Assembly (NCBI GenBank): GCA_020444325.1
Contig: JAHLLD010000011.1
Coordinates: forward strand, 62,001 to 126,000
Origin: a bacterium
GTDB lineage: Bacteria; Bacteroidota; Ignavibacteria; SZUA-365
Length of the DNA: 64,000 bases
Reading direction: 5' to 3'
Shown here: piece after piece, positions 1 to 64,000 of the stretch
Position numbering within the stretch: the first letter of the stretch is position 1
How the letters are laid out: each line of letters opens with the position of its first letter
The notes under the pieces: generated by a model
What the model was told of the DNA's origin: nothing
What the model saw: only the letters and a program-made list of their open reading frames with translations
Database searches by the model: none
Position numbers and translations under genes: made by a program

Positions 1-839
1 GTTGGAATGAACGCGGGGTACAGTTCGAGGGAATCGTTTTCGTAAACCTCATACCAGGTCAGGACATTTCTCTCATTCAGGGAAACGCGCACTCCATCGT
101 ACGGGATACGATATCGTTTTGGCAGCAATAAATATCCTGAATGCCAGGATCCCCTGATATTCTGTCCCCTCTTCAGGGTCTTGAGAAAATAATTATGCCA
201 ATCCGTTGTGAACCAGTGTGTGGTTCGGCGCCGAAACACGAGCAGATCTTCGTCTCCGAAGGGTGGAGTGAATTCCTGTTCCTGGAAGATTCTCAGAGGC
301 GCGAAACATGATGTCGATTCCATGAAGCGAAACGTGCGATTCCCCTGATCCACCTGCACCGCGCCAAGTTGGTCCGCCCATCTCCATACTCCATCTGCAC
401 CGTAGTCAATCGTCACCGTACTTCTTCGCGTTACACCACAGTGTACGCTGCCGGTATCAACGATCATTCCGCTTTCGAAAATTTCACCAACGCTGCACTC
501 AAGAGGAAGCCACAACCGGTCAACGGTGCTGCCTGCACTGTCTTTGAGCATATGTAATCCATCGACTGCGTACCGGTACCAGCCGCACATGGGACAATCA
601 TTTCTGCCCGAGTGCAACTCAACCCATGCATTCCCCAGGCTATCTCTCACAGCCCCGGATTTGAGCTGCATAGCCTCCCCCAGCATCTCTGTATGATCAT
701 CCACGACGTAGCGCGAGGATACGTTCTCAAGCGGCACAGTAAGAGGAGTTCGATTCAATCTACTCCCTCTCGGTTGTGCATCCATCGCACCTGACAGGCA
801 GGAAAGTGCAATTGCGAGAAACAGAATACGCATTGCCAT
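1..839 (-). CDS. Large secreted surface protein, N-terminal part (cut by window edge)
   Basis: This is the first 279 codons of an exported protein; its C-terminus lies beyond the left edge. The ATG has GGAGG five bases upstream, and a hydrophobic signal peptide ends near GAMDAQ. I read the frame through and it stays open to the edge. It parallels the first 285 residues of the 1308-residue protein at 36552-40478: both have WYR..VDGL followed by (K/R)DSAG, then DTGSV.C, then LNERNVL followed by LELYPA(F/Y)IPT. The missing part is therefore probably a vWA/cohesin-like region and a T9SS sorting domain; that is inference. The upstream leader is shared with the vWA genes at 2521-5271 and 5405-8155. 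Function unknown; surface-exposed or secreted is likely. Confidence 0.8.
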   Translation of the reverse strand, partial: MAMRILFLAIALSCLSGAMDAQPRGSRLNRTPLTVPLENVSSRYVVDDHTEMLGEAMQLKSGAVRDSLGNAWVELHSGRNDCPMCGWYRYAVDGLHMLKDSAGSTVDRLWLPLECSVGEIFESGMIVDTGSVHCGVTRRSTVTIDYGADGVWRWADQLGAVQVDQGNRTFRFMESTSCFAPLRIFQEQEFTPPFGDEDLLVFRRRTTHWFTTDWHNYFLKTLKRGQNIRGSWHSGYLLLPKRYRIPYDGVRVSLNERNVLTWYEVYENDSLELYPAFIP

Positions 840-870
840 GTGGCCCTCCACCAGTAATATTCAGGGAACC

Positions 871-893
871 TGATTGAAGATATAATCGTCATT
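871..893 (-). promoter_or_regulatory. Conserved leader element, copy 1
   Basis: On the minus strand this reads AATGACGATTATATC and continues TTCAATCA. It lies 31 bases before the start codon at 839. Near-identical 23-base copies sit at 5302-5324 and 8188-8210, at the same distance from the starts of two other secreted-protein genes, each followed by the same TGGTGGAGGGCC ribosome-binding region. It may be a promoter core, an RNA leader or simply a trace of gene duplication. Confidence 0.55.
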
Positions 894-999
894 TAATATG
901 TTATGGTCAAGCTCATGTGCATAGGAACGGCTACAGCTATTCATGTGTCTTGTAATTCGAGCACATAGATGCAGAAGTCATGACAGTCAGGTACAGACA

Positions 1000-2436
1000 A
1001 TGACAGCAGCGCCACGTTCTCTCCAATTCCACTTTCGTCTACAACAGGCGACCGGACTACTCGTCCTCTCCCTGCTTCTGCTCTCCTGCACAGAGGAGAC
1101 TCCACAGGAACCATCTGCCTCGGTCGTGCCGTCGGTTACATGGGAAAAGCCATTTGAGTTGACCTCCTATACCACATTCAGCACACTGCTATCCCGGGAT
1201 ACGGTACGCCTCAGCTGGGTACTCTATGACACGAGCATGACCAACCTTGCTGTCTGGTATCGAAAAATTCCGAAATCTGAATGGACCTTCCTCAAGCTTG
1301 TTCCCGCAATAAAGCAGAGAACCGATGTGGAGGTGGCCCTCTGGGACGCTCCTGCCTGGAGGTTCGCGATCGCCAGGACGGATACCCTTGAGATGGATTC
1401 GACTGCGGTTATAGGCATTGAGCAGGAAGCAGCCTATTTCATCGAACCGAGGGAGAATACGATTTACTTCAATTCAGACTCCGTTTTGATACACTGGAGA
1501 CCAAAAACTGATCGTCCCATCAGAGCCATACTCGAATACACGAAGATGGGGAATGAGGACTGGAAGGAGGGTGTCATACTGGGTCCCGCAGATACCGTTT
1601 TTACATGGACGGACAATCCGCTCGGACAGGGAGGCTGCTATCAGATGCGTCTTTCCTTTATAGACGCGCCCCCCTCCTACGTACGTGGTGTCATGTTCGG
1701 CGGATTCGAGGTGCACAAGCCGCAGGAGAATGCTATCCTCTACCGCTTCCTGCCTGTCGACATTGATGCCGAAATACATATTCCGCATTGCATGAATCAG
1801 GATGGTGAAACCGTGTATGAATTTTCCTCCGATGGTGGAAGCTCCTGGCGGGAAGTCGATAAAGGCTGGCGACTGACAGCGGATGCCACAAACAATGCTG
1901 CGCTACGTGTCTCGGAGCTCACGATGGGAGTTTCACAGATCATCAGTCCTGTGATCATTGAAGATCGCAGTACGACATTTTTCGAACTGAACCCTGGGCT
2001 CGAAATGCGATACCGACACTCAGGGTTCAGGAGTACTCGCTACGGCTCCGATACAACATATGCAGAGTGGTACACGATACATGTCGATGATGAGATCGTC
2101 CATAATGATCGCATTGAATATCCCTGCACGATTACGATTGAACGGGACGGCGAAGCACCGACTACTGAGAAACATTCTCTGTATCAGTCACGAGATGGAC
2201 AGCAAATGATCAGCGGGAATTTCGGACCGTTCAGCTTCGGCGAAATCTTTGGTCTCCACGACATTTCCATTGACAGCGAGCAATTCTCCATCGTACATAG
2301 TCAGGGACCCGATTATGTCGATCGCAGCTTCTATGTCGTGGAACGCGGACGCGGTATCAGTACCGGCTACCATACGCACGTCTCCGGACATATCAACCCT
2401 GTAGGAAGCGGACACCGATATGTCCTGATGGACTGA
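1000..2436 (+). CDS. Lipoprotein, surface-protein family of unknown function
   Basis: Predicted 478-residue lipoprotein. The ATG at 1000 was chosen because it gives a compact signal peptide with a lipobox (LLSC, Cys30); the frame opens earlier at 943. Acidic and Ser/Pro-rich residues follow the cysteine, then a mostly beta-strand body. It resembles the lipoprotein at 20680-22404 in layout: an ssDGGxxW segment (here SSDGGSSWREVD) in the middle, then T.FF.L.pG..(M/F).YR and a C-terminal domain rich in Tyr and Asp. The gene converges on the vWA gene at 2521-5271. A palindromic repeat begins on the last base of its stop codon. Role unknown; a surface lipoprotein working with the neighbouring T9SS cargo is a guess. 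Confidence 0.75.
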   Translation: MTAAPRSLQFHFRLQQATGLLVLSLLLLSCTEETPQEPSASVVPSVTWEKPFELTSYTTFSTLLSRDTVRLSWVLYDTSMTNLAVWYRKIPKSEWTFLKLVPAIKQRTDVEVALWDAPAWRFAIARTDTLEMDSTAVIGIEQEAAYFIEPRENTIYFNSDSVLIHWRPKTDRPIRAILEYTKMGNEDWKEGVILGPADTVFTWTDNPLGQGGCYQMRLSFIDAPPSYVRGVMFGGFEVHKPQENAILYRFLPVDIDAEIHIPHCMNQDGETVYEFSSDGGSSWREVDKGWRLTADATNNAALRVSELTMGVSQIISPVIIEDRSTTFFELNPGLEMRYRHSGFRSTRYGSDTTYAEWYTIHVDDEIVHNDRIEYPCTITIERDGEAPTTEKHSLYQSRDGQQMISGNFGPFSFGEIFGLHDISIDSEQFSIVHSQGPDYVDRSFYVVERGRGISTGYHTHVSGHINPVGSGHRYVLMD

Positions 2437-2454
2437 TATGCACTTTCTGCATAT
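2436..2454. repeat. TATGCA palindrome, copy 1
   Basis: Arms ATATGCA and TGCATAT flank the loop CTTTC. The first base is the last A of the stop codon of the lipoprotein gene. Same orientation as the copy at 2485-2507. Seven copies occur in the window (others at 5370, 22506, 28897, 28930 and 54268). Confidence 0.8.
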
Positions 2455-2484
2455 TTCATGCGGCGCTCCCCCCTGCAGCTGGGG

Positions 2485-2507
2485 AAATATGCACTTTCTG
2501 CATATTT
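2485..2507. repeat. TATGCA palindrome, copy 2
   Basis: Nine-base perfect arms AAATATGCA and TGCATATTT around CTTTC. It lies 13 bases before the stop of the convergent vWA gene. The two tandem copies sit between convergent genes, where they could fold as RNA hairpins at both 3' ends. Confidence 0.85.
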
Positions 2508-2520
2508 CCTTCCACGCAGT

Positions 2521-5271
2521 CTACCGAATCTGCACCGCACGGATGGTGTTTACTCCGCCATGATGGATGTGGAGGTAGTAGATGCCCCTTCCCCATCCGT
2601 CGGTTTCGATGGTGAAGGTGTGCAGTCCCACGATACGAAATGCCTCCGAGGAGTACACCGCGCGACCCAGCAGATCGTATGCGGTGATATCTACCGATTC
2701 TGATCTGCTTGAGTGGAAACGAAGGTTCAGTGCGCCGCTGCCGGGCTGCGGGTAGATATCCACGGCGAACAATCCCGGAACGGGGAACTCCGCATCGAGT
2801 ACATCGACGGTGAATGGATCCGAGACATTCTCACATCCGTCACCGTTCCGCACGATGACTCTGTACACACCAACATCATCGAGTTTGTAAGATCGTCCGG
2901 TAGCGCCGGGAATGGACGTGGTGTCCTTCATCCACTGCCAGCTCGTGGCAGGATCCGTTCGCAGACTGTCCCCGCTGCGCGTAATCATCGGCTTCGGCGG
3001 CAGGGGTACTGCGGTTACGTTGATGGTATCCGACATCGCGGTCTGACCGAAGTAATCGGTTACCTCCACCCAGAACGCACCGCTCTGCGTGACTTCGATG
3101 CGGCGCGTTGTATCGCCTTTTGACCACAGGTACGTTTCATACCCGGCACCTCCATCGAGTATAAGGGACTCTCCCTCACAGAACGTGAGAGCACCAAGTG
3201 GGTTGATCTTAACGGACAATGGAGCAGTGAGCGGCGGAATCGTGATCGTGACCTGACACATTGTTGAGTCCGCATTCGCTGTCTTTACCCAAATTTGAAT
3301 ATCATACTGCTGCGCGGTTAGTGTTCGGGGGTGCTTGACCATCCACATGACGCTGCCGGATTGTGCGCTGGATAACCGTGACGGCAGAATGCGTTTCGTA
3401 TTGTTGTCGGGCGCATCGATATCTGCCAGAGAGAGATCAGGCGGGAGGATGATGGTCGCAAAAACGGAATCCGTTCGCAGCCCCCCGGTATTCGTGACCG
3501 TCAGCGTCACGGGAAATGGCATCGGGGCATACACACCTCTCACGGTATCCGCCACGAGAGTCGGGACATTGATACCGCATTCGAGAATGGGATCCGTGGG
3601 CGGAATGTACACCGGGGTGCAGCAGGTTACGTCCCTGTGATTATCCGCCATCGCCGTGATACATATCTGTGTGGCGACACCGTTGCTCCGTCTTTTGGCG
3701 GACACCTGCCAGCGCACTTCCGTATAGGCTCCGGTATCGATATCTGCTGGGACACCGGGCTGTTCGTCTGAAAGCGGGGACACCAGCTCAATGTCATTGG
3801 CGTTGTACGCGATTTTGAAGCGGACGTTTTCCACGCTCCAGTCTCCCTGATTTCCGAAACGTCCGACGACCTCGAAGGGATTGGGGAGATAATCGTTGAT
3901 GGCGCGTTGCCATGTCAATTCCAGGGGCGCATCGACATCACAGGTCAGAATTGGGAGCTGTGGATAAATGCAGATTTCCCCGGAGGTAAACTTCGGCAGG
4001 AAACAGCCCTGCTCTAACACACCGTCCGACCCGTCGATCTGCACGCAGGTTGTGTCGTCCGGATCCGACGCCCGGAAGGTGAGTTCCATAAGCGTCCCGG
4101 TGCCGCTGAGCAGTTTCCTGTCCGTGGTCTGCACCCGCATGCCACCAGCGACTTCCGTCGCATTGATCCCCACATTTTCCAGGAGGGTCCCTGGAGGTGC
4201 TTCGGCACCCAGAAAGACCAGCTTGCTCTTGTCATAGAGCAGGGTGTATTCGAAAGGGTAGAATAGTTTATCTCCCGCGGGCGTCAGCAGTTCGAGGGGT
4301 ATCGTGATATCACTCCTACCCTCGCCTGTACGCGTCCCAACTTCCATGTACAGATCTGAATACGTGGATGAGTCACTCGGGGCACGATAGGATCTGGTTT
4401 TGACGTCCGTGCCGCCGCAGAAATCCGTCAGATGAAGTTCGACGCTACGCATTTCTCCATCCGCGCAGTCACGCTCGTAGGTGATCACGCATTCCTGGAA
4501 TCCCTGGAAAAGTATAGTAGCAATCTCATCATATATCGACGCCAGCTGTCCCGCATCAGGTGTCCGGTAGTAACGTCCCCCGGTGAGTATCGCGATCATC
4601 TCCAGCTCCACCGCGTTGACGTTGGAGCCATACGCCACGGTGTATACGCGAATGTGATTATTAATGGCCAGGTTAATGATTTCCGCAGGGGTACGTGTTG
4701 AGGAATTGTCTGCTCCGTCACAGAGCAGTATCACCGCGCGACAGGGATTGATGCCATTGTTGATCAGCTCGAAGATTCCTTCATACGCACCATCCCACAC
4801 GGCCGTGGCTCCTCCGACAGGCAGACTGTCTATCGCTGCATGCAGCAGGAACTGCAGCCGTGTCGTCTGCTGCGCAATATTCACCCTCTCATTGAACCAC
4901 AACACCACAGCTTCGTCAACAGATTCGTCCATTCTGTCAACGAATGCATGTCCCGCAGCCATGGCGCCCGCGTTACCGGCGCCGGACATTGAGCCGGATG
5001 CGTCAAAGACGAGAGCGACCGAGGCAGGACAGTGCTGTGAAGGATCCGGGCAGGACATCGTGAAATCCTTTACCTCCACCCCGTTCTCAAAAACGCTGAA
5101 ATCCTCTTTCGCCATGTTGTAGGCCGGAGTCCCATCGCAGGCGACGGAGAAATACAGCTCGATCGTCGGCCAGTTCACTGCAGCGCGTTTGAAATTCAAA
5201 TAGGGCTGTGCATACGTCGCGCCTGACATGCAGGAAAGTGCAATTGCGAGAAACAGAAAACGCCGTGCCAT
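2521..5271 (-). CDS. T9SS-exported vWA protein with cohesin-like and PNPF domains
   Basis: 916 residues, read from the ATG at 5271, which has GGAGG five bases upstream (MARRFLF). Signal peptide to about residue 22. vWA domain at roughly 83-260 with the metal-site motif DASGS at 90-94, a GGATAVWDG loop and LCDGADNS. A cohesin-like beta domain follows (about 310-430), then domains marked by YLPNPFEV and by Ig-like strands. The C-terminal ~90 residues are a T9SS sorting domain (YPQPGSG, DLLGRAVYS, GRGIYYLHI, VQIR). The product is therefore expected to cross the outer membrane through T9SS and be anchored or released. vWA and cohesin folds usually bind proteins; the partner here is unknown. Nearly a twin of the gene at 5405-8155. 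Confidence 0.85.
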   Translation of the reverse strand: MARRFLFLAIALSCMSGATYAQPYLNFKRAAVNWPTIELYFSVACDGTPAYNMAKEDFSVFENGVEVKDFTMSCPDPSQHCPASVALVFDASGSMSGAGNAGAMAAGHAFVDRMDESVDEAVVLWFNERVNIAQQTTRLQFLLHAAIDSLPVGGATAVWDGAYEGIFELINNGINPCRAVILLCDGADNSSTRTPAEIINLAINNHIRVYTVAYGSNVNAVELEMIAILTGGRYYRTPDAGQLASIYDEIATILFQGFQECVITYERDCADGEMRSVELHLTDFCGGTDVKTRSYRAPSDSSTYSDLYMEVGTRTGEGRSDITIPLELLTPAGDKLFYPFEYTLLYDKSKLVFLGAEAPPGTLLENVGINATEVAGGMRVQTTDRKLLSGTGTLMELTFRASDPDDTTCVQIDGSDGVLEQGCFLPKFTSGEICIYPQLPILTCDVDAPLELTWQRAINDYLPNPFEVVGRFGNQGDWSVENVRFKIAYNANDIELVSPLSDEQPGVPADIDTGAYTEVRWQVSAKRRSNGVATQICITAMADNHRDVTCCTPVYIPPTDPILECGINVPTLVADTVRGVYAPMPFPVTLTVTNTGGLRTDSVFATIILPPDLSLADIDAPDNNTKRILPSRLSSAQSGSVMWMVKHPRTLTAQQYDIQIWVKTANADSTMCQVTITIPPLTAPLSVKINPLGALTFCEGESLILDGGAGYETYLWSKGDTTRRIEVTQSGAFWVEVTDYFGQTAMSDTINVTAVPLPPKPMITRSGDSLRTDPATSWQWMKDTTSIPGATGRSYKLDDVGVYRVIVRNGDGCENVSDPFTVDVLDAEFPVPGLFAVDIYPQPGSGALNLRFHSSRSESVDITAYDLLGRAVYSSEAFRIVGLHTFTIETDGWGRGIYYLHIHHGGVNTIRAVQIR

Positions 5272-5301
5272 GTGGCCCTCCACCAATAAAATTCATAATC
5301 C

Positions 5302-5324
5302 CGATTGAGGATATAATCGTCATT
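5302..5324 (-). promoter_or_regulatory. Conserved leader element, copy 2
   Basis: Minus strand reads AATGACGATTATATC then CTCAATCG, 30 bases before the ATG at 5271. It matches 871-893 and 8188-8210 at most positions, and the ribosome-binding region between it and the start is also conserved. Confidence 0.55.
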
Positions 5325-5369
5325 TTCCCTGCCTGTATCAACCCACCAGGCGAAATCCTTGCCCGTGGT

Positions 5370-5390
5370 AATATGCACTTTCTGCATATT
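5370..5390. repeat. TATGCA palindrome, copy 3
   Basis: Eight-base arms AATATGCA and TGCATATT around CTTTC, the same loop as copies 1 and 2. It lies 15 bases downstream of the stop codon of the vWA gene at 5405-8155, in the gap before the next gene on the same strand. Confidence 0.8.
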
Positions 5391-5404
5391 TCCCGCCGCT
5401 CAGG

Positions 5405-8155
5405 CTACCGTATCTGCACCGCACGGATGGTGTTTTCTCCGCCATGATTGATGCGGAGGTAATAAATACCCCTTCCCCATCCATCAGTTTCGATGGTGAA
5501 GGTATGCAGTCCCGCGATACGAAATGCATCCGAGGAATACACCGCGCGGCCCAGCAAATCGTAGGCCGTGATGTCCACCAGTTCCGACTGCGTCGAATTG
5601 AAACGAAGGTTCAGTGTGCCGGTACCGGGCTGCGGGAAGATATCTACAGCGAACAATCCAGGAACGGGGAACTCCGCGTCGAGCACATCCACGATGAAGG
5701 GATCGGAAGTATTTTCGCAACCTTCAGCATTGTACACGATGACCGCGTATTCGCCCACATCATTCAGCACAATTGCTTGTTCATCCGCTCCCGGGATCAG
5801 CGCACTGTCCTTGATCCACACGTACTGCGCCGCGGGATCGGTGATCAGGCTGTCGCCGCTTCGTCTGATAACGGGCTTCGGGGGCAGGGGGTAGACAGTG
5901 ACGACGACGGTATCGGATGTCGCGGTCTGTCCGCTCGCGTCCCACACCTGCGCCCAGTATGAGCCGCTCTGATTGACGAGAATCTTCTGTGTGGTATCAC
6001 CTCTCGACCAGAGATATTTTTCGTAACCACTCCCTGCATCCAGCACAACAGACTTTCCTTCACAGAAAGCGAGTGCACCTTCCGGTGTGATGGTGGCCGA
6101 CAACGGTGTGGTGAGTGGAGGGATCGTAACGACAGCCTCGCAGAGTGAGGAGTCTGCGTTCGAAGTTTTCACCCATACCTGAATCGTATACTGTTTTTCG
6201 GTGAGGGCACGGGGATGCTTGACCATCCACATGGCCGTACCGACTTGTGACGCGGAAAGTATTGCAGGCAGCACGCGTTTTGTGTGATTGTCAGGAGCAT
6301 CATTCGCGGCCAGGGAGAGATCAGGAGGAACGATGATGGTGGCGAATACGGAATCCGTCTGCAGTCCACCGGAATTCGTAACCGTCACAGTGACGGGAAA
6401 TGGCATCGGCGCATACATCCCTTTCTCTGTATCGGCAGTGATTATCGGGATATCCAGTGCGCATTCAAGGATAGGCTCCGCAGGCGGAATATAAATCTGC
6501 GCACAACATGTCACGTCTTCATGATTATCAAACATCGCAGTGATGCACAGATCCGTCGTATCACCTGTAGATTGCGGCTTAACCTGGATGATCCACTCCA
6601 CCTCCACAGAACTCCCGGTATCGATATCCGCCGGCACAGCAACCTGCTCATCCGAACTTGGCGTCATCAAGGAAAAGACGGAGTCATCATATGTAATTTT
6701 GAAGCGCGTATTTTTCGCTCGCCGGTCACCGGAGTTGAAGAATCTCCCTCGTATCTGGAACGGGTTTGGATTGTAGGAGCCCAGCGCACGATCCCAGACA
6801 AACGAAAAAGTTGGGAACGGTTCGCAGGTGACGAGCGGAGCCCCGGGGAGGATGCAGATCTGTCCCGCTGCCACGACAGGCAGGAAACAGCCCTGTTCAA
6901 ATGCCGCGTCAGCAATCTGAATATTGCAGCAGGTCGTATCATTGGGACGCGAGGCACGGAAGGTGAACTCCATGAGCTCGCCGATACTGCCGAGCAGCTT
7001 GCGGTCCGTCGTCTCTATTCGTACGCCTCCCGGAACCGGTGAGATGTCGAGTGGAACTCCTTCAAGCAGCGCCCCTGTCGGTGCGTTCACGCCCACAAAG
7101 GAGACGCACTGCTGATCGAACAGCAACGAAAAGCTGAAGGGATAGAACATTCTGTCACCCGGTGGCGCAAGGAGGTTGAGCGGGATGCTGACTTCGCTCC
7201 CGGCATTGACCGTGGCATCTCCAATTTCCATCTGAAGACCGGAGAAGGTCGTGGAATCCATCGGCGCACGATAGCCTTTGACTTTCACATCCGATCCCCC
7301 GCAGAAATTTACGAGCTGCAGTTCCAGATCCCGCATCGCACCATCGGAGCAGTCGCTCTCATAGGTGATCGTGCATTCCTGGAAACCCTGAAACATGATT
7401 GTCGAAATCTCCTGGTAAATCGCAGCCAGCTGTCCCGCATTGGGAGTATGGTAATAGCGTCCCCCGGTCAGCAGCGCGATCATCTCCAGTTCTGTAGCAT
7501 TGATGTTTGAACCCAGTCCAACTGTGTACACGCGTACATGGTGCTGATTCGCAAGATCGATGATTTCCTGCGGGGTGCGTGATGAGGAATTGTCTTCCCC
7601 GTCGCCCAGCAGTATCACCCCCCTGCAGGGATTGGTCCCATGCAGAGCCACTTCCTCAACTCCTCTGTAGCAGCCATCCCATATGGCGGTGAAGCCACCG
7701 GTCGGAAGTGCTTCGAGCGCGGAATAGAGCAGCGGTTTCAGAGTCGTCATCTGCTGCTGCACCGTGACCTGCGCGTTGAACCAGATAATGCTCACCTGGT
7801 CGAGGACTCCGTCAATAATATCCACGAACGCCCGTCCCGCCGCTTTGGCACCCGCATTCCCCGCACCCGCCATTGAACCGGAACCATCGAACACGAGGGC
7901 AACGGAAATGGCGCAGCGCTGTGTGGGGTCGGGACAGGAAAGCGCAAAGTCATTGACCTCCACTCCATTTTCGAACACCCGCAAATTCTGCTTTGTCATG
8001 TTGTAGGCGGGAGTCCCGCTGCAGCCCACCGAGAAGTACAGTTCGACCGTCGGCCAGTTCGTCGCGACCCGTTTGAAATTCAGGTTGGGCTGCGCTGTCA
8101 CTGCTACGGTCAACGCAGCAAAAAGCAGTGTCGTCAGAAGGAAACGCTTCGCCAA
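5405..8155 (-). CDS. T9SS-exported vWA protein, tandem twin
   Basis: 916 residues, exactly as long as its twin at 2521-5271. No ATG fits. The start is taken as TTG at 8155 because it follows GGAGG by five bases, as in the twin, and gives the matching N-terminus (LAKRFLL against MARRFLF). An upstream ATG at 8227 would add 24 residues with no ribosome site. Domains run in the same order: signal peptide, vWA (DGSGS metal site, GGFTAIWDG), cohesin-like domain, PNPFQI domain, Ig-like repeats, T9SS sorting domain. The last 95 residues are almost identical to the twin; the rest has diverged throughout, which points to an old tandem duplication with both copies kept. Cell-surface binding role is inferred. 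Confidence 0.85.
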   Translation of the reverse strand: MAKRFLLTTLLFAALTVAVTAQPNLNFKRVATNWPTVELYFSVGCSGTPAYNMTKQNLRVFENGVEVNDFALSCPDPTQRCAISVALVFDGSGSMAGAGNAGAKAAGRAFVDIIDGVLDQVSIIWFNAQVTVQQQMTTLKPLLYSALEALPTGGFTAIWDGCYRGVEEVALHGTNPCRGVILLGDGEDNSSSRTPQEIIDLANQHHVRVYTVGLGSNINATELEMIALLTGGRYYHTPNAGQLAAIYQEISTIMFQGFQECTITYESDCSDGAMRDLELQLVNFCGGSDVKVKGYRAPMDSTTFSGLQMEIGDATVNAGSEVSIPLNLLAPPGDRMFYPFSFSLLFDQQCVSFVGVNAPTGALLEGVPLDISPVPGGVRIETTDRKLLGSIGELMEFTFRASRPNDTTCCNIQIADAAFEQGCFLPVVAAGQICILPGAPLVTCEPFPTFSFVWDRALGSYNPNPFQIRGRFFNSGDRRAKNTRFKITYDDSVFSLMTPSSDEQVAVPADIDTGSSVEVEWIIQVKPQSTGDTTDLCITAMFDNHEDVTCCAQIYIPPAEPILECALDIPIITADTEKGMYAPMPFPVTVTVTNSGGLQTDSVFATIIVPPDLSLAANDAPDNHTKRVLPAILSASQVGTAMWMVKHPRALTEKQYTIQVWVKTSNADSSLCEAVVTIPPLTTPLSATITPEGALAFCEGKSVVLDAGSGYEKYLWSRGDTTQKILVNQSGSYWAQVWDASGQTATSDTVVVTVYPLPPKPVIRRSGDSLITDPAAQYVWIKDSALIPGADEQAIVLNDVGEYAVIVYNAEGCENTSDPFIVDVLDAEFPVPGLFAVDIFPQPGTGTLNLRFNSTQSELVDITAYDLLGRAVYSSDAFRIAGLHTFTIETDGWGRGIYYLRINHGGENTIRAVQIR

Positions 8156-8187
8156 AAGGCCCTCCACCAATCTTTTCTCATGAAAAC

Positions 8188-8210
8188 CGATTGGAGACAT
8201 AATCGTCATT
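8188..8210 (-). promoter_or_regulatory. Conserved leader element, copy 3
   Basis: Minus strand AATGACGATTATGTC then TCCAATCG, 32 bases before the proposed TTG start at 8155. The constant distance to the start supports that TTG. Confidence 0.55.
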
Positions 8211-8239
8211 ATTGGTATTTGAATCAACCGGCCGCGCAG

Positions 8240-8348
8240 CTAGCGAATCGTCAGGATTTTTGTTTCCAAATGATTCGGCGTGCGCAAAAGCAGGAAATAT
8301 GTGCCAGTAGAAACCCCGGAGAGCAGAAAAGTTTCAGTATGTGTACCT
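8240..8348 (-). pseudogene. Orphan T9SS C-terminal sorting-domain tail
   Basis: The minus strand encodes, in one frame ending at TAG (8242-8240), a peptide containing SGTHTETFLL, GVSTGTYFLLLRTP and KILTIR. That is the pattern of the last ~38 residues of a T9SS sorting domain (GLSaGTYFLRL....KLTIxR). No start codon, signal peptide or upstream domain is joined to it; upstream it runs into the terminator of the ELWxSDGT gene. That gene has its own complete sorting domain, so this is not its displaced end. Best read as the stump of a deleted secreted-protein gene. Confidence 0.65.
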
Positions 8349-8388
8349 GAAAGAAAGGACAGGGAGCCGCTGGAGCAGCTCCCTGTCC
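8349..8388 (-). terminator. Intrinsic terminator of the ELWxSDGT/PKD gene
   Basis: Perfect 11-bp stem (GGACAGGGAGC with its complement, arms 8357-8367 and 8378-8388), ten-base loop, followed on the minus strand by TTTCTTTC. It starts eight bases after the stop codon at 8396. Confidence 0.8.
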
Positions 8389-8395
8389 ATGGATG

Positions 8396-10768
8396 TCAGT
8401 TTTGAAGGACAATGCGCATGCTCTGGACGCCTTCGGCGGATGAAAGTCGCACGAAATATGTCCCTGACGGCAAGGCGCCGGCATTGAATTGCACGTTATG
8501 GGAACCGGCTGTACGGTATTCGTCAACCGCAGTGATGATCTCCCTCCCGAGAGCATCGTATACACGGATCGAGACATGCATTGATTCTTGCAGAGCAAAT
8601 CGAATATTTGCTGTGCTTCCACCTGTGAACGATCCCGTCCCGAATGGGTTGGGATATGGAGCGTGAAGCAGACAGTTCGATTGAACCTCTGCACTGCGCT
8701 TGGGACTCCCTTCGCACAGATACGGGACACCTGTCTGATCATTGAATGTGTAACCAGCCAATTGAATATCAGTCACCGTATAGCACCAGTTGAGATTCAG
8801 GTCCTTCTTCGTGCTGGCAGTTTCAATCGTTACCTGCCCCGAAGCGTCCGTGAATCCGGAAACCACCCCAGTTGTCGGCCCGGAATATGAGACGAAAACC
8901 TCAGCACCTGCGACTGCTGCGGAATTGCCCTCAATCGTCAGGAGGGACTGTCCGGCAGTTCTGTTTCCTGGCAGCACCACACGCGAAAGAAGCTGGTTTA
9001 CCACGAAGATGTCCATTCCACCGGTTGAACTGACATTGATCGATGCAGTCGCTTGATCAATTCCGGAATCGTCATCCGTTACAGTGAGTGTAGCTGTGTA
9101 AGTACCTCCATTCTGATACGTGTGGGAAATCAGCATGCCGCTGCCTGTCGATCCGTCACCAAAATCCCAATCGTAGGCCACGATACTCCCGTCCGGATCG
9201 TCCGAGGTCGAAGCATCAAAGCTCACTTGCAGCGGAGCGTCTCCGCTGCTGGGTGTGGCTGTGAAACTTGCGACTGGGGGTGTATTGCTCCCAATTGGTT
9301 GTGAAGGGTCGTATGAATACCACTCATATCCGTAGGTTGGCTCATAGGCAAAGAACAGAATCTTTCCATTTACTTCGGTGATATAGAGCGGATTCGAACT
9401 GCCTGCGGGATTGATATCGAATAGTTTAGTAGTCCCTGCTGAGGTACCATCACTGCTCCAGAGTTCGTATCCGTTCCCATCATCTGCAGCGAAGTAAACA
9501 ATACCGTTGTAGGAAGTCATGACCAGCATGTAGTCCTCATCCGAACAACGATACTCGTAGTTCGCAAACGTTGTGAACCGGGGATTTGAACTTCCATACG
9601 CATTGATATCCTTCAGCATATTCGTACCACCTGGTGTACCGTCGCTGATCCACAACTCTCTGCCGTTTGTGCCATCGTCCGCGCTGAAGAACAGCAGGTC
9701 TCCGCCCGCAGTGTTCACTGTCGTGAGCCACAGCGGTTCGGAATTTCCGTTCGGATTAATATCCTTCACCAGCACCGTCCCGTTGGCGGTGCCATCGGAC
9801 TTCCACAACTCAAATCCTGCGTCATCATCGTAGGCGGCGAAATACAGTTCCCCATTCAATTCCGCGAACATGCAGGGCCAGGAACTGCCAGAACCAGGGT
9901 TGATATCCTTTACCATCACCGTCCCTGCTGCAGTTCCATCGCTCATCCATAGCTCATCACCGGCAACGCCGTCTGCGAACCGACCGTAGTAAGTTCCATT
10001 GGAGGCGAATGGCCGCCAGTAATGACTGCTTGCGTAAGGATCGGGCAGCGGATATGGTTCGACGGAACAGTATCCGGTACCGGGACATATGTCCTTCAAT
10101 TCGACCGTACCACTTGAAGTCCCATCTGATTTCCAGAGATCAAACATGTAGATGAAAAGATCGTTTCCCATAGGAGTCAAATCAATGATCCCGTTGGGGA
10201 CCGAAGCAACGACAGAGGTACCGTTCGTCGTTCCATCCGTTGTCATCAGATTGATCACAGGCGTGGTAAACTGTTTCTTGTTGTACCCATGAATGAAGTA
10301 CACAGCACCATTGAACGACTCGAAGTCCCACTCGTTGGTAGATGCAGACATACGTTTGCCAAGGTCTGTAAGCCTGAATGTTCCTGCCGCTGTTCCATCG
10401 CTTCGCCATGGATCGTCCCAGTTGTTGGGATCTGGATCAGCTCCGGTGAAGTACACGAGATCACCAATGGCCCTGACTTCGCCGACGACCTGCGCCGATG
10501 CATATCGGGTCGTTCCGGAAGGCGTACCATCAGTCCTCCACAGATTTCCGATACGAACAGTGGAATTCGTGGGATGGATTTCCGATCCGATGCCATCATA
10601 CATTTTGAAATACATGTATCCGTTTGCCACATCACGTGACATCCAGCCTCTGAAGATATTGTCGTTTCCGGGATCGATGGGTCCAAGCATGGCGGGATTT
10701 TGCTGTCCATATGCGAACGATACAGACAACAACACAATCGCTATCAGCATCATCGAAGTTTGCTTCAT
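8396..10768 (-). CDS. T9SS-exported ELWxSDGT-repeat protein with PKD domain
   Basis: 790 residues from the ATG at 10768 (AGGAGG upstream). Signal peptide ends near FAYGQQ. At least eight copies of a repeat with the core (E/D/N)LW.SDGT..GT run over about residues 50-440, for example [24 protein letters not shown] and [12 protein letters not shown]; such repeats form a beta-propeller-like surface module. A PKD domain follows (about 500-585; [32 protein letters not shown]). The C-terminal ~85 residues are a T9SS sorting domain ([21 protein letters not shown]). Extracellular; probably adhesive or polymer-binding, by family. An intrinsic terminator follows. Confidence 0.85.
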
Positions 10769-11201
10769 GACGCCTCCTGCTACAGATGGATAAAAATTCG
10801 GAAATGTATATGATTGCTTCCGGTTTGAGGGAAGCAGTGGATGCTGTTGACAGGAGTTCGCAAAAGACGCGCAATCAATCCGTGCCACGAATTAATTTGA
10901 TAGGTGGATTTTCCTTGTCGTGGGACAACGCAATACGCGTCGACACAGGCAGGCGAATACACAAACAGTGCTTCGCCACCGGTTCATCGACCATCCACGA
11001 AAAGGATGCGATTACGGGTGGGATGATGAGACTATAACAAATAAACAAACGGAATAGCAGATTTCAATAGGTGGTACTACCTATTTTACTGATGGTGCAA
11101 TGCCAACAGTTGAGATTCGTGCAACTACGCGATTAGATTACGTAGCATTTGTCCACTACCTGACTCATAGAGCGATTCAGTTAGGGAACAGCCGAATTCA
11201 C
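10769..11201. other. Gap upstream of the ELWxSDGT gene
   Basis: About 430 bases without a credible gene: the short open frames have no ribosome site or recognisable motif. It must hold the promoter of the gene starting at 10768. A near-perfect 20-bp palindrome lies at 11066-11085. No other structure seen. Confidence 0.5.
11066..11085. promoter_or_regulatory. 20-bp near-perfect palindrome
   Basis: AATAGGTGGTACTACCTATT, self-complementary except at the inner pair. Possible operator or hairpin; it lies about 300 bases upstream of the ELWxSDGT gene and just past the 3' end of the monooxygenase remnant. No direct evidence of use. Confidence 0.3.
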
Positions 11202-11380
11202 CTACCGCAGCGAGTGCAGTACACTGAAAACATCCACCTCGGGAGCACCGATGACCTTATACGACGACGCGATTGTTGCGGCGAGCTCAGAATTGCGGAA
11301 CGCCTGCATGGATTCTTCACTGTCCCACACATACACACCTCCGAATTTCTTCCCTTCGGCGCAGCGTAAAAGGCGGTTAC
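11202..11380 (-). pseudogene. 5'-truncated YdhR/ABM-like monooxygenase fragment
   Basis: A minus-strand frame ending at TAG (11204-11202) encodes KKFGGVYVWDSEESMQAF, then RNSELAATIASSYKV, then GAPEVDVFSVLHSLR. This matches the second half of small dimeric alpha-beta-barrel monooxygenase-like proteins of the YdhR type (GGvYlWesreaaeaf, then a short helix, then a final strand). No start codon precedes it in frame before the stop of the PNPF-domain gene at 11448, so the first half (about 45 residues) is missing. The part left shows no frameshift or stop. Confidence 0.5.
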
Positions 11381-11447
11381 CGTGATGACAGACAACATCA
11401 CGGCATGTGTGCGGAGGACCGAACCGGTAGCCGGGAGACAGGATGAC

Positions 11448-13028
11448 TCAGCGCAGCAAGAGGAGCTTTTCTGTACGCACATCTTCACCTGCGGCCAGGC
11501 GAACGAAATACAATCCCGCGGGAACGCTTGTAAGCTGCACAGAGCGGGTATACTTGCCACTGGATAGGTACTCGCCGTCCAGGACCGTATGCACAATTCT
11601 CCCCAGTGCATCGGTCACGACGAGATGCACGGAGCCTGTTCGGCCAAGGGTGAGATTAATGTATGCGGTGTTCCTCACGGGATTGGGCTGGACGCTCAAT
11701 GCGCAGGTCTGAGGCAGCGTCGAGTTTGAGTGTACAGCCAGCGGCATGACGGGATCAATCTGCACGTAGCCATCACAGGCCTCTCTGTTGTATGGCGTTT
11801 CCTCCGACCCTGCTTCAAGGTGGAATTGAATGTACTGCGGGGTTTGAGTGGTGTTCATATTCCGCAGACGAAGTCCCCAGGTACATGTGGTATCCCTGCC
11901 CGGAAGCAGCATACCGAAAAAGCGTGGATTTCCATTGTTCGGGTAATCCGAATCGAGTTCAAGGAGGTGCTCACCACTGACATCATCCCAGCGAATCCTG
12001 GTCTCAATATTGTACAGCGGTACGCTGCCAAGATTCATGAACTTCGCGGAGAAGACAAATCGATCAGGATGATACGTACCTGTTGTGGAGTCGTATTGCA
12101 GCACAGGGGTATCGGTGTGAAAGTCGCAGGCAAGTGTGGCTTCAAGTCCCACAATCGGCAGCCAGTCTTCGCAGGGAATGGGATTGCCTTCATCATCAAA
12201 CGCTATGACCTGGATTTTTGGCTGTCTGCGCTTGGCACGCCCGTCGACATTAATCGTCCAGGTCCAGGTGTGTTCCTCCCCCATATCCAGTTCCAGATTC
12301 GGATTGAAAGTCGTCGGATTAGGCGAGGACGTACTCAAACTCAATCCCTCACTCATTGGGAAATAGAGTGTCACCTGCTTAATTCTCCCCACCTGGTTGC
12401 TGATGTTGCGTATGGTGTACTTCACGGTGAAGGGATTTGGTTCGACATCCGTCCCTTCCCGGTTCAAACCGAGCGAATCTGGAAGCTCGAGGTCGCAGGC
12501 GAAATATGGCTGCAGGCCCGGGACACTGAACTGCCCGACCGCGTCCACGGAATCAAGAAGCACACCGTTCGAATCTCTTCCCACAACGACGTACCGTACC
12601 CGAGGAACCTTCTCGACTCGATGACGCTCGGTCCACCTACACGTCCACCGGACATCCTGTATCGAGTCACCGGACTTCCACGGATGTAGCGTCGAGGGTG
12701 AAAAATTCAGTACAGGAGATTGTCCCGGGGGATCGAATTCCATTCCGGGCGCAAGTTCTATTCGGCCTATGACATCGTAGGCCGGGTTGCTTCCCCGGTT
12801 CACACATTCCACCCTGCAGACAAACGGATTGGGATAGTAGTCGTTTGTCTCCCTGTCGAAGCCCAGCGAATCCGGCACAACGCAGCGCGGCGAGAGTGAG
12901 GGACCCGATGTTGCCTGCGCCCATCCCGCAGACAGTGGCAACAGCAGGACTAAACTCAGAAACGTAACAGTTCTCACGATCAGTTTGCTGTGAAAGCTCT
13001 GCATTGCCATGCGAATCAGATAACGCAT
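11448..13028 (-). CDS. T9SS-exported protein with three PNPF-type domains
   Basis: 526 residues from ATG 13028; an ATG six bases earlier (13034) is too close to the GGCGGG ribosome site. Signal peptide ends near AGWAQA. Three successive beta domains start with the same layout: CvvPDSLGFDRE..YYPNPF, CDLELPDSLGLNREG..EPNPF and CDFHTDTPVLQYD..TYHPDRF, each followed by a strand ending in N.GS or NxS. The same module occurs once in each of the vWA proteins at 2521 and 5405. A T9SS sorting domain closes the protein (VQPNPVRN, DALGRIVHT, AGLYFVRL, LLLLR). There is no vWA domain. It follows the PorV-like gene at 13133-14212 on the same strand. Binding or structural surface role inferred only. Confidence 0.8.
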   Translation of the reverse strand: MRYLIRMAMQSFHSKLIVRTVTFLSLVLLLPLSAGWAQATSGPSLSPRCVVPDSLGFDRETNDYYPNPFVCRVECVNRGSNPAYDVIGRIELAPGMEFDPPGQSPVLNFSPSTLHPWKSGDSIQDVRWTCRWTERHRVEKVPRVRYVVVGRDSNGVLLDSVDAVGQFSVPGLQPYFACDLELPDSLGLNREGTDVEPNPFTVKYTIRNISNQVGRIKQVTLYFPMSEGLSLSTSSPNPTTFNPNLELDMGEEHTWTWTINVDGRAKRRQPKIQVIAFDDEGNPIPCEDWLPIVGLEATLACDFHTDTPVLQYDSTTGTYHPDRFVFSAKFMNLGSVPLYNIETRIRWDDVSGEHLLELDSDYPNNGNPRFFGMLLPGRDTTCTWGLRLRNMNTTQTPQYIQFHLEAGSEETPYNREACDGYVQIDPVMPLAVHSNSTLPQTCALSVQPNPVRNTAYINLTLGRTGSVHLVVTDALGRIVHTVLDGEYLSSGKYTRSVQLTSVPAGLYFVRLAAGEDVRTEKLLLLR

Positions 13029-13132
13029 ACTCATCCCGCCTTTTGTTGTGGACTCCCATATACAACACATGAAGTGAGGAGTGGTTACGCTGCAATCAAT
13101 GCGGAAGGCATTGCACGACCTGGCGAACTATC

Positions 13133-14212
13133 TCACGGTGTAAAATGCACACTCATTGACGCTGCGTTGGTTGGATACTCCCGGGCAATGAAGTTGTTCG
13201 TAACATCGGTTTCTCCGAGGTGTTGCCAGAAGGTGTAGCTGATGGAAAGAATCAATTCTTCCTGCATCCCTGACCACTTACCGACAGGCAGATCCGCAAG
13301 GAGTCCGGTTCGAAGCACCGGGTACCAGGGAAGAGTCACCTTCCCATCATCGATCTCGTCCTCGTAGTTGAACAGAAGTGTAAACATGTCGAGTATCGAC
13401 GCACCGGCTGTGATACCAGGATAGATACTGCTTGAATACATGAAACGTGTCGGTTCCTCGATGTATGTGGCTCCAGCGCCAAACAGCAGTCTGGGTTTGA
13501 GATCCGACGAGCCGGACACATGAAGGGGCAGCTGCCACAGCGCGCCCAGACGGAGGTGTCGTACTTTCCGCTCGGTGTACACTGCAACGTCCTCCAGCGG
13601 AAGCTCAAAATCTGTATCGAGAAGATTCGCGGCCTGCACTCCTGCGCGCAGAACATCCCCCTCTACAATCGCGTCTTCTGTGGAAATGCGAAGCGACAAT
13701 CCGAGATCATACGTGGGATACACGGTACCATCCGACACGCTTATAATGTTGTTCCCTTCGTCCCTGCGTACGATTCCTTCCGTGCTGTATGCATACCGGC
13801 GCCCCTCCACACCGACCTCCAACCACTCTGCCAGCCGATACCCGGCGTGCAGACGCAGGAGGGCGTAGTCGATGCTCGCACCAACGTCTGCGAGATCGAA
13901 CGTCGACCAGGTGAGTCCGACACCGAGTTTACCAGGGAGTACGGCCGCTGCGGCGGCGAGATCGGCAGCATCAGCATCCATATATGTAGGAAGCGTCTGG
14001 CCCAATCCGGCGGAAATGCCGTAGCCGCGCAACGCGGCGGCAGCAGAGGAATTGACAAACAGCGCCGATGTGCCTTCCGCGGCTGCGACGGCGGATTGTC
14101 CCCACGCGACATTTCTCGCATCGCGAAGATGGCTAAATTGCACGCCGTACTGTGCAACAGCGGTGTCAAGTACGGTGATACTCAGTACAGCAATGAAAAG
14201 AACCCAACGCAT
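13133..14212 (-). CDS. PorV/PorQ-like outer-membrane barrel protein
   Basis: 359 residues; ATG preceded by GGAGG. Signal peptide to AVAQYG. The mature N-terminus has the family pattern of PorV/PorQ/UPF0164 proteins: a RDARNVAWGQSAVAA stretch, then GTSALFVNSSAAA (compare gMGgAyvAladdaSAlywNPAgLa). The rest alternates hydrophobic beta strands with polar turns, as in a barrel of about 14 strands. In T9SS, PorV shuttles cargo to the attachment complex and PorQ is part of it; which role, if either, this protein plays cannot be told. It sits between an unknown secreted protein (14232-16004) and a T9SS cargo gene (11448-13028), probably in one transcription unit. Paralog at 19454-20569. Confidence 0.65.
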   Translation of the reverse strand: MRWVLFIAVLSITVLDTAVAQYGVQFSHLRDARNVAWGQSAVAAAEGTSALFVNSSAAAALRGYGISAGLGQTLPTYMDADAADLAAAAAVLPGKLGVGLTWSTFDLADVGASIDYALLRLHAGYRLAEWLEVGVEGRRYAYSTEGIVRRDEGNNIISVSDGTVYPTYDLGLSLRISTEDAIVEGDVLRAGVQAANLLDTDFELPLEDVAVYTERKVRHLRLGALWQLPLHVSGSSDLKPRLLFGAGATYIEEPTRFMYSSSIYPGITAGASILDMFTLLFNYEDEIDDGKVTLPWYPVLRTGLLADLPVGKWSGMQEELILSISYTFWQHLGETDVTNNFIAREYPTNAASMSVHFTP

Positions 14213-14231
14213 GCAGCCTCCAGCTTCCTGA

Positions 14232-16004
14232 TTAACGAATCCATGTACGAATTGTCCTGGTGTTTTTCCACTCCCCGTCTTCCCGATCGAACAGCATCAT
14301 CCGGTACACATCCCTGTACAGCTCCACCTCCACTACCGCCTGACTGCGGTCAGGGTGCACAGCAATGCGACAAACGGTTGGATAGCCCGCACGCACGTGG
14401 AAGCGGGAATACCGATCACTCCTGATTGCAAACCATTGCTCGATCCACCGCAGCTTGGCTATCGCGATATCGGAGAACGCAGATAGAGTAGCACCACACA
14501 CCCAGTGTTGCCATGCATCAATGGCGTGGTGAAATGCTTTGTCGAGGTAAATGGTCTGCTTCCCAGGGACCTCAATCGGCGGCGTCCTGTACGCAGGGAG
14601 AAACCGCAGCACGCGGTCTGCCTCTTTCGAGACAGGGTTTTCGAGTATGCGATCCCAGTCACGCTCGCATTCCAGAACGGAGTACGCCAGACTATCCGGC
14701 AGAATGATATGCGGTTTCTGCAGGTCGAATGTAGTGAGCACAGCTTCGAGCAGCTCTCCTGCCTCCTGTCCGGCAGTTGCCGACTCAAACCTCTCACGCG
14801 TCGTTCGGGCGGAAGCGTATCGCAGCAGTTTCTCCATCTGCCTGTAGGCCTCCGTACTGTCGCCGGAGTTTAAGCTCTCCGTGATAGCGCAGAGTGTATC
14901 GATGTATGGGTGCGTATGCGCGTAATACGTCGAATCCCAGAAACTCCACCGCGGGTATACAGGGCGTCCACGAATCCCGAACGCAGGCCCGTTGCCTTCA
15001 AATGCCAGCTCAATCGTTTCACGCAGACGCTGCTTCCACAGATCGACGGGAATATGCGTACCGAAGCCGAAGTCATCGTATTCATCGACTACGCATCCAT
15101 CAACAACCGGATACATGCAGCCTGTGGTGGAGAGCCAGACTATCGAAGGTGCAAGGCTTATCGGAAGAACATTACGGTATTCCTTGCTGCTGTGGTCGAC
15201 AACAACACCCAGAAAATCGAGGAAGACAACATACTCCCGTCCTTCCTGAACCCAGTTATTGAGGTTCCCCGAAGGCTCCATCCCGTACCCATGTCCCAGG
15301 CGATGCCAGCTTTCTCTGTACTCGAATTCCAGGCAGCTTGCAGGCTCTGCCTCGTGCTTAAACGAGACTGAGGAACTTCCTGTACAATCCGGCACATACT
15401 CTCCCTTGATCACGTCAAGGATTTCTGCCGTGGCTATCGTAGAACTCTTATCCACAATGGCGGTGCTATCGATTTCATAGCGCACGTCGTTCACTCGTAC
15501 GTGGGCAATGATTGGACTACCGAGCAGTAATCCAGCAGGAACATCATCATCCATACGCTGTCTCACTGCATTGAAAACAGCCTCATCCAGAACGCTGAAT
15601 TCAATCCCCGGTCTGGCGGAACGCCATTGGAGGTAATACAGCGGATCTTCGTTCTGCATGATGTATGTCGCGTGCATGAGCCGCCGCAATGAATCCGCAT
15701 CGAATGTGGGACGCGCGATAATTTGTTCCATCTGCCATCGAGGGATGCCCATTCCCAGCAGCTGCTCGATCTCCCGGTAGCTGTCTTTCGCCTCTGTGGA
15801 AAAATCTGGTGGCACTGCTGCCCTGTCCGCAATTCGGGGGATCCTGAAGATCAAGGGAGGTGATGGGGCAGACTGACCTGCGGAATGAAGGAGGAGCTTC
15901 CCCGCGGGGTCCTTCCTTCCAGCGTGGGGATTCGCGATCGAATCCTGCTGTGCCTTGCAGGTCACAGCGAGCAAAAAGATCAGGATAGCCGTACGGAAAA
16001 TCAT
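14232..16004 (-). CDS. Secreted protein of unknown function, possible NTR/TIMP-like domain
   Basis: 590 residues from ATG 16004 (GGAGG eight bases upstream); the frame opens earlier without a ribosome site. Signal peptide to TCKAQQ. No T9SS sorting domain. Residues of about 165-280 contain TIATAEILDVIKGE, then several cysteines and GREYVVFLDF, a pattern seen in secreted NTR/TIMP-like beta domains (a..Vl.v.KG....G..Ylvfl); this is a weak inference. The C-terminal ~80 residues look like an NTF2/SnoaL-type strand set (WFAIRSDRYSRF, VVEVELYRD). It is first in a run with the PorV-like barrel and the PNPF cargo protein, so a periplasmic or surface partner role is possible. Otherwise unrecognised. 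Confidence 0.65.
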   Translation of the reverse strand: MIFRTAILIFLLAVTCKAQQDSIANPHAGRKDPAGKLLLHSAGQSAPSPPLIFRIPRIADRAAVPPDFSTEAKDSYREIEQLLGMGIPRWQMEQIIARPTFDADSLRRLMHATYIMQNEDPLYYLQWRSARPGIEFSVLDEAVFNAVRQRMDDDVPAGLLLGSPIIAHVRVNDVRYEIDSTAIVDKSSTIATAEILDVIKGEYVPDCTGSSSVSFKHEAEPASCLEFEYRESWHRLGHGYGMEPSGNLNNWVQEGREYVVFLDFLGVVVDHSSKEYRNVLPISLAPSIVWLSTTGCMYPVVDGCVVDEYDDFGFGTHIPVDLWKQRLRETIELAFEGNGPAFGIRGRPVYPRWSFWDSTYYAHTHPYIDTLCAITESLNSGDSTEAYRQMEKLLRYASARTTRERFESATAGQEAGELLEAVLTTFDLQKPHIILPDSLAYSVLECERDWDRILENPVSKEADRVLRFLPAYRTPPIEVPGKQTIYLDKAFHHAIDAWQHWVCGATLSAFSDIAIAKLRWIEQWFAIRSDRYSRFHVRAGYPTVCRIAVHPDRSQAVVEVELYRDVYRMMLFDREDGEWKNTRTIRTWIR

Positions 16005-16310
16005 GCGGTGTCCCTCCGGGAGATCGTCAACCTGAAAGTAATCGGGTTGGGGTGGCCACTGCCCCGCCCACACAATACGAACTCCCGTGTTCAGGAGCAA
16101 CAGATCGTTTTCCCCTATCCCAAATTTTGTGATCGCCGCTGTGGGACGTATATTTGTAGATCATGAAGTGACAATCCCCCCATATCCTCATTCCTCGAAG
16201 CAGTGTTTCGCTGCTCCCTCTCCCCTGTTGCTGACAGCGCTGTGAAGTGTTCTGTCGGCCTGTCCACCTTACGAAGCATTTCATGTATTTCAGGATTATC
16301 AAGGATTGTC
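16005..16310. other. Divergent intergenic region
   Basis: 306 bases between the secreted protein (minus) and the methyltransferase (plus). It should hold promoters for both. No convincing repeat, RNA gene or small gene seen. Confidence 0.5.
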
Positions 16311-17144
16311 ATGTATACCACACTGTATCAATTCACACAGCGTCCCGTGCCCTTCTCGCGCAGTACCGCGCGAGAGTTGTGGACGCGTCCCCATATTGCG
16401 CGTCAGATGCTGACGTATCACCTGAATCCGGAGACGGAACTCGCATCCCGCAGTGCAGGCATCATCGATGGTATTGTTACATCGCTTGATGACAGATTTT
16501 CACTCAATGGGAAGCGGGTCTGTGATCTGGGGTGCGGACCGGGACTGTACACTTCCCGCTTCGCCGCACTCGGTGCGGAGGTTACGGGGGTGGATTTCTC
16601 CCGGAACTCGCTCGAATACGCGGAGAAAGAAGCCGGCCGCAACGGACAAGAGATTACATATATCCATGCGGACTATGTGGAAGATGCGCTGCCGGGAGAT
16701 TTCGACCTCGTCACCTTCATATACTATGACTATGGCGTGCTCTCCCCCGAACATCGTCGCCACCTGCTCACGAAAATTCATTCCATGCTGCGTCCAGGAG
16801 GCTATCTCGCGCTGGATGCCCTGGGAATGGGAAGCTTTTCCGCGAAGCGGGAAACGACAGCGATCGAACACAGGCTCATGAACGGATTCTGGTCTGAGAA
16901 AGATTACATCGGACTGCAGCGCACGCTGCTCTATTCCGACGATGCCGTGTCACTCGACCACTACGTGATCATCGAGCCAGGAGAGCACTGGGAAATCTAT
17001 AACTGGCTGCAGCACTTCACCCCTGATCACCTTGCTGACGAACTCGAGCAGGCTGGATTCAGCATTGAAGCGGTCAACGCTTCCCTTGCAGGTGATGCGC
17101 TCACCGACACCTCCGAAACCATTGCTGTCATCGCGAGGAAATAA
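16311..17144 (+). CDS. Class I SAM-dependent methyltransferase
   Basis: 277 residues from ATG 16311 (AAGGA upstream); the longer frame from 16203 lacks a ribosome site. The SAM-binding core is clear: VCDLGCGPGLYTS (motif I, about residues 68-80), VTGVDFS (motif II), FDLVTFIYYDYGVLSP (post-motif II region) and LRPGGYLALDALGMG (motif III). The N-terminus (SRSTARELWTRPHIARQML) is typical of small-molecule methyltransferases of this group. Substrate unknown. The ABC-F gene starts three bases after its stop, so the two are surely co-transcribed. No membrane segment; cytoplasmic. Confidence 0.85.
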   Translation: MYTTLYQFTQRPVPFSRSTARELWTRPHIARQMLTYHLNPETELASRSAGIIDGIVTSLDDRFSLNGKRVCDLGCGPGLYTSRFAALGAEVTGVDFSRNSLEYAEKEAGRNGQEITYIHADYVEDALPGDFDLVTFIYYDYGVLSPEHRRHLLTKIHSMLRPGGYLALDALGMGSFSAKRETTAIEHRLMNGFWSEKDYIGLQRTLLYSDDAVSLDHYVIIEPGEHWEIYNWLQHFTPDHLADELEQAGFSIEAVNASLAGDALTDTSETIAVIARK

Positions 17145-17147
17145 ACC

Positions 17148-18647
17148 ATGTCGCTATCCTTTCACAATATCACCTTTACGCATGACGGCGCGCCGTTCCC
17201 GCTGCTCGAGGATGTGTCTGCACATTTCGATGCGGGGTGGACCGGCGTTGTCGGTGCGAATGGCACAGGGAAAACCACCGTGCTGCAACTGGCTGCTGGA
17301 CTGCTTGAAGCTGAAGCGGGAAATATCATCAGAGCCGGACATATGGTCATCTGTCCCCAGCGCACAGATCATGCACCGGAGATGCTGGCGGACTTCCTCA
17401 CAGCGATGGAGCCCGAGGCTTTTGCGCTGCGTGGACGTCTGGGCATCGGGGAGGACTGGGCCGCCCGCTGGTTCACCCTCAGTCATGGCGAACGAAAGCG
17501 CGCCCAGATCGGTACGGCACTCTGGCGCGATCCGGATGTGCTGCTCATCGACGAGGCGACGAATCATATCGACGCCGATGCGCGCTCACAGCTCATCGAC
17601 GCGCTGCGTCGTTTTCACGGCGTCGGCATCATCGTCAGTCACGACCGGGAAGTACTCGACATACTCTGCTCACAATGCCTTTTCCTTCATCCCCCGGACG
17701 CCGTCATGCGTCCGGGGAGCTATACGCAGGCTGCCGCCGAAGCGCAACGCGAAGCGGAAAGTGCATACGAAGAACGTCAACAACTGCAGACGCAGCTCGT
17801 GCGCCTGAAACAGGAGTCCCGCACACGGCACAGCAAAGCGTCGCAAGCGGACCGGAAGCGCTCGAAGCGTGGACTCGCGCGCGGGGACAGTGACGGACGC
17901 GCGAAACTGGATCTCGCTCGAGTCACGGGGAAGGATGGACAGGCTGGCAGGCTGGCGCGGCAGCTCGATGGACGCATTGCGCAGCTCGAAGAAAAAGTCG
18001 CCGCTGTGGAAACCCACGCGCAACGTGTGCCGCAGTTCTGGCTCGAAGGTTCGTGTTCACCGCGCCGCGTGCTCTTCACACTTCCATCTGGTGAAATCGA
18101 TCTCGGGGAATCGCGCATACTGAGCTTTCCTTCCCTCACCATGCAACGGAATGACCGCATTGCAATCACGGGCGGGAACGGACTCGGAAAAAGCACCTTC
18201 ATCCGTCATATTCTTCGTGAACTGCAGATCGAGGAGCAGCACCTGGTTTATCTTCCGCAGGAAATTGACCTCGAGCAGACAAGGCGCATCATGTCGGATG
18301 TACGTGCGCTCCCGAATGACCTGCTGGGACATGTCTACACCATTGTCAGCACACTTGGATCCGATCCGAAACGGCTGCTGCAGAACGATGACGCGAGTCC
18401 GGGCGAACTCCGCAAAATCCTCCTCGCCCTCGGGGTCGTGCGCCATCCGCACCTGATCGTGATGGATGAACCCACGAACCATCTCGATCTTCCGGCAGTG
18501 GAATGTCTCGAGCAGGCGCTGCGTGACTGTCCCTGCGGACTCCTTCTCGTCAGTCACGACATGCGATTTCTTTCGAACGTCGCCACGACGAAATGGCAGT
18601 TGACACAAAACGGATCCACTGTCAGCATTGCCGAGGAATTGATCTGA
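17148..18647 (+). CDS. ABC-F family ATPase (translation factor or antibiotic resistance type)
   Basis: 499 residues with two fused nucleotide-binding domains and no membrane segment. First domain: Walker A GANGTGKTT, signature LSHGE, Walker B VLLIDEATNH. Second: Walker A GGNGLGKST, signature ASPGE, Walker B LIVMDEPTNH. The linker (about residues 210-300) is very basic and helical (RSKRGLARG, TGKDGQAGRLARQL), as expected for the P-site tRNA-interaction motif. ABC-F proteins act on ribosomes; some protect from antibiotics, others help stalled translation. This one is co-transcribed with a methyltransferase, an association that would fit self-protection or ribosome care, but nothing here decides it. 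The C-terminus ends soon after the second domain. Confidence 0.9.
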   Translation: MSLSFHNITFTHDGAPFPLLEDVSAHFDAGWTGVVGANGTGKTTVLQLAAGLLEAEAGNIIRAGHMVICPQRTDHAPEMLADFLTAMEPEAFALRGRLGIGEDWAARWFTLSHGERKRAQIGTALWRDPDVLLIDEATNHIDADARSQLIDALRRFHGVGIIVSHDREVLDILCSQCLFLHPPDAVMRPGSYTQAAAEAQREAESAYEERQQLQTQLVRLKQESRTRHSKASQADRKRSKRGLARGDSDGRAKLDLARVTGKDGQAGRLARQLDGRIAQLEEKVAAVETHAQRVPQFWLEGSCSPRRVLFTLPSGEIDLGESRILSFPSLTMQRNDRIAITGGNGLGKSTFIRHILRELQIEEQHLVYLPQEIDLEQTRRIMSDVRALPNDLLGHVYTIVSTLGSDPKRLLQNDDASPGELRKILLALGVVRHPHLIVMDEPTNHLDLPAVECLEQALRDCPCGLLLVSHDMRFLSNVATTKWQLTQNGSTVSIAEELI

Positions 18648-18707
18648 TCGGAACAGGTTGGAATACAATAGCCCAGCGTCTACTCCTCGAACCATGACCT
18701 TGTGTTA

Positions 18708-19382
18708 TCAGCCGCGAAGCAACGCCCTGATATCCCGATTTTCAAGAATGGAGCGTCCCGCCAGCAATTCCGGTGCCGCCCCGACCTTCACCATCACACG
18801 TGCGAGGTCGTCTGATGTCAGTCCGATATTCGGATAGACGTACCGTGCGACGGGATACAGCAGCCTGCTGATGCGATACATGAGATTGGGTTCTTCACGG
18901 GGAGTACTCGGGTATATGTAGCCGGGACGAAATATCGCGAGGTGTTGAAAATCCATCGACATCAGGGCCTTCTCCGCCGCACCCTTGTAGCGGGCGAAAG
19001 ACAGTCGGCTTTTCTCCGTCAGGTCCGCCCCCTGTCCACTGAGAAAGCAGAACGTCGCATCCGGACTCCACTGCTTCAGCGCAGTCGCAAACGCGATGGT
19101 ATAATCGACTGTGATCTCACGAAAGCGTTCATCATCCACCGCACCGGTATAAACGCCGATGCAGAAGAATGCGATATCAAATCCAGCGAGCTGTTCACCG
19201 AGTCCACTCATATCCCCGAAATCCTCATGCATTATCTGCCTGACTTCCGGGGGAGCAGACTCCATCGGCCGTCTTCCAACGACGGTGATATCCCCTATGT
19301 CTGTATGATCGATGCAGTACTGAAGGACTGCTGAACCGACCATTCCCGTCGCACCGGTGATGATCGCACGTTTCTTTTCCAT
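18708..19382 (-). CDS. Atypical SDR, NAD(P)H-binding oxidoreductase (HTATIP2/YbjT-like)
   Basis: 224 residues. The N-terminus carries the nucleotide-binding loop ITGATGMVGSAV, followed by VVGRRP, where the Arg pair would favour NADPH. CIGVYTGAVDD and FLSGQGAD occupy the places of the NNAG and catalytic serine strands; SFARYKGAAEKAL keeps a YK pair in a Y..K-like setting. FRPGYIYPS is the usual strand-6 motif of this extended/atypical group. Substrate unknown. It converges with the ABC-F gene and follows the PorV-like gene at 19454 with a 71-base gap, so it may share a transcript. Cytoplasmic. Confidence 0.8.
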   Translation of the reverse strand: MEKKRAIITGATGMVGSAVLQYCIDHTDIGDITVVGRRPMESAPPEVRQIMHEDFGDMSGLGEQLAGFDIAFFCIGVYTGAVDDERFREITVDYTIAFATALKQWSPDATFCFLSGQGADLTEKSRLSFARYKGAAEKALMSMDFQHLAIFRPGYIYPSTPREEPNLMYRISRLLYPVARYVYPNIGLTSDDLARVMVKVGAAPELLAGRSILENRDIRALLRG

Positions 19383-19453
19383 ACCTGGCCTTTCTTCTCA
19401 CTGTGCTGTGGAGGAATCTGGAGCAAGGTACACATATTCTCCGCCGAATCAGC

Positions 19454-20569
19454 TCAGTCAGCTGCTCCGATCTGAAGGCGAAGGCTGAAGGCGTTCACCT
19501 GTTGGGGATGTTTCTCGGGATCGAAGCGGTACCATGAATCCGTCTCGCTGTTCCATGCAGTATGTGCGTAGTCAAACTGCACTCCGACCGCCCTTTCAAA
19601 GTTCAGTATGTGATGAAGCGGGAGATAAATCCCTATACCATAGCGGAACACCGGGTATTCATCCCATCCCGAAAAGCTCTCCGGCAGCCGGATGATATTT
19701 TCCACCCCTCCACTGAGCATAAGCACTTCAAGGAGACGAACTTCCATCGCGCCAGCAACCGTACCCCAATTTTTGAATTCATACTCGACACCCTGAATCG
19801 TCGATTCTGCGGATACGAGGGCAGAAAAGACATCCAATCCGGCGGCCTGACCGAAATCGGGATTCCAGAAATACGCTGCGCCGACGCGGAAAACCTGTTG
19901 TATGGGGTCCTTCTGGGCCTCGTCAATGTAGTAGGTCTCCGTGCTCAGTACATTCGAGAGTCCGAGCATGCATCGAAGCTCATCGTCATCGCGCCCGAGG
20001 AAATCCACCCGGTGCCGTGACATGGCCGAGAGTGCGAAGTCCATAAACGTAGCGCGCCCCGTTCCCGATTCATGCGCCCAAGAGTAGGCTTCCAGGTAGG
20101 AATCATACACCATGATCGCAGCTCCGATCGCCAGCCAGTCCGTCATGCTCCGTGCCGCATGCAATCCATACCTTCTATTTGTTACTGTGTACCTTGAAAG
20201 ATTCTCAGCATCCCACCGCGGTTCCCATTCAAACTGATCCAGGTTAACGCTCGCACCGAAGGTCATTCGCCATTCAGGAACGTGCACCGTTGCAGCGGCG
20301 TCGAGCGGAAGGTCGTATTCCCAATCGTTCTCGCCAAGACTGCGACCGGTAGACACATCCAGTTGCTTTCCTTTCAGGAACGCGAGTGCGGCACTGTTGA
20401 CATGCATGACTGCAGGACCGCGTCCCACCGCGGCATATGCACTGCCCAGCCGGATTACCTCCGCGAACTGCGGATAGGTGTATTCGGTAAACGCTCCGTA
20501 GCGCTGTGCATGCGCAACGGAGAACGAGCATAGAAGTGCGAAGAGGAGCATCAACTGGTGAATTCGCAT
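19454..20569 (-). CDS. PorV/PorQ-like outer-membrane barrel protein, second copy
   Basis: 371 residues. Signal peptide to VAHAQR. Mature start FAEVIRLGSAYAAVGRGPAVMHVNSAALAFLKG follows the PorV/PorQ scheme (aG.Ayvav..g..a...N.A.La) in short pieces. Predicted beta strands continue to the last residues, ending LRLQIGAAD. Distant paralog of 13133-14212. It lies downstream of the lipoprotein at 20680-22404, which itself follows the vWA/cohesin-like cargo gene at 22593-25052, giving a cargo, lipoprotein, barrel order on one strand. It may serve that cargo in T9SS transfer or attachment; this is inference. Confidence 0.6.
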   Translation of the reverse strand: MRIHQLMLLFALLCSFSVAHAQRYGAFTEYTYPQFAEVIRLGSAYAAVGRGPAVMHVNSAALAFLKGKQLDVSTGRSLGENDWEYDLPLDAAATVHVPEWRMTFGASVNLDQFEWEPRWDAENLSRYTVTNRRYGLHAARSMTDWLAIGAAIMVYDSYLEAYSWAHESGTGRATFMDFALSAMSRHRVDFLGRDDDELRCMLGLSNVLSTETYYIDEAQKDPIQQVFRVGAAYFWNPDFGQAAGLDVFSALVSAESTIQGVEYEFKNWGTVAGAMEVRLLEVLMLSGGVENIIRLPESFSGWDEYPVFRYGIGIYLPLHHILNFERAVGVQFDYAHTAWNSETDSWYRFDPEKHPQQVNAFSLRLQIGAAD

Positions 20570-20679
20570 AATCCCGCCAGAAAGTGTTACGGATGAGAAT
20601 ATCGGATAATACGCTCCCCGGCAATCATGACGAAAGGGGAATTCTGATCCGGTCAGAATCTCTCCTGCTGCAAACTACG

Positions 20680-22404
20680 TCACCAGCGTCGGATGAATGT
20701 CCAACCCGAGCCCTCGCTCTGCATTGGGGATGAGGCGCTGCCACGCCACGAGCGTTTTAATCCGATGCCGCGCTCGAGTATCATGCCGCTCCAGCTGCGA
20801 GGGTAATTGGAATACGGATATTGATTGATATAGCGGTCGTAGCTGATCGTATCGACATCTGCATCCAGATAGCGGAAGATCCTTCCTCCAGTAGCCAGGA
20901 GACCGGTTACCTCATGCAGTCCTGAATTTTCCTCATAAACCGTCATTGCCGACCAACTGCTATCCACGCTTCCGATGAATCTGCTCCTGGCCTGATAAAC
21001 GAATCTGGACGCCTCCGATGAGACAGAAAGTATCTGAATTTCAAGTGTGTCGTCGAATGTCGTCGTTGGTGCTCCCATTTGTCTTCCCCCCCTTGTATAC
21101 CTGTAGTGGAACTGAGAGCCCGCTTCCAGTGGAGGGAAAAATTCTGTGAGGTTCTCTGTAATGCTGAACGTTGCTGTTGTGTCACACAATACGAATCCCT
21201 CATACTCCTTTTCAATTCGAATCATGTTCTTATTCCCGGCAGCAGCGGTGATGATATCGGTAACAATGTCGATGCTGTCCCAGTGCTTTCCACCATCTGA
21301 GGACATGAAATGAGTCACCTTCTCGCCATCAATGGAGGATGTGCCAGAGAGCACGATGTCGTGATCCAATGTCCATGGTGCACCTCGTTTCGCGACATGT
21401 GCATTTCCGGCCAGCGCAACCTGGAAATGCGCATAGAAGAAGGTCCCGGATTCCACCCATCCCGCACCGCCCACGCGACGCAGCCGAAGTCGATATTTCC
21501 CTGCTTTGCTGAGCAGCGATGAGAATGGTATTTCCCGTTCACTCTGATCGTACACGCCGATTTGCTGCCAGGGATCATCACCTCTCGCCATTTCGACCTC
21601 AACAGCTGCGAAGTTGACGCTACCACTGGGTCGCCAGCACAGTGCAACGTCAGACATTTTGTGATGATAGAGGATATCACCTCCCACCGGCTTCTCTATC
21701 CAGAGCGCGGGTTCATCCTCTACGACAAGCGGAATCACGACGGCTGTCGTATCCTCGTATCCCAGCGCCTGCAACTTCAGTACAGCATTCCCTGCGTACA
21801 CAAACGAGGATGGCCAGCTGCACTGGTTTGCGTCTCCATACACAGTAGTGTCGAAGGTCCAAAATGCGGCACCTTCGGGTTTGATTGAAATCGTCACCGC
21901 ATCCACAATGAAATTCTCCGTTCGCTCCCACTGTATGATACCTTCCTGTTTTCGATACCTTGCTACGTGGGCATGTGGATGTGGTGTGATCAGAGTAACA
22001 GGCTGCAGAACTTGTGATCGGTCCACTGTAATCCAGCCTGATAGAGCGGCCTCCTCTCTTCTGATAGGATGAAGGCGAAACTGCAGGCGGTCAACACCGA
22101 GACGCTCATGTTCGATGCGTACCCGTCCGGTATATCCTGAAACCTGCCCAACCACCTCCCAATCGTCTCCGGGACCGCGATATTCCAATTGCACCACGAG
22201 ATCGCTGAGGTCTGGTCTGATCTCGAATGCAATGATCAGTGGTCCCCCTATCCCCACGGTCACATCCTGTTGGAAATTCAACATGCGAATAACCGGAACT
22301 TCAGGTGTTACCGGATCATCTTCTCCGCAAGCTGAACACAATATGGCGCTGATTATCCCCATCACAACGAATATTGCTTTTGTGCGAATCAGAACGCGCT
22401 TCAT
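20680..22404 (-). CDS. Lipoprotein, same family as the one at 1000-2436
   Basis: 574 residues from ATG 22404, behind GGTGGTGGA; another ATG three bases earlier is equally possible. Signal peptide with lipobox-like LCSAC (Cys26), then acidic residues (GEDDPVTPE). The body is beta-rich, with Ig/FN3-like strands. SSDGGKHWDSID and the later T.FFPPLEAGSQFHYRYT segment match the corresponding segments of the lipoprotein at 1000-2436. No T9SS sorting domain. It sits between a T9SS vWA cargo gene and a PorV-like barrel gene on the same strand. Function unknown; position suggests a surface complex with these two. Confidence 0.7.
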   Translation of the reverse strand: MKRVLIRTKAIFVVMGIISAILCSACGEDDPVTPEVPVIRMLNFQQDVTVGIGGPLIIAFEIRPDLSDLVVQLEYRGPGDDWEVVGQVSGYTGRVRIEHERLGVDRLQFRLHPIRREEAALSGWITVDRSQVLQPVTLITPHPHAHVARYRKQEGIIQWERTENFIVDAVTISIKPEGAAFWTFDTTVYGDANQCSWPSSFVYAGNAVLKLQALGYEDTTAVVIPLVVEDEPALWIEKPVGGDILYHHKMSDVALCWRPSGSVNFAAVEVEMARGDDPWQQIGVYDQSEREIPFSSLLSKAGKYRLRLRRVGGAGWVESGTFFYAHFQVALAGNAHVAKRGAPWTLDHDIVLSGTSSIDGEKVTHFMSSDGGKHWDSIDIVTDIITAAAGNKNMIRIEKEYEGFVLCDTTATFSITENLTEFFPPLEAGSQFHYRYTRGGRQMGAPTTTFDDTLEIQILSVSSEASRFVYQARSRFIGSVDSSWSAMTVYEENSGLHEVTGLLATGGRIFRYLDADVDTISYDRYINQYPYSNYPRSWSGMILERGIGLKRSWRGSASSPMQSEGSGWTFIRRW

Positions 22405-22505
22405 CATTCCACCACCATTACCCTTCGTAGCTGTGTGAGCCGGATCTGCGAAATCCATCCCCTGAATGACACAAGAAAGCAGCTCAGATTCCTCTCAGCG
22501 CCGGG

Positions 22506-22527
22506 AATATGCAAAAACTGCATAATT
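22506..22527. repeat. TATGCA palindrome, copy 4
   Basis: Core arms TATGCA and TGCATA around AAAAC, in the gap between two minus-strand genes. A second small hairpin (GCTCAG, loop CCG, CTGAGC) follows at 22532-22546. Confidence 0.7.
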
Positions 22528-22592
22528 CTTCGCTCAGCCGCTGAGCAGGATGGAGACGAGTATGAAAACAGAAAGACGCACAGGGGATATCC

Positions 22593-25052
22593 TTATGGAT
22601 GTAGAAGTTGAAATCGCGTAACAGACACAGTAGATGCTCCGGCCTGGCCTTTCACACCATCGGCGGTAATGCGCAGGAGGTACATCCCTGAAGGAAGCTT
22701 ACTGCTCAGTGCAATGGTATGCACACGCTCCCGTCCCTGGCTGGCAGGCAGGATGCCATGCCATACTTCACGTCCCAGGATGTCAACAATACTTGCACGA
22801 ACTGCGGTTGCCACATCCGACTGGTAGGTGAGGTGCAGCTGATCCCGCGCGGGCTGAGGGTATGCGCTCAGGAGTTGGAATCCATCAGCGAGAGACTGAG
22901 AGGTAACACTGGAAACTACTGGCATCACCGTGAGTTCAGCCTGTCCTGCTTCGGTCACGATACAGTTGCCGTATCTCCCCCAGACGTGACAGGTAACCGG
23001 TGTTTCAAGTGTGTCCTCTGTAGCCAGCGCTGTGAAATGGAATGTTCCAATAGGTCCACTCCCAGGTACCCTGTTCGTGTGGATTCCAAAGAAAAGGCTT
23101 CCCTTCTTCTCCAGCGGATTCAGCAAATCGCCGTATGAACCTCCGGCATAATGGATGCTGTCCAATTGAAGAACAAGTGTATCCCAGGTAAGCAGACACT
23201 CGGAGTTTGCCCATGATTCCCCAACCGCCAACTCGTATCGAAAACTGACGGAAACTGGCTGACCGGCATGAACCTGCAGCTTTTCTCCCAAGACGCGCAG
23301 GGGTGTGGTGCGTTCCTCCGGCACGGTGAACGTGTGAGAGATCGTCGTGTCCTTTCCACATCCGTCCGTTAGCCGAAGCGAGAGTTCATGTTCAGGACCG
23401 CTCCAGCAATGGATATTATAATGTATGCCTGCATCGCGATAACGTTGGTCTGCGAGACGCTCACTCACAATACGATCAAGAAGATACGAGGACGACAGGT
23501 AAGAAGGGTATTGGTACGATTCGGAGCGGACCAACAATGCTGATGTCGTGGGCATCGCCTGAGACAACCGAATGGAGTGCCTGCTCGCAATCAACGATGC
23601 GGAATCCTGCGCCTGTTGTGCGGACTGATGCCAACCATCGGATAAATAGTACATCAATGAAGATCCGCTATGCGGGTTCCGCGTTTCGGCAAGCACCGCT
23701 TCCTTCAGTCCCACCTCGATCTGTTGTCCACCTCTCGCCGTGAGTGTATCCAGATAGTCGGCAAGCCCGGACATGATCCCTGTGAATTCCCGCATCCCTT
23801 CGAGATGATCCGTCAGTTCATAAACGACCAGGGTGTCACGACCGGCATCGAGCATCCCACCTGCCTGACGTATGAGATCCTTTGTCAGCTCGAGTGCTGC
23901 TCCATCCGCCATACTGTGGCTCAGATCCAAGGCAAAGGCGAGCCGTATCGCGCGGACCTCGTCATTGAACTCCTGTCCGCTATAGGCGAATTCCATCGGT
24001 ACACCGTTGTCATGGAGTTCAATAGCGTTCTTCAACAATGTGACGGACTGTGAACCACACCATGTTTCAAGATTGACGTTCATTGATGGACCAGCCGGCT
24101 TCTGACGGTCGAGCCGGAAGCGGACTGCAAGTTCCGCCAGCCGGGCCCTGATTACGGGCACGGCGCTTGTCTCGGTCATTGCATACGCCAGGAAATCCGT
24201 ACAGTCGTCTTCGTTGTAAACGATTGTTTCGAAATGGAACAGGAGGAAATCCGATAATGTGGAAACCGGGATCCACATTCTGCAATTGACAAGCAGGGTG
24301 TCTCCAGCTCCGATGCGTATGCCGTCAAAACCACCCATGGGATCGGTGAATTCATAGAAAACCCGTGCTCCGAAGGCAAACAATCCGTCAGTATCGAGCA
24401 GGAAATCCTTCAGCAATCGCGCGCTCCCACTCGCGCTGTATATGCGAATGGGGATTTCGAGCAACAGTTCGCCGGTGGAGTCGGAAACTTCATTCAGGCG
24501 CAGTGTATCAGGGAACTGTGCTTCCACCCTCAGATCGTTCGGAATACGTTCTCCAGAGCACCCACCAAGATCCATCACCACCCCATGTCCCTCACGCGTG
24601 TTGACTGCACTCCCGGCACTCTCCTTCCACTTGATAAGCCAGAACAGCTGCTGCGGCACATACAGCTTTCCACTGTGACGGATATTCTGCTTCAGGTCCA
24701 GAGGCAGAACAACCGAATCACCGGGAGCAATCGGGTCTTCAAGATCGATCGTTCGGGTCATCAGCTTGTCATCAAGCATGAGTCCTTCAGGACAGTAGAT
24801 CTCCACCCTCACATCGTACGCCGTATCAGCTCCGGTGTTCAAAACCGAGACGTCAGCCGAAATGTCAAAGGGATCGTATGTCCCCGTGGCTTCGTCATAC
24901 CAGGAGGTATCCGACTCCCAGACCTGTGCGACAACCTGCGCCTCCAGAGAGGAAGGCACAGCACAGAGTAGAATGATCACAGTGGCAAAAAGCGATCGTG
25001 TCAGAACGACAGCATGTATGCGACAGGCATTCATCACGTGCAGGAATAGCAT
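22593..25052 (-). CDS. T9SS-exported vWA/cohesin-like surface protein
   Basis: 819 residues from ATG 25052 (GGAGGGGGAT upstream). Signal peptide ends near SLEAQV. The first ~300 residues are beta domains, the first beginning YDEATGTYDPFDI, a variant of the PNPF module. A vWA domain follows, with metal site DLSHS (Asp376) and a long helical segment (ELTKDLIRQAGGML); RGGQQIEVGL may stand for the second metal loop. Next come a cohesin-like domain (QPVSVSFRYEL, LLTWDTLVLQLDS, GTFHFTAL) and a sorting domain (AYPQPARDQ, DILGREVWH, SGMYLLRI). Same order of modules as 36552-40478. Likely a cell-surface binding protein; partner unknown. Confidence 0.8.
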   Translation of the reverse strand: MLFLHVMNACRIHAVVLTRSLFATVIILLCAVPSSLEAQVVAQVWESDTSWYDEATGTYDPFDISADVSVLNTGADTAYDVRVEIYCPEGLMLDDKLMTRTIDLEDPIAPGDSVVLPLDLKQNIRHSGKLYVPQQLFWLIKWKESAGSAVNTREGHGVVMDLGGCSGERIPNDLRVEAQFPDTLRLNEVSDSTGELLLEIPIRIYSASGSARLLKDFLLDTDGLFAFGARVFYEFTDPMGGFDGIRIGAGDTLLVNCRMWIPVSTLSDFLLFHFETIVYNEDDCTDFLAYAMTETSAVPVIRARLAELAVRFRLDRQKPAGPSMNVNLETWCGSQSVTLLKNAIELHDNGVPMEFAYSGQEFNDEVRAIRLAFALDLSHSMADGAALELTKDLIRQAGGMLDAGRDTLVVYELTDHLEGMREFTGIMSGLADYLDTLTARGGQQIEVGLKEAVLAETRNPHSGSSLMYYLSDGWHQSAQQAQDSASLIASRHSIRLSQAMPTTSALLVRSESYQYPSYLSSSYLLDRIVSERLADQRYRDAGIHYNIHCWSGPEHELSLRLTDGCGKDTTISHTFTVPEERTTPLRVLGEKLQVHAGQPVSVSFRYELAVGESWANSECLLTWDTLVLQLDSIHYAGGSYGDLLNPLEKKGSLFFGIHTNRVPGSGPIGTFHFTALATEDTLETPVTCHVWGRYGNCIVTEAGQAELTVMPVVSSVTSQSLADGFQLLSAYPQPARDQLHLTYQSDVATAVRASIVDILGREVWHGILPASQGRERVHTIALSSKLPSGMYLLRITADGVKGQAGASTVSVTRFQLLHP

Positions 25053-25185
25053 ATCCCCCTCCGAATAGTACAATGAACCGAATGTGCAAAACATACAGGA
25101 TTGATTGTAAGATGCAATGCGAAAAACCCCGTCGGGATGCTTCAGTCACATTTGTTCACTGGCACAAATCACGCACAGGTAACGC

Positions 25186-25211
25186 GAAAGCCCCGCCTGA
25201 GCGGGGCTTTC
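25186..25211. terminator. Intrinsic terminator after the exported alpha-beta-barrel gene
   Basis: Perfect 11-bp stem GAAAGCCCCGC with its complement, four-base loop. The arms end in AAAG/CTTTC, so a short T run occurs on both strands. It serves the minus-strand gene ending at 25241. Confidence 0.75.
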
Positions 25212-25240
25212 TCAACATAGCGTCGATGCAAGAGCGTAGA

Positions 25241-25651
25241 TTAATTCGGACTGGAATACATGGTGTACATATTGTCCTTATGCGACTTGATTTTCGACAC
25301 CCACTCCATAAACGTATCTGGATGTGCTGCCTGCAGCCGATCGATGTACTCGTCCCACGCTTTGAGAAAATCCTCATGCGTTTTCGTGACGAAGAAGAAA
25401 TTGAAATTCCATTCGTCGCCCCAGGCATGCGTGAACAAACCGTAATTGAGGACGAGTCCTTCCTTCTTCATTTCCTCGAGAATGGGCACGGCCCGTTCAA
25501 ACCACATGGTTCTGAGGGCGGCCATGTCCTTCATGTCCACCTGGTTCTGATTGACGACCAGAAACACGGGTTCAGGGCTATCCGCCTCCTGTGCGTAAAT
25601 GGCAGTGGTAAGCAGCAGGCCGAGCAATGTATACAGCAGTGTGCGTTTCAT
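25241..25651 (-). CDS. Small exported protein with dimeric alpha-beta-barrel-like fold
   Basis: 136 residues from ATG 25651 (GGAGG upstream); the frame opens at 25747 but only this start gives a signal peptide (LLYTLLGLLLTTAIYAQE). The mature ~115 residues run strand (VFLVVNQNQV), helix (MWFERAVPILEEMKKE), strand (LNYGLFTHAW), strand (WNFNFFFVTK), helix (FLKAWDEYIDRL). That is the ferredoxin-like pattern of Dabb/ABM/NIPSNAP-type proteins, here with a signal peptide, which is uncommon. No cysteine or obvious active-site residue beyond His, Trp and Tyr. Periplasmic or secreted. Function unknown. Confidence 0.7.
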   Translation of the reverse strand: MKRTLLYTLLGLLLTTAIYAQEADSPEPVFLVVNQNQVDMKDMAALRTMWFERAVPILEEMKKEGLVLNYGLFTHAWGDEWNFNFFFVTKTHEDFLKAWDEYIDRLQAAHPDTFMEWVSKIKSHKDNMYTMYSSPN

Positions 25652-25993
25652 GAAAACCTCCGGGGTAATGTATGTAATTATGGAACAGCCTGCACAGAAA
25701 GCTGCCACCACGGCATCACACCGGGTCCTTGAGACTCCGGGACTCACGCGTGCCGCAACGCCTGCAACAACAACAACTGTTTGATGACGGACATAATGTA
25801 CAGGTTTTAACCTGTATCCGCAATACGACGCTGCAGCGGATCAGGTATCAGAGGGAAGGAGTACAGCATTCCCACAGCAGGGAATGTTTGATGTTCTGCG
25901 GCATACGACTTTCGCGCTTCTGAATTCGTCCGGGAATTTGCAAATGGCGCAATGAGGCAGGCAGGAATGGACTGACCTGCACGTCGTGGGGAT
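25652..25993. other. Intergenic region with two small palindromes
   Basis: About 340 bases between two minus-strand genes. It holds ACAGGTTTTAACCTGT (25800-25815; 7-bp arms) and CATTCCC/GGGAATG (25867-25886). These could be operators for the gene at 25241 or weak terminators of the ferredoxin-nitroreductase gene. The short open frame overlapping this gap has no ribosome site or motif. Confidence 0.4.
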
Positions 25994-26875
25994 TTACCTG
26001 AATGCCACACTGTTGAGCGGACGCTGAATGCTTTGGCGATAGCGGTACTTTGGATAACCAAGAACGAGAGACGTGATCACCCGATGGGAATCCGGGATCC
26101 CGTAGCGCTGCCGCAGTTCCTTCGACCTGTCAACGATCGGTGGCACCAGTCCGATAATCGTACTGCCCAGTCCCATCGACAGCGCTGCAAGCATCGCCTG
26201 ATGACAAACGATGTGCGCGTTCTCCTCGTACGACATGGCCCCGGTGTCGCCATGAAACAGCATGATGACAGGCGCGTTATAGGTATACCTGTCCTTCCTG
26301 TCCCGGCGAAAATCGGCATTCGCAGTGCGTGTAAGATGCAGTATATGTTCGCGAAGCATGCGGTAATTTTCCCCACCCGCTGCGCGGCGAACGAAGAAAC
26401 GTCCGACTGCGCTGCCCATCGCCTTATCGATGGAGGCGTACCCCTCCACAAGTTCTTCGAGCAGGTGTTTTCTTTCCTCTCTGTCCGACAGAACCACAAC
26501 CCCGGTGGAATGCGGCGGGAAGCCCATTGGCGCAAGTGCCGCCATCGCAAGGATCCGGTCGACCACTTCCCTTTCAACCGGAGTGTTGCGAAATGTGCGT
26601 ACGCTTCTGCGTGAGCGAAGAAAATCTTCAAATTGCTCTGCGGAAAGCACATCCCTGTTGAGCTTCCGGAAATTTGCTTCCGGAAGATCGGGCATGGTGA
26701 TGGAGGCTGTTGGACACACAGCAACACATTGACCGCAGAGGATGCACTCATCGACGCGTTCTTCTATCGTTGCTACTTTGGCTGCACGAAGTTGCAATAC
26801 ATCTTTCGGGCAAACATCCACACAAATCCCATCACCCCTGCATGTCTCCCTGTTTACAACATGTAACGATTGCAT
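25994..26875 (-). CDS. Ferredoxin-nitroreductase fusion protein
   Basis: 293 residues from ATG 26875. The N-terminal ~60 residues are a two-cluster ferredoxin: the first has Cys12, Cys18, Cys22 with Asp15 in the place of the usual second cysteine (TCRGDGICVDVCP); the second is complete (Cys44, 47, 50, 54; CILCGQCVAVCP). From about residue 80 a nitroreductase domain begins (FLRSRRSVRTFRNTPV, the FMN-binding basic motif), with SMGLGSTIIGLVPP near the end and LVLGYPK at the close. Such fusions are FMN enzymes that take electrons from the clusters; the substrate is unknown. Cytoplasmic. The downstream gap has palindromes. Confidence 0.85.
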   Translation of the reverse strand: MQSLHVVNRETCRGDGICVDVCPKDVLQLRAAKVATIEERVDECILCGQCVAVCPTASITMPDLPEANFRKLNRDVLSAEQFEDFLRSRRSVRTFRNTPVEREVVDRILAMAALAPMGFPPHSTGVVVLSDREERKHLLEELVEGYASIDKAMGSAVGRFFVRRAAGGENYRMLREHILHLTRTANADFRRDRKDRYTYNAPVIMLFHGDTGAMSYEENAHIVCHQAMLAALSMGLGSTIIGLVPPIVDRSKELRQRYGIPDSHRVITSLVLGYPKYRYRQSIQRPLNSVAFR

Positions 26876-27044
26876 AAAGTCCTCTCCTGGCAGATTCCCA
26901 AATACGTCCACCTGCCTCTCCCCTGGAGAGCCACGGACGTGTTATTCAAACCATTGCGTTTTTAACCTCTGTGTGTATTTTACCAATTGCATAGGTACCA
27001 GACAAACTCATCGGATAGTTTTTTATCATTCCCCGGGGGGAAGC

Positions 27045-28877
27045 ATGCACAAAGTTATCGTTCCAGTATTGCTGATAATCTTGCTCCCTGCTTCGGTGCA
27101 GGCACAAGGCCTCAGTTGTACTGTGACGGATTCAACAGGAGTCTCCGTCACCGCGACATGGCTGAATCCTGAGCCACAGGGCAACACCATTCGCGATATG
27201 TGCTTTCCCGACAGCCTGCACGGCTGGGCGGTTGGGGATTATGGTACTATCATGCATACGCGGAATGCCGGACAGAATTGGGAAATTCAGCCCTCACGTA
27301 CTACACTCCCGCTTTGGGGACTATCCTTCTGCGATTCCACACATGGCTGGATATGCGGACATAGGATCCTGCTTCGAACTACCGATGCCGGGGCATCATG
27401 GACTGAAATCCCATGTCCACAACCTTTCAGACACACGCGTGACTGGCCAAAACAGGTGCATATGATCAGCAAGGATACTGTACTTCTGCGCACCTACTAT
27501 TTCCTGTACTTGAGTTCCAACAATGGACGCGACTGGGCGCAAAAACATCTCCGCTTCAGTGACATCATGCACTTCCGCAATCCCACTTCGGGCTTACTTA
27601 TCGATGGCCATCAGCTTCATCACATCGACAACAAAGCGAACTACCTCGACACCATTCAGATTTCGAGTTCAGGATTCTTCGATATGGTCTGTCCGACAGA
27701 TTCATTATACGTCGGAGCAAGTATCAATGGATTGGAAATAAGTACAGACGGTGGGCATCATTGGAGATCTACAGTCCCTCGGATTCCTGCGGTCACACAG
27801 ATCGCGTCAGTGGCGGGAGAAAAACTATTCGTTCTGTCGAATAATACTCTGAAGGTCAGCAACGACCGAGCGGCGACATGGGAAGAAAGTCCACACCCCG
27901 CAGAGTCTGCACTGACCTGTATCCGCTTCGTTGACAATTCAGCTGGATATTTGGCAGCTCACGACGGAAGAATGCTCCATACCACTGATACTGGTGTGAC
28001 ATGGGAACCGATGCATACCTCTCAATTCAACATCCCCCATGCTGTCTCCTTCACTTCCCGCGACGAAGGCTGGCTCGCCGGAGATGGGATCTTCCACACG
28101 ACTGACGGAGGATTGCACTGGGAGCGGCAGAATGCTGAGCAGGATTCTCTTCTCTATAACATGTTCTTTCTCGACAACACACATGGCTGGATAATCGGGG
28201 ACTCGGGACGCGTTCAGCGTACGACGGACGGTGGTGCGTCCTGGCAGTACCAGCACCTCCCGGCAGGAAAACGACAAGGACTAGTTCGCGTTTTTTTCTC
28301 CGACACCCTTCATGGGTGGATTGTGAGGAGTGATGGTGTTCTCTTCCGCTCTGAGGACGGAGGATCGACCTGGCATTCACAGAATCTCCCAGTATCATTT
28401 TTCACCACAGGCTTGCACTTCGCTGACCGTCTTCATGGATGTATCGCAGGAACCGGGCATATTCTTACCACTACCGATGGCGGAAACATCTGGAGGCACA
28501 ACAGCCTCCCGGATAAGTACAGGGTTGAAGATGCCCGGATTTTGAGAGATGGCACCCTCATTGTCCTCGCGAGGGAATACAATGTGAGCACCGTACTACT
28601 ACGAAGCAGCGACAGCGGATCGCACTGGGAGGAAAAGAAAATCGCGGATGATGACGAAGGAAAGGGACTCACCCTCTTCGGTGACGATGAGATCTTTGTC
28701 CAGTGCTACAATGGTGAAATCCTGCACTCCATGGATGGAGGAGTCTCGTGGGTTACCCTTCCCCTGCCTTTTGGTTTCGGCGTTTCACATTTCTCCGTGC
28801 CTGAGCGTGATCGTGTCTTCCTTACCGGGCATGGTGGTACCATTCTCCGACTCGATTTGACAGAACAGGCACAATAA
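27045..28877 (+). CDS. Secreted Ycf48/BNR-repeat beta-propeller protein
   Basis: 610 residues from ATG 27045, behind GGGGGGAAGC; the longer frame from 26742 overlaps the divergent gene and is rejected. Signal peptide to ASVQAQG. Repeats of the form F.D..HGW..G..G...RTTDGG.SW recur all along (for example DSLHGWAVGDYGTI, STHGWICG, NTHGWIIGDSGRV, LHGCIAGTGHILTT), as in Ycf48-like and BNR/Asp-box propellers. It ends GHGGTILRLDLTEQAQ with no sorting domain, unlike the related protein at 40524-42704. Probably secreted to the periplasm or surface-attached by another route. Binding role inferred. Confidence 0.8.
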   Translation: MHKVIVPVLLIILLPASVQAQGLSCTVTDSTGVSVTATWLNPEPQGNTIRDMCFPDSLHGWAVGDYGTIMHTRNAGQNWEIQPSRTTLPLWGLSFCDSTHGWICGHRILLRTTDAGASWTEIPCPQPFRHTRDWPKQVHMISKDTVLLRTYYFLYLSSNNGRDWAQKHLRFSDIMHFRNPTSGLLIDGHQLHHIDNKANYLDTIQISSSGFFDMVCPTDSLYVGASINGLEISTDGGHHWRSTVPRIPAVTQIASVAGEKLFVLSNNTLKVSNDRAATWEESPHPAESALTCIRFVDNSAGYLAAHDGRMLHTTDTGVTWEPMHTSQFNIPHAVSFTSRDEGWLAGDGIFHTTDGGLHWERQNAEQDSLLYNMFFLDNTHGWIIGDSGRVQRTTDGGASWQYQHLPAGKRQGLVRVFFSDTLHGWIVRSDGVLFRSEDGGSTWHSQNLPVSFFTTGLHFADRLHGCIAGTGHILTTTDGGNIWRHNSLPDKYRVEDARILRDGTLIVLAREYNVSTVLLRSSDSGSHWEEKKIADDDEGKGLTLFGDDEIFVQCYNGEILHSMDGGVSWVTLPLPFGFGVSHFSVPERDRVFLTGHGGTILRLDLTEQAQ

Positions 28878-28894
28878 CCATCAGAACGCCAGAT

Positions 28895-28948
28895 ATTATG
28901 CAGAAACTGCATATTCCTTGCTCCGGGAATATGCAGTTTCTGCATAAT
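28895..28948. repeat. TATGCA palindromes 5 and 6 forming one large hairpin
   Basis: Two copies of the palindrome (cores 28897-28913 and 28930-28946; arms TATGCAG and CTGCATA) in opposite orientation. Together they make perfect 23-base arms (28895-28917 and 28926-28948) with an eight-base loop. It lies between the convergent genes ending at 28877 and 28963 and could act as a two-way 3'-end structure. Confidence 0.85.
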
Positions 28949-28962
28949 TTCGCGCGACAATG

Positions 28963-29697
28963 TCATGACACACGCATTTTACTCTGCACGAGCGATGGCA
29001 GAATGCGAATCAGTGTTTTCAGGATGCGCGTTTTCCCGACAAGGATTTCCGTAGCTCCCCGTTCCAGACCTTTCATCAGCGCCTCGGCAACTTCTGATGG
29101 TGTGACCTTCCCTGTACAACGTCCTGCAGTCATGTCGGTGTCCACGAGCGGAGGCATGAGTTCGACGATGCGAAGCGGACTACCCTCCACCTGGTAGCGG
29201 AGGCTTTGTGTGAAGCTCTGCAGGGCGGACTTTGTCGCGCAGTACACCGCGGCATTCTGCTTTGGTGCAAGGGCGAGCGCGGATGTGAGGTTGATGATGG
29301 CTGCTTCATCCTGCACACTCAGGGTGGACAGGAACAATGCCGACAGACGTATCGGGGCGAGCAGGTTCACCGCGACCTCATCATCGACGCGGGTGAACGG
29401 AAGCGGCTCCTCGGTGAACTGGTAATTGAACTGCACGCCTGCATTGTTGACAAGGATATTGAGCGCGGGCCAGCGTTTGGTGACCTCGGTGAATAGTCGT
29501 TCGATTTCATCAGCCTGCCTGAGGTCGCAGCACACGGATTGCACGCCCGGGAGTTTTTGTGTGGCTGCTTCCAGGTGGGACTCACTGCGGCCCGTGATGA
29601 TGACGGTGTTGCCGCTTTCGAGAAAGCGCTTCGCAATGGCAAATCCGATCCCACGGCTGCCACCCGTGACCAGTATGGTGTTTCCGGTGAGCTTCAT
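28963..29697 (-). CDS. Short-chain dehydrogenase (DltE-like)
   Basis: 244 residues. Classical SDR: cofactor loop TGGSRGIGFAIA, DLRQ after strand 4, NNAGVQFNY, serine in NLTSALALAP and YCATKSA as the YxxxK pair. After the active site comes ELMPPLVDTDMT, typical of DltE-type SDRs. No membrane segment. Its ATG overlaps the stop of the SRPBCC gene by four bases, so the two are translationally coupled, and both follow an OmpW-like gene. Substrate unknown; the setting (barrel, SRPBCC, SDR) suggests handling of a hydrophobic molecule, which is inference. Confidence 0.85.
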   Translation of the reverse strand: MKLTGNTILVTGGSRGIGFAIAKRFLESGNTVIITGRSESHLEAATQKLPGVQSVCCDLRQADEIERLFTEVTKRWPALNILVNNAGVQFNYQFTEEPLPFTRVDDEVAVNLLAPIRLSALFLSTLSVQDEAAIINLTSALALAPKQNAAVYCATKSALQSFTQSLRYQVEGSPLRIVELMPPLVDTDMTAGRCTGKVTPSEVAEALMKGLERGATEILVGKTRILKTLIRILPSLVQSKMRVS

Positions 29698-30284
29698 CGT
29701 GCTGTCCTTTCCGCTGCAGCCTGGGGCTGTTCGGCTTCCGCGAACTGCTGCTCCGCAATGTGTTTGAGTGCAATGTTCATTTCGTTGTATCCCTGTTCTA
29801 TGTATTCAGCGCCGAGGGGTACGACGGGGAGTGCCAGTCCCCAGAAATCTTCATCATGCCGAACGCGTGTCGTGACGCTGTCGATTTCTTCGAGAATGAA
29901 GCGATGCTCACCACTGAAAATACCGGGCAGTCCTTCACCCCAGTACAGTGCGAGACCGGGATCGAGTCTTGTGATCTCCGCTTCGAGATCCAGCGAGTCG
30001 CCGTTGGGTTTGTGGATGAATACCTGGATTCGATCATGCTGCTCGATGTTCGTGGAGTTGGCTCGGTGTGCGAGTCGCTCTACGCGAACATGATAGGGAT
30101 TCCAATCGCTGTAGTTGTCAAAATCACTGAGGATGTTCCAGACGATATGTTTCGGTGCGCGAATCACGATGTCGGTGCGGATTTCCTTCCTGAACGTGTT
30201 TCCTTCAATCATGACGAACATGGTGAGCAGCAGGACGAAGGCTGTTATCAATGCGATTCCTGTTGTTGTGTTTGTCATGATCAT
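29694..30284 (-). CDS. Membrane-anchored SRPBCC (START-like) protein
   Basis: 196 residues. One N-terminal membrane segment (about residues 8-27, ALITAFVLLLTMFVM), then an SRPBCC domain: IRTDIVIRAPKHIVWNILSDFDNYSDWNPY is the family's opening, split here as strand, helix and the DW.PY turn; later strands include FIHKPNGDSL, GEHRFILEE and TTRVRHDEDF, then a long C-terminal helix. SRPBCC domains bind hydrophobic ligands. The start overlaps the OmpW-like gene's stop (TAATG), and its own stop overlaps the SDR start (ATGA). Confidence 0.8.
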   Translation of the reverse strand: MIMTNTTTGIALITAFVLLLTMFVMIEGNTFRKEIRTDIVIRAPKHIVWNILSDFDNYSDWNPYHVRVERLAHRANSTNIEQHDRIQVFIHKPNGDSLDLEAEITRLDPGLALYWGEGLPGIFSGEHRFILEEIDSVTTRVRHDEDFWGLALPVVPLGAEYIEQGYNEMNIALKHIAEQQFAEAEQPQAAAERTAR

Positions 30285-30997
30285 TACTCCGCGATCCTGT
30301 AGGCAATGCCGAGATTGAACATGTGGTAATGGTTGTGGAGGTTGTCCTTGTATGCTTTGCGCATGTGCTGCTTGAGAGACGCAAGGTCCGCCTCGCGAAG
30401 TTCGGCATCGTGCCGAACCGTGATATCCGGCGTGGCAACGGCAGTGAAGAATGAAAGCGCAAGGTTGGTATTTACACTGATGCGATTGTCGAAATCGTAC
30501 TGCCAGCCGATGCCGACGGTGGGACCATGTCCCGAAGGACGACTCTGCGTAATGTCGATCGCTCCGGGATACATGTTTTCACCTATCATGCGCTCACTGT
30601 TCCCGAAGCGCATTTCCTCGGTATCGATGTCGTTGTATACCCAGCCGGCGGTGACGTAGGGACTCCATTCCACCGGACGATAGCGAAATTCAATTCCCGC
30701 CCGCATACCTGTACGCTCCTTCGAAGAGAGCAGTCCTCCGAGCCCGGTGTTCTCAGCGTTGAAGGATTCCTGATCGCGCTGGATGTAGTCGTGAGACTGT
30801 ATGATGACACCAAGATAGAAATGCTCATCGAAATGGTAGCCAACGGTGATGCCCGGTTTGAAACTGCCGGCAAGGATGGGAATCTCTCCGAAGGTGAGTC
30901 CGATCTGCCACTGGTTGCGATCGATAGTAGGGGATTGCGCCTGCACGGTGGAGCTGACGATGGCGAGGGCGAGGAGAAGTGTATATATGTGTCGCAT
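30284..30997 (-). CDS. OmpW/OmpX-like outer-membrane barrel
   Basis: 237 residues from ATG 30997 (AAAGGA upstream). Signal peptide to STVQAQS. The body alternates strands of about ten residues, such as WQIGLTFGEIPI, GITVGYHFDEHFYLGV, MRAGIEFRYRP, YVTAGWVY and PTVGIGWQYDF, ending in HYHMFNLGIAYRIAE. That suggests an eight-stranded barrel, although its last residue is Glu, not the usual Phe. Small barrels of this kind admit hydrophobic molecules or respond to stress. The SRPBCC and SDR genes follow with overlapping stops and starts. Confidence 0.7.
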   Translation of the reverse strand: MRHIYTLLLALAIVSSTVQAQSPTIDRNQWQIGLTFGEIPILAGSFKPGITVGYHFDEHFYLGVIIQSHDYIQRDQESFNAENTGLGGLLSSKERTGMRAGIEFRYRPVEWSPYVTAGWVYNDIDTEEMRFGNSERMIGENMYPGAIDITQSRPSGHGPTVGIGWQYDFDNRISVNTNLALSFFTAVATPDITVRHDAELREADLASLKQHMRKAYKDNLHNHYHMFNLGIAYRIAE

Positions 30998-31107
30998 GCT
31001 GCGTCCTTTCAAAATCATGAGGTGATTGATTACGCAAGCAAGCTAGCCCTCACGCTTCCCCGGGACATTAACATATGTTTATGGATGCACCGTGCTCCCC
31101 ATCTGCA

Positions 31108-31698
31108 TCAGGATTGAAAGAGTTTTTTCCGTATACGACTCAGCTGTATGGGTGTCACACCGAGGTAGGAGGCGATGTGATATTGCGGGATACGCTGCTC
31201 GAGTCCGGGATGCTCCTCCCTGAATACCTCGTATCGGGTGGTCGCATCATCCGTAACCAGGCGTATTTCCCGTATCTCCTTTTTCGCCCACTCGAACTCG
31301 ATGATGCGGCGCGCCATGCGCTCGAGCAGTGGCCAGCGATCATACAGTGCGAGCAGCTGCGCGTAATCGAGCAAAAGCAGCTTTGAATCCTCGAGCGCCT
31401 GCAGGTTGATTAGGTTCGGCTGTCCCGTAACCATCGCGGTTAGTGCGACCATGAACGTTCCTTCCGGGAAGAACGTCTTGTTGTATTCCACTCCCTCAGG
31501 GGTACGGTAAAATGCACGGTAGACTCCCTTGCAGATGAAAGCGAGATCGGTTGGATTGTCACCCTCGGCTGCAAAATAGCCGTGTTTCGAAATACTGCAT
31601 TCACGCAGCCGGGGCTGAATGTCAGACCAGCATTCATCCGATATCGCCTCAGCGCTGCGCATGGCGTCACGCATGGCGTCCGTGCATGAGTTCTGCAT
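31108..31698 (-). CDS. Crp/Fnr-family transcription regulator
   Basis: 196 residues. N-terminal cyclic-nucleotide-binding-like barrel (residues ~20-125; ISKHGYFAAEGDNPTDLAFICKGVYR in pieces matches the usual g..l..eG......y.v..G..r), then a long dimer helix and a C-terminal winged helix (QYHIASYLGVTPIQLSRIRKKL). This is the short Bacteroidota-type subfamily (cyclic-nucleotide site not conserved, no Fnr cysteines). It lies 110 bases upstream of the OmpW-like gene on the same strand and probably regulates that gene run or itself; inference from position. Confidence 0.85.
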   Translation of the reverse strand: MQNSCTDAMRDAMRSAEAISDECWSDIQPRLRECSISKHGYFAAEGDNPTDLAFICKGVYRAFYRTPEGVEYNKTFFPEGTFMVALTAMVTGQPNLINLQALEDSKLLLLDYAQLLALYDRWPLLERMARRIIEFEWAKKEIREIRLVTDDATTRYEVFREEHPGLEQRIPQYHIASYLGVTPIQLSRIRKKLFQS

Positions 31699-31792
31699 GC
31701 TTCAATCTCGTCCATGTGTTGAGGAACGCAGAAAAATACGGCTGCTTCTCAACCCATACAACCACCAGGCTGCGTCGCCCGGCATACCACGC

Positions 31793-34700
31793 TCAGCGTA
31801 GCAGCAGCATCCTGCGGGAAACCACCGCATCATCAGATTCCAGTGTGTACGTATAGACACCGCTCGAGAGTGTGCGTCCATCAACATCACGCCCATCCCA
31901 TGCCACATACTGCAGAGCAGAAGAGGATGATTGAACTCCGTACCTGCGCACTTCCCTGCCCAGTGCGTCGAAGATGCGCAGCAATGCCTGTTGTCCTGAT
32001 GGAATGGAAAATGCTATGGTCGTTGTCGGGTTGAACGGATTGGGATAATTCTGCCGGAGACTGAGCTGCGGCGACTGTGTCGCCTTCCATTCAATGCCCG
32101 TGCTCGCAGACCACGGAAGGTGGATGTAACGTGGGTCCTGCATTTCCTCGAAATACTTCCCGGCGATGTAGGGACTGCTCTGTATGCGTGCATCTGACCA
32201 GCCAGGGTACGCATGTTCCGGCCAATCGGTATTGATGTAGCTGAAGCCCTTGATCTCCGGATGCACTTCGATGAATTCCCAGAACTTCTCGAACCAGGCA
32301 TCCCAGTCCGCCGCTCCATCTGCGGGATCCGCGGTCAGTTCCAGCCTGATCGCCGAAGTTTCGCTCATGTATACGGGCTTATTCTTCGCACGCGCCATGG
32401 CGAGGAAGAGTTCGCTTTTCCCCTTTGTCGTGAGTCCGCGACGGTCGCTGTCGGGGAGGGACTGATCGAAGTTTTCGGAATCAAACACATCGAGTCCGAA
32501 CCAGTCGACATAGTCGTCGCCGGGATACCAGAGCGGACCACGTACATCGACGGAATCGAAATTCGCCGGTGCAGCAGGCATGTAGCACCAGATGGTGGCG
32601 ATGGAATCCCGGAGTCCCCGCGCGGCAAACATATCCGTAATCTTCCGAAACATGTCCACATACAGATACTCATGATACCCGTTCCAGGTGCCGTTGAATT
32701 CCCCGCCGATGCGCAGGAACATCGCACGACCATACTGCGCCGACAGCGTGACGATGCTGTCGATCACATCGTCGTAGGTATCCGACACGGCGATCACGCT
32801 GTCCGTAGAATGTTCCCCGGTCAGGAACAGGCTCAGCTCGGGAATGAAGCCGATGGAATCGGCCTGCTCGTAGAACCGCTCCAGTGCCTGCAGCGTCATT
32901 GCCGGACCACGCGTACCCGGGATGCTGAAGAAGAAGCCACGCACCGCGGGCTGCGTCCGCTCATCCATCGCAGCCAGGTACCCATCCAGATCCGCGCTTC
33001 CGTTGCCGAAACTGACTGTCTGCACCCCATGATACACGCGTCCGTCTTCAGGTTCCAACAGCACCCTGCCGGTATCAGCAATTTCTTCCACGTCCCACAC
33101 AACGAACTTTGGCTCCTGTCCCGCCAGTATGCTGATCTCATCGAGTGGAACGAAGCGGGTTTCCAATAACTGGCCGAAAATGTCGTACACCTTGATTGCC
33201 AGGGGACCATCGGGACGCCCCTTGAGTTCCACCGGGACCGGTAGTATCGCACCCTGAGTTGAATTGTCCGTATCGAACAGGGCATCCATCCAGACGACAT
33301 CAATGATGCTTTTCTCTCGGAAGCGGTATACCGCGGTTGCACTTCCTGAGAAGTCCTCAGGTGCTGAGCGGGGATGGATCAATGAGTGCACGAAGGTATA
33401 GGCATCGGCGGACATGTAGCGCTGACCGCGATCAGAATACAATCCGAAAAAGCGATCAGGTGGCGCACCGACAATCGGCGTGCAGATGCCCTGCAATCCT
33501 GCGATGATACCACTTATCCATTTCCGCACCATGTCCCCCGCGTGGAAACGATCGTCGAACTGCGTCGTCCCACCGGATTCAATCTGCATCGCCGCTTCAG
33601 CTGCGAACCAGGGCTTGAGTGTTCCACCTGAATCCTGCACAGCGGACTCAAACGCATGCATGTTGTGGAATATGTATCGCGGCTTGAAGTGATAATGGAT
33701 GTCGAACCAGTCGAGCCACTGGGTCTGTCCCGCTATTGCATCCATCCAATACGTCGGAGGCATCCCGCTGCCGCGTTGCATGTGGCGGCGGAATTCGTTC
33801 CAGTTCGAAAGCGGATTCGGCCACAATCTCTCGTAGTGCGAATTGTACAGTGCCAGAAGTGAATCCTGTACCGACACGTGCGCCTCCCCGTATTCGAACC
33901 ACTCCCGCTCCAGTTGTGCATAGTAATAGAAGCCGCCATGCGAAACCATGATATCGGTGCCGTTGTCGGCTGCCGCCTTGTGAGCGGCGACGTAGGCCGT
34001 ACGCAGGCAGCGGATATAGTCTTCCACATCCTGCCGGTACGTCTGTTCAGTCGTAATCCAGTGATCTGTAAACTGCGGCTCATTCCCGTAACGAAGGTAG
34101 CGCAGCACGGATGGATTCCGCTTTGCGGCACGATCGACAATCTTATAAGTGTAATCGTACAGTGCTTCGGAATACCCACGTTCCGGTACCGCTGCGGAAA
34201 GCGGCAAGTTGCGATCAAGATCATCGGGAGCCCGGGCTTCCCCGCTGCTGGCCCAGGAAGATGCCGGTGTCAGTAGCAACACGGCATCCGCGCCCATATC
34301 CGCAGCAAAATCCACTGCGTTATCCACGTACGCCCAGTTGAACGTATCGTCAGGATTTTCGAGACGATCCCACTGAAATCCGAATGCCACATGTTGAGGA
34401 TTCAGTGCGTCGTACACAGGCTGAGGCAACTGCATATCGATATTGCGCAATCCCCAGTATCCGGCTTGCGGCGGCGGTGGTGGTGCGAGCCCGCGCAGCA
34501 CTTCACGAGTGAGATTCGTCATGGTGTATGGCATACTCTCAGGCAGCCAGGCGTCAGGCAGCGAGTACCAGGACTGCACCCAGTAGCCGTCGGGATGTCC
34601 AACACGCTGATGATAGAGGTCGATTAGTGCAAGCGTCTGTTCGGAATACTGCTGCGCGGTGCGTGCACCATTGGTGTTGAAAATCATATTCACCCGCATA

Positions 34701-35506
34701 CCCATGCTGCGTGCGGCCGAGTCCAGTTCCGCAAGGCGCTGCATCCAGTCCACCCCCCTGATAAGACTGGCCTGATTGCTCTGTGCGCTCCCGGTGGCAT
34801 AGTCGTATGGATTGTCTATGGTGAGTCCATCGAGCTGAAGGCCAGGCTTTGCTGCAATGGCAGCGAGGACGTCCTGGTACTGCCCGTAACCGTCACTGCT
34901 GCCATTGAGGAGATAATACGCCGGCGTCGAACCCCACGCCCAGTTCGGGAAGTTGGTAAGAAGGTTGATACGGATGCCGGGAACGGAATCCCGCCACAGC
35001 TGCACGACCTCAGCCAGCTCATCAACCGCTGTCGTCAGTGTATGAAAGTTTTCCTTCTTGCCCTGTGGATACAGCATACGCCGGATGGGTCCGTCCATAT
35101 CCAGCATGTCTATACTGCGGGAAGGATCAACGTCCTTTATCATTCGAATGAGCGGTAACACGTTGCTGTAATCCTGCTGGAAGGAAGCTTCGGCGGACTC
35201 GGATCCCTTCGATGCGTACCAGTCCAGCAATCCCCCGAGTTCGACGGCAAATTTAATATCCCGGGTGACCATCGTCCTGACGAACGCCCGCTGCAGCGCG
35301 GTATCCACACGTCCTCCACCGATATTCCCGATGTAAATCTTGATCACGTCGAGCTGCCCGTACACCTCACTCCACTGCGAAGTATCGGCCAGTTCCCACG
35401 GCTGTCCCCAGCACATGGTCACCTCCCGCGGAGGCTGCGTGGGCTGAGCGTGGAGCGGCTGAAAGGCAAGAACCTGGATCAGAATGAGTATGGGGAAATA
35501 CCTCAT
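31793..35506 (-). CDS. T9SS-exported multi-domain glycoside-hydrolase-like protein
   Basis: 1237 residues. Signal peptide to PLHAQP. Three TIM-barrel-like regions can be seen: about 30-330 (IKIYIGNIGGG, LDGLTIDNPYDYA), about 345-760 (FGFQWDRLENPDDTFNWAYVD, split; RYLRYGNEPQF, FDIHYHFKP, WFAAEAAM) and about 850-1130. The last has FLRIGGEFNGTWNGY, with Glu936, and PVYMSETS near 1045, resembling the acid/base and nucleophile strands of GH26-type enzymes. The middle one has the N-E-P pair usual for GH clan A. The end is a classic sorting domain (NYPNPFNPTTTIAFSIP, DALGREVRRY). Probably a secreted polysaccharide-active enzyme; substrates unknown. Its ATG overlaps the stop of the alcohol dehydrogenase gene. 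Confidence 0.8.
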   Translation of the reverse strand: MRYFPILILIQVLAFQPLHAQPTQPPREVTMCWGQPWELADTSQWSEVYGQLDVIKIYIGNIGGGRVDTALQRAFVRTMVTRDIKFAVELGGLLDWYASKGSESAEASFQQDYSNVLPLIRMIKDVDPSRSIDMLDMDGPIRRMLYPQGKKENFHTLTTAVDELAEVVQLWRDSVPGIRINLLTNFPNWAWGSTPAYYLLNGSSDGYGQYQDVLAAIAAKPGLQLDGLTIDNPYDYATGSAQSNQASLIRGVDWMQRLAELDSAARSMGMRVNMIFNTNGARTAQQYSEQTLALIDLYHQRVGHPDGYWVQSWYSLPDAWLPESMPYTMTNLTREVLRGLAPPPPPQAGYWGLRNIDMQLPQPVYDALNPQHVAFGFQWDRLENPDDTFNWAYVDNAVDFAADMGADAVLLLTPASSWASSGEARAPDDLDRNLPLSAAVPERGYSEALYDYTYKIVDRAAKRNPSVLRYLRYGNEPQFTDHWITTEQTYRQDVEDYIRCLRTAYVAAHKAAADNGTDIMVSHGGFYYYAQLEREWFEYGEAHVSVQDSLLALYNSHYERLWPNPLSNWNEFRRHMQRGSGMPPTYWMDAIAGQTQWLDWFDIHYHFKPRYIFHNMHAFESAVQDSGGTLKPWFAAEAAMQIESGGTTQFDDRFHAGDMVRKWISGIIAGLQGICTPIVGAPPDRFFGLYSDRGQRYMSADAYTFVHSLIHPRSAPEDFSGSATAVYRFREKSIIDVVWMDALFDTDNSTQGAILPVPVELKGRPDGPLAIKVYDIFGQLLETRFVPLDEISILAGQEPKFVVWDVEEIADTGRVLLEPEDGRVYHGVQTVSFGNGSADLDGYLAAMDERTQPAVRGFFFSIPGTRGPAMTLQALERFYEQADSIGFIPELSLFLTGEHSTDSVIAVSDTYDDVIDSIVTLSAQYGRAMFLRIGGEFNGTWNGYHEYLYVDMFRKITDMFAARGLRDSIATIWCYMPAAPANFDSVDVRGPLWYPGDDYVDWFGLDVFDSENFDQSLPDSDRRGLTTKGKSELFLAMARAKNKPVYMSETSAIRLELTADPADGAADWDAWFEKFWEFIEVHPEIKGFSYINTDWPEHAYPGWSDARIQSSPYIAGKYFEEMQDPRYIHLPWSASTGIEWKATQSPQLSLRQNYPNPFNPTTTIAFSIPSGQQALLRIFDALGREVRRYGVQSSSSALQYVAWDGRDVDGRTLSSGVYTYTLESDDAVVSRRMLLLR

Positions 35507-36489
35507 GGGGACTCCGGATGCATATGATCAATCGCGATTTTTCCGATCACCCTGCCCTCTCCGATTTCACGCATGGCATCGGACAACCGTGTTAGCGGAT
35601 ACCGGCTGCCGATGATGGGAGTGACTTTCCCTTCCACGACCATATCTGTCAGTTCCTGCAATCCCTTATTCGGCACATGCGGCATGACGCCGAGGAAACG
35701 TCCACCGGAAAAACGCCGGGTCCATCCAAACAATCCTACCGAAATCAGCGAGGATGTGCGCCCCCCGACCATGGAATACACACCGCCCGGACGAAGCACA
35801 CGGCTGTACGCACCGAGTCCATGCTGCGCGATGACATCCAGCACGCGGTCGTAGCGCTTTTCCCTCTCCGTAAAATTCTCTTTCCGGTAATCGATAACAT
35901 GATCCGCACCGAGCTGTCGCAGCATATCGAGTTTCTCAGCGCTGTCGACCACGGTCACTTCAACCCCAAGGGATTTCGCTATCTGCACCGCGAAGGTACC
36001 CACACCTCCACCTGCCCCGTTGATGAGCAGCTGCTCACCTTCGCGCATTTCCCGGTGCTGCCGCAGTCCCTGCAAGGCCAGCAGTCCCGCCTGCGGGAGT
36101 GACGCTGCCTGCTCATAACTCAGCGCTGACGGCTTGGGATGAAGCAGCTTGGAAGGAACATTCACATACTCCGCGAAGCCTCCCCAGTTCCTGTCGGTCA
36201 GATCCCCGAACGCCGCATCCCCGGGACTGAACTGCATGACATCCTTGCCCACGGCTTCAACGACACCCGCGACATCGAAACCGAGGATGCGATGTTTTGG
36301 ACGCGTCAATCCCCACATGCGTATGAAGAACGGTGATCCACAGAGCAGATCCCAGTCCCATGAATTCACCGACGAAGCATGCACGCGAAGCAGCACCTCA
36401 TCGTCCTTCGGTACCGGAGTCGGGACTTCCTCAACGCGCAGTTCTTCCGGACCGCCATAACGGTCGTAAACGACAGCTTTCATAAACAC
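35503..36489 (-). CDS. Zinc-independent MDR alcohol dehydrogenase/quinone reductase
   Basis: 328 residues. Medium-chain dehydrogenase: MKAVVYDRYGGPEELRVEEVPTP is the usual start (given here in part), GFDVAGVVEAVGKDV the substrate-domain core and INGAGGGVGTFAVQIAKSLG the NADPH-binding turn. YDRVLDVI and GRVIGKIAID close it. The zinc-binding cysteines and histidines of true alcohol dehydrogenases are absent, so a quinone- or enone-reductase-like activity is more likely. An ATG two codons inside (36483) is an alternative start. Overlaps the glycoside-hydrolase gene by four bases. Confidence 0.85.
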   Translation of the reverse strand: MFMKAVVYDRYGGPEELRVEEVPTPVPKDDEVLLRVHASSVNSWDWDLLCGSPFFIRMWGLTRPKHRILGFDVAGVVEAVGKDVMQFSPGDAAFGDLTDRNWGGFAEYVNVPSKLLHPKPSALSYEQAASLPQAGLLALQGLRQHREMREGEQLLINGAGGGVGTFAVQIAKSLGVEVTVVDSAEKLDMLRQLGADHVIDYRKENFTEREKRYDRVLDVIAQHGLGAYSRVLRPGGVYSMVGGRTSSLISVGLFGWTRRFSGGRFLGVMPHVPNKGLQELTDMVVEGKVTPIIGSRYPLTRLSDAMREIGEGRVIGKIAIDHMHPESP

Positions 36490-36551
36490 TCAATGGGAAT
36501 GGTGTGTACGGCCTGCCACAGCAACCTACGACACATCCCCGAAGCTGTCAA

Positions 36552-39500
36552 CTACTCGACCTGAATACGTGCAGTGACATGCATACCAGCCTGCAGAAAT
36601 TGCAGGAAGTAGCTGCCCGTTTCGAGCGCGGAAGGAAGCTGCAGAGACAGATCTTTCAACATCACAGACCCGGGCGGAATACTGCCAGCCAGCACTTCCC
36701 TGCCCAGCACGTCGAACATCCTGTAGCTGCAGCCCGCACCGGGACTCATTGAAATGCGCACATGCAACTGTTCATCGGCCGGCTGCGGATAGACGTTGTG
36801 TATCGCCAGTCTGCCGGGTATCACCGGGACTCCGACCCCCGTGCTGTTCGGTATGACCCGGAGTTCGCAATCTCCGGAAGGAACAGGATCGCACGCAGCG
36901 TTGAGATCCCACGCATCAAAGGAAAATCCTGCAGCGGTCGTGTCTTGCACGTCAATAACCGTGAAGCAAAGCTGCGCAAGTTCATGCGTACTGTAATTCG
37001 GACGAAAGCGTGCCTCCAGGTGAAGCTGTCCCATCGTCGGAGAACCCAGTTCCCACACTTCGATGCCCGCGCCCTGTACATCAACAGAATCGAAATACAT
37101 CACGCTTGTATTGTAGTGCACCTTGAATTCCGCCTCGTAGTTTCGTCCTGCCGAGAGTCCCTCATATCGCAGCGGCAAACGCAACTGCTGTCCGGGATGG
37201 GCTTCCCCGGGACAATCGAAAACGTATGCGGCATTCGGCGGTGTCAGGCTGTCTCCTGCCATGGAATACTGCACCGTGTACGTTGTATCACGGTCGCAGA
37301 TGTCGTTCAGCAGGATATCGACCGTGTGCTCCGTACCCTGCCAGCACGGTGCAATCCACTCCAACCGACCCGGTTCATAGCGGTTGGGATCCCATCTGTA
37401 GCTCGCCAGGAGATGCGAAACTTCCGTTGCATCGAGACTGTTCCCCGCATTTTCGATCACGTAGGCTTCTGCGTTGTTGAGGAGATCCAGCCTGGTATCC
37501 ATGTCCGGAAGATAGCGGGACAATCTCAGATTGTGTTCCCGGCTTTTGTCCTTCAGCGTATCGAGATCATCCTGCATGGCGGAGTACCACCTGTCGGTCA
37601 GAAGGAAAAATAATCGCACGGCTGAGGACCGGGGTGGTGGAATATTGTCCATCGCAGCCAGTGCCGAAACGGGAACGGCGTTACCCGGACGAACCTGCAG
37701 CTTTCGCAGTGCGGCTTCGATTGTGGACACATCCTGCGTGAGTGAGCAGAGCCTTTCAGAAGTATTTGAAAGACTGTATATGGAAAGTGAATCCGTATTG
37801 TTGTCCATTCGTGCATACCAGTCACGAATGATCTCTCGAACCCGTTCCAATCCTTCCTCCCCGATGCTCTCGGTGACGTCAACGGCGAAGTAGGCGTGGA
37901 TAGCGTGCCTCTCCTGCTCAAGAACTGCCGGATCGAAATCACTGAAGTGCACACGCTCACCGTTGTCATGAAGCAGCACCTGCGATGAGTCGAGCGGTAT
38001 GGCTATACCGTCGCAGAAGGGAATGATGGTGAATGCCTGGACCTGGCGTCCGGGGGTCCGGCGATAACTGCCTGCTCCCACATATGCGATGCTCACGGGC
38101 GCTCTCTCGATCCAGACTGTTTTCCGCCGGAATGTAGACAGTGTAGGTGTACCGCAGTCGACTGCATTTGTCCGTGTGACATCTGCGCTGAGATTGACGT
38201 ACTGATGCAGTGCGAGATAGGAAATCCCGAGGCTGTAGCGGATGGCCAGCGTATCCCCAGGCATGATGGTCGCACCCTGAATGGAATCAAGAGGCGTCAG
38301 TCGCGTGACTTCACTTGTATACGGAATGTTGAGTACCATGGCGCCTTCGATGTGCAGACTGACATCGACGAGATTGATCGGGTCAGCAGTTTTCGAATAG
38401 ATACGGCACAGCACATCGGTTTCCGTCTTCGTTTCATGATCCGGGAACGGATACAGTGTCAGCGTATCGATTGTGACGATATCGATCCCGACAAAGTGTG
38501 GTGCGTCACTGCCTTCCGGACAGTCCCCGATGAGCAGGGCGGGGGCATGTCCCTCAGTTGAATACGCCGTTCGCCCCGGACCCTGCGCCCACTGAATGAA
38601 AAAATGCGCCTCCTCCGCAATCTCGAGCTTTCTCCCGCTCACGTCTGGTTGCACGAACAGATGCAATGGGATATGGAGGGAGTCATGGGGTGCGAGAATC
38701 GCGGCAGGCCGGAAAATCCGGAAGTGTGTGCTGTCATCGAACTCAAGATGCCGCTGAAGGGACATCTCCACGACAGGCGTATATACGGTGTCGTCACTCT
38801 CATTGACCAGCGAGAAGACGGGCGTTATGATTTCAGGGATATAAATCCCGAGCGGCTTGTAACGCCAGCTGGTATCCGCCTTCCATATCTCTCCATGGAC
38901 CATGGACCCCGATATCGTTCCGGATCCGGAGATTGTCCCCCACCGCGCTCCACAGATCTCCGCATAGATCAACTGGTAATCAATTGTCCCTGCTTCAAAA
39001 GTCACGACATGGCGCGAGAACAGGCCGAGGCCTTCCACGAACTGGGACGCACCGCTATAGTGATGGTATGACAGAATGGTATTGAGCTGCTTGCGCGTGC
39101 TGCCGTCATCAGATCGCGTGAGCGTATCGACGACCAGTCCATACCCGGAGACATCCCCGATGTTCGCGTTCCCAGCGAGTACGAGCACCTCCCGGTCGGT
39201 GGAGGTATCATAGCTGTACACATCGCTTCCGTCTTCACGGAACCAGCCTGTGAGCGGACCTTCACCTTCGAGCGCATACCAGGTTTTCCCGGCTATGGTC
39301 GTATCATGCGTTACCACGGTCCACACAGTCCTGTCCTGCACGTATTGTTCCGAATGATCGTACTGATAACGGTTCCCAACGCAGAAATTGAAATAGCTGT
39401 GTGCCCGCGTATCCCGATTGTAATTCACGCCTCGAATGCGTGCGGAACTCAGAAGGCAGACGCCGTCACTGGATGTCCAGTATGTATCACCGAAAAGATT

Positions 39501-40478
39501 GGTGATGACCCGGTACTGATCCGCACGCTGCAGCACATAGGCGCGGCACTGTTCACCGAGTACGATCGTATCGAATACGCGCGGTACCTGCCAGATGACA
39601 TTGTTAAGCATGACCTCGGGAGTGGTGGGAATGTATGCGGGATAGAGTTCCAGCGGTTGATTTCGTCTCTGGGTGTCAAACGTACTCAGCACATTCCGCT
39701 CATTGAGGGCCAGGTACCATTCAGACTGAGAGGACGCTGAATTCGGGAAGAGTAGATAAAAGCGGCCACTGTTCGCCCATAATGCCGTCCCTGAATCCGC
39801 GCACTGCAGGATATTCAGGCTCCAGTAAGAGTATTTTTTACGCATCCTATGCACCAGGATGTCCCCTGAGCCTATCGGGACCTCCCACTCGCGAGGATTT
39901 ACAGCGAGCAGTGGATGCAGGTATCCGGTCGTTTCCAGAAGCTGATAGTACCGACCGAAGGATCGTACCTCGAGAATGCCTATGCCGTCGACCAGCACCC
40001 ATTCCTCGCTGCTGCTGCGCTGCAGGGTAACGGATGAACGCAGCACGCCGTTGCAGTCGACGCTGCCGGTATCGCGAATCCACCCGGACGGTATCGTGTC
40101 ACCCACATTCCAGCTGGCAGGAAGCAGCTGCAGCGCTGTGCGCCGCGCCCCTGCACTGTCGCGTAGGAAATACAGTCCGTCCACATCCGTGCGATACCAG
40201 CCATCCATCGGTGAAGATGCTTCATCCCCGAAAAAACCAAACCAGCGATGTCCCAGCGTATCGAGCCAACGCGAGTAGTTGTGTGTGAACGCAGTCCCGA
40301 CGATGTCCGTCTCCCTCTCCATCGCGTAGCGCGGCGCAGTGAGTGTATCGATCGGGAAGGAGATCTGTGATTGCAGCGAGATTGCAGCATTCCCTGCCGC
40401 CTGCTGCGCGTTGACATGTCCTGTCAGGCATGCAGCTGTAAAACAAGAGCTGATAAGCAGCATTGTGAAAATTCGCAT
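36552..40478 (-). CDS. Giant T9SS-exported vWA/cohesin-like surface protein
   Basis: 1308 residues from ATG 40478 (GGAGG five bases upstream). Signal peptide to HVNAQQ. The first ~540 residues match the gene cut at the left edge, with repeated WYR.DVDG/GWFREDGSDVY units. Then come beta domains, an LHDNGERVHFSDFDP segment and a vWA-like domain whose metal site reads DVTES (Asp867), with Thr for the middle Ser. A cohesin-like domain follows (GQQLRLPLRYEGLS, FKVHYNTSVMYFDSV, LAQLCFTVIDV), then a T9SS sorting domain (VYPQPADEQ, DVLGREVLAG, TGSYFLQF). Module order equals that of 22593-25052. Surface adhesion or scaffolding is inferred. Confidence 0.8.
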   Translation of the reverse strand: MRIFTMLLISSCFTAACLTGHVNAQQAAGNAAISLQSQISFPIDTLTAPRYAMERETDIVGTAFTHNYSRWLDTLGHRWFGFFGDEASSPMDGWYRTDVDGLYFLRDSAGARRTALQLLPASWNVGDTIPSGWIRDTGSVDCNGVLRSSVTLQRSSSEEWVLVDGIGILEVRSFGRYYQLLETTGYLHPLLAVNPREWEVPIGSGDILVHRMRKKYSYWSLNILQCADSGTALWANSGRFYLLFPNSASSQSEWYLALNERNVLSTFDTQRRNQPLELYPAYIPTTPEVMLNNVIWQVPRVFDTIVLGEQCRAYVLQRADQYRVITNLFGDTYWTSSDGVCLLSSARIRGVNYNRDTRAHSYFNFCVGNRYQYDHSEQYVQDRTVWTVVTHDTTIAGKTWYALEGEGPLTGWFREDGSDVYSYDTSTDREVLVLAGNANIGDVSGYGLVVDTLTRSDDGSTRKQLNTILSYHHYSGASQFVEGLGLFSRHVVTFEAGTIDYQLIYAEICGARWGTISGSGTISGSMVHGEIWKADTSWRYKPLGIYIPEIITPVFSLVNESDDTVYTPVVEMSLQRHLEFDDSTHFRIFRPAAILAPHDSLHIPLHLFVQPDVSGRKLEIAEEAHFFIQWAQGPGRTAYSTEGHAPALLIGDCPEGSDAPHFVGIDIVTIDTLTLYPFPDHETKTETDVLCRIYSKTADPINLVDVSLHIEGAMVLNIPYTSEVTRLTPLDSIQGATIMPGDTLAIRYSLGISYLALHQYVNLSADVTRTNAVDCGTPTLSTFRRKTVWIERAPVSIAYVGAGSYRRTPGRQVQAFTIIPFCDGIAIPLDSSQVLLHDNGERVHFSDFDPAVLEQERHAIHAYFAVDVTESIGEEGLERVREIIRDWYARMDNNTDSLSIYSLSNTSERLCSLTQDVSTIEAALRKLQVRPGNAVPVSALAAMDNIPPPRSSAVRLFFLLTDRWYSAMQDDLDTLKDKSREHNLRLSRYLPDMDTRLDLLNNAEAYVIENAGNSLDATEVSHLLASYRWDPNRYEPGRLEWIAPCWQGTEHTVDILLNDICDRDTTYTVQYSMAGDSLTPPNAAYVFDCPGEAHPGQQLRLPLRYEGLSAGRNYEAEFKVHYNTSVMYFDSVDVQGAGIEVWELGSPTMGQLHLEARFRPNYSTHELAQLCFTVIDVQDTTAAGFSFDAWDLNAACDPVPSGDCELRVIPNSTGVGVPVIPGRLAIHNVYPQPADEQLHVRISMSPGAGCSYRMFDVLGREVLAGSIPPGSVMLKDLSLQLPSALETGSYFLQFLQAGMHVTARIQVE

Positions 40479-40523
40479 GGGACCCTCCATCAGTATAGAG
40501 CATGCGCCAATGGGCACATAGTT

Positions 40524-42704
40524 TTATTGGAATACTATCGGTTGTGTCTGTACGCGACCGTGTGCGGACAATGAGATGAAATACAGCCCGTGCAGCCTGA
40601 TTCTTGACATGTATGTGTAGAGCGTTGCCTGATGATCTCCCCGTATGCGATCACCATCGAGCAGCACGTACATTTCTTTCCCCGAGGTGTCGTGGAGTGT
40701 GAGACGCACGTGACCGGGCTCATCCAGTTTGAATGGTATAATCGCGTAGTTCGACGCCGGATTGGGAAAGGGCGGACGCAATGTAAAGGACATGGGGAAA
40801 TAACTTGCCGCAAGGGTGGCATCGCTGCGGTACAGTCCGGCAGAGGTCCCAACAAGAAGTCTCCCTTCCCTGTCGAACACACTGGTATACACCTCCTGCA
40901 ACAGGCCGGACTGTTCCACCCCGATGCGCGTCCAGGTGCTGCCGAGGTTCGTTGAAAGCAACAGCGGCCCCCGCCCGCCTGTCATCGCAACGGCTCCAAA
41001 CCAATCCGATACAGCATGCTCATATTCACGCGATGTGAGTCCGGAAATAACCGTGCTCCACTCCCGTCCAGGATACTCCAGCCTGTGCATCCCATCACTA
41101 TCTGTGACAAGCAGGTTGCCCTCGACGCTAACAACAGATCCCGGCCAGTCAAACTCGGCAAACAGCTCCCAACTATCCGCCCCATGCGCGCGATACAGCA
41201 GGGAGTCCCTGCGAAGCACATACATGCCCTTGAAATGGTACGTGATGTCCTTCGCGCTCGCGTACATCGCGTCAGTTTGCCAGGTAATCCCACCATCCGT
41301 CGAGTAATTATTCTCCGTGCTATTCGAATACACATTGAATCGGCCATGGGTAGCGACCCGTGTGGCGGAAAGATGTTCTCTGGTGGGACGTGTCCAGCTG
41401 CTTCCACCATCAAGCGTCAGCTCAGCGTCATAGCTCCAGCCCCATCGCTCATCCATCAATGGTCCCGACAGAGTATATATTGTCATCGAATTCGGTACTT
41501 CCGTCCAGATCAATACCTGTCCCGCCCGAGCGGAGTGACAGTACTGCACGGTGGAAGGAATGGACGTCAGCACTTCCCAGCTGCCGCCGTCATCCGTTGA
41601 AGCATACAGTCCGCCGAACATGGTCCCGGCATACAGCGTCCCAAGACTGTCCGTTTCAATCGCGGTTATTGTGCGGGGCGCTGTGGTCATGGAACAGAGC
41701 TTCCAGCTCGTCCCGTTGTCACGGGAACGGTAGAGTCCTGCCGCCGTTGCTGCGAAAATGCTCCCATCCACACCCAGATGGAAATCCGCAATGCGCGTGC
41801 CCGCCATCAGGGTATCAACCCACGTGCGTCCTGCATCGGTGGAGCGAAAGATTCCTTCGGCCTTTTCGTTGTGTCCCGCCAGAAGAAGTCCATCAGACAG
41901 CACGATCGTTGAGGTAGGACCGTCAACCATGGGTGCCGGACCGAGCTTCTCGAGCACGGCACCCTCCGGGGAGACGCGATACAGTGAGCTTGGGGCACCG
42001 AATTCTGCAGCGGTATCCCTCGCAGCCATAACGACATTGCCGAGTCCATCATGAAACATCGAGGTAAAGGCGGTGATCCCGGGTTGTATCTTGTCCCAGT
42101 TCTTACCATTGTCCGCACTTCGGTAGAGGGTGCGGTAATTGCATGCCAGTGCATTGCCGTCAGGGAAAAACTCCAGCAGATAATCTCCCGAGCAGCACTT
42201 GTCGAACGCAGAGTCGCGCAACACCGTCCATGTTCTGCCATTATCGTCACTGCGATGCAGTCCCCCGCCACCCTCACTGAAGATGGCACTCCCGGTTCTG
42301 TGTACTACCGACCAGCCGTAAGGCATATCCATTTCCTCCTTCTGCTGTTCCCATTGCATCCCCCCATCGCGGGAGATCCAGATACTTCGCCACGAAATAT
42401 ATCCAGTGTAGCTGAATGCGATCAGACTGTTTGCCGGAGTGGCATAGAGAAAGGCTATGTCGCCGGACTGCAGTCCTGTCTTTTCCCAGCTTGCACCCCC
42501 GTTGGTCGATTTCAGGACCCCGTGTCCCACAGTACCTGCAAACAGGGTACCGTTTTCGAATCCTGTGACCGATACAATCTGTTCGCCGGTGGGACCACCC
42601 ACGAACTCGAGTGCGAAGGGACGCAACGGTGATGTCGCCGTTCTGTGCAATGACTGGGCCCAGAGCTGACCCGACACAAGCAGCAGCAATAAAAACAGAC
42701 GCAT
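40524..42704 (-). CDS. T9SS-exported BNR/Ycf48-like beta-propeller protein
   Basis: 726 residues; ATG behind GGGGGGAATCC. Signal peptide to GQLWAQS. Asp-box-like repeats run throughout: LKSTNGGASWEKTG, ISRDGGMQWEQ, HRSDDNGRTWTVL, YRSADNGKNWDKI, FRSTDAGRTWVD, YRSRDNGTSWKLC, YASTDDGGSWEVL and LSTNLGSTWTRI, consistent with two stacked propellers or one large one. The end is a sorting domain (PPFPNPASN, DTSGKEMYV, LHGLYFISL). Extracellular; such propellers bind glycans or proteins. It lies upstream of the giant vWA gene with a 45-base gap, likely on one transcript. Relative of 27045-28877, which lacks the sorting domain. Confidence 0.85.
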   Translation of the reverse strand: MRLFLLLLLVSGQLWAQSLHRTATSPLRPFALEFVGGPTGEQIVSVTGFENGTLFAGTVGHGVLKSTNGGASWEKTGLQSGDIAFLYATPANSLIAFSYTGYISWRSIWISRDGGMQWEQQKEEMDMPYGWSVVHRTGSAIFSEGGGGLHRSDDNGRTWTVLRDSAFDKCCSGDYLLEFFPDGNALACNYRTLYRSADNGKNWDKIQPGITAFTSMFHDGLGNVVMAARDTAAEFGAPSSLYRVSPEGAVLEKLGPAPMVDGPTSTIVLSDGLLLAGHNEKAEGIFRSTDAGRTWVDTLMAGTRIADFHLGVDGSIFAATAAGLYRSRDNGTSWKLCSMTTAPRTITAIETDSLGTLYAGTMFGGLYASTDDGGSWEVLTSIPSTVQYCHSARAGQVLIWTEVPNSMTIYTLSGPLMDERWGWSYDAELTLDGGSSWTRPTREHLSATRVATHGRFNVYSNSTENNYSTDGGITWQTDAMYASAKDITYHFKGMYVLRRDSLLYRAHGADSWELFAEFDWPGSVVSVEGNLLVTDSDGMHRLEYPGREWSTVISGLTSREYEHAVSDWFGAVAMTGGRGPLLLSTNLGSTWTRIGVEQSGLLQEVYTSVFDREGRLLVGTSAGLYRSDATLAASYFPMSFTLRPPFPNPASNYAIIPFKLDEPGHVRLTLHDTSGKEMYVLLDGDRIRGDHQATLYTYMSRIRLHGLYFISLSAHGRVQTQPIVFQ

Positions 42705-42739
42705 GGATTCCCCCCGTTTCGGACAGCGAACAAATACGT

Positions 42740-42763
42740 TATCTCTGTCCGAATATAGAGATA
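42740..42763. promoter_or_regulatory. Operator-like inverted repeat in a divergent promoter region
   Basis: TATCTCT and AGAGATA separated by ten bases, 36 bases before the start of the minus-strand propeller gene and about 120 before the plus-strand membrane protein. Could be a repressor site; no further evidence. Confidence 0.3.
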
Positions 42764-42883
42764 TGCTATTCCATGTTCAACCCGCGCTTGCGCCGTCAGC
42801 AATGCGCAGGTTATTTTCGCAAAACGAACTGTCAGACATCTCATCTCGCTTACCAAATATCTCATCACGCTGAGGAGACAACG

Positions 42884-43282
42884 ATGAAAAACGGGAAAGC
42901 GGCGCTTGCCGTGATTGTTGCGGGACTCTGGATCACGCTATCGGAGTTCGTGCGCAACGAGCTGCTGTTCAAATCATACTGGACCGAGCACTACGCATCG
43001 CTCGGCCTCACATGGCCCTCGGATCCGGTCAACGGCATGCTCTGGCTGGTGTGGAGCCTGGTGTTTGCCGGAGCATTGTTCTGGATATCAAGGAAGTTCT
43101 CCTTCTTCCAGACCTTCATGCTCGGATGGCTCGTGGGCTTCGTGCTCATGTGGCTGGTGATCGGCAACATGCAGGTGCTCCCCATGGGAATCCTGACCTA
43201 CGCCATCCCCCTCAGTCTGCTTGAAGTACTCATCGCCGTACTGATACTCACGAAAATGGCTCCAGCACAGAAAGCGAAATGA
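42884..43282 (+). CDS. Small four-helix membrane protein, unknown function
   Basis: 132 residues from ATG 42884 (GAGGAGA upstream); the longer frame from 42611 runs over the divergent gene and is rejected. Four hydrophobic helices: about 6-22 (ALAVIVAGLWITLSEFV), 45-65 (MLWLVWSLVFAGALFWI), 72-92 (FQTFMLGWLVGFVLMWLVI) and 100-122 (TYAIPLSLLEVLIAVLIL), with FVRNEL and the LTWPSDPVNG loop between the first two. It resembles small DUF-type inner-membrane proteins but I do not recognise the family surely. Its stop abuts the stop of the convergent DUF4386 gene with no gap. Confidence 0.75.
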   Translation: MKNGKAALAVIVAGLWITLSEFVRNELLFKSYWTEHYASLGLTWPSDPVNGMLWLVWSLVFAGALFWISRKFSFFQTFMLGWLVGFVLMWLVIGNMQVLPMGILTYAIPLSLLEVLIAVLILTKMAPAQKAK

Positions 43283-44005
43283 TCATCCTGCAGGCGCCGC
43301 AGCCGCTTCGCTCCGCACGCCTTTGATGAGCAGATACAGGCAGAGCGACAGTTCGGCGACGACAGCAGGAGGAGCAACAACCCATGCAAATACCTCCTCG
43401 AATTGCGGAAGCAGTATCGTCCCGAAGCTTTCCGCCAGGTACCCCAGCGCAGCGAGAGCCAGCAGATAGCCCAACCAGGCAGGGAAACGGTCGGACTTTA
43501 CCAGAAGATATCCGAGCAGCAGGCAATGCACACCGAAGAACGCCCCCGCGATGAGATAACCGAAATGATGCGCGTCAAGAAACACCATGACCAGCGTCTG
43601 CAACTGGACTGCGTCGAAACTGCCGGCCGCCGTGGCGCTGCCCAGAAGCGGCAGAACGATCAGCTCGTTCAGCAGGTTCACCGCGGCAATGGCCGGATGC
43701 GCCAGCAGCCGCAGCGACGCTGCCACGAGGGCCAGCGAACGATGGACGGGACGCAGCAGGACGTAGAAGAGTACCGAAACCACCGCATCGCTGATGAAGG
43801 CAATCAGATCGGTAACGATGCCAAGGCGATAGAATGACAGCGCGCCTCCGATGTTCTCCACTGTAGCTGCGCCATCACCAGGAACAATCAATCCAGCCCG
43901 CATCGCACCCTCACTGAAACCGGCGAACACGATGATGATCAGGTACAGCACTCCCGCTGTACGGGCAAGCGATTTCGGTGACGCGTCGTGAAATTGACTG
44001 CTCAT
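43283..44005 (-). CDS. DUF4386 family membrane protein
   Basis: 240 residues with six or seven hydrophobic helices. Starts SPKSLARTAGVLYLIIIVFAGFSEG in pieces, the standard DUF4386 opening (A+..G..yl...i...f.e). FYRLGIVTDLIAFISDAVV, AVNLLNEL, LDAHHFGYLIAGAFFGVH and GYLLVKSDRFPAWLGYLL are also typical. Inner-membrane protein of unknown function, common in Bacteroidota and Actinobacteria. Ends directly against the convergent four-helix membrane protein gene. Confidence 0.85.
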   Translation of the reverse strand: MSSQFHDASPKSLARTAGVLYLIIIVFAGFSEGAMRAGLIVPGDGAATVENIGGALSFYRLGIVTDLIAFISDAVVSVLFYVLLRPVHRSLALVAASLRLLAHPAIAAVNLLNELIVLPLLGSATAAGSFDAVQLQTLVMVFLDAHHFGYLIAGAFFGVHCLLLGYLLVKSDRFPAWLGYLLALAALGYLAESFGTILLPQFEEVFAWVVAPPAVVAELSLCLYLLIKGVRSEAAAAPAG

Positions 44006-44230
44006 GATGCTCCTCGAATGGGGGATGACAGTTCAAAATCTACCACGGAACAGCTTTCATCGCAAGTCGGCGACACAACGAGATATTTTTATTTCGGAGG
44101 CGGGAATGCAGAACTTCCGGCCACCGTTTTGCGTTGTGCATATATGGGATAGGAAACGCCGTCGGCGGCATTTCCACCAGAGCCTTACAAACGCATCTCA
44201 CTTTTTTCATATCATTACGAGGAATTACTC

Positions 44231-44653
44231 ATGCAGCGTTTTGCATCAGCCCAGTGGCAGGGAGCACTTAAGGACGGCAAGGGAACCATGACAACAGGCA
44301 GCGGCGTCCTGACAGACATCGCCTATGATTTCGGCAAGCGTTTTGCCGACGAACCCGGTACCAATCCGGAAGAACTGATCGCCGCCGCGCATTCGGGCTG
44401 CTTCTCGATGGCACTCGCCAACATTCTCGACGGCGACGGCTTCCCGCCGCAAAGCGTTGAGACCAAGGCTACCATGGATTTTGAAAAGACCGATGCCGGT
44501 TTCACCATCACAAAAATTCATCTCGATACCGTGGTGAAGGCGGAAGGCCTGACTGAAGCCGCCCTGCAGGACTGTGCCGGCAAGGCCAAGGCCGGCTGCC
44601 CCGTCAGTCGCGCTCTGACCGCGGAGATCACCTTCACGGCCAAACTCGGCTGA
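44231..44653 (+). CDS. osmC: OsmC-family peroxiredoxin
   Basis: 140 residues, normal for OsmC. GAGGAA lies upstream of the ATG. The two redox cysteines are present: Cys57 in HSGCFSMAL and Cys123 in AGCPVSRAL. The N-terminus (FASAQWQGALKDGKGTMTTGSG, in part) is that of OsmC rather than Ohr. The family reduces organic hydroperoxides with thiol or lipoyl donors; in a bacillithiol-making cell (bshA is at 59168) that thiol may be relevant, which is inference. Cytoplasmic dimer by family. Followed by a strong terminator. Confidence 0.9.
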   Translation: MQRFASAQWQGALKDGKGTMTTGSGVLTDIAYDFGKRFADEPGTNPEELIAAAHSGCFSMALANILDGDGFPPQSVETKATMDFEKTDAGFTITKIHLDTVVKAEGLTEAALQDCAGKAKAGCPVSRALTAEITFTAKLG

Positions 44654-44664
44654 TTGATTTTCGG

Positions 44665-44706
44665 GTTGGACCATGCTGCACACGCGGCATGGTCCAACAC
44701 TTTTTC
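44665..44706 (+). terminator. Intrinsic terminator of the osmC gene
   Basis: Perfect 12-bp stem GTTGGACCATGC with its complement (44665-44676 and 44687-44698), ten-base loop, then ACTTTTT. It lies 12 bases after the stop codon. Confidence 0.85.
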
Positions 44707-44767
44707 CCCTCCCCTCCTCCCTTCCTTCTTCTCAATACTGGCATTTCTTTCTGTGCTTCCTTATGCT

Positions 44768-46993
44768 ATGGGAAACCATGACATGACGCAGAGCGAGGCA
44801 GAAGCGATGAAGGAAGCGCACAAACTCGATAAAATCGCCATCACGGTAAAATCCCACCGTTTGCTCAAACAGCTTCTCCAGGAAAATCCCGTCCTGGAAG
44901 AAATCATGCGCAACTCGAAAAATGAGACGGAAGCGCTGGTGGGTGTGCAGCAATGGGTGCTGGAGGAGTTGCGTAAAAATCCCGATGCATACGCCTATTA
45001 TTCGCAGGAGCACGCGGGACGCGAGCTGTTCGAACGGCTGCAGTGGAAAGACTACGCGGCGATTCGGCTGCTCGATTATATCGACAATGCGGGACGAGAA
45101 TTCCCGGACCACAATCTCCGAGGAGAGATCGCGGTCAGTAATCCCATCAAACTGCTCTGGCTTGCGGTCAACAAGGGTACGGGCGGAGCCAAACCCTACT
45201 TCTTTGAGGACATGCTGCAGCTGTTCCGGCAGCTGACCGGTGCGACCACGGTGCATCCGCCCGACGATGAACAGGTACGGACGTGGATGGACCGCTATCC
45301 CACGGGAACGGACCCCCGCATCATCAAGCTGCGCGAGGAGAACCGCGAGCGCATCATCAACCTGCTGATCGACCTGATTGACAGCGGGGAGATGTCGAGC
45401 AACAAATACAAGTTCACCGAAGGGATGTCACGGGAACAGAAATTCCTTCAGATGCTGCGCTGGTGGAACGAGCATACCTTCCATCTACATTTCGCCGTCC
45501 GCTCTCCTGACCTGCTCAACCGCATGCTCGGAGAATCCCTCGACCCAGATACCATGAAAATCCTCCACGCCGCGGAGGAACAGGGCATTCCCTTTTTCGT
45601 CAACCCGTATTACCTCTCCCTTCTCCACGTGCGGGTGCCGTACTTCGCCATCGGCGCCGATCTCGCCATCCGGCACTATGTCGTGTACAGCCAGCAGCTG
45701 GTCGACGAGTTCGGGCATATCGTGGCATGGGAGAAGGAAGACAAAGTGCGTCCGGGTGAGCCCAACGCTGCGGGCTGGCTCCTGCCGTCGGAGAAGAATG
45801 TGCATCGCCGCTACCCCGAGGTCGCGATTCTGATTCCTGATACGGTGGGACGCGCATGCGGGGGACTCTGTTCATCCTGTCAGCGCATGTACGATTTCCA
45901 GAGCGGACATCTGAACTTCAATCTCGACCGTCTGCGTCCCGACGAAACCTGGTCCGAGCGCCTGAAGCGGCTGATGGACTATTTCGAAAACGACACGCAG
46001 CTGCGCGACATCCTGATTACCGGCGGCGATGCACTGATGAGCACCGACCGCTCTCTGGGGCACATCCTCGACAGCATTTACGATATGGCGCTGCGCAAGC
46101 GCGAAGCAAACAAGGAACGTCCCGACGGAGAAAAATACGCCGAGCTCCTGCGCGTACGCCTTGGCTCGCGCCTGCCTGCCTATCTCCCCCAGCGCATCAC
46201 ACCCGAGCTGACTGCAATGCTGGCAGCGTTTCGTGAGAAAGCCGCTGCCATTGGTGTGCGGCAGTTCGTCGTGCAGACCCACATCGAATCGCCCATGGAG
46301 ATCACGCCGGAAACACGGGAGGCCGTCCGCCGATTGCTCGACGCCGGCTGGGTGGTCACGAATCAGCTGGTCTTTACCGCAGCCGCATCACGAAGGGGAC
46401 ACACCGCGCGACTGCGGGAAGCGCTCAACGATATCGGTGTGCTCACCTACTACACTTTCACGGTGAAGGGGTACATGGAAAACAATTTCAATTTCGCCCC
46501 GAATGCGCGTGCCGTGCAGGAGGAACTCGAGGAAAAACGCCTCGGTGTGATTCCGGAAACTTATCATGATCGCGTCCGCAGTTTCGCGGATGACGGCATG
46601 CATATGACGGAGAATATTGACGCCCTGCGGCGGGAAGCCGGACTCCCCTTCCTCGCAACGGATCGCAACGTGCTCAACCTCCCCGGTGTCGGAAAAAGTC
46701 TCACCTACCGCGTTATCGGCATTACACGGTATGGCCGCCGCATCCTGGCCTTCGACCACGACGCGACACGAAATCATAGTCCCATCATTCACAAAATGGG
46801 AAAAGTCATCATCATCGAATCGAAATCCATCAGCGAATACCTGCAGCAGCTGGCGGACATTGGTGAGGACAGGGACGAATACGCCGATTTGTTCGGATAC
46901 TCCATCGGTGAAACGGAACCACGCATGAATATTTTCGAGTATCCGGAATTCGACTTCGCGATTTCCGAAGAGTACTCAAATCTGGAAGTGTAA
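44768..46993 (+). CDS. Long KamA-type radical SAM protein (aminomutase-like)
   Basis: 741 residues from ATG 44768; ATG 44783 is an alternative and neither has a clear ribosome site. The radical-SAM cluster motif is CxxxCxxC (Cys364, 368, 371, in RACGGLCSSC), followed by DILITGGDALM, the conserved GGD strand. VQTHIESPMEITPE and NQLVFTAAASRRGHT are lysine-2,3-aminomutase-like. The PLP lysine is Lys643 in NLPGVGKS (PGGGGK in the enzyme). The N-terminal ~330 residues are an added helical region. Where lysine 2,3-aminomutase has Asp before the PLP loop, this has Asn, so lysine may not be its substrate. Cytoplasmic. Single gene between two terminators. Confidence 0.8.
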   Translation: MGNHDMTQSEAEAMKEAHKLDKIAITVKSHRLLKQLLQENPVLEEIMRNSKNETEALVGVQQWVLEELRKNPDAYAYYSQEHAGRELFERLQWKDYAAIRLLDYIDNAGREFPDHNLRGEIAVSNPIKLLWLAVNKGTGGAKPYFFEDMLQLFRQLTGATTVHPPDDEQVRTWMDRYPTGTDPRIIKLREENRERIINLLIDLIDSGEMSSNKYKFTEGMSREQKFLQMLRWWNEHTFHLHFAVRSPDLLNRMLGESLDPDTMKILHAAEEQGIPFFVNPYYLSLLHVRVPYFAIGADLAIRHYVVYSQQLVDEFGHIVAWEKEDKVRPGEPNAAGWLLPSEKNVHRRYPEVAILIPDTVGRACGGLCSSCQRMYDFQSGHLNFNLDRLRPDETWSERLKRLMDYFENDTQLRDILITGGDALMSTDRSLGHILDSIYDMALRKREANKERPDGEKYAELLRVRLGSRLPAYLPQRITPELTAMLAAFREKAAAIGVRQFVVQTHIESPMEITPETREAVRRLLDAGWVVTNQLVFTAAASRRGHTARLREALNDIGVLTYYTFTVKGYMENNFNFAPNARAVQEELEEKRLGVIPETYHDRVRSFADDGMHMTENIDALRREAGLPFLATDRNVLNLPGVGKSLTYRVIGITRYGRRILAFDHDATRNHSPIIHKMGKVIIIESKSISEYLQQLADIGEDRDEYADLFGYSIGETEPRMNIFEYPEFDFAISEEYSNLEV

Positions 46994-47018
46994 CGACTGC
47001 ACCAACCCGGGAAATCAG

Positions 47019-47046
47019 AAAGGCCGGTCACACTGACCGGCCTTTT
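47019..47046. terminator. Two-way intrinsic terminator
   Basis: Perfect 12-bp stem AAAGGCCGGTCA with its complement, three-base loop, A and T runs on both sides. It serves the convergent radical-SAM and TPR genes. Confidence 0.9.
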
Positions 47047-47069
47047 CATACACATCATGTACCGTAATG

Positions 47070-48557
47070 CTAACCGAGCTTCGCTCGCGCTTCATTGCGG
47101 ATAACAGCATAATCCAGACTGTTGAAGTTCCAGTCTGCCACCTCTTTGTAGAGCTCCATCGCCCTGTCGGTATTCCCCAGTGCTTCCTCCGCTCTGGCGG
47201 TGAAGAATTTCACCTCGAACCAGTCCTGGTCAGACTTTCCAAGATAATCCAGTGCCTCCTGCGTATCGCCTTTCTGCAGGGCGATATAGCCTTTGAGTAG
47301 ATAGGTCGCATCGAGTTTGTTCGGATTCTTGCTGCTGGCGAGATGCTCGGCTGCAGCATCGGCATGTGCCATCGCCTCATCATATTTTCCTTCCTTCGCG
47401 GCAATCCAACCCTGGAGAATTGAGAGTGACGATTCGACGCTGCTGCTGAAATCTTCAATGTCCACCGAAGATGTAATTTCCCGCTCAAGCCGGGCATGTT
47501 CAGCGAAGGCGTCGTGCGCAATGTCGAACGCGCCGGCTTCACATGCGAGTTTGACGCGATCTTCCAGGCATCGTGCCATCGCCTGTTTCTGCTGATCCTC
47601 ATCCGGGATCATCGTCTGGAGATTCTGCATCACCGCAGCGTTCGCATTGAGTGCGGAAGGGAGGTCACCCGCGTACACGTACGTGTACACGCCGAAATTC
47701 GCTCCACTCGCCTTCATTCCCCCCTCGGCATGCTTCATCGCAGCCTGGAAATCCGCCCGCGCCTGATCGAAATCGCCGAGGAAGGTGTTGGCATGTCCCA
47801 GCTTGGCATAGGCAACAGGCTGATCCGGGTCCACCTCCACGGCTTTCTGATAGGCGTCCCGCGCCTTGGTAAGTTCCACCTGCGCGCGATAGACATCCCC
47901 GAGCAGAATATGGGAGTCCGCCTCGTTGGGAACCAGCTGCACGTACTTCTTCGCAGCTTTCTCTGCCGCTGAATAATCCGTGGGATCGTCAAACGTGTAG
48001 CTGTTTGCGAGTTGCCGGTAGGCACTCGCAAATTCGGGAAATTTTTCGGTGATGGACTGCAGTTTCTCCCGCCGCGCCTCCGTCTGCTTCATGCCCCCGA
48101 GCGCATAGGCAACTTCCATCGCGGCCCTGGGACTTTCCGGGTAGGCCTTTTCCAGTTCCTTCGCCTGTTCGAGTACCGCTTCCCTGTCATCCGAGACGAA
48201 ATACGGGATCATCCCGATCATGAGCTTCTCACCGTTACTCGCGTTCGTCGAGTGTTCCTTGGCCAGATCCGTGAATTTTTTCCATTCCGCCGGAGTGCGC
48301 GCGACCCGGGCACGATAGAAATAGGCTATGGCGAGCGTCGGATCCGCTTCGATCGCTTTGTCCAGTAATTCACGGGCATCTTCAGTGCGGCCTACATCCA
48401 GAGCTGTTCTGCCCTGAATGAAATACGCATGTGCCTCGTCGGATTCGGTAGTGATGGGAATGCTGCCTTCGTCCGCAGCGTTCTGACCGCAGCCACCCAC
48501 GAGCATCAGGAGCACCAGTGCGGCACCCATGCTGTAAGCAATACTATGTCGTTTCAT
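47070..48557 (-). CDS. TPR-repeat lipoprotein
   Basis: 495 residues from ATG 48557 (TGGAG upstream); the frame opens further up without a ribosome site. Lipobox LVGGC (Cys23). About nine TPR-like helix pairs cover residues 40-490: AYFIQGRTALDVGRTEDARELLDKAIEADP (in part) and VYRAQVELTKARDAYQKAVEVDP are the clearest, and GYIALQKGDTQEAL and AEEALGNTDRAMELY follow near the end. No enzyme domain. Probably outer- or inner-membrane-anchored, protein-binding. Diverges from the LolA-like lipoprotein gene with three 20-bp repeats between. Confidence 0.85.
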   Translation of the reverse strand: MKRHSIAYSMGAALVLLMLVGGCGQNAADEGSIPITTESDEAHAYFIQGRTALDVGRTEDARELLDKAIEADPTLAIAYFYRARVARTPAEWKKFTDLAKEHSTNASNGEKLMIGMIPYFVSDDREAVLEQAKELEKAYPESPRAAMEVAYALGGMKQTEARREKLQSITEKFPEFASAYRQLANSYTFDDPTDYSAAEKAAKKYVQLVPNEADSHILLGDVYRAQVELTKARDAYQKAVEVDPDQPVAYAKLGHANTFLGDFDQARADFQAAMKHAEGGMKASGANFGVYTYVYAGDLPSALNANAAVMQNLQTMIPDEDQQKQAMARCLEDRVKLACEAGAFDIAHDAFAEHARLEREITSSVDIEDFSSSVESSLSILQGWIAAKEGKYDEAMAHADAAAEHLASSKNPNKLDATYLLKGYIALQKGDTQEALDYLGKSDQDWFEVKFFTARAEEALGNTDRAMELYKEVADWNFNSLDYAVIRNEARAKLG

Positions 48558-48702
48558 AATTCGCTCCAGTAAAATGATGGTAACCCGCCCCGTCTTGCAG
48601 CGGCGTTCGGAGATCATGGTTGTAGTGTGATGGACAACAGGAAGATGGCACAAAGCGAATGGAATTTCAAATGACTATATGCTCTGCTTTTGCCGTTTTC
48701 TC

Positions 48703-48762
48703 TGCGCATTCCGAGTAATCCTTGCGCATTCCGAGTAATCCTTGCGCATTCCGAGTAATCCT
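48703..48762. repeat. Three tandem 20-bp repeats
   Basis: The unit TGCGCATTCCGAGTAATCCT occurs three times head to tail without a mismatch, in the promoter region between two divergent lipoprotein genes. The spacing, close to two helix turns, would place bound proteins on one DNA face. Confidence 0.9.
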
Positions 48763-48825
48763 TCTCATGCGGTCTGCCTGCGCTTCCGTATATTGAGGTA
48801 CATGACCTCAACGAATGGGAATCGC

Positions 48826-49599
48826 ATGCATATCCTCCCCTCGCTCCTCAGTATTGTCGCATTCATCAGCTTCGTCGGTTGCGGACAGCAGGAAGCTCCC
48901 GCAGTGCAGGAACCCGCGTTCAGCGACATCACACCGGAAATCAGTGCCCTTCTGCAGCGCTGCGACGTGACGCTCGATGCGATCGGCGATATACGTTACA
49001 ATGTGCTGCACAGCTTCAAATCGACCACGAGCAAAGACACGACGCACAATATCTACACGGTGCTGCTCCGGCGGGATACGGAAAATCCGTACGGCTACAA
49101 GTTGTTTGCACGCAATGCCGGAGGATACCACATCCTTTATGACGGCGTTCGAGTGTATTCAGGCGATCCTTCGACGAAGAAAATGACCGTGCGGGATTCT
49201 TCTGATGCACCCGTGCAGTGGTTGGACCGCAGCTTCGCAAGCCGCGTCCGTATCGGTATGCTGAACGGGTCACGACTGACGAAGCGAATTCGTCAGAGTG
49301 GAACGATTGAGGGCATGAGACTGGAGGATACGAAATGGGAGAATGCTCCAGCGAAACGCCTCCTGCTCAAGGTTGGCAGCAAGCCTCCCGTTACCGGGGG
49401 TGAAGTCGAGCTGATTTTCCGCAACAGCGATGCAATGCCTGTTTCAATCCACGAAGAACTCCATTTCCTCATCGATGGAAAAGAACAAATGCAGTTTACG
49501 TCTGCAGCATTCGTGGAAATTGACAGGGAGCCGGCGTTTCCGGAGGGACAGTTCACACGCCAGGCACTGCCGGAAACTGTGGAGTTGGAGTCCCCGTAA
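48826..49599 (+). CDS. Lipoprotein with LolA/DUF2092-like fold
   Basis: 257 residues from ATG 48826, chosen because it gives a short signal peptide with lipobox FVGC (Cys19) and a GGGA upstream; ATG 48802 is possible. The body (residues ~45-250) shows strands in LolA-like order: IRYNVLHSFKS, HNIYTVLLRR, GYKLFARN, YHILYDGVRVYSG and MTVRDS, then AKRLLLKVGSKPP, VELIFRNSDAMPVSIHEEL and MQFTSAAFVEID. Such proteins bind lipid or lipoprotein chains, but no specific family is certain. Envelope-located. Preceded by the 20-bp tandem repeats. Confidence 0.7.
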   Translation: MHILPSLLSIVAFISFVGCGQQEAPAVQEPAFSDITPEISALLQRCDVTLDAIGDIRYNVLHSFKSTTSKDTTHNIYTVLLRRDTENPYGYKLFARNAGGYHILYDGVRVYSGDPSTKKMTVRDSSDAPVQWLDRSFASRVRIGMLNGSRLTKRIRQSGTIEGMRLEDTKWENAPAKRLLLKVGSKPPVTGGEVELIFRNSDAMPVSIHEELHFLIDGKEQMQFTSAAFVEIDREPAFPEGQFTRQALPETVELESP

Positions 49600-49617
49600 T
49601 CGCGTGGATGCTGTGTG

Positions 49618-50097
49618 TCAGGACTTCCGCTGAAACCGCCTGAACATGCTCCAGATCAGCCAGCCCAGGTAGAGGAAATAGCCGATAAGAACAGGCCAGA
49701 ACAACGGACTGAGCCGGGGTGAGGGAAGCAGGTTGGCTTCAAAGGTATCGAACATCATGAGTAACATGAAAAGCAGTGTTGCATTCCCCATGCGCATCAT
49801 GCTGTTGTGGAGATAGGCAATACTTTCCGCCCTGCGTTCGGGGGCGAGCCAGTATTTCTTTCGCGGAAGATTGATCATGCTGTCTGGCAGCACCTTCATC
49901 AGCCAGGCACTCCCGGCAAACGTTCCGGCAAGGAAGAGGAACAGGAAGCCGTACAGGACCATGAAGCCATCGCGTGACATCCAGCCGTTTGCCTCCCCCT
50001 CACTGCCGAAATGTGAGGCGACTTCCTCAGGCAGGCTGGGGTAGTACCAGATACCGAGCATGGCTGCCAGGATAAGCAATATGACCATGGTTCTCAT
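49618..50097 (-). CDS. DUF1648-type membrane protein
   Basis: 159 residues. It opens with a membrane helix and then LPEEVASHFGSEGEANGWMSRD in part, the DUF1648 signature (lP..vp.Hf...G..dgw..k). Helices at about 1-19, 45-67, 103-121 and 131-152. DUF1648 proteins are inner-membrane proteins, some linked to signal-peptide or bacteriocin immunity (SdpI), others of unknown function. Ends close to the convergent lipoprotein gene. Confidence 0.85.
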   Translation of the reverse strand: MRTMVILLILAAMLGIWYYPSLPEEVASHFGSEGEANGWMSRDGFMVLYGFLFLFLAGTFAGSAWLMKVLPDSMINLPRKKYWLAPERRAESIAYLHNSMMRMGNATLLFMLLMMFDTFEANLLPSPRLSPLFWPVLIGYFLYLGWLIWSMFRRFQRKS

Positions 50098-50162
50098 GGC
50101 CGCAATCTACGCAAGCATTGTTGATTTTCCATTCCCCCCCCCCGTTCCGGAGCATTGTCTCT

Positions 50163-51143
50163 TTACCGAAGCACGACGCATTGCCGCGATTGCACACCCT
50201 GTGGCGTGTGCAGCCGGATCATGTAGCTGCCCGCCGGAAGGCCGGTGGCATTCCATGCCGCTGTATGCGCACCTGCATCCTGCATGCCCTCGGTGATATC
50301 GGCAACCTTGCGCCCCTGCAGTGAATAAACGGAGAGACGCACGTACATGCGCTCAGGCAGGTCAAAACTGATATTCGTGCCGCGGGAGACGGGGTTCGGG
50401 TAGTTCTGATGCAGCACGGGCGTGCGGACATGCGCCGCACCGTCATACGAGACTGAGGTGACTTCGGTACTGACATTGATGTCATCGATGTGCAGCAGGT
50501 ATGTCGGTGTACTTGTATCCCATATGTAGGCACCGATGGCACCTTTGAGAATGCTGAAATCATTGACCGGACAACCAGGCAGTTCCTGTCCGTCGAACCA
50601 GAAGGTGAAGCTGTGGTTCTGACAGAGCACCGCCATGAGATGCCAGCCGCTTTCCTGTGGAATTCCGCCCGGAATATCATCCGCTTCCCAGTCGCGGATC
50701 ACCGTCGGCATGCCGGGGTTATCCGGGGGACGCACTCTGAAGCGCAGCCGTTCACTGACCATGCCGCCGGGACGAAATCGCGCGACGAACTGGTAGCCGG
50801 ACGAGAGTCCCGCCGTATCAACACGAAATTCGAGTCCGTAATACACGGCCTCATCCACGGGAATGTAGACATGGGCTTCGTAGTAATAATTCGCCATTTC
50901 CGGATCGCCGGAATGGCTCTCCCCTACATTGCCACCGGAGAAGTGATTTCCCAGACTCCCCACCCAGCCGTCTCCGCTCGGATTTCCCGGCCAGTTGGCC
51001 ACTTCCATCGTGTTCCCGTTGAATCCGGCGAACCAGGCATTGTCTGCCGTCCCACCGGTAAACTCCTCCTGGTAGAGCACGCCCTGTGCGCTCAGCATGC
51101 AGGGAATAAATACAAGAAGCAGAGTCAGTGACCGTGTGCTCAT
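50163..51143 (-). CDS. T9SS-exported ConA-like (lectin/glucanase fold) protein
   Basis: 326 residues from ATG 51143 (AAAGAGG upstream). Signal peptide to CMLSAQG. Residues ~20-225 form a jelly-roll: LYQEEFTGGTADNAWF, YYYEAHVYIP, YYGLEFRVDTAG, YQFVARFRPGG, WHLMAVLCQNHSFTFWFDGQE and GAIGAYIWD, with LHIDDINV at the end. This is the laminin-G/ConA type often found in carbohydrate-binding proteins; no catalytic motif is visible. The sorting domain follows (LHQNYPNPVSRGTNISFDLP, SLQGRKVAD, AGSYMIRL). Last gene of a run after the SirB1-like gene (gap 10 bases). Confidence 0.8.
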   Translation of the reverse strand: MSTRSLTLLLVFIPCMLSAQGVLYQEEFTGGTADNAWFAGFNGNTMEVANWPGNPSGDGWVGSLGNHFSGGNVGESHSGDPEMANYYYEAHVYIPVDEAVYYGLEFRVDTAGLSSGYQFVARFRPGGMVSERLRFRVRPPDNPGMPTVIRDWEADDIPGGIPQESGWHLMAVLCQNHSFTFWFDGQELPGCPVNDFSILKGAIGAYIWDTSTPTYLLHIDDINVSTEVTSVSYDGAAHVRTPVLHQNYPNPVSRGTNISFDLPERMYVRLSVYSLQGRKVADITEGMQDAGAHTAAWNATGLPAGSYMIRLHTPQGVQSRQCVVLR

Positions 51144-51153
51144 TGGGGCCTCT

Positions 51154-52053
51154 TTAGAAATCTTCGTCCTCGTCTTCATCCCCGTCATCGTCCATGGTGT
51201 TGTTCACCTTGAAGTCGGGGTTGATATAGCTCAGAATTTCTGCAACGCGTCCGGCCTCCTGTTCGTCCCCCTGCTGCTGATATGCGAGATAGAGATTGCG
51301 CCACATGCGCTCTATGATATCACGCGTCGCCACCGGAGCGAGCATCTCTGGTGTCAGCCTGATACCGCTTGAGCTCAGCATGAGCCGGCACTGATCACGC
51401 GTGATGATGATACCGCTGTTGAAGGCGTCGACAAAGAACATGCGTGAACCATCGTCATACTGTACGAGAAAATGCATGGGCATGCCGATGCCGTGCAGTG
51501 AAATCCCCAGCCGCCGCCCCAGCGTCAGCAGCAGAATGGACAGCGTGATGGGAATGCCTTTGCGGTAATCGATGACCTTGTTGATGAAGCTGTTGTTGGG
51601 ATTGTAATAATCTTCCCTGTTCCCGATAAATCCGAGGTCACTGAACAGGTAGCTGCGCAGCTTCATGAAGGTCTCGAGAGGTGTGGCGCGCGTTCCCGCG
51701 AGCACACGAATGTCAGCCGCCATGTCGTCGAGACGGCGCTGATACGTCGTTGTGCTGATTTCAGGAAAGCCATAGCGGGCGAGGATGAAGGCCCCCTCTT
51801 CGAGATCCACGGGTTCGTCAGGACCCGAAAACTCCCGTTCCAGGCGGCGAAGGGCCATACTGCGGCGGATCTCGTCTACGAGATCTCTCACCACCTCCTG
51901 ATGCATATTCCCATGCGCTTCTGTCAACTCACGGAGACCGGCGACGGATTCTTCTCCCAGGGCGAGGATCCGGTCCCGAACAGCTTGCTGAACAGAGGCC
52001 TGCGGATCATCGAGAAGGGAATAGAGCGCATACAATTCGCGCGTGGGAGTCAT
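51154..52053 (-). CDS. SirB1-type transglutaminase-like protein
   Basis: 299 residues. An N-terminal helical HEAT-like part (residues 1-70), then the SirB1/transglutaminase-like core: FILARYGFPEI, FMKLRSYLFSDLGFIGNREDYYNPNNS in part, YRKGIPITLSILLLTLGRRLG, HGIGMPMHFLVQY and FFVDAFNSG. Its C-terminal helices resemble a TPR (WRNLYLAYQQQGDEQEAGR). No catalytic Cys is seen in the usual place, as in many SirB1 proteins. The last 12 residues are almost all Asp and Glu. Start overlaps the LOG gene stop (ATGA). Cytoplasmic; role unknown. Confidence 0.85.
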   Translation of the reverse strand: MTPTRELYALYSLLDDPQASVQQAVRDRILALGEESVAGLRELTEAHGNMHQEVVRDLVDEIRRSMALRRLEREFSGPDEPVDLEEGAFILARYGFPEISTTTYQRRLDDMAADIRVLAGTRATPLETFMKLRSYLFSDLGFIGNREDYYNPNNSFINKVIDYRKGIPITLSILLLTLGRRLGISLHGIGMPMHFLVQYDDGSRMFFVDAFNSGIIITRDQCRLMLSSSGIRLTPEMLAPVATRDIIERMWRNLYLAYQQQGDEQEAGRVAEILSYINPDFKVNNTMDDDGDEDEDEDF

Positions 52054-52880
52054 TTTTCGAGATACCTCTCCGTAAGTTTTCTCTTGAGATAATTAAAAGC
52101 TTCTTTGGGAGTATTGCAAGTCTTGAAAAGTCTAAGGTCTGCGCGGCTGATCACGTGCATATCGGCAAGCGCTTCGAAATCGATAATTTTATTCCAGAAG
52201 TCGCCTCCGTAGAGCACGATGAACACTTTTTTCCGCAGTTTCTCGGTCTGCACCAGTGTCAGCACTTCCATGAGCTCATCCATGGTGCCAAAACCACCCG
52301 GGAACACCACGATGGCCTTGCTCGGGTACACGAACCAGAACTTGCGCATAAAGAAATAGTGAAATTCAAAGTTGAGTTCGGGCGGGATGTATGGATTGGA
52401 AAACTGCTCGAACGGCAGACTGATGTTGAGTCCGATGGATTTCGCACCCGCGGCATGCGCGCCACGATTCGCGGCTTCCATGATGCCGGGGCCTCCACCG
52501 GAACAGATGACGAAGCGCTGCTTCTTCAGCGTCAGCGACCATTCGGAAAGCAGACGCGCCAGTTCGACGGCATCTTCGTAATAGCGTGAAGTTTCTACCT
52601 CGCGCTCGGCTTTCTGCAGCTGCTCGAGCAGCGATTTCGGTGTTTCCGTGCGGCTCGAGCGATGGATGGCGTCCAGAACCTCCTGCTTCTCGCGCAGTGC
52701 GTCCTCACGCGATTTCAGGCGGGCGGATCCGAAGAACACGATGGTATCCTGCACCTTGTTGCGCCGCAGCCTGCGGAGAGGCTCGAGGTACTCCGAGAGC
52801 AGGCGTATGGTGCGTGCGTCGGGACTGGTGAGGAATTCGAGATCCTTGTACGCCTTGGTCGGTTCGCTGTGATTGCTCAT
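52050..52880 (-). CDS. LOG family protein (nucleotide phosphoribohydrolase-like)
   Basis: 276 residues. Family motifs VICSGGGPGIMEAANRGA and VVFPGGFGTMDELMEV (PGGxGTxxE) are intact, with FFGSARL at the Rossmann start. LOG proteins cleave nucleoside monophosphates to base and ribose phosphate; a group of this length (with a ~60-residue N-terminal extension) is common in bacteria as TIGR00730-type. Cytoplasmic. Four-base overlap with the SirB1-like gene. Confidence 0.9.
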   Translation of the reverse strand: MSNHSEPTKAYKDLEFLTSPDARTIRLLSEYLEPLRRLRRNKVQDTIVFFGSARLKSREDALREKQEVLDAIHRSSRTETPKSLLEQLQKAEREVETSRYYEDAVELARLLSEWSLTLKKQRFVICSGGGPGIMEAANRGAHAAGAKSIGLNISLPFEQFSNPYIPPELNFEFHYFFMRKFWFVYPSKAIVVFPGGFGTMDELMEVLTLVQTEKLRKKVFIVLYGGDFWNKIIDFEALADMHVISRADLRLFKTCNTPKEAFNYLKRKLTERYLEK

Positions 52881-52912
52881 GTATTACCGCTGCTTGATGA
52901 TGGTTGTTTTGC

Positions 52913-53638
52913 TCAAACGGCCACACTGCCCCCGGTGACGGGAAGCACATGTCCGGTGATATAGGCTGTCCCCTCCGCGAGAAACAGGACGGCATCCGCC
53001 AGATCTTTCGGCGTTCCGTATCGCTGCATGGGGAAACGGGACGCAGGGATGTGATCGATCACTTCTTCGCCGGGGACGATGATGATTCCCGGTGCCACGG
53101 CGTTGACGCGCACCGCGGGAGCGAGCGCTTTGGCCATGCCCCTCGTCAGCATGATGACACCTGCCTTGGAGACATTGTACGGGATATGGCTGTTCCAGGG
53201 CTCATAGCCCCCTGCACTGGCAATGTTTACCACACAGCCCCCCGCCTCACGCAGCAGTCCGATGCAGGACTGCGTCATGAAAAAGTAACTGCGGCAGTTG
53301 ACATTCTGTGTTTCATCCCAGAGCTCAGGTGTCACATCGTCGAAATTCGCCGTCGGAAAAATCCCGGCGTTGTTCACGAGCAGATCGAGCTTCGGAGTGA
53401 AAGAAGCAATCTCCCTGCCGATGCGACGAATTTCCTCCACGTTCTGCAGATCCCCCTGAACTGTGAACACGGTATGTCCCTCAGCACGCAGGGTATCCGC
53501 CGTTTCCTCCATCCCCGCAATCGAGGCATTGGCATGCAGTATCACATCGTACCCCTTCCCCGCCAGCGCGAAGGCGAGCTGCCGGCCAAGCCGCCTGCCC
53601 GATCCCGTGATGAATGCGATACGTGAAGAGGATGCCAT
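52913..53638 (-). CDS. Short-chain dehydrogenase, pteridine-reductase-like
   Basis: 241 residues from ATG 53638; ATG 53662 is possible. Cofactor motif TGSGRRLGRQLA has the Arg pair of pteridine reductase/FolM-type SDRs, NNAGIFPTA follows, the catalytic serine lies in NIASAGGYEP, and YNVSKAG gives YxxxK. APGIIIVPGEE and ITGHVLPVTGGSVAV close it as usual. An NADPH-dependent reductase; the pterin link is tentative. Precedes the LOG gene by 32 bases on the same strand. Confidence 0.8.
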   Translation of the reverse strand: MASSSRIAFITGSGRRLGRQLAFALAGKGYDVILHANASIAGMEETADTLRAEGHTVFTVQGDLQNVEEIRRIGREIASFTPKLDLLVNNAGIFPTANFDDVTPELWDETQNVNCRSYFFMTQSCIGLLREAGGCVVNIASAGGYEPWNSHIPYNVSKAGVIMLTRGMAKALAPAVRVNAVAPGIIIVPGEEVIDHIPASRFPMQRYGTPKDLADAVLFLAEGTAYITGHVLPVTGGSVAV

Positions 53639-53740
53639 CGTTGCGCTCTCAGCGTGATACATCTCTGTAGGGTAAAAAATACAGCAAATGCACACCGTAC
53701 CCAATACGGCAAGACAGGATTAATGCAATTGTAATTCGGG

Positions 53741-54742
53741 TCAGGATTCGACGATAAATGTGCTGCCGTTCCCTTCCGCGGACGAATTCAGACTGTTGCC
53801 GCCATCAGCAAAAGCATGCCGCAGCAATGCGATTCCCCGCCAAGTGTTGCTTCGCGGATCAAGAACGAATGTCGTAAGAAAACCGGCGTTCTTTCCGTCA
53901 CTGTAGAGCGTGTCCCCCACCGAAACCGCGGGGTCGCTTTCTCCGCTGTACGCGATGCTGCAGGGTTTGCGCTGTACCTTGTCGTAACTGTCCAACCTCG
54001 CGATGACCTCCTGCCCGATATAGCAGCCCTTTTCGAAATCCACCGCCTGCGCTGCTCCCGACTCGAGAGGGTTCGCGAGAAGGGACAGCTCATGTCCCAC
54101 GGCCGGAACGAGGTTGTCGACGCGCCAGAGCGTGAATGCCGTGTCACCGATCACAGGTATCCCCATGGCATCTGTAAGCAGGCGCTCGGCATCTGTAAGC
54201 AGGCGCTCGGCGTCTGCGGCGGATGCAGGGTCACAGAGAATGCGGATGCAGCCCCCGCTGACGCTGGAAATATGCAGAAACTGCATATTTGTGTTTCCCA
54301 GGGACTGTTCTGCATGCGAACCCTGCGCAGGAAGATGGACACTGCCCAGTGCGTCTGCATCTCCGCATTGATAGACGGTGTACTGCAGAAGGGAGCTGCT
54401 CACATCTTCATACGTGCAGTCTTCCATGATGGTGTATTTCTCGAGCCAGGTGATGACTTCCTTCGCACGTCCTTCCGACAGCAGGAGAAGGACGTCAGCT
54501 CCCTGAACAACGACGAGCGCGGCATCGATCACCCGGCCTTTCTCATTCGTCAGCAGTGTTTCCCGAACCTGTCCCGCCTGCAGATCACCCACCGGCATCG
54601 TTGTCAGCCTGTGCAGCAGGTCAAGCGTGTCATTCCCCGTGATACGCACAGCCCCGCGGCCATGCTCTTTACAAAGAAAGGCGCCGGAACCGGTCGCCTT
54701 TACTTCGTCATGAATGCGTACAGCAGTGTCATGCGTACTCAT
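53741..54742 (-). CDS. ygfZ: YgfZ/GcvT-like folate-binding protein
   Basis: 333 residues. The diagnostic KGCYIGQE motif lies at 238-245. N-terminus GRGAVRITGNDTLDLLHRLTT (given in part) and LLTNEKGRVIDAALVV are GcvT/YgfZ-like, and RVDNLVPAVGHEL precedes the motif. YgfZ helps make or repair certain iron-sulfur proteins using folate. Two oddities: residues 151-159 (around NMQFLHIS) are encoded by a palindromic repeat found elsewhere between genes, and residues 177-190 are a perfect seven-residue duplication (DAERLLT twice). Both lie in the variable region before the motif, so function is probably kept. Start overlaps pyrD's stop by four bases. Confidence 0.85.
   Translation of the reverse strand: MSTHDTAVRIHDEVKATGSGAFLCKEHGRGAVRITGNDTLDLLHRLTTMPVGDLQAGQVRETLLTNEKGRVIDAALVVVQGADVLLLLSEGRAKEVITWLEKYTIMEDCTYEDVSSSLLQYTVYQCGDADALGSVHLPAQGSHAEQSLGNTNMQFLHISSVSGGCIRILCDPASAADAERLLTDAERLLTDAMGIPVIGDTAFTLWRVDNLVPAVGHELSLLANPLESGAAQAVDFEKGCYIGQEVIARLDSYDKVQRKPCSIAYSGESDPAVSVGDTLYSDGKNAGFLTTFVLDPRSNTWRGIALLRHAFADGGNSLNSSAEGNGSTFIVES
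54173..54214. repeat. In-frame 21-bp tandem duplication inside ygfZ
   Basis: Two adjacent 21-base copies (core GGCATCTGTAAGCAGGCGCT) encode DAERLLT twice on the minus strand. A third, diverged start of the unit follows (GGCGTCTG). Recent slippage product. Confidence 0.85.
54268..54290. repeat. TATGCA palindrome, copy 7, inside the ygfZ coding region
   Basis: Longest single copy: ten-base perfect arms AAATATGCAG and CTGCATATTT around AAA. In the minus-strand reading frame it encodes the segment around MQFLHI without disturbing the gene. All other copies are between genes. Confidence 0.9.
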
Positions 54743-55701
54743 GCCTGTTCCTTTTCCATCGCTTTGACAAAACCCGGAGCGGCCACGCCTGCATCGATCT
54801 GCAGTCCGCCGACCAGCTCCTGTATGTCCTCAACACCCTGCTCCCTGCAGAATGTTTCCATGCCGTGGATGATTTTCACCGCGGCATCGGGATCACGGAA
54901 GCTTGCAGTACCAACCTGTATGGCGGAGGCCCCGACCAGAAGGAACTCGATGGCGTCCTGCCAGGTGGTAATTCCTCCGATGCCGATGATGGGGATTTTC
55001 ACCGCACTGTACACCTGAAACACCTTGGCGAGCGCTACGGGTTTAATGGCGGGACCACTGAGTCCGCCGGTAATCGTCGACAGTACGGGACGACGCGTCC
55101 GTATGTTCACGGCCATGCCGACCAGCGTATTGATAAGCGACACCGCATCCGCGCCTTCAGCCTCACAGGCCTTCGCAAAATCCGCGATATGCGTCACATT
55201 TGGCGTGAGCTTGATAATCAATGTGCGTTTCGTGCGCTTGCGAAGCTCCCGGGTGATCGTCTCGGTCATGTCGCAGCGGGTGCCGAAATTGAGTCCACCC
55301 TCTTTCACATTGGGGCACGAAACATTGATCTCGTAGGCCTCGATTCCGTCCTCATCCTCGAGCCGTTCCAGGATATCGATGTATTCGTCCGTACTGCTGG
55401 CGGCGATGTTGACGATGATTGACGTGTCGAGTTTGCGAAGGAAAGGCAGTTTGTCGGCGATGAAGGCGTCGATACCCACATTGGCGAGTCCGATGGAGTT
55501 CAGCATGCCCGCGGGCGTTTCCGCGATGCGCGTCGGAGCGTTGCCCTGCCGGGGCAGCCAGCTGACGGATTTCGTCACGATGCCGCCGAGTGCATTCACA
55601 TCGGTGTAGGGCGCAGCTTCATTGCCATAGCCGAAGGTCCCGGAAGCGACGAGGACCCGGTTCTTCAGATGCATGCTGCCGAGGGAGTATGAGGTATTCA
55701 T
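54739..55701 (-). CDS. pyrD: Dihydroorotate dehydrogenase, catalytic subunit (class 1B)
   Basis: 320 residues from ATG 55701, which overlaps the pyrK stop. FMN barrel of class 1: VLVASGTFGYG, the long loop TKSVSWLPRQGNAPTRIAE in part, NSIGLANVG and EINVSCPNVKEGG with the likely catalytic Cys129, then LIIKLTPNVTHI, LINTLVGMAV and GIGGITTWQDAIEFLLVGASAIQVGTA in part. The missing quinone site and the adjacent electron-transfer gene pyrK mark it as type 1B, which uses NAD+. Fourth step of pyrimidine synthesis, in the cytoplasm. It sits in a run of TPR lipoprotein, pyrK, pyrD and ygfZ. Confidence 0.95.
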   Translation of the reverse strand: MNTSYSLGSMHLKNRVLVASGTFGYGNEAAPYTDVNALGGIVTKSVSWLPRQGNAPTRIAETPAGMLNSIGLANVGIDAFIADKLPFLRKLDTSIIVNIAASSTDEYIDILERLEDEDGIEAYEINVSCPNVKEGGLNFGTRCDMTETITRELRKRTKRTLIIKLTPNVTHIADFAKACEAEGADAVSLINTLVGMAVNIRTRRPVLSTITGGLSGPAIKPVALAKVFQVYSAVKIPIIGIGGITTWQDAIEFLLVGASAIQVGTASFRDPDAAVKIIHGMETFCREQGVEDIQELVGGLQIDAGVAAPGFVKAMEKEQA

Positions 55702-56486
55702 GCGTGATGATGCTCGTGGAATATGATATCGTTGGAATCGAAACATGGTCCGTCAGTGCAGACAAGCGAATACTTTCGTTCGCCTTCATGCTTTTCTATC
55801 GGACAACCCTGGCAGATGCCGATGCCGCAAGCCATTTCAGACTCCAGGGACAGTTCGCAGGGCAGCTGCTTCTCACGTGCATATTCCTGCGTCGCCTTCA
55901 GCATGGGATTGGGACCGCAGGCGAAAATCATCGGCCGATCGATCTCGTGCGCTGAGAGATACTCGTCAAGACATGCGATGACGGTACCGTGATGGCCCTC
56001 GCTCCCGTCATCGGTCGCGACCTCGAGATTGGTGAGTCCGTCACGAACGACGCGCGCCGTCGTACGGGCTCCGAGAAATGTGATGACGGGGATTTCCCGC
56101 CGCTGCAGCTCAGCCGTCAGATACGGAAATGGCGCGACACCAATGCCGCCAGCCACAATAATCGCGGTTCCGAAGTCTTTTTCGTATCCGAAGGTGTTGC
56201 CAAGGGGACCGACGACGCCGATATGATCACCCACGCGTTTTTGCGCAAGAATGTGCGTGCCCTTTCCGAGCAGCGAAAACAGAATTTCACATTCTTCACC
56301 TTCAACGCGGGAAATGCTGTAGGGACGGCGCAGCAGTGGCTCCACCGCTTCGCTTGTAAGGATGTTCATGAACTGACCGGGCTTGAGCCGGGCGGCCAGT
56401 TCCGGACTGTGGAAGCGCAGGGCATAGGTTTCTTCGGCTACCTGTGCGATCGATGTCACTTCCAGGTCGGCATTGATCAGGGACAT
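55698..56486 (-). CDS. pyrK: Dihydroorotate dehydrogenase electron-transfer subunit
   Basis: 262 residues from ATG 56486; the frame runs further up, opposite the TPR gene end, without any ribosome site. FAD domain with RRPYSISRVE (RxYS motif), NAD domain with AIIVAGGIGVAPFPYL, and a C-terminal 2Fe-2S site of four cysteines (ACGIGICQGC, then C..GPCF). It passes electrons from PyrD to NAD+. One base separates it from the preceding TPR gene and its stop overlaps the pyrD start, so all are one transcript. Confidence 0.95.
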   Translation of the reverse strand: MSLINADLEVTSIAQVAEETYALRFHSPELAARLKPGQFMNILTSEAVEPLLRRPYSISRVEGEECEILFSLLGKGTHILAQKRVGDHIGVVGPLGNTFGYEKDFGTAIIVAGGIGVAPFPYLTAELQRREIPVITFLGARTTARVVRDGLTNLEVATDDGSEGHHGTVIACLDEYLSAHEIDRPMIFACGPNPMLKATQEYAREKQLPCELSLESEMACGIGICQGCPIEKHEGERKYSLVCTDGPCFDSNDIIFHEHHHA

Positions 56487-56487
56487 G

Positions 56488-59013
56488 CTATTTTCTCTCG
56501 ATAGGGACAGGTGGGGTAAGCCGGCGAAGCGTGTCGCCGGGCAGATTCTGCGGATCGATACTGTCGGGGTTGGGGCGCACGGATGGACGCGATTTCGGTG
56601 TCTGTTCTTCGCCGGATTCCTCTCCACCATCTTCGTCAGGCGGTGTGCTGCCCGGGAGGCGCAGCGGGAAGTCCTTATCCTTGGTCGGATCGACCTGCTT
56701 TTCTTCCGTGCGTACGGAGTCACGGCGCAGACGCAATTCCTCATCAAGTAACGGATTCTGATAGCGGCGCTCGATGCGCTTGCGCTCTTCCTCGGCCTTG
56801 CGCTTGCGCTCCGCTTCACGCGCAGCGTCAATTTTTTCCTGCTCCGCCCGGCGCTTGGCACCTTCTATAGCCTCAAGGATTTCATGGCCACGCTTGGAAT
56901 ACGGTGAATTCGGATGCTCTTTCACCATCTCCTTGTACATGGCGAGCGCCTCCTCACCTCGGTTCTCCTCGTACAGCATGGCGATGGCGAGCTGCGCACG
57001 CAGGGCGATCTCGGAATTCGGATAATCCGCCATGACCTGTTTCATCATGGCAATGCCCTGTTGACGATTTCCATTCTCCAGCACATCTGCAGCAGCGTCG
57101 TACGCTTCCTGCGCGATGGCGGTGGAATCTTTCGGCAGCGGCATGCCGCGCAGCTCCATGATGCTGTGTGCGTAGGGACTGGTGGGATAATTCCCGACGA
57201 GTTGATCCTCGAATTGCCGTGCTCCTTCTTCGTTCCCCGTGTTGCGCTCAATCGCTGCCATCGTATACAGCGCCTGGGGCCGCAGGGAATCACTGAGGTT
57301 CCCGTCAAAAGCTTTCTGATAGTACCATCGGGCGGAATCGACATTCTCGATGCGGTCGTACATCTGCCATCCCATTTCCATCTGCAGCGAGGCGATGACA
57401 CGCCGGAGGGAATCCGGGTTGACTTTGGTCAGGTCGACGCGCCGGTACTCCGGTCCCGCCGCCTTCATCGCACCCTGCGTGTTCTGCAATCCCGCAGCCA
57501 TGGCCGCCTGCTGTTTTTCCAGCTCCATTTCCCAGGGATTGACCCGGCCGGTATTACGGCCATGGGGACGGCGACGGCGGAAACGCTCCGCCATGCGCTG
57601 CTCATCGGTCATGTTTTTTTCATCCACGCCTTCGGCGATCTTTTTCTCGCGATCCAGCGAATCGGCGATGACCTTGAGACTGTCGCGCACTCGCAGCGAA
57701 TCCGGATTCAGAGCAAAAAACAGCGTGGTGTCTTTCATCGAAATCTGGTTACGCAGCTTGCGGTAATCGCCAAAGATTTTCTCCTTCACTTCCCCTTTTC
57801 GAGCGGATTCCACACCCGGGAACGCGAGTTTCGCCTGACTGTAATTCTCGTAAGCATTGTCATAATCTTCGACATCATACTCGTAGATCCGACCCATTTC
57901 GTAGAAGGCGTCCGCCGCCTCGGCGGTGCCGGAGAACGTGGTATCCACGAACGTATACTGCTCGAGAGCAGCATCAAAGGCATCGGCAGCGAGACTGTCG
58001 TCGACGTCGAGGTAGCGCTCGTGGTACGCATAGTACAGGTGGGCGATCTCGAGCTGAATTTTCGCGTCATAGTCGAGGTATTGCGGATTCTCGAGCATAT
58101 TGATCAGCGTATTGCTCGCATCGTCGAGGTCACCGCTCATGCGTGTGAGCTTCGCGTAATTCAGCTCTGCGATGAACGCCAGATCCGTCGACGGGTCGAG
58201 CCTGAAAATATCACTGTATGCTTTGGCCGCCTTTTCGGTCTCTCCGAGCCGCTCATACTCACGGGCGAGCGAGAGCTGTACCTGGAGAAGTTCATCGCGG
58301 TCCGCCGCAAACGTCACGGCTTCTTCGTAATCCGCGACAGCCTGGGCGCGATTCCCCTGCAGCAGATGCATTTTCCCGAGTTCATAGTAGGCGAGGGAAG
58401 CGACATCGGCCTCTTCCTCCTCGATCGCAACTTCCACGGCCCTGTTCAGTGTGATTTCCGCCTTTTCGTAATCCTCCAGCATGGTATACGACATCCCCAG
58501 CCAGAGAATGGCTTCCGGAACGAGGTCGCTGTCGGGATACCTGTCAAGCAGTTCCTGGAACTTCCGTTCGGCACGCAGCGGCTCTTTTTTATAGTAGTAG
58601 CTCTTCCCGATAAGCAGCAGCGAGTTGTCTACCCACTTGCTCTTGGGATAGTTGATCAGGATGCGGGAGCATTTTTCGATCACTTTGTCGAGAAGCACGA
58701 TGGCGGAGGAAGGCACGCTGCCCTGCTCCATGGCCATGTCTCGTTGGATCTGCTTGCGCTGTGCCTCCGGCATCCCTTCGGGGATTTCGACCTGCGTCGC
58801 CTGTGCCGCATGCTGCGGATCAATCGAGCGCTCATTGCGGCGCTGCTTGATCTCGTCCTCAGCCTGCTCGAAAGTCCGGATCGCATTGTAATAGGTGTTG
58901 AAATACCCCGTTGCGTTCTGCCAGCGCGTATCGACAAAATCCCACACTGCGCAGCCCTGGAAAAACAGCACAGTGAGAAGGAGCAGTGGTATGAATCGAG
59001 CGTGTGATTTCAC
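56488..59013 (-). CDS. Large TPR lipoprotein, possible SprE/PorW-like T9SS factor
   Basis: 841 residues. Lipobox FFQGC (Cys21). The mature start (WQNATGYFNTYYNAIRTF) recalls the N..aHYN.yFN opening of SprE/PorW, the T9SS lipoproteins of about 600-870 residues with TPRs; this is suggestive only. TPR pairs cover about 110-400 and 540-740 (for example SLLLIGKSYYYKKEPLRAERKF, in part; ELGKMHLLQGNRAQAVADY; SLAREYERLGETEKA). The middle (about 430-530) is charged and rich in Arg. The C-terminal 100 residues are a basic coiled coil (AEQEKIDAAREAERKRKAEE) then a Pro/Asp/Glu-rich tail. Expected in the envelope. Alternatively a BamD-like or general scaffold protein. Leads the pyrK-pyrD-ygfZ run. Confidence 0.75.
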   Translation of the reverse strand: MKSHARFIPLLLLTVLFFQGCAVWDFVDTRWQNATGYFNTYYNAIRTFEQAEDEIKQRRNERSIDPQHAAQATQVEIPEGMPEAQRKQIQRDMAMEQGSVPSSAIVLLDKVIEKCSRILINYPKSKWVDNSLLLIGKSYYYKKEPLRAERKFQELLDRYPDSDLVPEAILWLGMSYTMLEDYEKAEITLNRAVEVAIEEEEADVASLAYYELGKMHLLQGNRAQAVADYEEAVTFAADRDELLQVQLSLAREYERLGETEKAAKAYSDIFRLDPSTDLAFIAELNYAKLTRMSGDLDDASNTLINMLENPQYLDYDAKIQLEIAHLYYAYHERYLDVDDSLAADAFDAALEQYTFVDTTFSGTAEAADAFYEMGRIYEYDVEDYDNAYENYSQAKLAFPGVESARKGEVKEKIFGDYRKLRNQISMKDTTLFFALNPDSLRVRDSLKVIADSLDREKKIAEGVDEKNMTDEQRMAERFRRRRPHGRNTGRVNPWEMELEKQQAAMAAGLQNTQGAMKAAGPEYRRVDLTKVNPDSLRRVIASLQMEMGWQMYDRIENVDSARWYYQKAFDGNLSDSLRPQALYTMAAIERNTGNEEGARQFEDQLVGNYPTSPYAHSIMELRGMPLPKDSTAIAQEAYDAAADVLENGNRQQGIAMMKQVMADYPNSEIALRAQLAIAMLYEENRGEEALAMYKEMVKEHPNSPYSKRGHEILEAIEGAKRRAEQEKIDAAREAERKRKAEEERKRIERRYQNPLLDEELRLRRDSVRTEEKQVDPTKDKDFPLRLPGSTPPDEDGGEESGEEQTPKSRPSVRPNPDSIDPQNLPGDTLRRLTPPVPIERK

Positions 59014-59167
59014 GTATGGACAATCAGTATTTTCAACATCGTCGCAACGGAAAAATTAGCCGCCGTACGCGCAGAAAAACAAGTCAGAACAAAATACGGC
59101 ATTCCCGAAGCCCTGACAACCGTCAGCCTGCCGTTCCCGGGACGTGGTCTGCTCGAACGGGGCGAAC

Positions 59168-60292
59168 TCAGGGCTGGTTGAGAATCCTCTGATAGAATTC
59201 CTCGTACAGCGGCACAATTTTGTTTTTCTCAAACACTTCCACCGCTCGTCTGCGGGCGGCCTGGGAGAATGCCCGGTACTTGGCGTCGTTCGTGAACAGT
59301 TCAATGGCATACCGCGCCATGCGGTCAGTATCGCCGATTTCCGCGATATACCCGGTTTCCGCATGGAGATTGACCTCGGGGATACCACCGATACTGGTGG
59401 AAATCACCGGCAGACCGCAGCTCATCGCCTCGAGGGCGGAGAGGCCAAAGCTTTCGGACTGGCTGGGAAGGATGAACAGATCAGAGGCGGCGAGGATGTC
59501 CACGAGTGCATCCTGTTTCCCGAGAAAACGCACGTCATCGAGGATATGCAACTCCCGGCACAGGGTTTCTGCCTCCGAACGGTCGGGACCATCGCCGATG
59601 AGCAGCAGCTTTGCCGGCAGTTGCTCGCGCACGCGCGCGAATGTCCGAATGACGTCAGGCACCCGCTTCACCGCCCGGAAGTTCGAGGTGTGCACCATGA
59701 CTTTTTCCCCGTTCGGTGCAAACAGCTCACGGTACTTGCAGGCTTCCCGTGGCGCGTACACATCCGTATCGATGAAGTTCGGAATCGTTTCGATTTCCTT
59801 GTCGAGCTGATAGGTCGCCAGCGTTTTGTCCCGCAGAAAACGGGAGACCGCGGTCACCCCGTCGCTGTTTTCCAGCGTGAAACGCATCAGCGGCAGGAAC
59901 GTGGGTTCGAGTCCCACGAGCGTCGAATCCGTCCCATGCAGCGTGGTTACCGTCTTGATATTGTTCTGACCCAGGATCTGGCGCGCCAGGTAGGCGCTTA
60001 CTGCGTGAGGGATGGCGTAATGCATGTGCAGGATGTCGAGCTGCTGGTACTGCGTGACTTCCACGAGCTTGCTCGTGAGCGCGAGCGTATACATATCGAA
60101 TTCAAACAGCGGATACTTGGCCATCTCCACGTCGTGGAAATACACACGGTCGTGGAAATGTTCGAGCCGGAAGGGCCTGTCATAGGTGACGAAATGAACC
60201 TCATGTCCCCTGTCCGCCAGTGCAAGCCCCAGTTCCGTTGCGACGACGCCGCTGCCACCGAAAGTGGGATAACAGGTAATGCCTATTTTCAT
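59168..60292 (-). CDS. bshA: N-acetyl-alpha-D-glucosaminyl L-malate synthase
   Basis: 374 residues from ATG 60292 (MKIGITCYPTFGGSGVVATELG is the characteristic BshA start, given here whole-family typical in its GGSGVVATEL core). GT-B fold family 4: HMHYAIPHAVSAYLA, TTLHGTDSTLVG, IPNFIDTDVY, MVHTSNFRAVKR and the donor-site motif SQSESFGLSALEAMSCG (Ex7E). It joins UDP-GlcNAc and L-malate, the first step of bacillithiol. The other bsh genes are not in this window. Diverges from the YigZ-family gene over 68 bases. Confidence 0.92.
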   Translation of the reverse strand: MKIGITCYPTFGGSGVVATELGLALADRGHEVHFVTYDRPFRLEHFHDRVYFHDVEMAKYPLFEFDMYTLALTSKLVEVTQYQQLDILHMHYAIPHAVSAYLARQILGQNNIKTVTTLHGTDSTLVGLEPTFLPLMRFTLENSDGVTAVSRFLRDKTLATYQLDKEIETIPNFIDTDVYAPREACKYRELFAPNGEKVMVHTSNFRAVKRVPDVIRTFARVREQLPAKLLLIGDGPDRSEAETLCRELHILDDVRFLGKQDALVDILAASDLFILPSQSESFGLSALEAMSCGLPVISTSIGGIPEVNLHAETGYIAEIGDTDRMARYAIELFTNDAKYRAFSQAARRRAVEVFEKNKIVPLYEEFYQRILNQP

Positions 60293-60360
60293 GGCTGGGA
60301 GAGCTCCCCTGTATTGCGTAACTTCGTTCAGATGATTGTGTGTTTCACCATGCGCCGCCA

Positions 60361-61020
60361 ATGAAACAGACCACGCCGCCAGAGAATGTACCGCAACGCG
60401 ATGAATCGCATCGCGAGGATGACAGCTATCGGACCATTGCCGAACGCAGGGAAACTGAAATCAAAATACTGGGTTCGCGTTTCTTATCCTATGCCATTCC
60501 TGCCGACTCGGGTGAGGACTTCATCGCAGCGCTCGAAGCACTGCGGAAGGAGCATTACAACGCCACGCATCACTGTTTCGGCTACCGCGTGGGATATGAG
60601 GGGGATGACTTCCGCTACAGTGATGACGGGGAACCCAGTGGCACCGCGGGCAAGCGCATTCTCGGCGCGATAGACCGGAAAGAATTGACCGATTGCGGTA
60701 TCGTGGTCGTGCGCTATTTCGGAGGAACGAAGCTCGGGGTCGGGGGACTCGCCCGCGCGTACACCGACGCCGCCGATGAGGTGCTGAATGCCTGCCGCAT
60801 CGAAACGCGCTATCATCTCGCGCAGCTCACACTCACCTTCCCGTACGACATGACCAGCCAGGTGCATCACGTGCTCGAGATGCATGGAGTGGATGTCCTC
60901 GACCGCCGCTACCTCGAAGCGACGTCGTATGATATCGCTGTGCGCCTGTCGCTGCGCGATCGCCTGCTGAACGATCTCGATGATTTCACCCAGCGCAGTA
61001 CGGTAGTCAAAACCACCTGA
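60361..61020 (+). CDS. YigZ/IMPACT family (UPF0029) protein
   Basis: 219 residues from ATG 60361. Typical motifs: SRFLSYAIPA, HHCFGYRVG, YSDDGEPSGTAGKRIL and VVVRYFGGTKLGVGGLARAY, then a C-terminal ferredoxin-like DUF1949 domain (LTLTFPYDMTSQVHHVLE). IMPACT-family proteins are linked to translation control in eukaryotes; the bacterial role is not settled. Length usual for the family. Ends 22 bases from the convergent helicase gene. Confidence 0.9.
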   Translation: MKQTTPPENVPQRDESHREDDSYRTIAERRETEIKILGSRFLSYAIPADSGEDFIAALEALRKEHYNATHHCFGYRVGYEGDDFRYSDDGEPSGTAGKRILGAIDRKELTDCGIVVVRYFGGTKLGVGGLARAYTDAADEVLNACRIETRYHLAQLTLTFPYDMTSQVHHVLEMHGVDVLDRRYLEATSYDIAVRLSLRDRLLNDLDDFTQRSTVVKTT

Positions 61021-61042
61021 TTCCCGTTCCCGGGACCCCTCC

Positions 61043-63046
61043 CTATTCCTCCCGTTCCACCACAAATCCTTCAAGGTACTGCTCATCTATCCCGTCGATG
61101 AAGCGCGACGGTTTACTGAGTATCGTGCCGGTGGCACGATCATAGATATTCGTTGGATACGTCAGGTAGAGACGCTGCTTTGCACGTGTGCAGGCAACGT
61201 AGAACAGGCGACGTTCCTCCTCCATCGACTCCATGCTCTCCGCTGCGGCGCTGACCGGGAAGCGCCCGTCGACCAGGTACATGACGAACACGCTGTTCCA
61301 TTCGAGTCCTTTCGCTGAATGTATCGTCGACAGCGTCACGTACTCATCCTCATTCCCATCAGGCAGCAGATCCTCCACGCTTTCGTTCGGCGGTTCCAGC
61401 GCCATGTCGGTGAGCATGATGTTGAGCTGGCCGTACCGCTCGGCGATGGTCTGGAACATCTCGAGATCCTTGAGACGCTTCGGATGATCGTCGTAGCGGG
61501 ACTTCAGGATGGGCGTGTAATACCGCAGAAGACGCTCGACTTTATCGCCGGGGGCGACATTCGGATTTGCGATGTCACGCAGCACATCGAGCATGACGGG
61601 AATTTCCTTCCCACGAACAAGCTGTTGCACGCGATCGTCCGCAGACTCGCGCAGCGGATTCATACCCCCCATGATGGCATCGGTCACCCGCTCGGCCGAC
61701 ACCGGTCCCACGCCGTCACAGAGCAGCAGAACCCGCGTCCAGCTAATGATGTCTTTCGGATTCTCAACGATGCGGAGATATGCCAGCATATCCTTGATAT
61801 GCGCGGTCTCCATCAGCTTGAGTCCACCGAATTTCACATAGGGAATATTCGCGCGTGCGAGTTCGATTTCCAGGTCAAAACTGTGATATCCCGCCCGGAA
61901 CAGCACCGCGATTTCCTTGAGCGCAACACCCTCTTCCCGCAGGTCCAGAATCTGCTGCGCGATAAAACGCGATTGCGTGTTCTCCCCTTCCATGGCAATC
62001 AGCGCCGGTGTCATCCCTTCGTCCCGCCGCGTATACAGCTCCTTGCTGTATTTCTCCGCGGCCAGGCGGATAATTTCGTTGGTGAAATTCAGGATGGGTT
62101 GCGTACTGCGGTAATTTTCCTCGAGCGTGATGACTTTCGTGTCGTCGAATTCTTTCGGGAAATCCATGATGTTCCGGAAGTTCGCACCCCGGAAGGAATA
62201 GATGCTCTGCGAATCGTCGCCGACGACCATCACGTTTCCATGCTCCGCGGAAAGCTGTCGAACGATGCGCGCCTGCAGGCGATTGGTATCCTGGTATTCG
62301 TCGACCATGATATAGCGGTATGTTTCGCTGAGCTTGCGCCGTATGCCCTCATGCTTTTCCATCAGCGTGACGAGATTGACCAGGAGGTCATCATAATCCA
62401 TCACGTTGTTCTGCCGCTTGTAGGCAACATAGGCCTGCGCAAGTTTTTCGATATCCTCGATCTGCTCCGAGAACTGGGGAAAGTCTTTCGCGATCACGAG
62501 ATCAATAGGCGTCAGCGTATTCACCGATGCGCTGTACATGCGAAGCAGCGTCTGTTTTTTCGGAAAGCGCTTCTGGCGGGATGAGAGTCCGAGACGCGTG
62601 CGCAACACATTGATGACATCCTCCGAGTCCCCCTGATCCAGAATGGTGAATTCACTGCTGTAACCGACCTCACCCGCGTAGCGGCGCAGGATGCTGTTCG
62701 CGAAGGAATGGAAGGTACCGCCGGAGACCCGCTCGGTGCGTTCGTCGAGCAGCAGAGATGCACGCCGCAGCATCTCCCGCGCGGCCTTGCGTGTAAACGT
62801 GAGCAGCAGCAGGGATTCCGGCCGCACGCCCTGTTCGATGAGCCGCGCCACGCGATAGGTGAGTGTGCGTGTTTTGCCGGTGCCCGCACCCGCGACGACG
62901 AGGGCGGGACCCTCGAGATGCGTAGCTGCGTCATACTGTGCTTCGTTGAGCTCATCGCGATAGCGAATACGAAAGCGATGCTCGTCGGATGTGATGAGCG
63001 AAAGGGAAGATTTCCTGAGCGATATTTTTTTGCTGCGTTCGGCCAT
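61043..63046 (-). CDS. UvrD/PcrA-like SF1A DNA helicase
   Basis: 667 residues, slightly shorter than UvrD or PcrA. Helicase motifs in order: Q motif LNEAQYDAA, Walker A VAGAGTGKTRT (about 51-61), LLLTFTRKAAREM (Ia), VDEYQDTN (II), VVGDDSQSIYSFRGA (III), ITLEENYRS (IV), LSTIHSAKGLEW (V) and VACTRAKQRLYL (VI). The C-terminus is short and lacks the Tudor-like RNA polymerase-binding domain of PcrA. A 3'-5' DNA helicase in repair or replication. Its start overlaps the ABC ATPase gene's stop by one base (TAATG). Confidence 0.92.
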   Translation of the reverse strand: MAERSKKISLRKSSLSLITSDEHRFRIRYRDELNEAQYDAATHLEGPALVVAGAGTGKTRTLTYRVARLIEQGVRPESLLLLTFTRKAAREMLRRASLLLDERTERVSGGTFHSFANSILRRYAGEVGYSSEFTILDQGDSEDVINVLRTRLGLSSRQKRFPKKQTLLRMYSASVNTLTPIDLVIAKDFPQFSEQIEDIEKLAQAYVAYKRQNNVMDYDDLLVNLVTLMEKHEGIRRKLSETYRYIMVDEYQDTNRLQARIVRQLSAEHGNVMVVGDDSQSIYSFRGANFRNIMDFPKEFDDTKVITLEENYRSTQPILNFTNEIIRLAAEKYSKELYTRRDEGMTPALIAMEGENTQSRFIAQQILDLREEGVALKEIAVLFRAGYHSFDLEIELARANIPYVKFGGLKLMETAHIKDMLAYLRIVENPKDIISWTRVLLLCDGVGPVSAERVTDAIMGGMNPLRESADDRVQQLVRGKEIPVMLDVLRDIANPNVAPGDKVERLLRYYTPILKSRYDDHPKRLKDLEMFQTIAERYGQLNIMLTDMALEPPNESVEDLLPDGNEDEYVTLSTIHSAKGLEWNSVFVMYLVDGRFPVSAAAESMESMEEERRLFYVACTRAKQRLYLTYPTNIYDRATGTILSKPSRFIDGIDEQYLEGFVVEREE

Positions 63047-63804
63047 TACGCCTGCCCCGCTTTCGCTCCCCCGTCATTTCCGTAGCGAAGGATGAAATCC
63101 CGTACAACCGGATCGTCCGAAGCCTGGAATTCCTTTGGCGTTCCCGTGAAATACATGCGTCCCTCATGCATCATGGCCACACGATGCACGATGTTGTAGA
63201 CGCTGAACATGTCGTGGGTGACAACGATGGACGTCGCGTTGAGTTGTTCGGTAATGCGCGCGATCAGCGCATCGATCTGATTCGACATCACCGGATCGAG
63301 TCCTGTCGTCGGCTCGTCGTACAGGAGGTAGTCCGGGTCCGTCGCCAGTGCGCGCGCGAGTCCCACACGCTTGCGCATGCCGCCGGACAACTCGGAGGGC
63401 TTTTTGTTTTCGATGCCGGGGAGTCCGACCACGGCCAGCTTCTCCGCCACGATGCGCTGAAGCTCCGGTTCCGGGTAGTCGTAGTTTTCCACGAGTCCCA
63501 GGGCCACATTCTCCGCAACAGTCATCGAATCGAAAAGCGCCGCCCCCTGGAACAGGAAACCGAAACGTCCCCGGAGCGCGTAGAGATCATCCTCCTTCAG
63601 CCTGTGCACATCCTTTCCATCAATAAGCACCTCTCCCTCATCCGGCGTGAGCAGGCCGATAATATGCTTGAGCAGCACACTCTTCCCACAGCCGCTCTGT
63701 CCGATAATGGCGAGCGTCTCTCCGGTACCGATGGTGAGATCCACCCCCCTCAGCACATGCAAATCCCCGTTGAATGACTTGTGCAGATTCCGAATTTCTA
63801 TCAT
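63046..63804 (-). CDS. ABC transporter ATPase, MlaF-like
   Basis: 252 residues from ATG 63804; the frame continues to the right edge but only repeats lie there. Walker A IGQSGCGKSVLLKHIIGLL (Ser then Val is typical of MlaF/Mkl-type), GFLFQGAALFDSMTV, signature LSGGMRKRVGLARAL, Walker B YLLYDEPTTGLDP and the H-loop VVTHDM. MlaF-type ATPases power phospholipid traffic between the membranes with MlaE and MlaD; those partners are not seen and would lie upstream, beyond the right edge, or elsewhere. Inner-membrane-associated. Confidence 0.88.
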   Translation of the reverse strand: MIEIRNLHKSFNGDLHVLRGVDLTIGTGETLAIIGQSGCGKSVLLKHIIGLLTPDEGEVLIDGKDVHRLKEDDLYALRGRFGFLFQGAALFDSMTVAENVALGLVENYDYPEPELQRIVAEKLAVVGLPGIENKKPSELSGGMRKRVGLARALATDPDYLLYDEPTTGLDPVMSNQIDALIARITEQLNATSIVVTHDMFSVYNIVHRVAMMHEGRMYFTGTPKEFQASDDPVVRDFILRYGNDGGAKAGQA

Positions 63805-63818
63805 GCCGCTAATATAGG

Positions 63819-63860
63819 CAGATTCCGGATAACAGATGACAGATCGCAGATTGCAGATTG
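63819..63860. repeat. Degenerate heptamer repeat array
   Basis: Six contiguous 7-base units CAGATTC, CGGATAA, CAGATGA, CAGATCG, CAGATTG, CAGATTG, starting 15 bases before the ABC ATPase start codon. Simple-sequence array, not a CRISPR. Confidence 0.8.
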
Positions 63861-63877
63861 CAAAGCAGACAGGAGCA

Positions 63878-63980
63878 GGGATTGCTTCCCATGATGTGTA
63901 CCCGGATTTCTGCCATATATGAGGAAGCAATCCCTGATACACGGAATACCTTGTTTCCGGAAGCAATCCCTGATACACGG
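63878..63980. repeat. 22-bp direct repeats with an inverted partial copy
   Basis: A 22-base unit beginning GGAAGCAATCCCTGATACAC occurs at 63923-63944 and 63959-63980. Its first 12 bases occur inverted at 63878-63889 (GGGATTGCTTCC). The array probably continues past the window edge. Confidence 0.85.
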
Positions 63981-64000
63981 GATCATGGTGGCTGGCCAAG

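Follow-up and report, generated by a model that had tools for sequence, protein, structure and literature searches.

A deep family of long KamA-type proteins whose substrate pocket resembles that of glutamate 2,3-aminomutase

Introduction

Which substrate is used by a long KamA-like enzyme that keeps the catalytic residues of lysine 2,3-aminomutase (LAM) and has other residues where LAM holds the side chain of lysine? This question is raised by a gene in the window, that is, the whole stretch of 64,000 nucleotides of Ignavibacteria DNA analysed here. The product is best read, from its sequence, as a radical-SAM, PLP-dependent 2,3-aminomutase, and we lean towards L-glutamate as the most likely substrate, to be converted to β-glutamate (3-aminoglutarate); that the substrate has an acidic or amide side chain is likely. 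We infer the substrate, the direction of the reaction and a role of the product as compatible solute; the contact with the side-chain carboxylate is supported by a Lys/Asn pair in the sequence, and the cluster, the PLP lysine and the fold are supported by sequence and model. On the best reading the mutase is self-sufficient and works alone.

β-Glutamate is a compound that some microbes use against salt stress. If the reading is true, a single pair of residues is enough to assign a likely function to proteins which NCBI still names 'KamA family protein', and with a tractable bacterial enzyme one could test directly which organisms make β-glutamate in anoxic habitats and among the Bacteroidales of the gut. 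In Nitrosopumilus maritimus, β-glutamate is the top identified metabolite by abundance, at 730 mM, according to the available part of one paper (PMC8269262). The family has no name, branches deeply and occurs widely, and its proposed chemistry is already known; no paper on the long family was found in the literature searched, which excluded most subscription journals.

The gene and its parts

The stretch 44768-46993 (+) is a real open frame of 741 residues plus a stop codon, so that the long KamA-like gene proposed there by the initial annotation is borne out by 741 codons and by the motifs present. Conservation in the ortholog alignment begins at Met14, the first column shared by all 11 rows, and for this reason translation probably starts at this residue. 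The parts of the gene are the following.

44768..46993, + strand: long KamA-like gene, product of 741 aa; probable start at 44807 (Met14)
44807..45442, + strand: added N-terminal region, mostly helical in the AlphaFold2 model, residues 14-225; LAM match from about residue 190
45449..45802, + strand: segment matching LAM's own N-terminal region in alignments, residues 228-345
45857..45880, + strand: CxxxCxxC cluster motif CGGLCSSC, residues 364-371; the three Cys identical in 80/80 (best 80 of at least 547)
45884..45886, + strand: Arg373, counterpart of LAM Arg134 by conservation and multiple alignment
46388..46396, + strand: SRR motif, residues 541-543, found by alignment in the long families only among the KamA proteins aligned
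46466..46468, + strand: Lys567, in the LAM Asp293 column by profile bridge, multiple alignment and conservation
46676..46678, + strand: Asn637, in the LAM Asp330 column by multiple alignment, motif and conservation
46694..46696, + strand: Lys643, the PLP lysine (LAM Lys337) by motif, multiple alignment and conservation

A scan of prokaryote genomes gave at least 547 stretches which encode a relative of the window protein. In the best 80 of these, C364, C368, C371, R373, K567, N637 and K643 are identical in 80/80, a degree of conservation that chance does not explain, and the earlier statement that the cluster cysteines and the PLP lysine are intact holds (CGGLCSSC from residue 364, NLPGVGK from residue 637).

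Profile scores and membership

The protein belongs to the PLP-dependent radical SAM aminomutases (KamA-type superfamily) by its CxxxCxxC motif, its PLP lysine and its predicted LAM fold. Pfam gave only a sub-threshold radical-SAM match on the 741-aa protein, which reaches no NCBIfam cut-off either: the scores are 140.5 bits for TIGR00238 (KamA family, the highest NCBIfam score; cut-off, 199.2), 96.7 bits for TIGR04368 (glutamate 2,3-aminomutase, EAM; 650), 88 bits for TIGR03820 (LAM; 525.4), 80.3 bits for TIGR04468 (arginine 2,3-aminomutase; 600), 61.1 bits for TIGR03821 (EpmB; 369.3) and 41.9 bits for an AblA-like model (396.25). EAM is therefore the second-ranked NCBIfam model and the best-scoring substrate-specific profile. 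Its model has 404 positions against 741 residues here, the window protein having the extra N-terminal region.

In all four of the long cores scanned, the EAM profile scores above the LAM, arginine-mutase and EpmB profiles (EAM/LAM bits: 96.4/89.6, 217.8/182.2, 209.4/180.7 and 107.6/101.7), and TIGR00238 is the top score of all models; in 3/3 controls the LAM profile scores above the EAM profile. For the window protein the EAM-over-LAM margin is small and the EAM match stops before Asn637. Since the TIGR04368 cut-off was tried and not reached, the protein is not filed as an EAM member here and is called a variant that would work like EAM.

Fold and N-terminal region

An AlphaFold2 model of the window protein was built with 74 sequences (pLDDT, 83.5; pTM, 0.88), with low confidence in the cofactor loops, including residues 361-384, 568-571 and 638-642. 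Foldseek matches the model to the LAM structure 2A5H with an E value of 5.5e-13, and VIA-align superposes the two with a Z score of 28.1 and an rmsd of 2.9 over 324 residues in the model range 190-675, the runner-up entry having a Z score of 11.6. In addition, a profile search of PDB sequences gave 2A5H as the sole match. The modelled fold of the window protein is thus that of LAM.

The initial annotation claimed an added N-terminal region of about 330 residues, which is too long. The superposition on LAM begins at about residue 190, and the WW...NPYYLSLL stretch (residues ~233-288) aligns with LAM's own N-terminal segment, weakly when compared directly, and the same pairing is recovered through a second long family of KamA proteins; the added part is therefore about 190-225 residues. 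When folded alone with AlphaFold2, residues 1-225 are mostly helical (pLDDT, 82.1), and this part has no Foldseek match among solved folds at E ≤ 0.001 and a best VIA-align Z score of 4.5.

LAM (KamA/AblA; TIGR03820; 2A5H) and the window protein have in common the fold, CxxxCxxC and the counterparts of Arg134 and of the PLP lysine, whereas the SRR motif and the N-terminal region are additional in the window protein, which also has Val352 in place of the second arginine of the HRYPDR motif of LAM. This lost arginine, together with a deep branch and scores under every NCBIfam cut-off, could be taken as a sign of a PLP-dependent radical-SAM enzyme that catalyses a different reaction, such as deamination or epimerisation, or of a regulator without turnover. 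That is quite improbable, however, because the protein has the LAM fold and because the cluster cysteines and the PLP lysine are identical in 80/80 of the best 80 of at least 547 relatives.

The substrate pocket

We take Asp293 and Asp330 of LAM to hold the side-chain amine of lysine (in the Acetoanaerobium LAM, L121, their counterparts are numbered one less). Both are replaced in the window protein, Asp293 by Lys567 and Asp330 by Asn637. The initial annotation had seen the asparagine before the PLP loop (NLPGVGK), which indeed falls in the Asp330 column by multiple alignment and motif, and had missed the second replaced position; an Asp at both pocket positions, which would speak against its proposal, is found at neither, in the alignment or in the 80 relatives.

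The two columns are placed by different routes. When the profile of the window family is aligned directly with LAM, the match stops at residue 566, just short of Lys567. In the second long family, Lys538 pairs with the LAM Asp293 column (Asp339 of L119) in a profile alignment, and Lys538, Asn576 and Lys582 of that family pair with Lys567, Asn637 and Lys643 of the window family. The assignment of Lys567 to the Asp293 column follows from this bridge and from the ungapped continuation of the alignment. Asn637 is reached by none of the profile-profile alignments with LAM, and its place in the Asp330 column comes from one multiple alignment (NLPG-GK under DAPGGGGK) and the motif.

In an alignment of 31 proteins, Lys and Asn occupy the two columns in 16/16 long proteins (12 of the window family and four of the second). 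The 14 other readable KamA proteins have 12 Asp and two Arg, and no Lys, in the first column, and ten Asp, one Thr, one Glu and two Ser, and no Asn, in the second; a broken Bacillus subtilis copy with three stops (L132) entered neither the residue counts nor the tree. The SRR motif (541-543) is likewise common to the long proteins, and no other KamA protein in the alignment has it.

The same pair is known from EAM. In the part of the SFLD paper available (PMC3965090), EAM is described as having the LAM Asp residues replaced by Lys and Asn, conserved family-wide and associated with glutamate binding, and unannotated clusters within the same subgroup are pointed out. The window protein thus resembles EAM in the only trait that is known to determine the substrate, namely Lys and Asn at the same two columns (the Asn column being placed here from a multiple alignment and the motif), and the presence of this pair is why the enzyme probably makes β-glutamate. 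An asparagine at this site in EAM had been named in the initial annotation; it agrees with this paper and with TIGR04368, which favours both residues. When a 173-residue LAM fragment was scored with TIGR04368 after exchange of residues at both columns, the score rose from 257.2 bits (unchanged) to 259.8 with Lys in the first column, 259.9 with Asn in the second and 262.4 with both, while the controls (Ala, Arg or Asn in the first; Ala, Gln or Lys in the second) gave 256.5-258.3 bits. The gains are small, 2.6-2.7 bits each. The LAM profile score of the fragment fell from 347.7 to 341.1 with both swaps and by 2.9 to 4.2 with every single change, and since any change there lowers it, the specific effect is the rise in the EAM score alone.

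The Lys/Asn pair indicates a carboxylate or an amide and not a chain length, so that a 2,3-aminomutase for another such amino acid (aspartate, glutamine or 2-aminoadipate) deserves some weight. With aspartate the shift would return aspartate, possibly inverted, and the enzyme would be a radical racemase. These substrates are nevertheless rather unlikely, because the published Lys/Asn enzyme described in the available part of PMC3965090 acts on glutamate.

A mutase for a basic amino acid would have to bind the side-chain amine elsewhere, for example at Glu571, which lies four residues past Lys567, is identical in 80/80 of the best 80 of at least 547 matches and has a Glu at the matching place in the second long family. 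Moreover, arginine 2,3-aminomutase and EpmB, which have the KamA core and the cluster motif as in the window protein, keep Asp at the Asp293 column and have Thr and Glu, respectively, at the Asp330 column, so the latter column can vary while the substrate, as in the arginine mutase, is still basic. An invariant Lys in the Asp293 column, however, should repel an amine, and the lysine role is already taken by a true LAM in the window's own genome (L119; 785.8 bits; cut-off, 525.4), which makes a basic substrate improbable.

Several points stand against glutamate as well: the low EAM score, the higher score of TIGR00238, the direct profile alignment that stops before both pocket positions, the small swap gains, the low confidence of the cofactor loops in the model, the invariant Glu571 and Val352.

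Proposed mechanism

If the window protein acts as a glutamate 2,3-aminomutase, its mechanism may be drawn from that of LAM. The cluster on C364, C368 and C371 would cleave SAM to give the 5'-deoxyadenosyl radical, and the substrate would be held as an imine of PLP, which is displaced from Lys643. The α-carboxylate of the substrate would lie on Arg373, whose LAM counterpart, Arg134, presumably binds the free α-carboxylate, and Lys567 and Asn637 would hold the side-chain carboxylate, at the positions of the two Asp that bind the amine in LAM. The radical would then abstract hydrogen from C3, and the amino group would shift from C2 to C3.

Distribution and phylogeny

Among 61 related genomes, a set that includes the window's own, 11 carry a full-length member (62-100% identity). 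Of 296 genomes sampled from the phylum, eight have a match at E ≤ 1e-30, six to the window family and two to the second long family. The best 80 of at least 547 loci are 66-88% identical to the window protein, and their record titles include Ignavibacteria, Bacteroidales, Aminicenantes, Myxococcota, Planctomycetota, Nitrospinia, Gemmatimonadota and Chrysiogenales; they are mostly metagenome bins, whose titles can be wrong, with the isolates Perlabentimonas, Sunxiuqinia, Marinilabilia and Carboxylicivirga among them. The multiple alignment of relatives holds 73 of the 80 loci; L067 and L099, in which a stop codon precedes the conserved start, were excluded from it and included in the 80/80 counts. 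Furthermore, a plasmid collection has records of Bacteroides, Parabacteroides and Phocaeicola with copies 52-54% identical to the window protein, two of them annotated as 'KamA family protein' and the third record unannotated. No EAM-named protein occurs among the 60 listed of 138 rows from this collection, and 198 genomes from the phylum yielded no EAM sequence above the cut-off, which no control genome passed either.

The second long family (L037, 646-2598; L038; L012; L013; about 650 aa) shares with the window family the Lys/Asn pair, the SRR motif and homology along nearly the whole length. It differs in being shorter, in having no insert at ~590-625, in its CAQICVYC motif and in passing TIGR00238 (346.5 bits), unlike the window protein. 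A core tree of 30 proteins, with no EAM among them, separates the two long families from the rest with a UFBoot value of 100, and they thus appear to be a single clade, distinct from LAM, arginine mutase and EpmB. It is a tentative and rather doubtful proposal that this clade is a deep, unnamed EAM clade of many phyla of anaerobes (sediments, seeps, soda lakes and guts), possibly independent of the clostridial EAM in origin, and a main bacterial source of β-glutamate in anoxic habitats.

Carriage by phages was considered and rejected: in 12/12 viral loci that encode LAM relatives the Asp293 column holds Asp (the second motif being readable in 10/12), and two scans of viral sequences gave no relative of the long families.

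Genomic context

Apart from the gene itself, no gene family recurs in more than seven of the best 80 of at least 547 loci, by a count based on crude gene calling and on flanks of at most 6 kb, often cut by contig ends. Same-strand neighbours within 150 bases were found upstream in 27/71 and downstream in 13/62 cases (73 of the 80 loci were parsed, the gene being unrecognised by the filter in the other seven). An operon partner or a link to OsmC was rejected on the same count; the gene directly upstream in the window (44231-44653, +) encodes an OsmC-family peroxiredoxin (175.7 bits; cut-off, 85.8). The absence of a constant neighbour is what is expected for a product made by one enzyme.

It also bears on the idea that the enzyme acts on a residue in a protein or peptide, with the N-terminal helical region as its partner-binding part. 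EpmB is a known protein-directed relative, so such an activity has a precedent, and the ~190-225 extra residues would give room for a partner. This idea is very improbable, however, because Arg373 is kept in 80/80 of the best 80 of at least 547 relatives, no partner gene recurs and only one of the KamA-type profiles scored lower than EpmB. Accordingly, when the initial annotation guessed at a different amino acid or a protein residue, only the former gained ground, through the acidic side chain backed by the Lys/Asn pair.

As for salt stress and the glutamate reading, eam genes are sometimes found with Na+ riboswitches, according to the available part of PMC9337991. No osmotic riboswitch was found in the window or in the 25 of the 80 loci scanned, which gave two tRNAs only, and ectoine synthase matched in 0/61 genomes, with no match in a control genome either. 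A link to ablB was tried and rejected: the long gene occurs in 11/61 genomes and ablB in 8/61, with six in common, and since all six belong to one taxonomic family the overlap is unusable. The lack of a riboswitch upstream, the gut carriers and the uninformative ablB overlap are further points against the glutamate reading.

Other observations

The LAM of the window's own genome stands in a row with a symporter-like gene and AblB (L119:308-4114, contig C2). The symporter-like gene scores 163 bits on TIGR00813, below the cut-off of 184, and the AblB acetyltransferase scores 312.3 bits (cut-off, 205.1); from the known pathway of LAM and AblB, this is an N-acetyl-β-lysine locus. A third KamA-type protein of the same genome (L120:2643-4073, contig C8) has 477 aa, the motif CHSYCTFC and Arg in the Asp293 column, and is under all NCBIfam cut-offs. 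In addition, a short KamA protein is encoded on a conjugative plasmid of Thioflavicoccus mobilis (L125:3875-9032), where the neighbours are annotated as ATP-grasp ligase, ornithine cyclodeaminase, SbnA-like protein and diaminobutyrate transaminase, possibly a natural-product cluster.

Elsewhere in the window, two large secreted-looking proteins of 1321 and 726 aa are encoded in a row at 36552-42704 (-); their C-terminal ends resemble type IX sorting tails by eye, and the first, of 1321 aa, has no Pfam match at E 1e-5. Moreover, a 20-base unit occurs in three perfect tandem copies, head to tail, at 48703-48763, just outside two genes.
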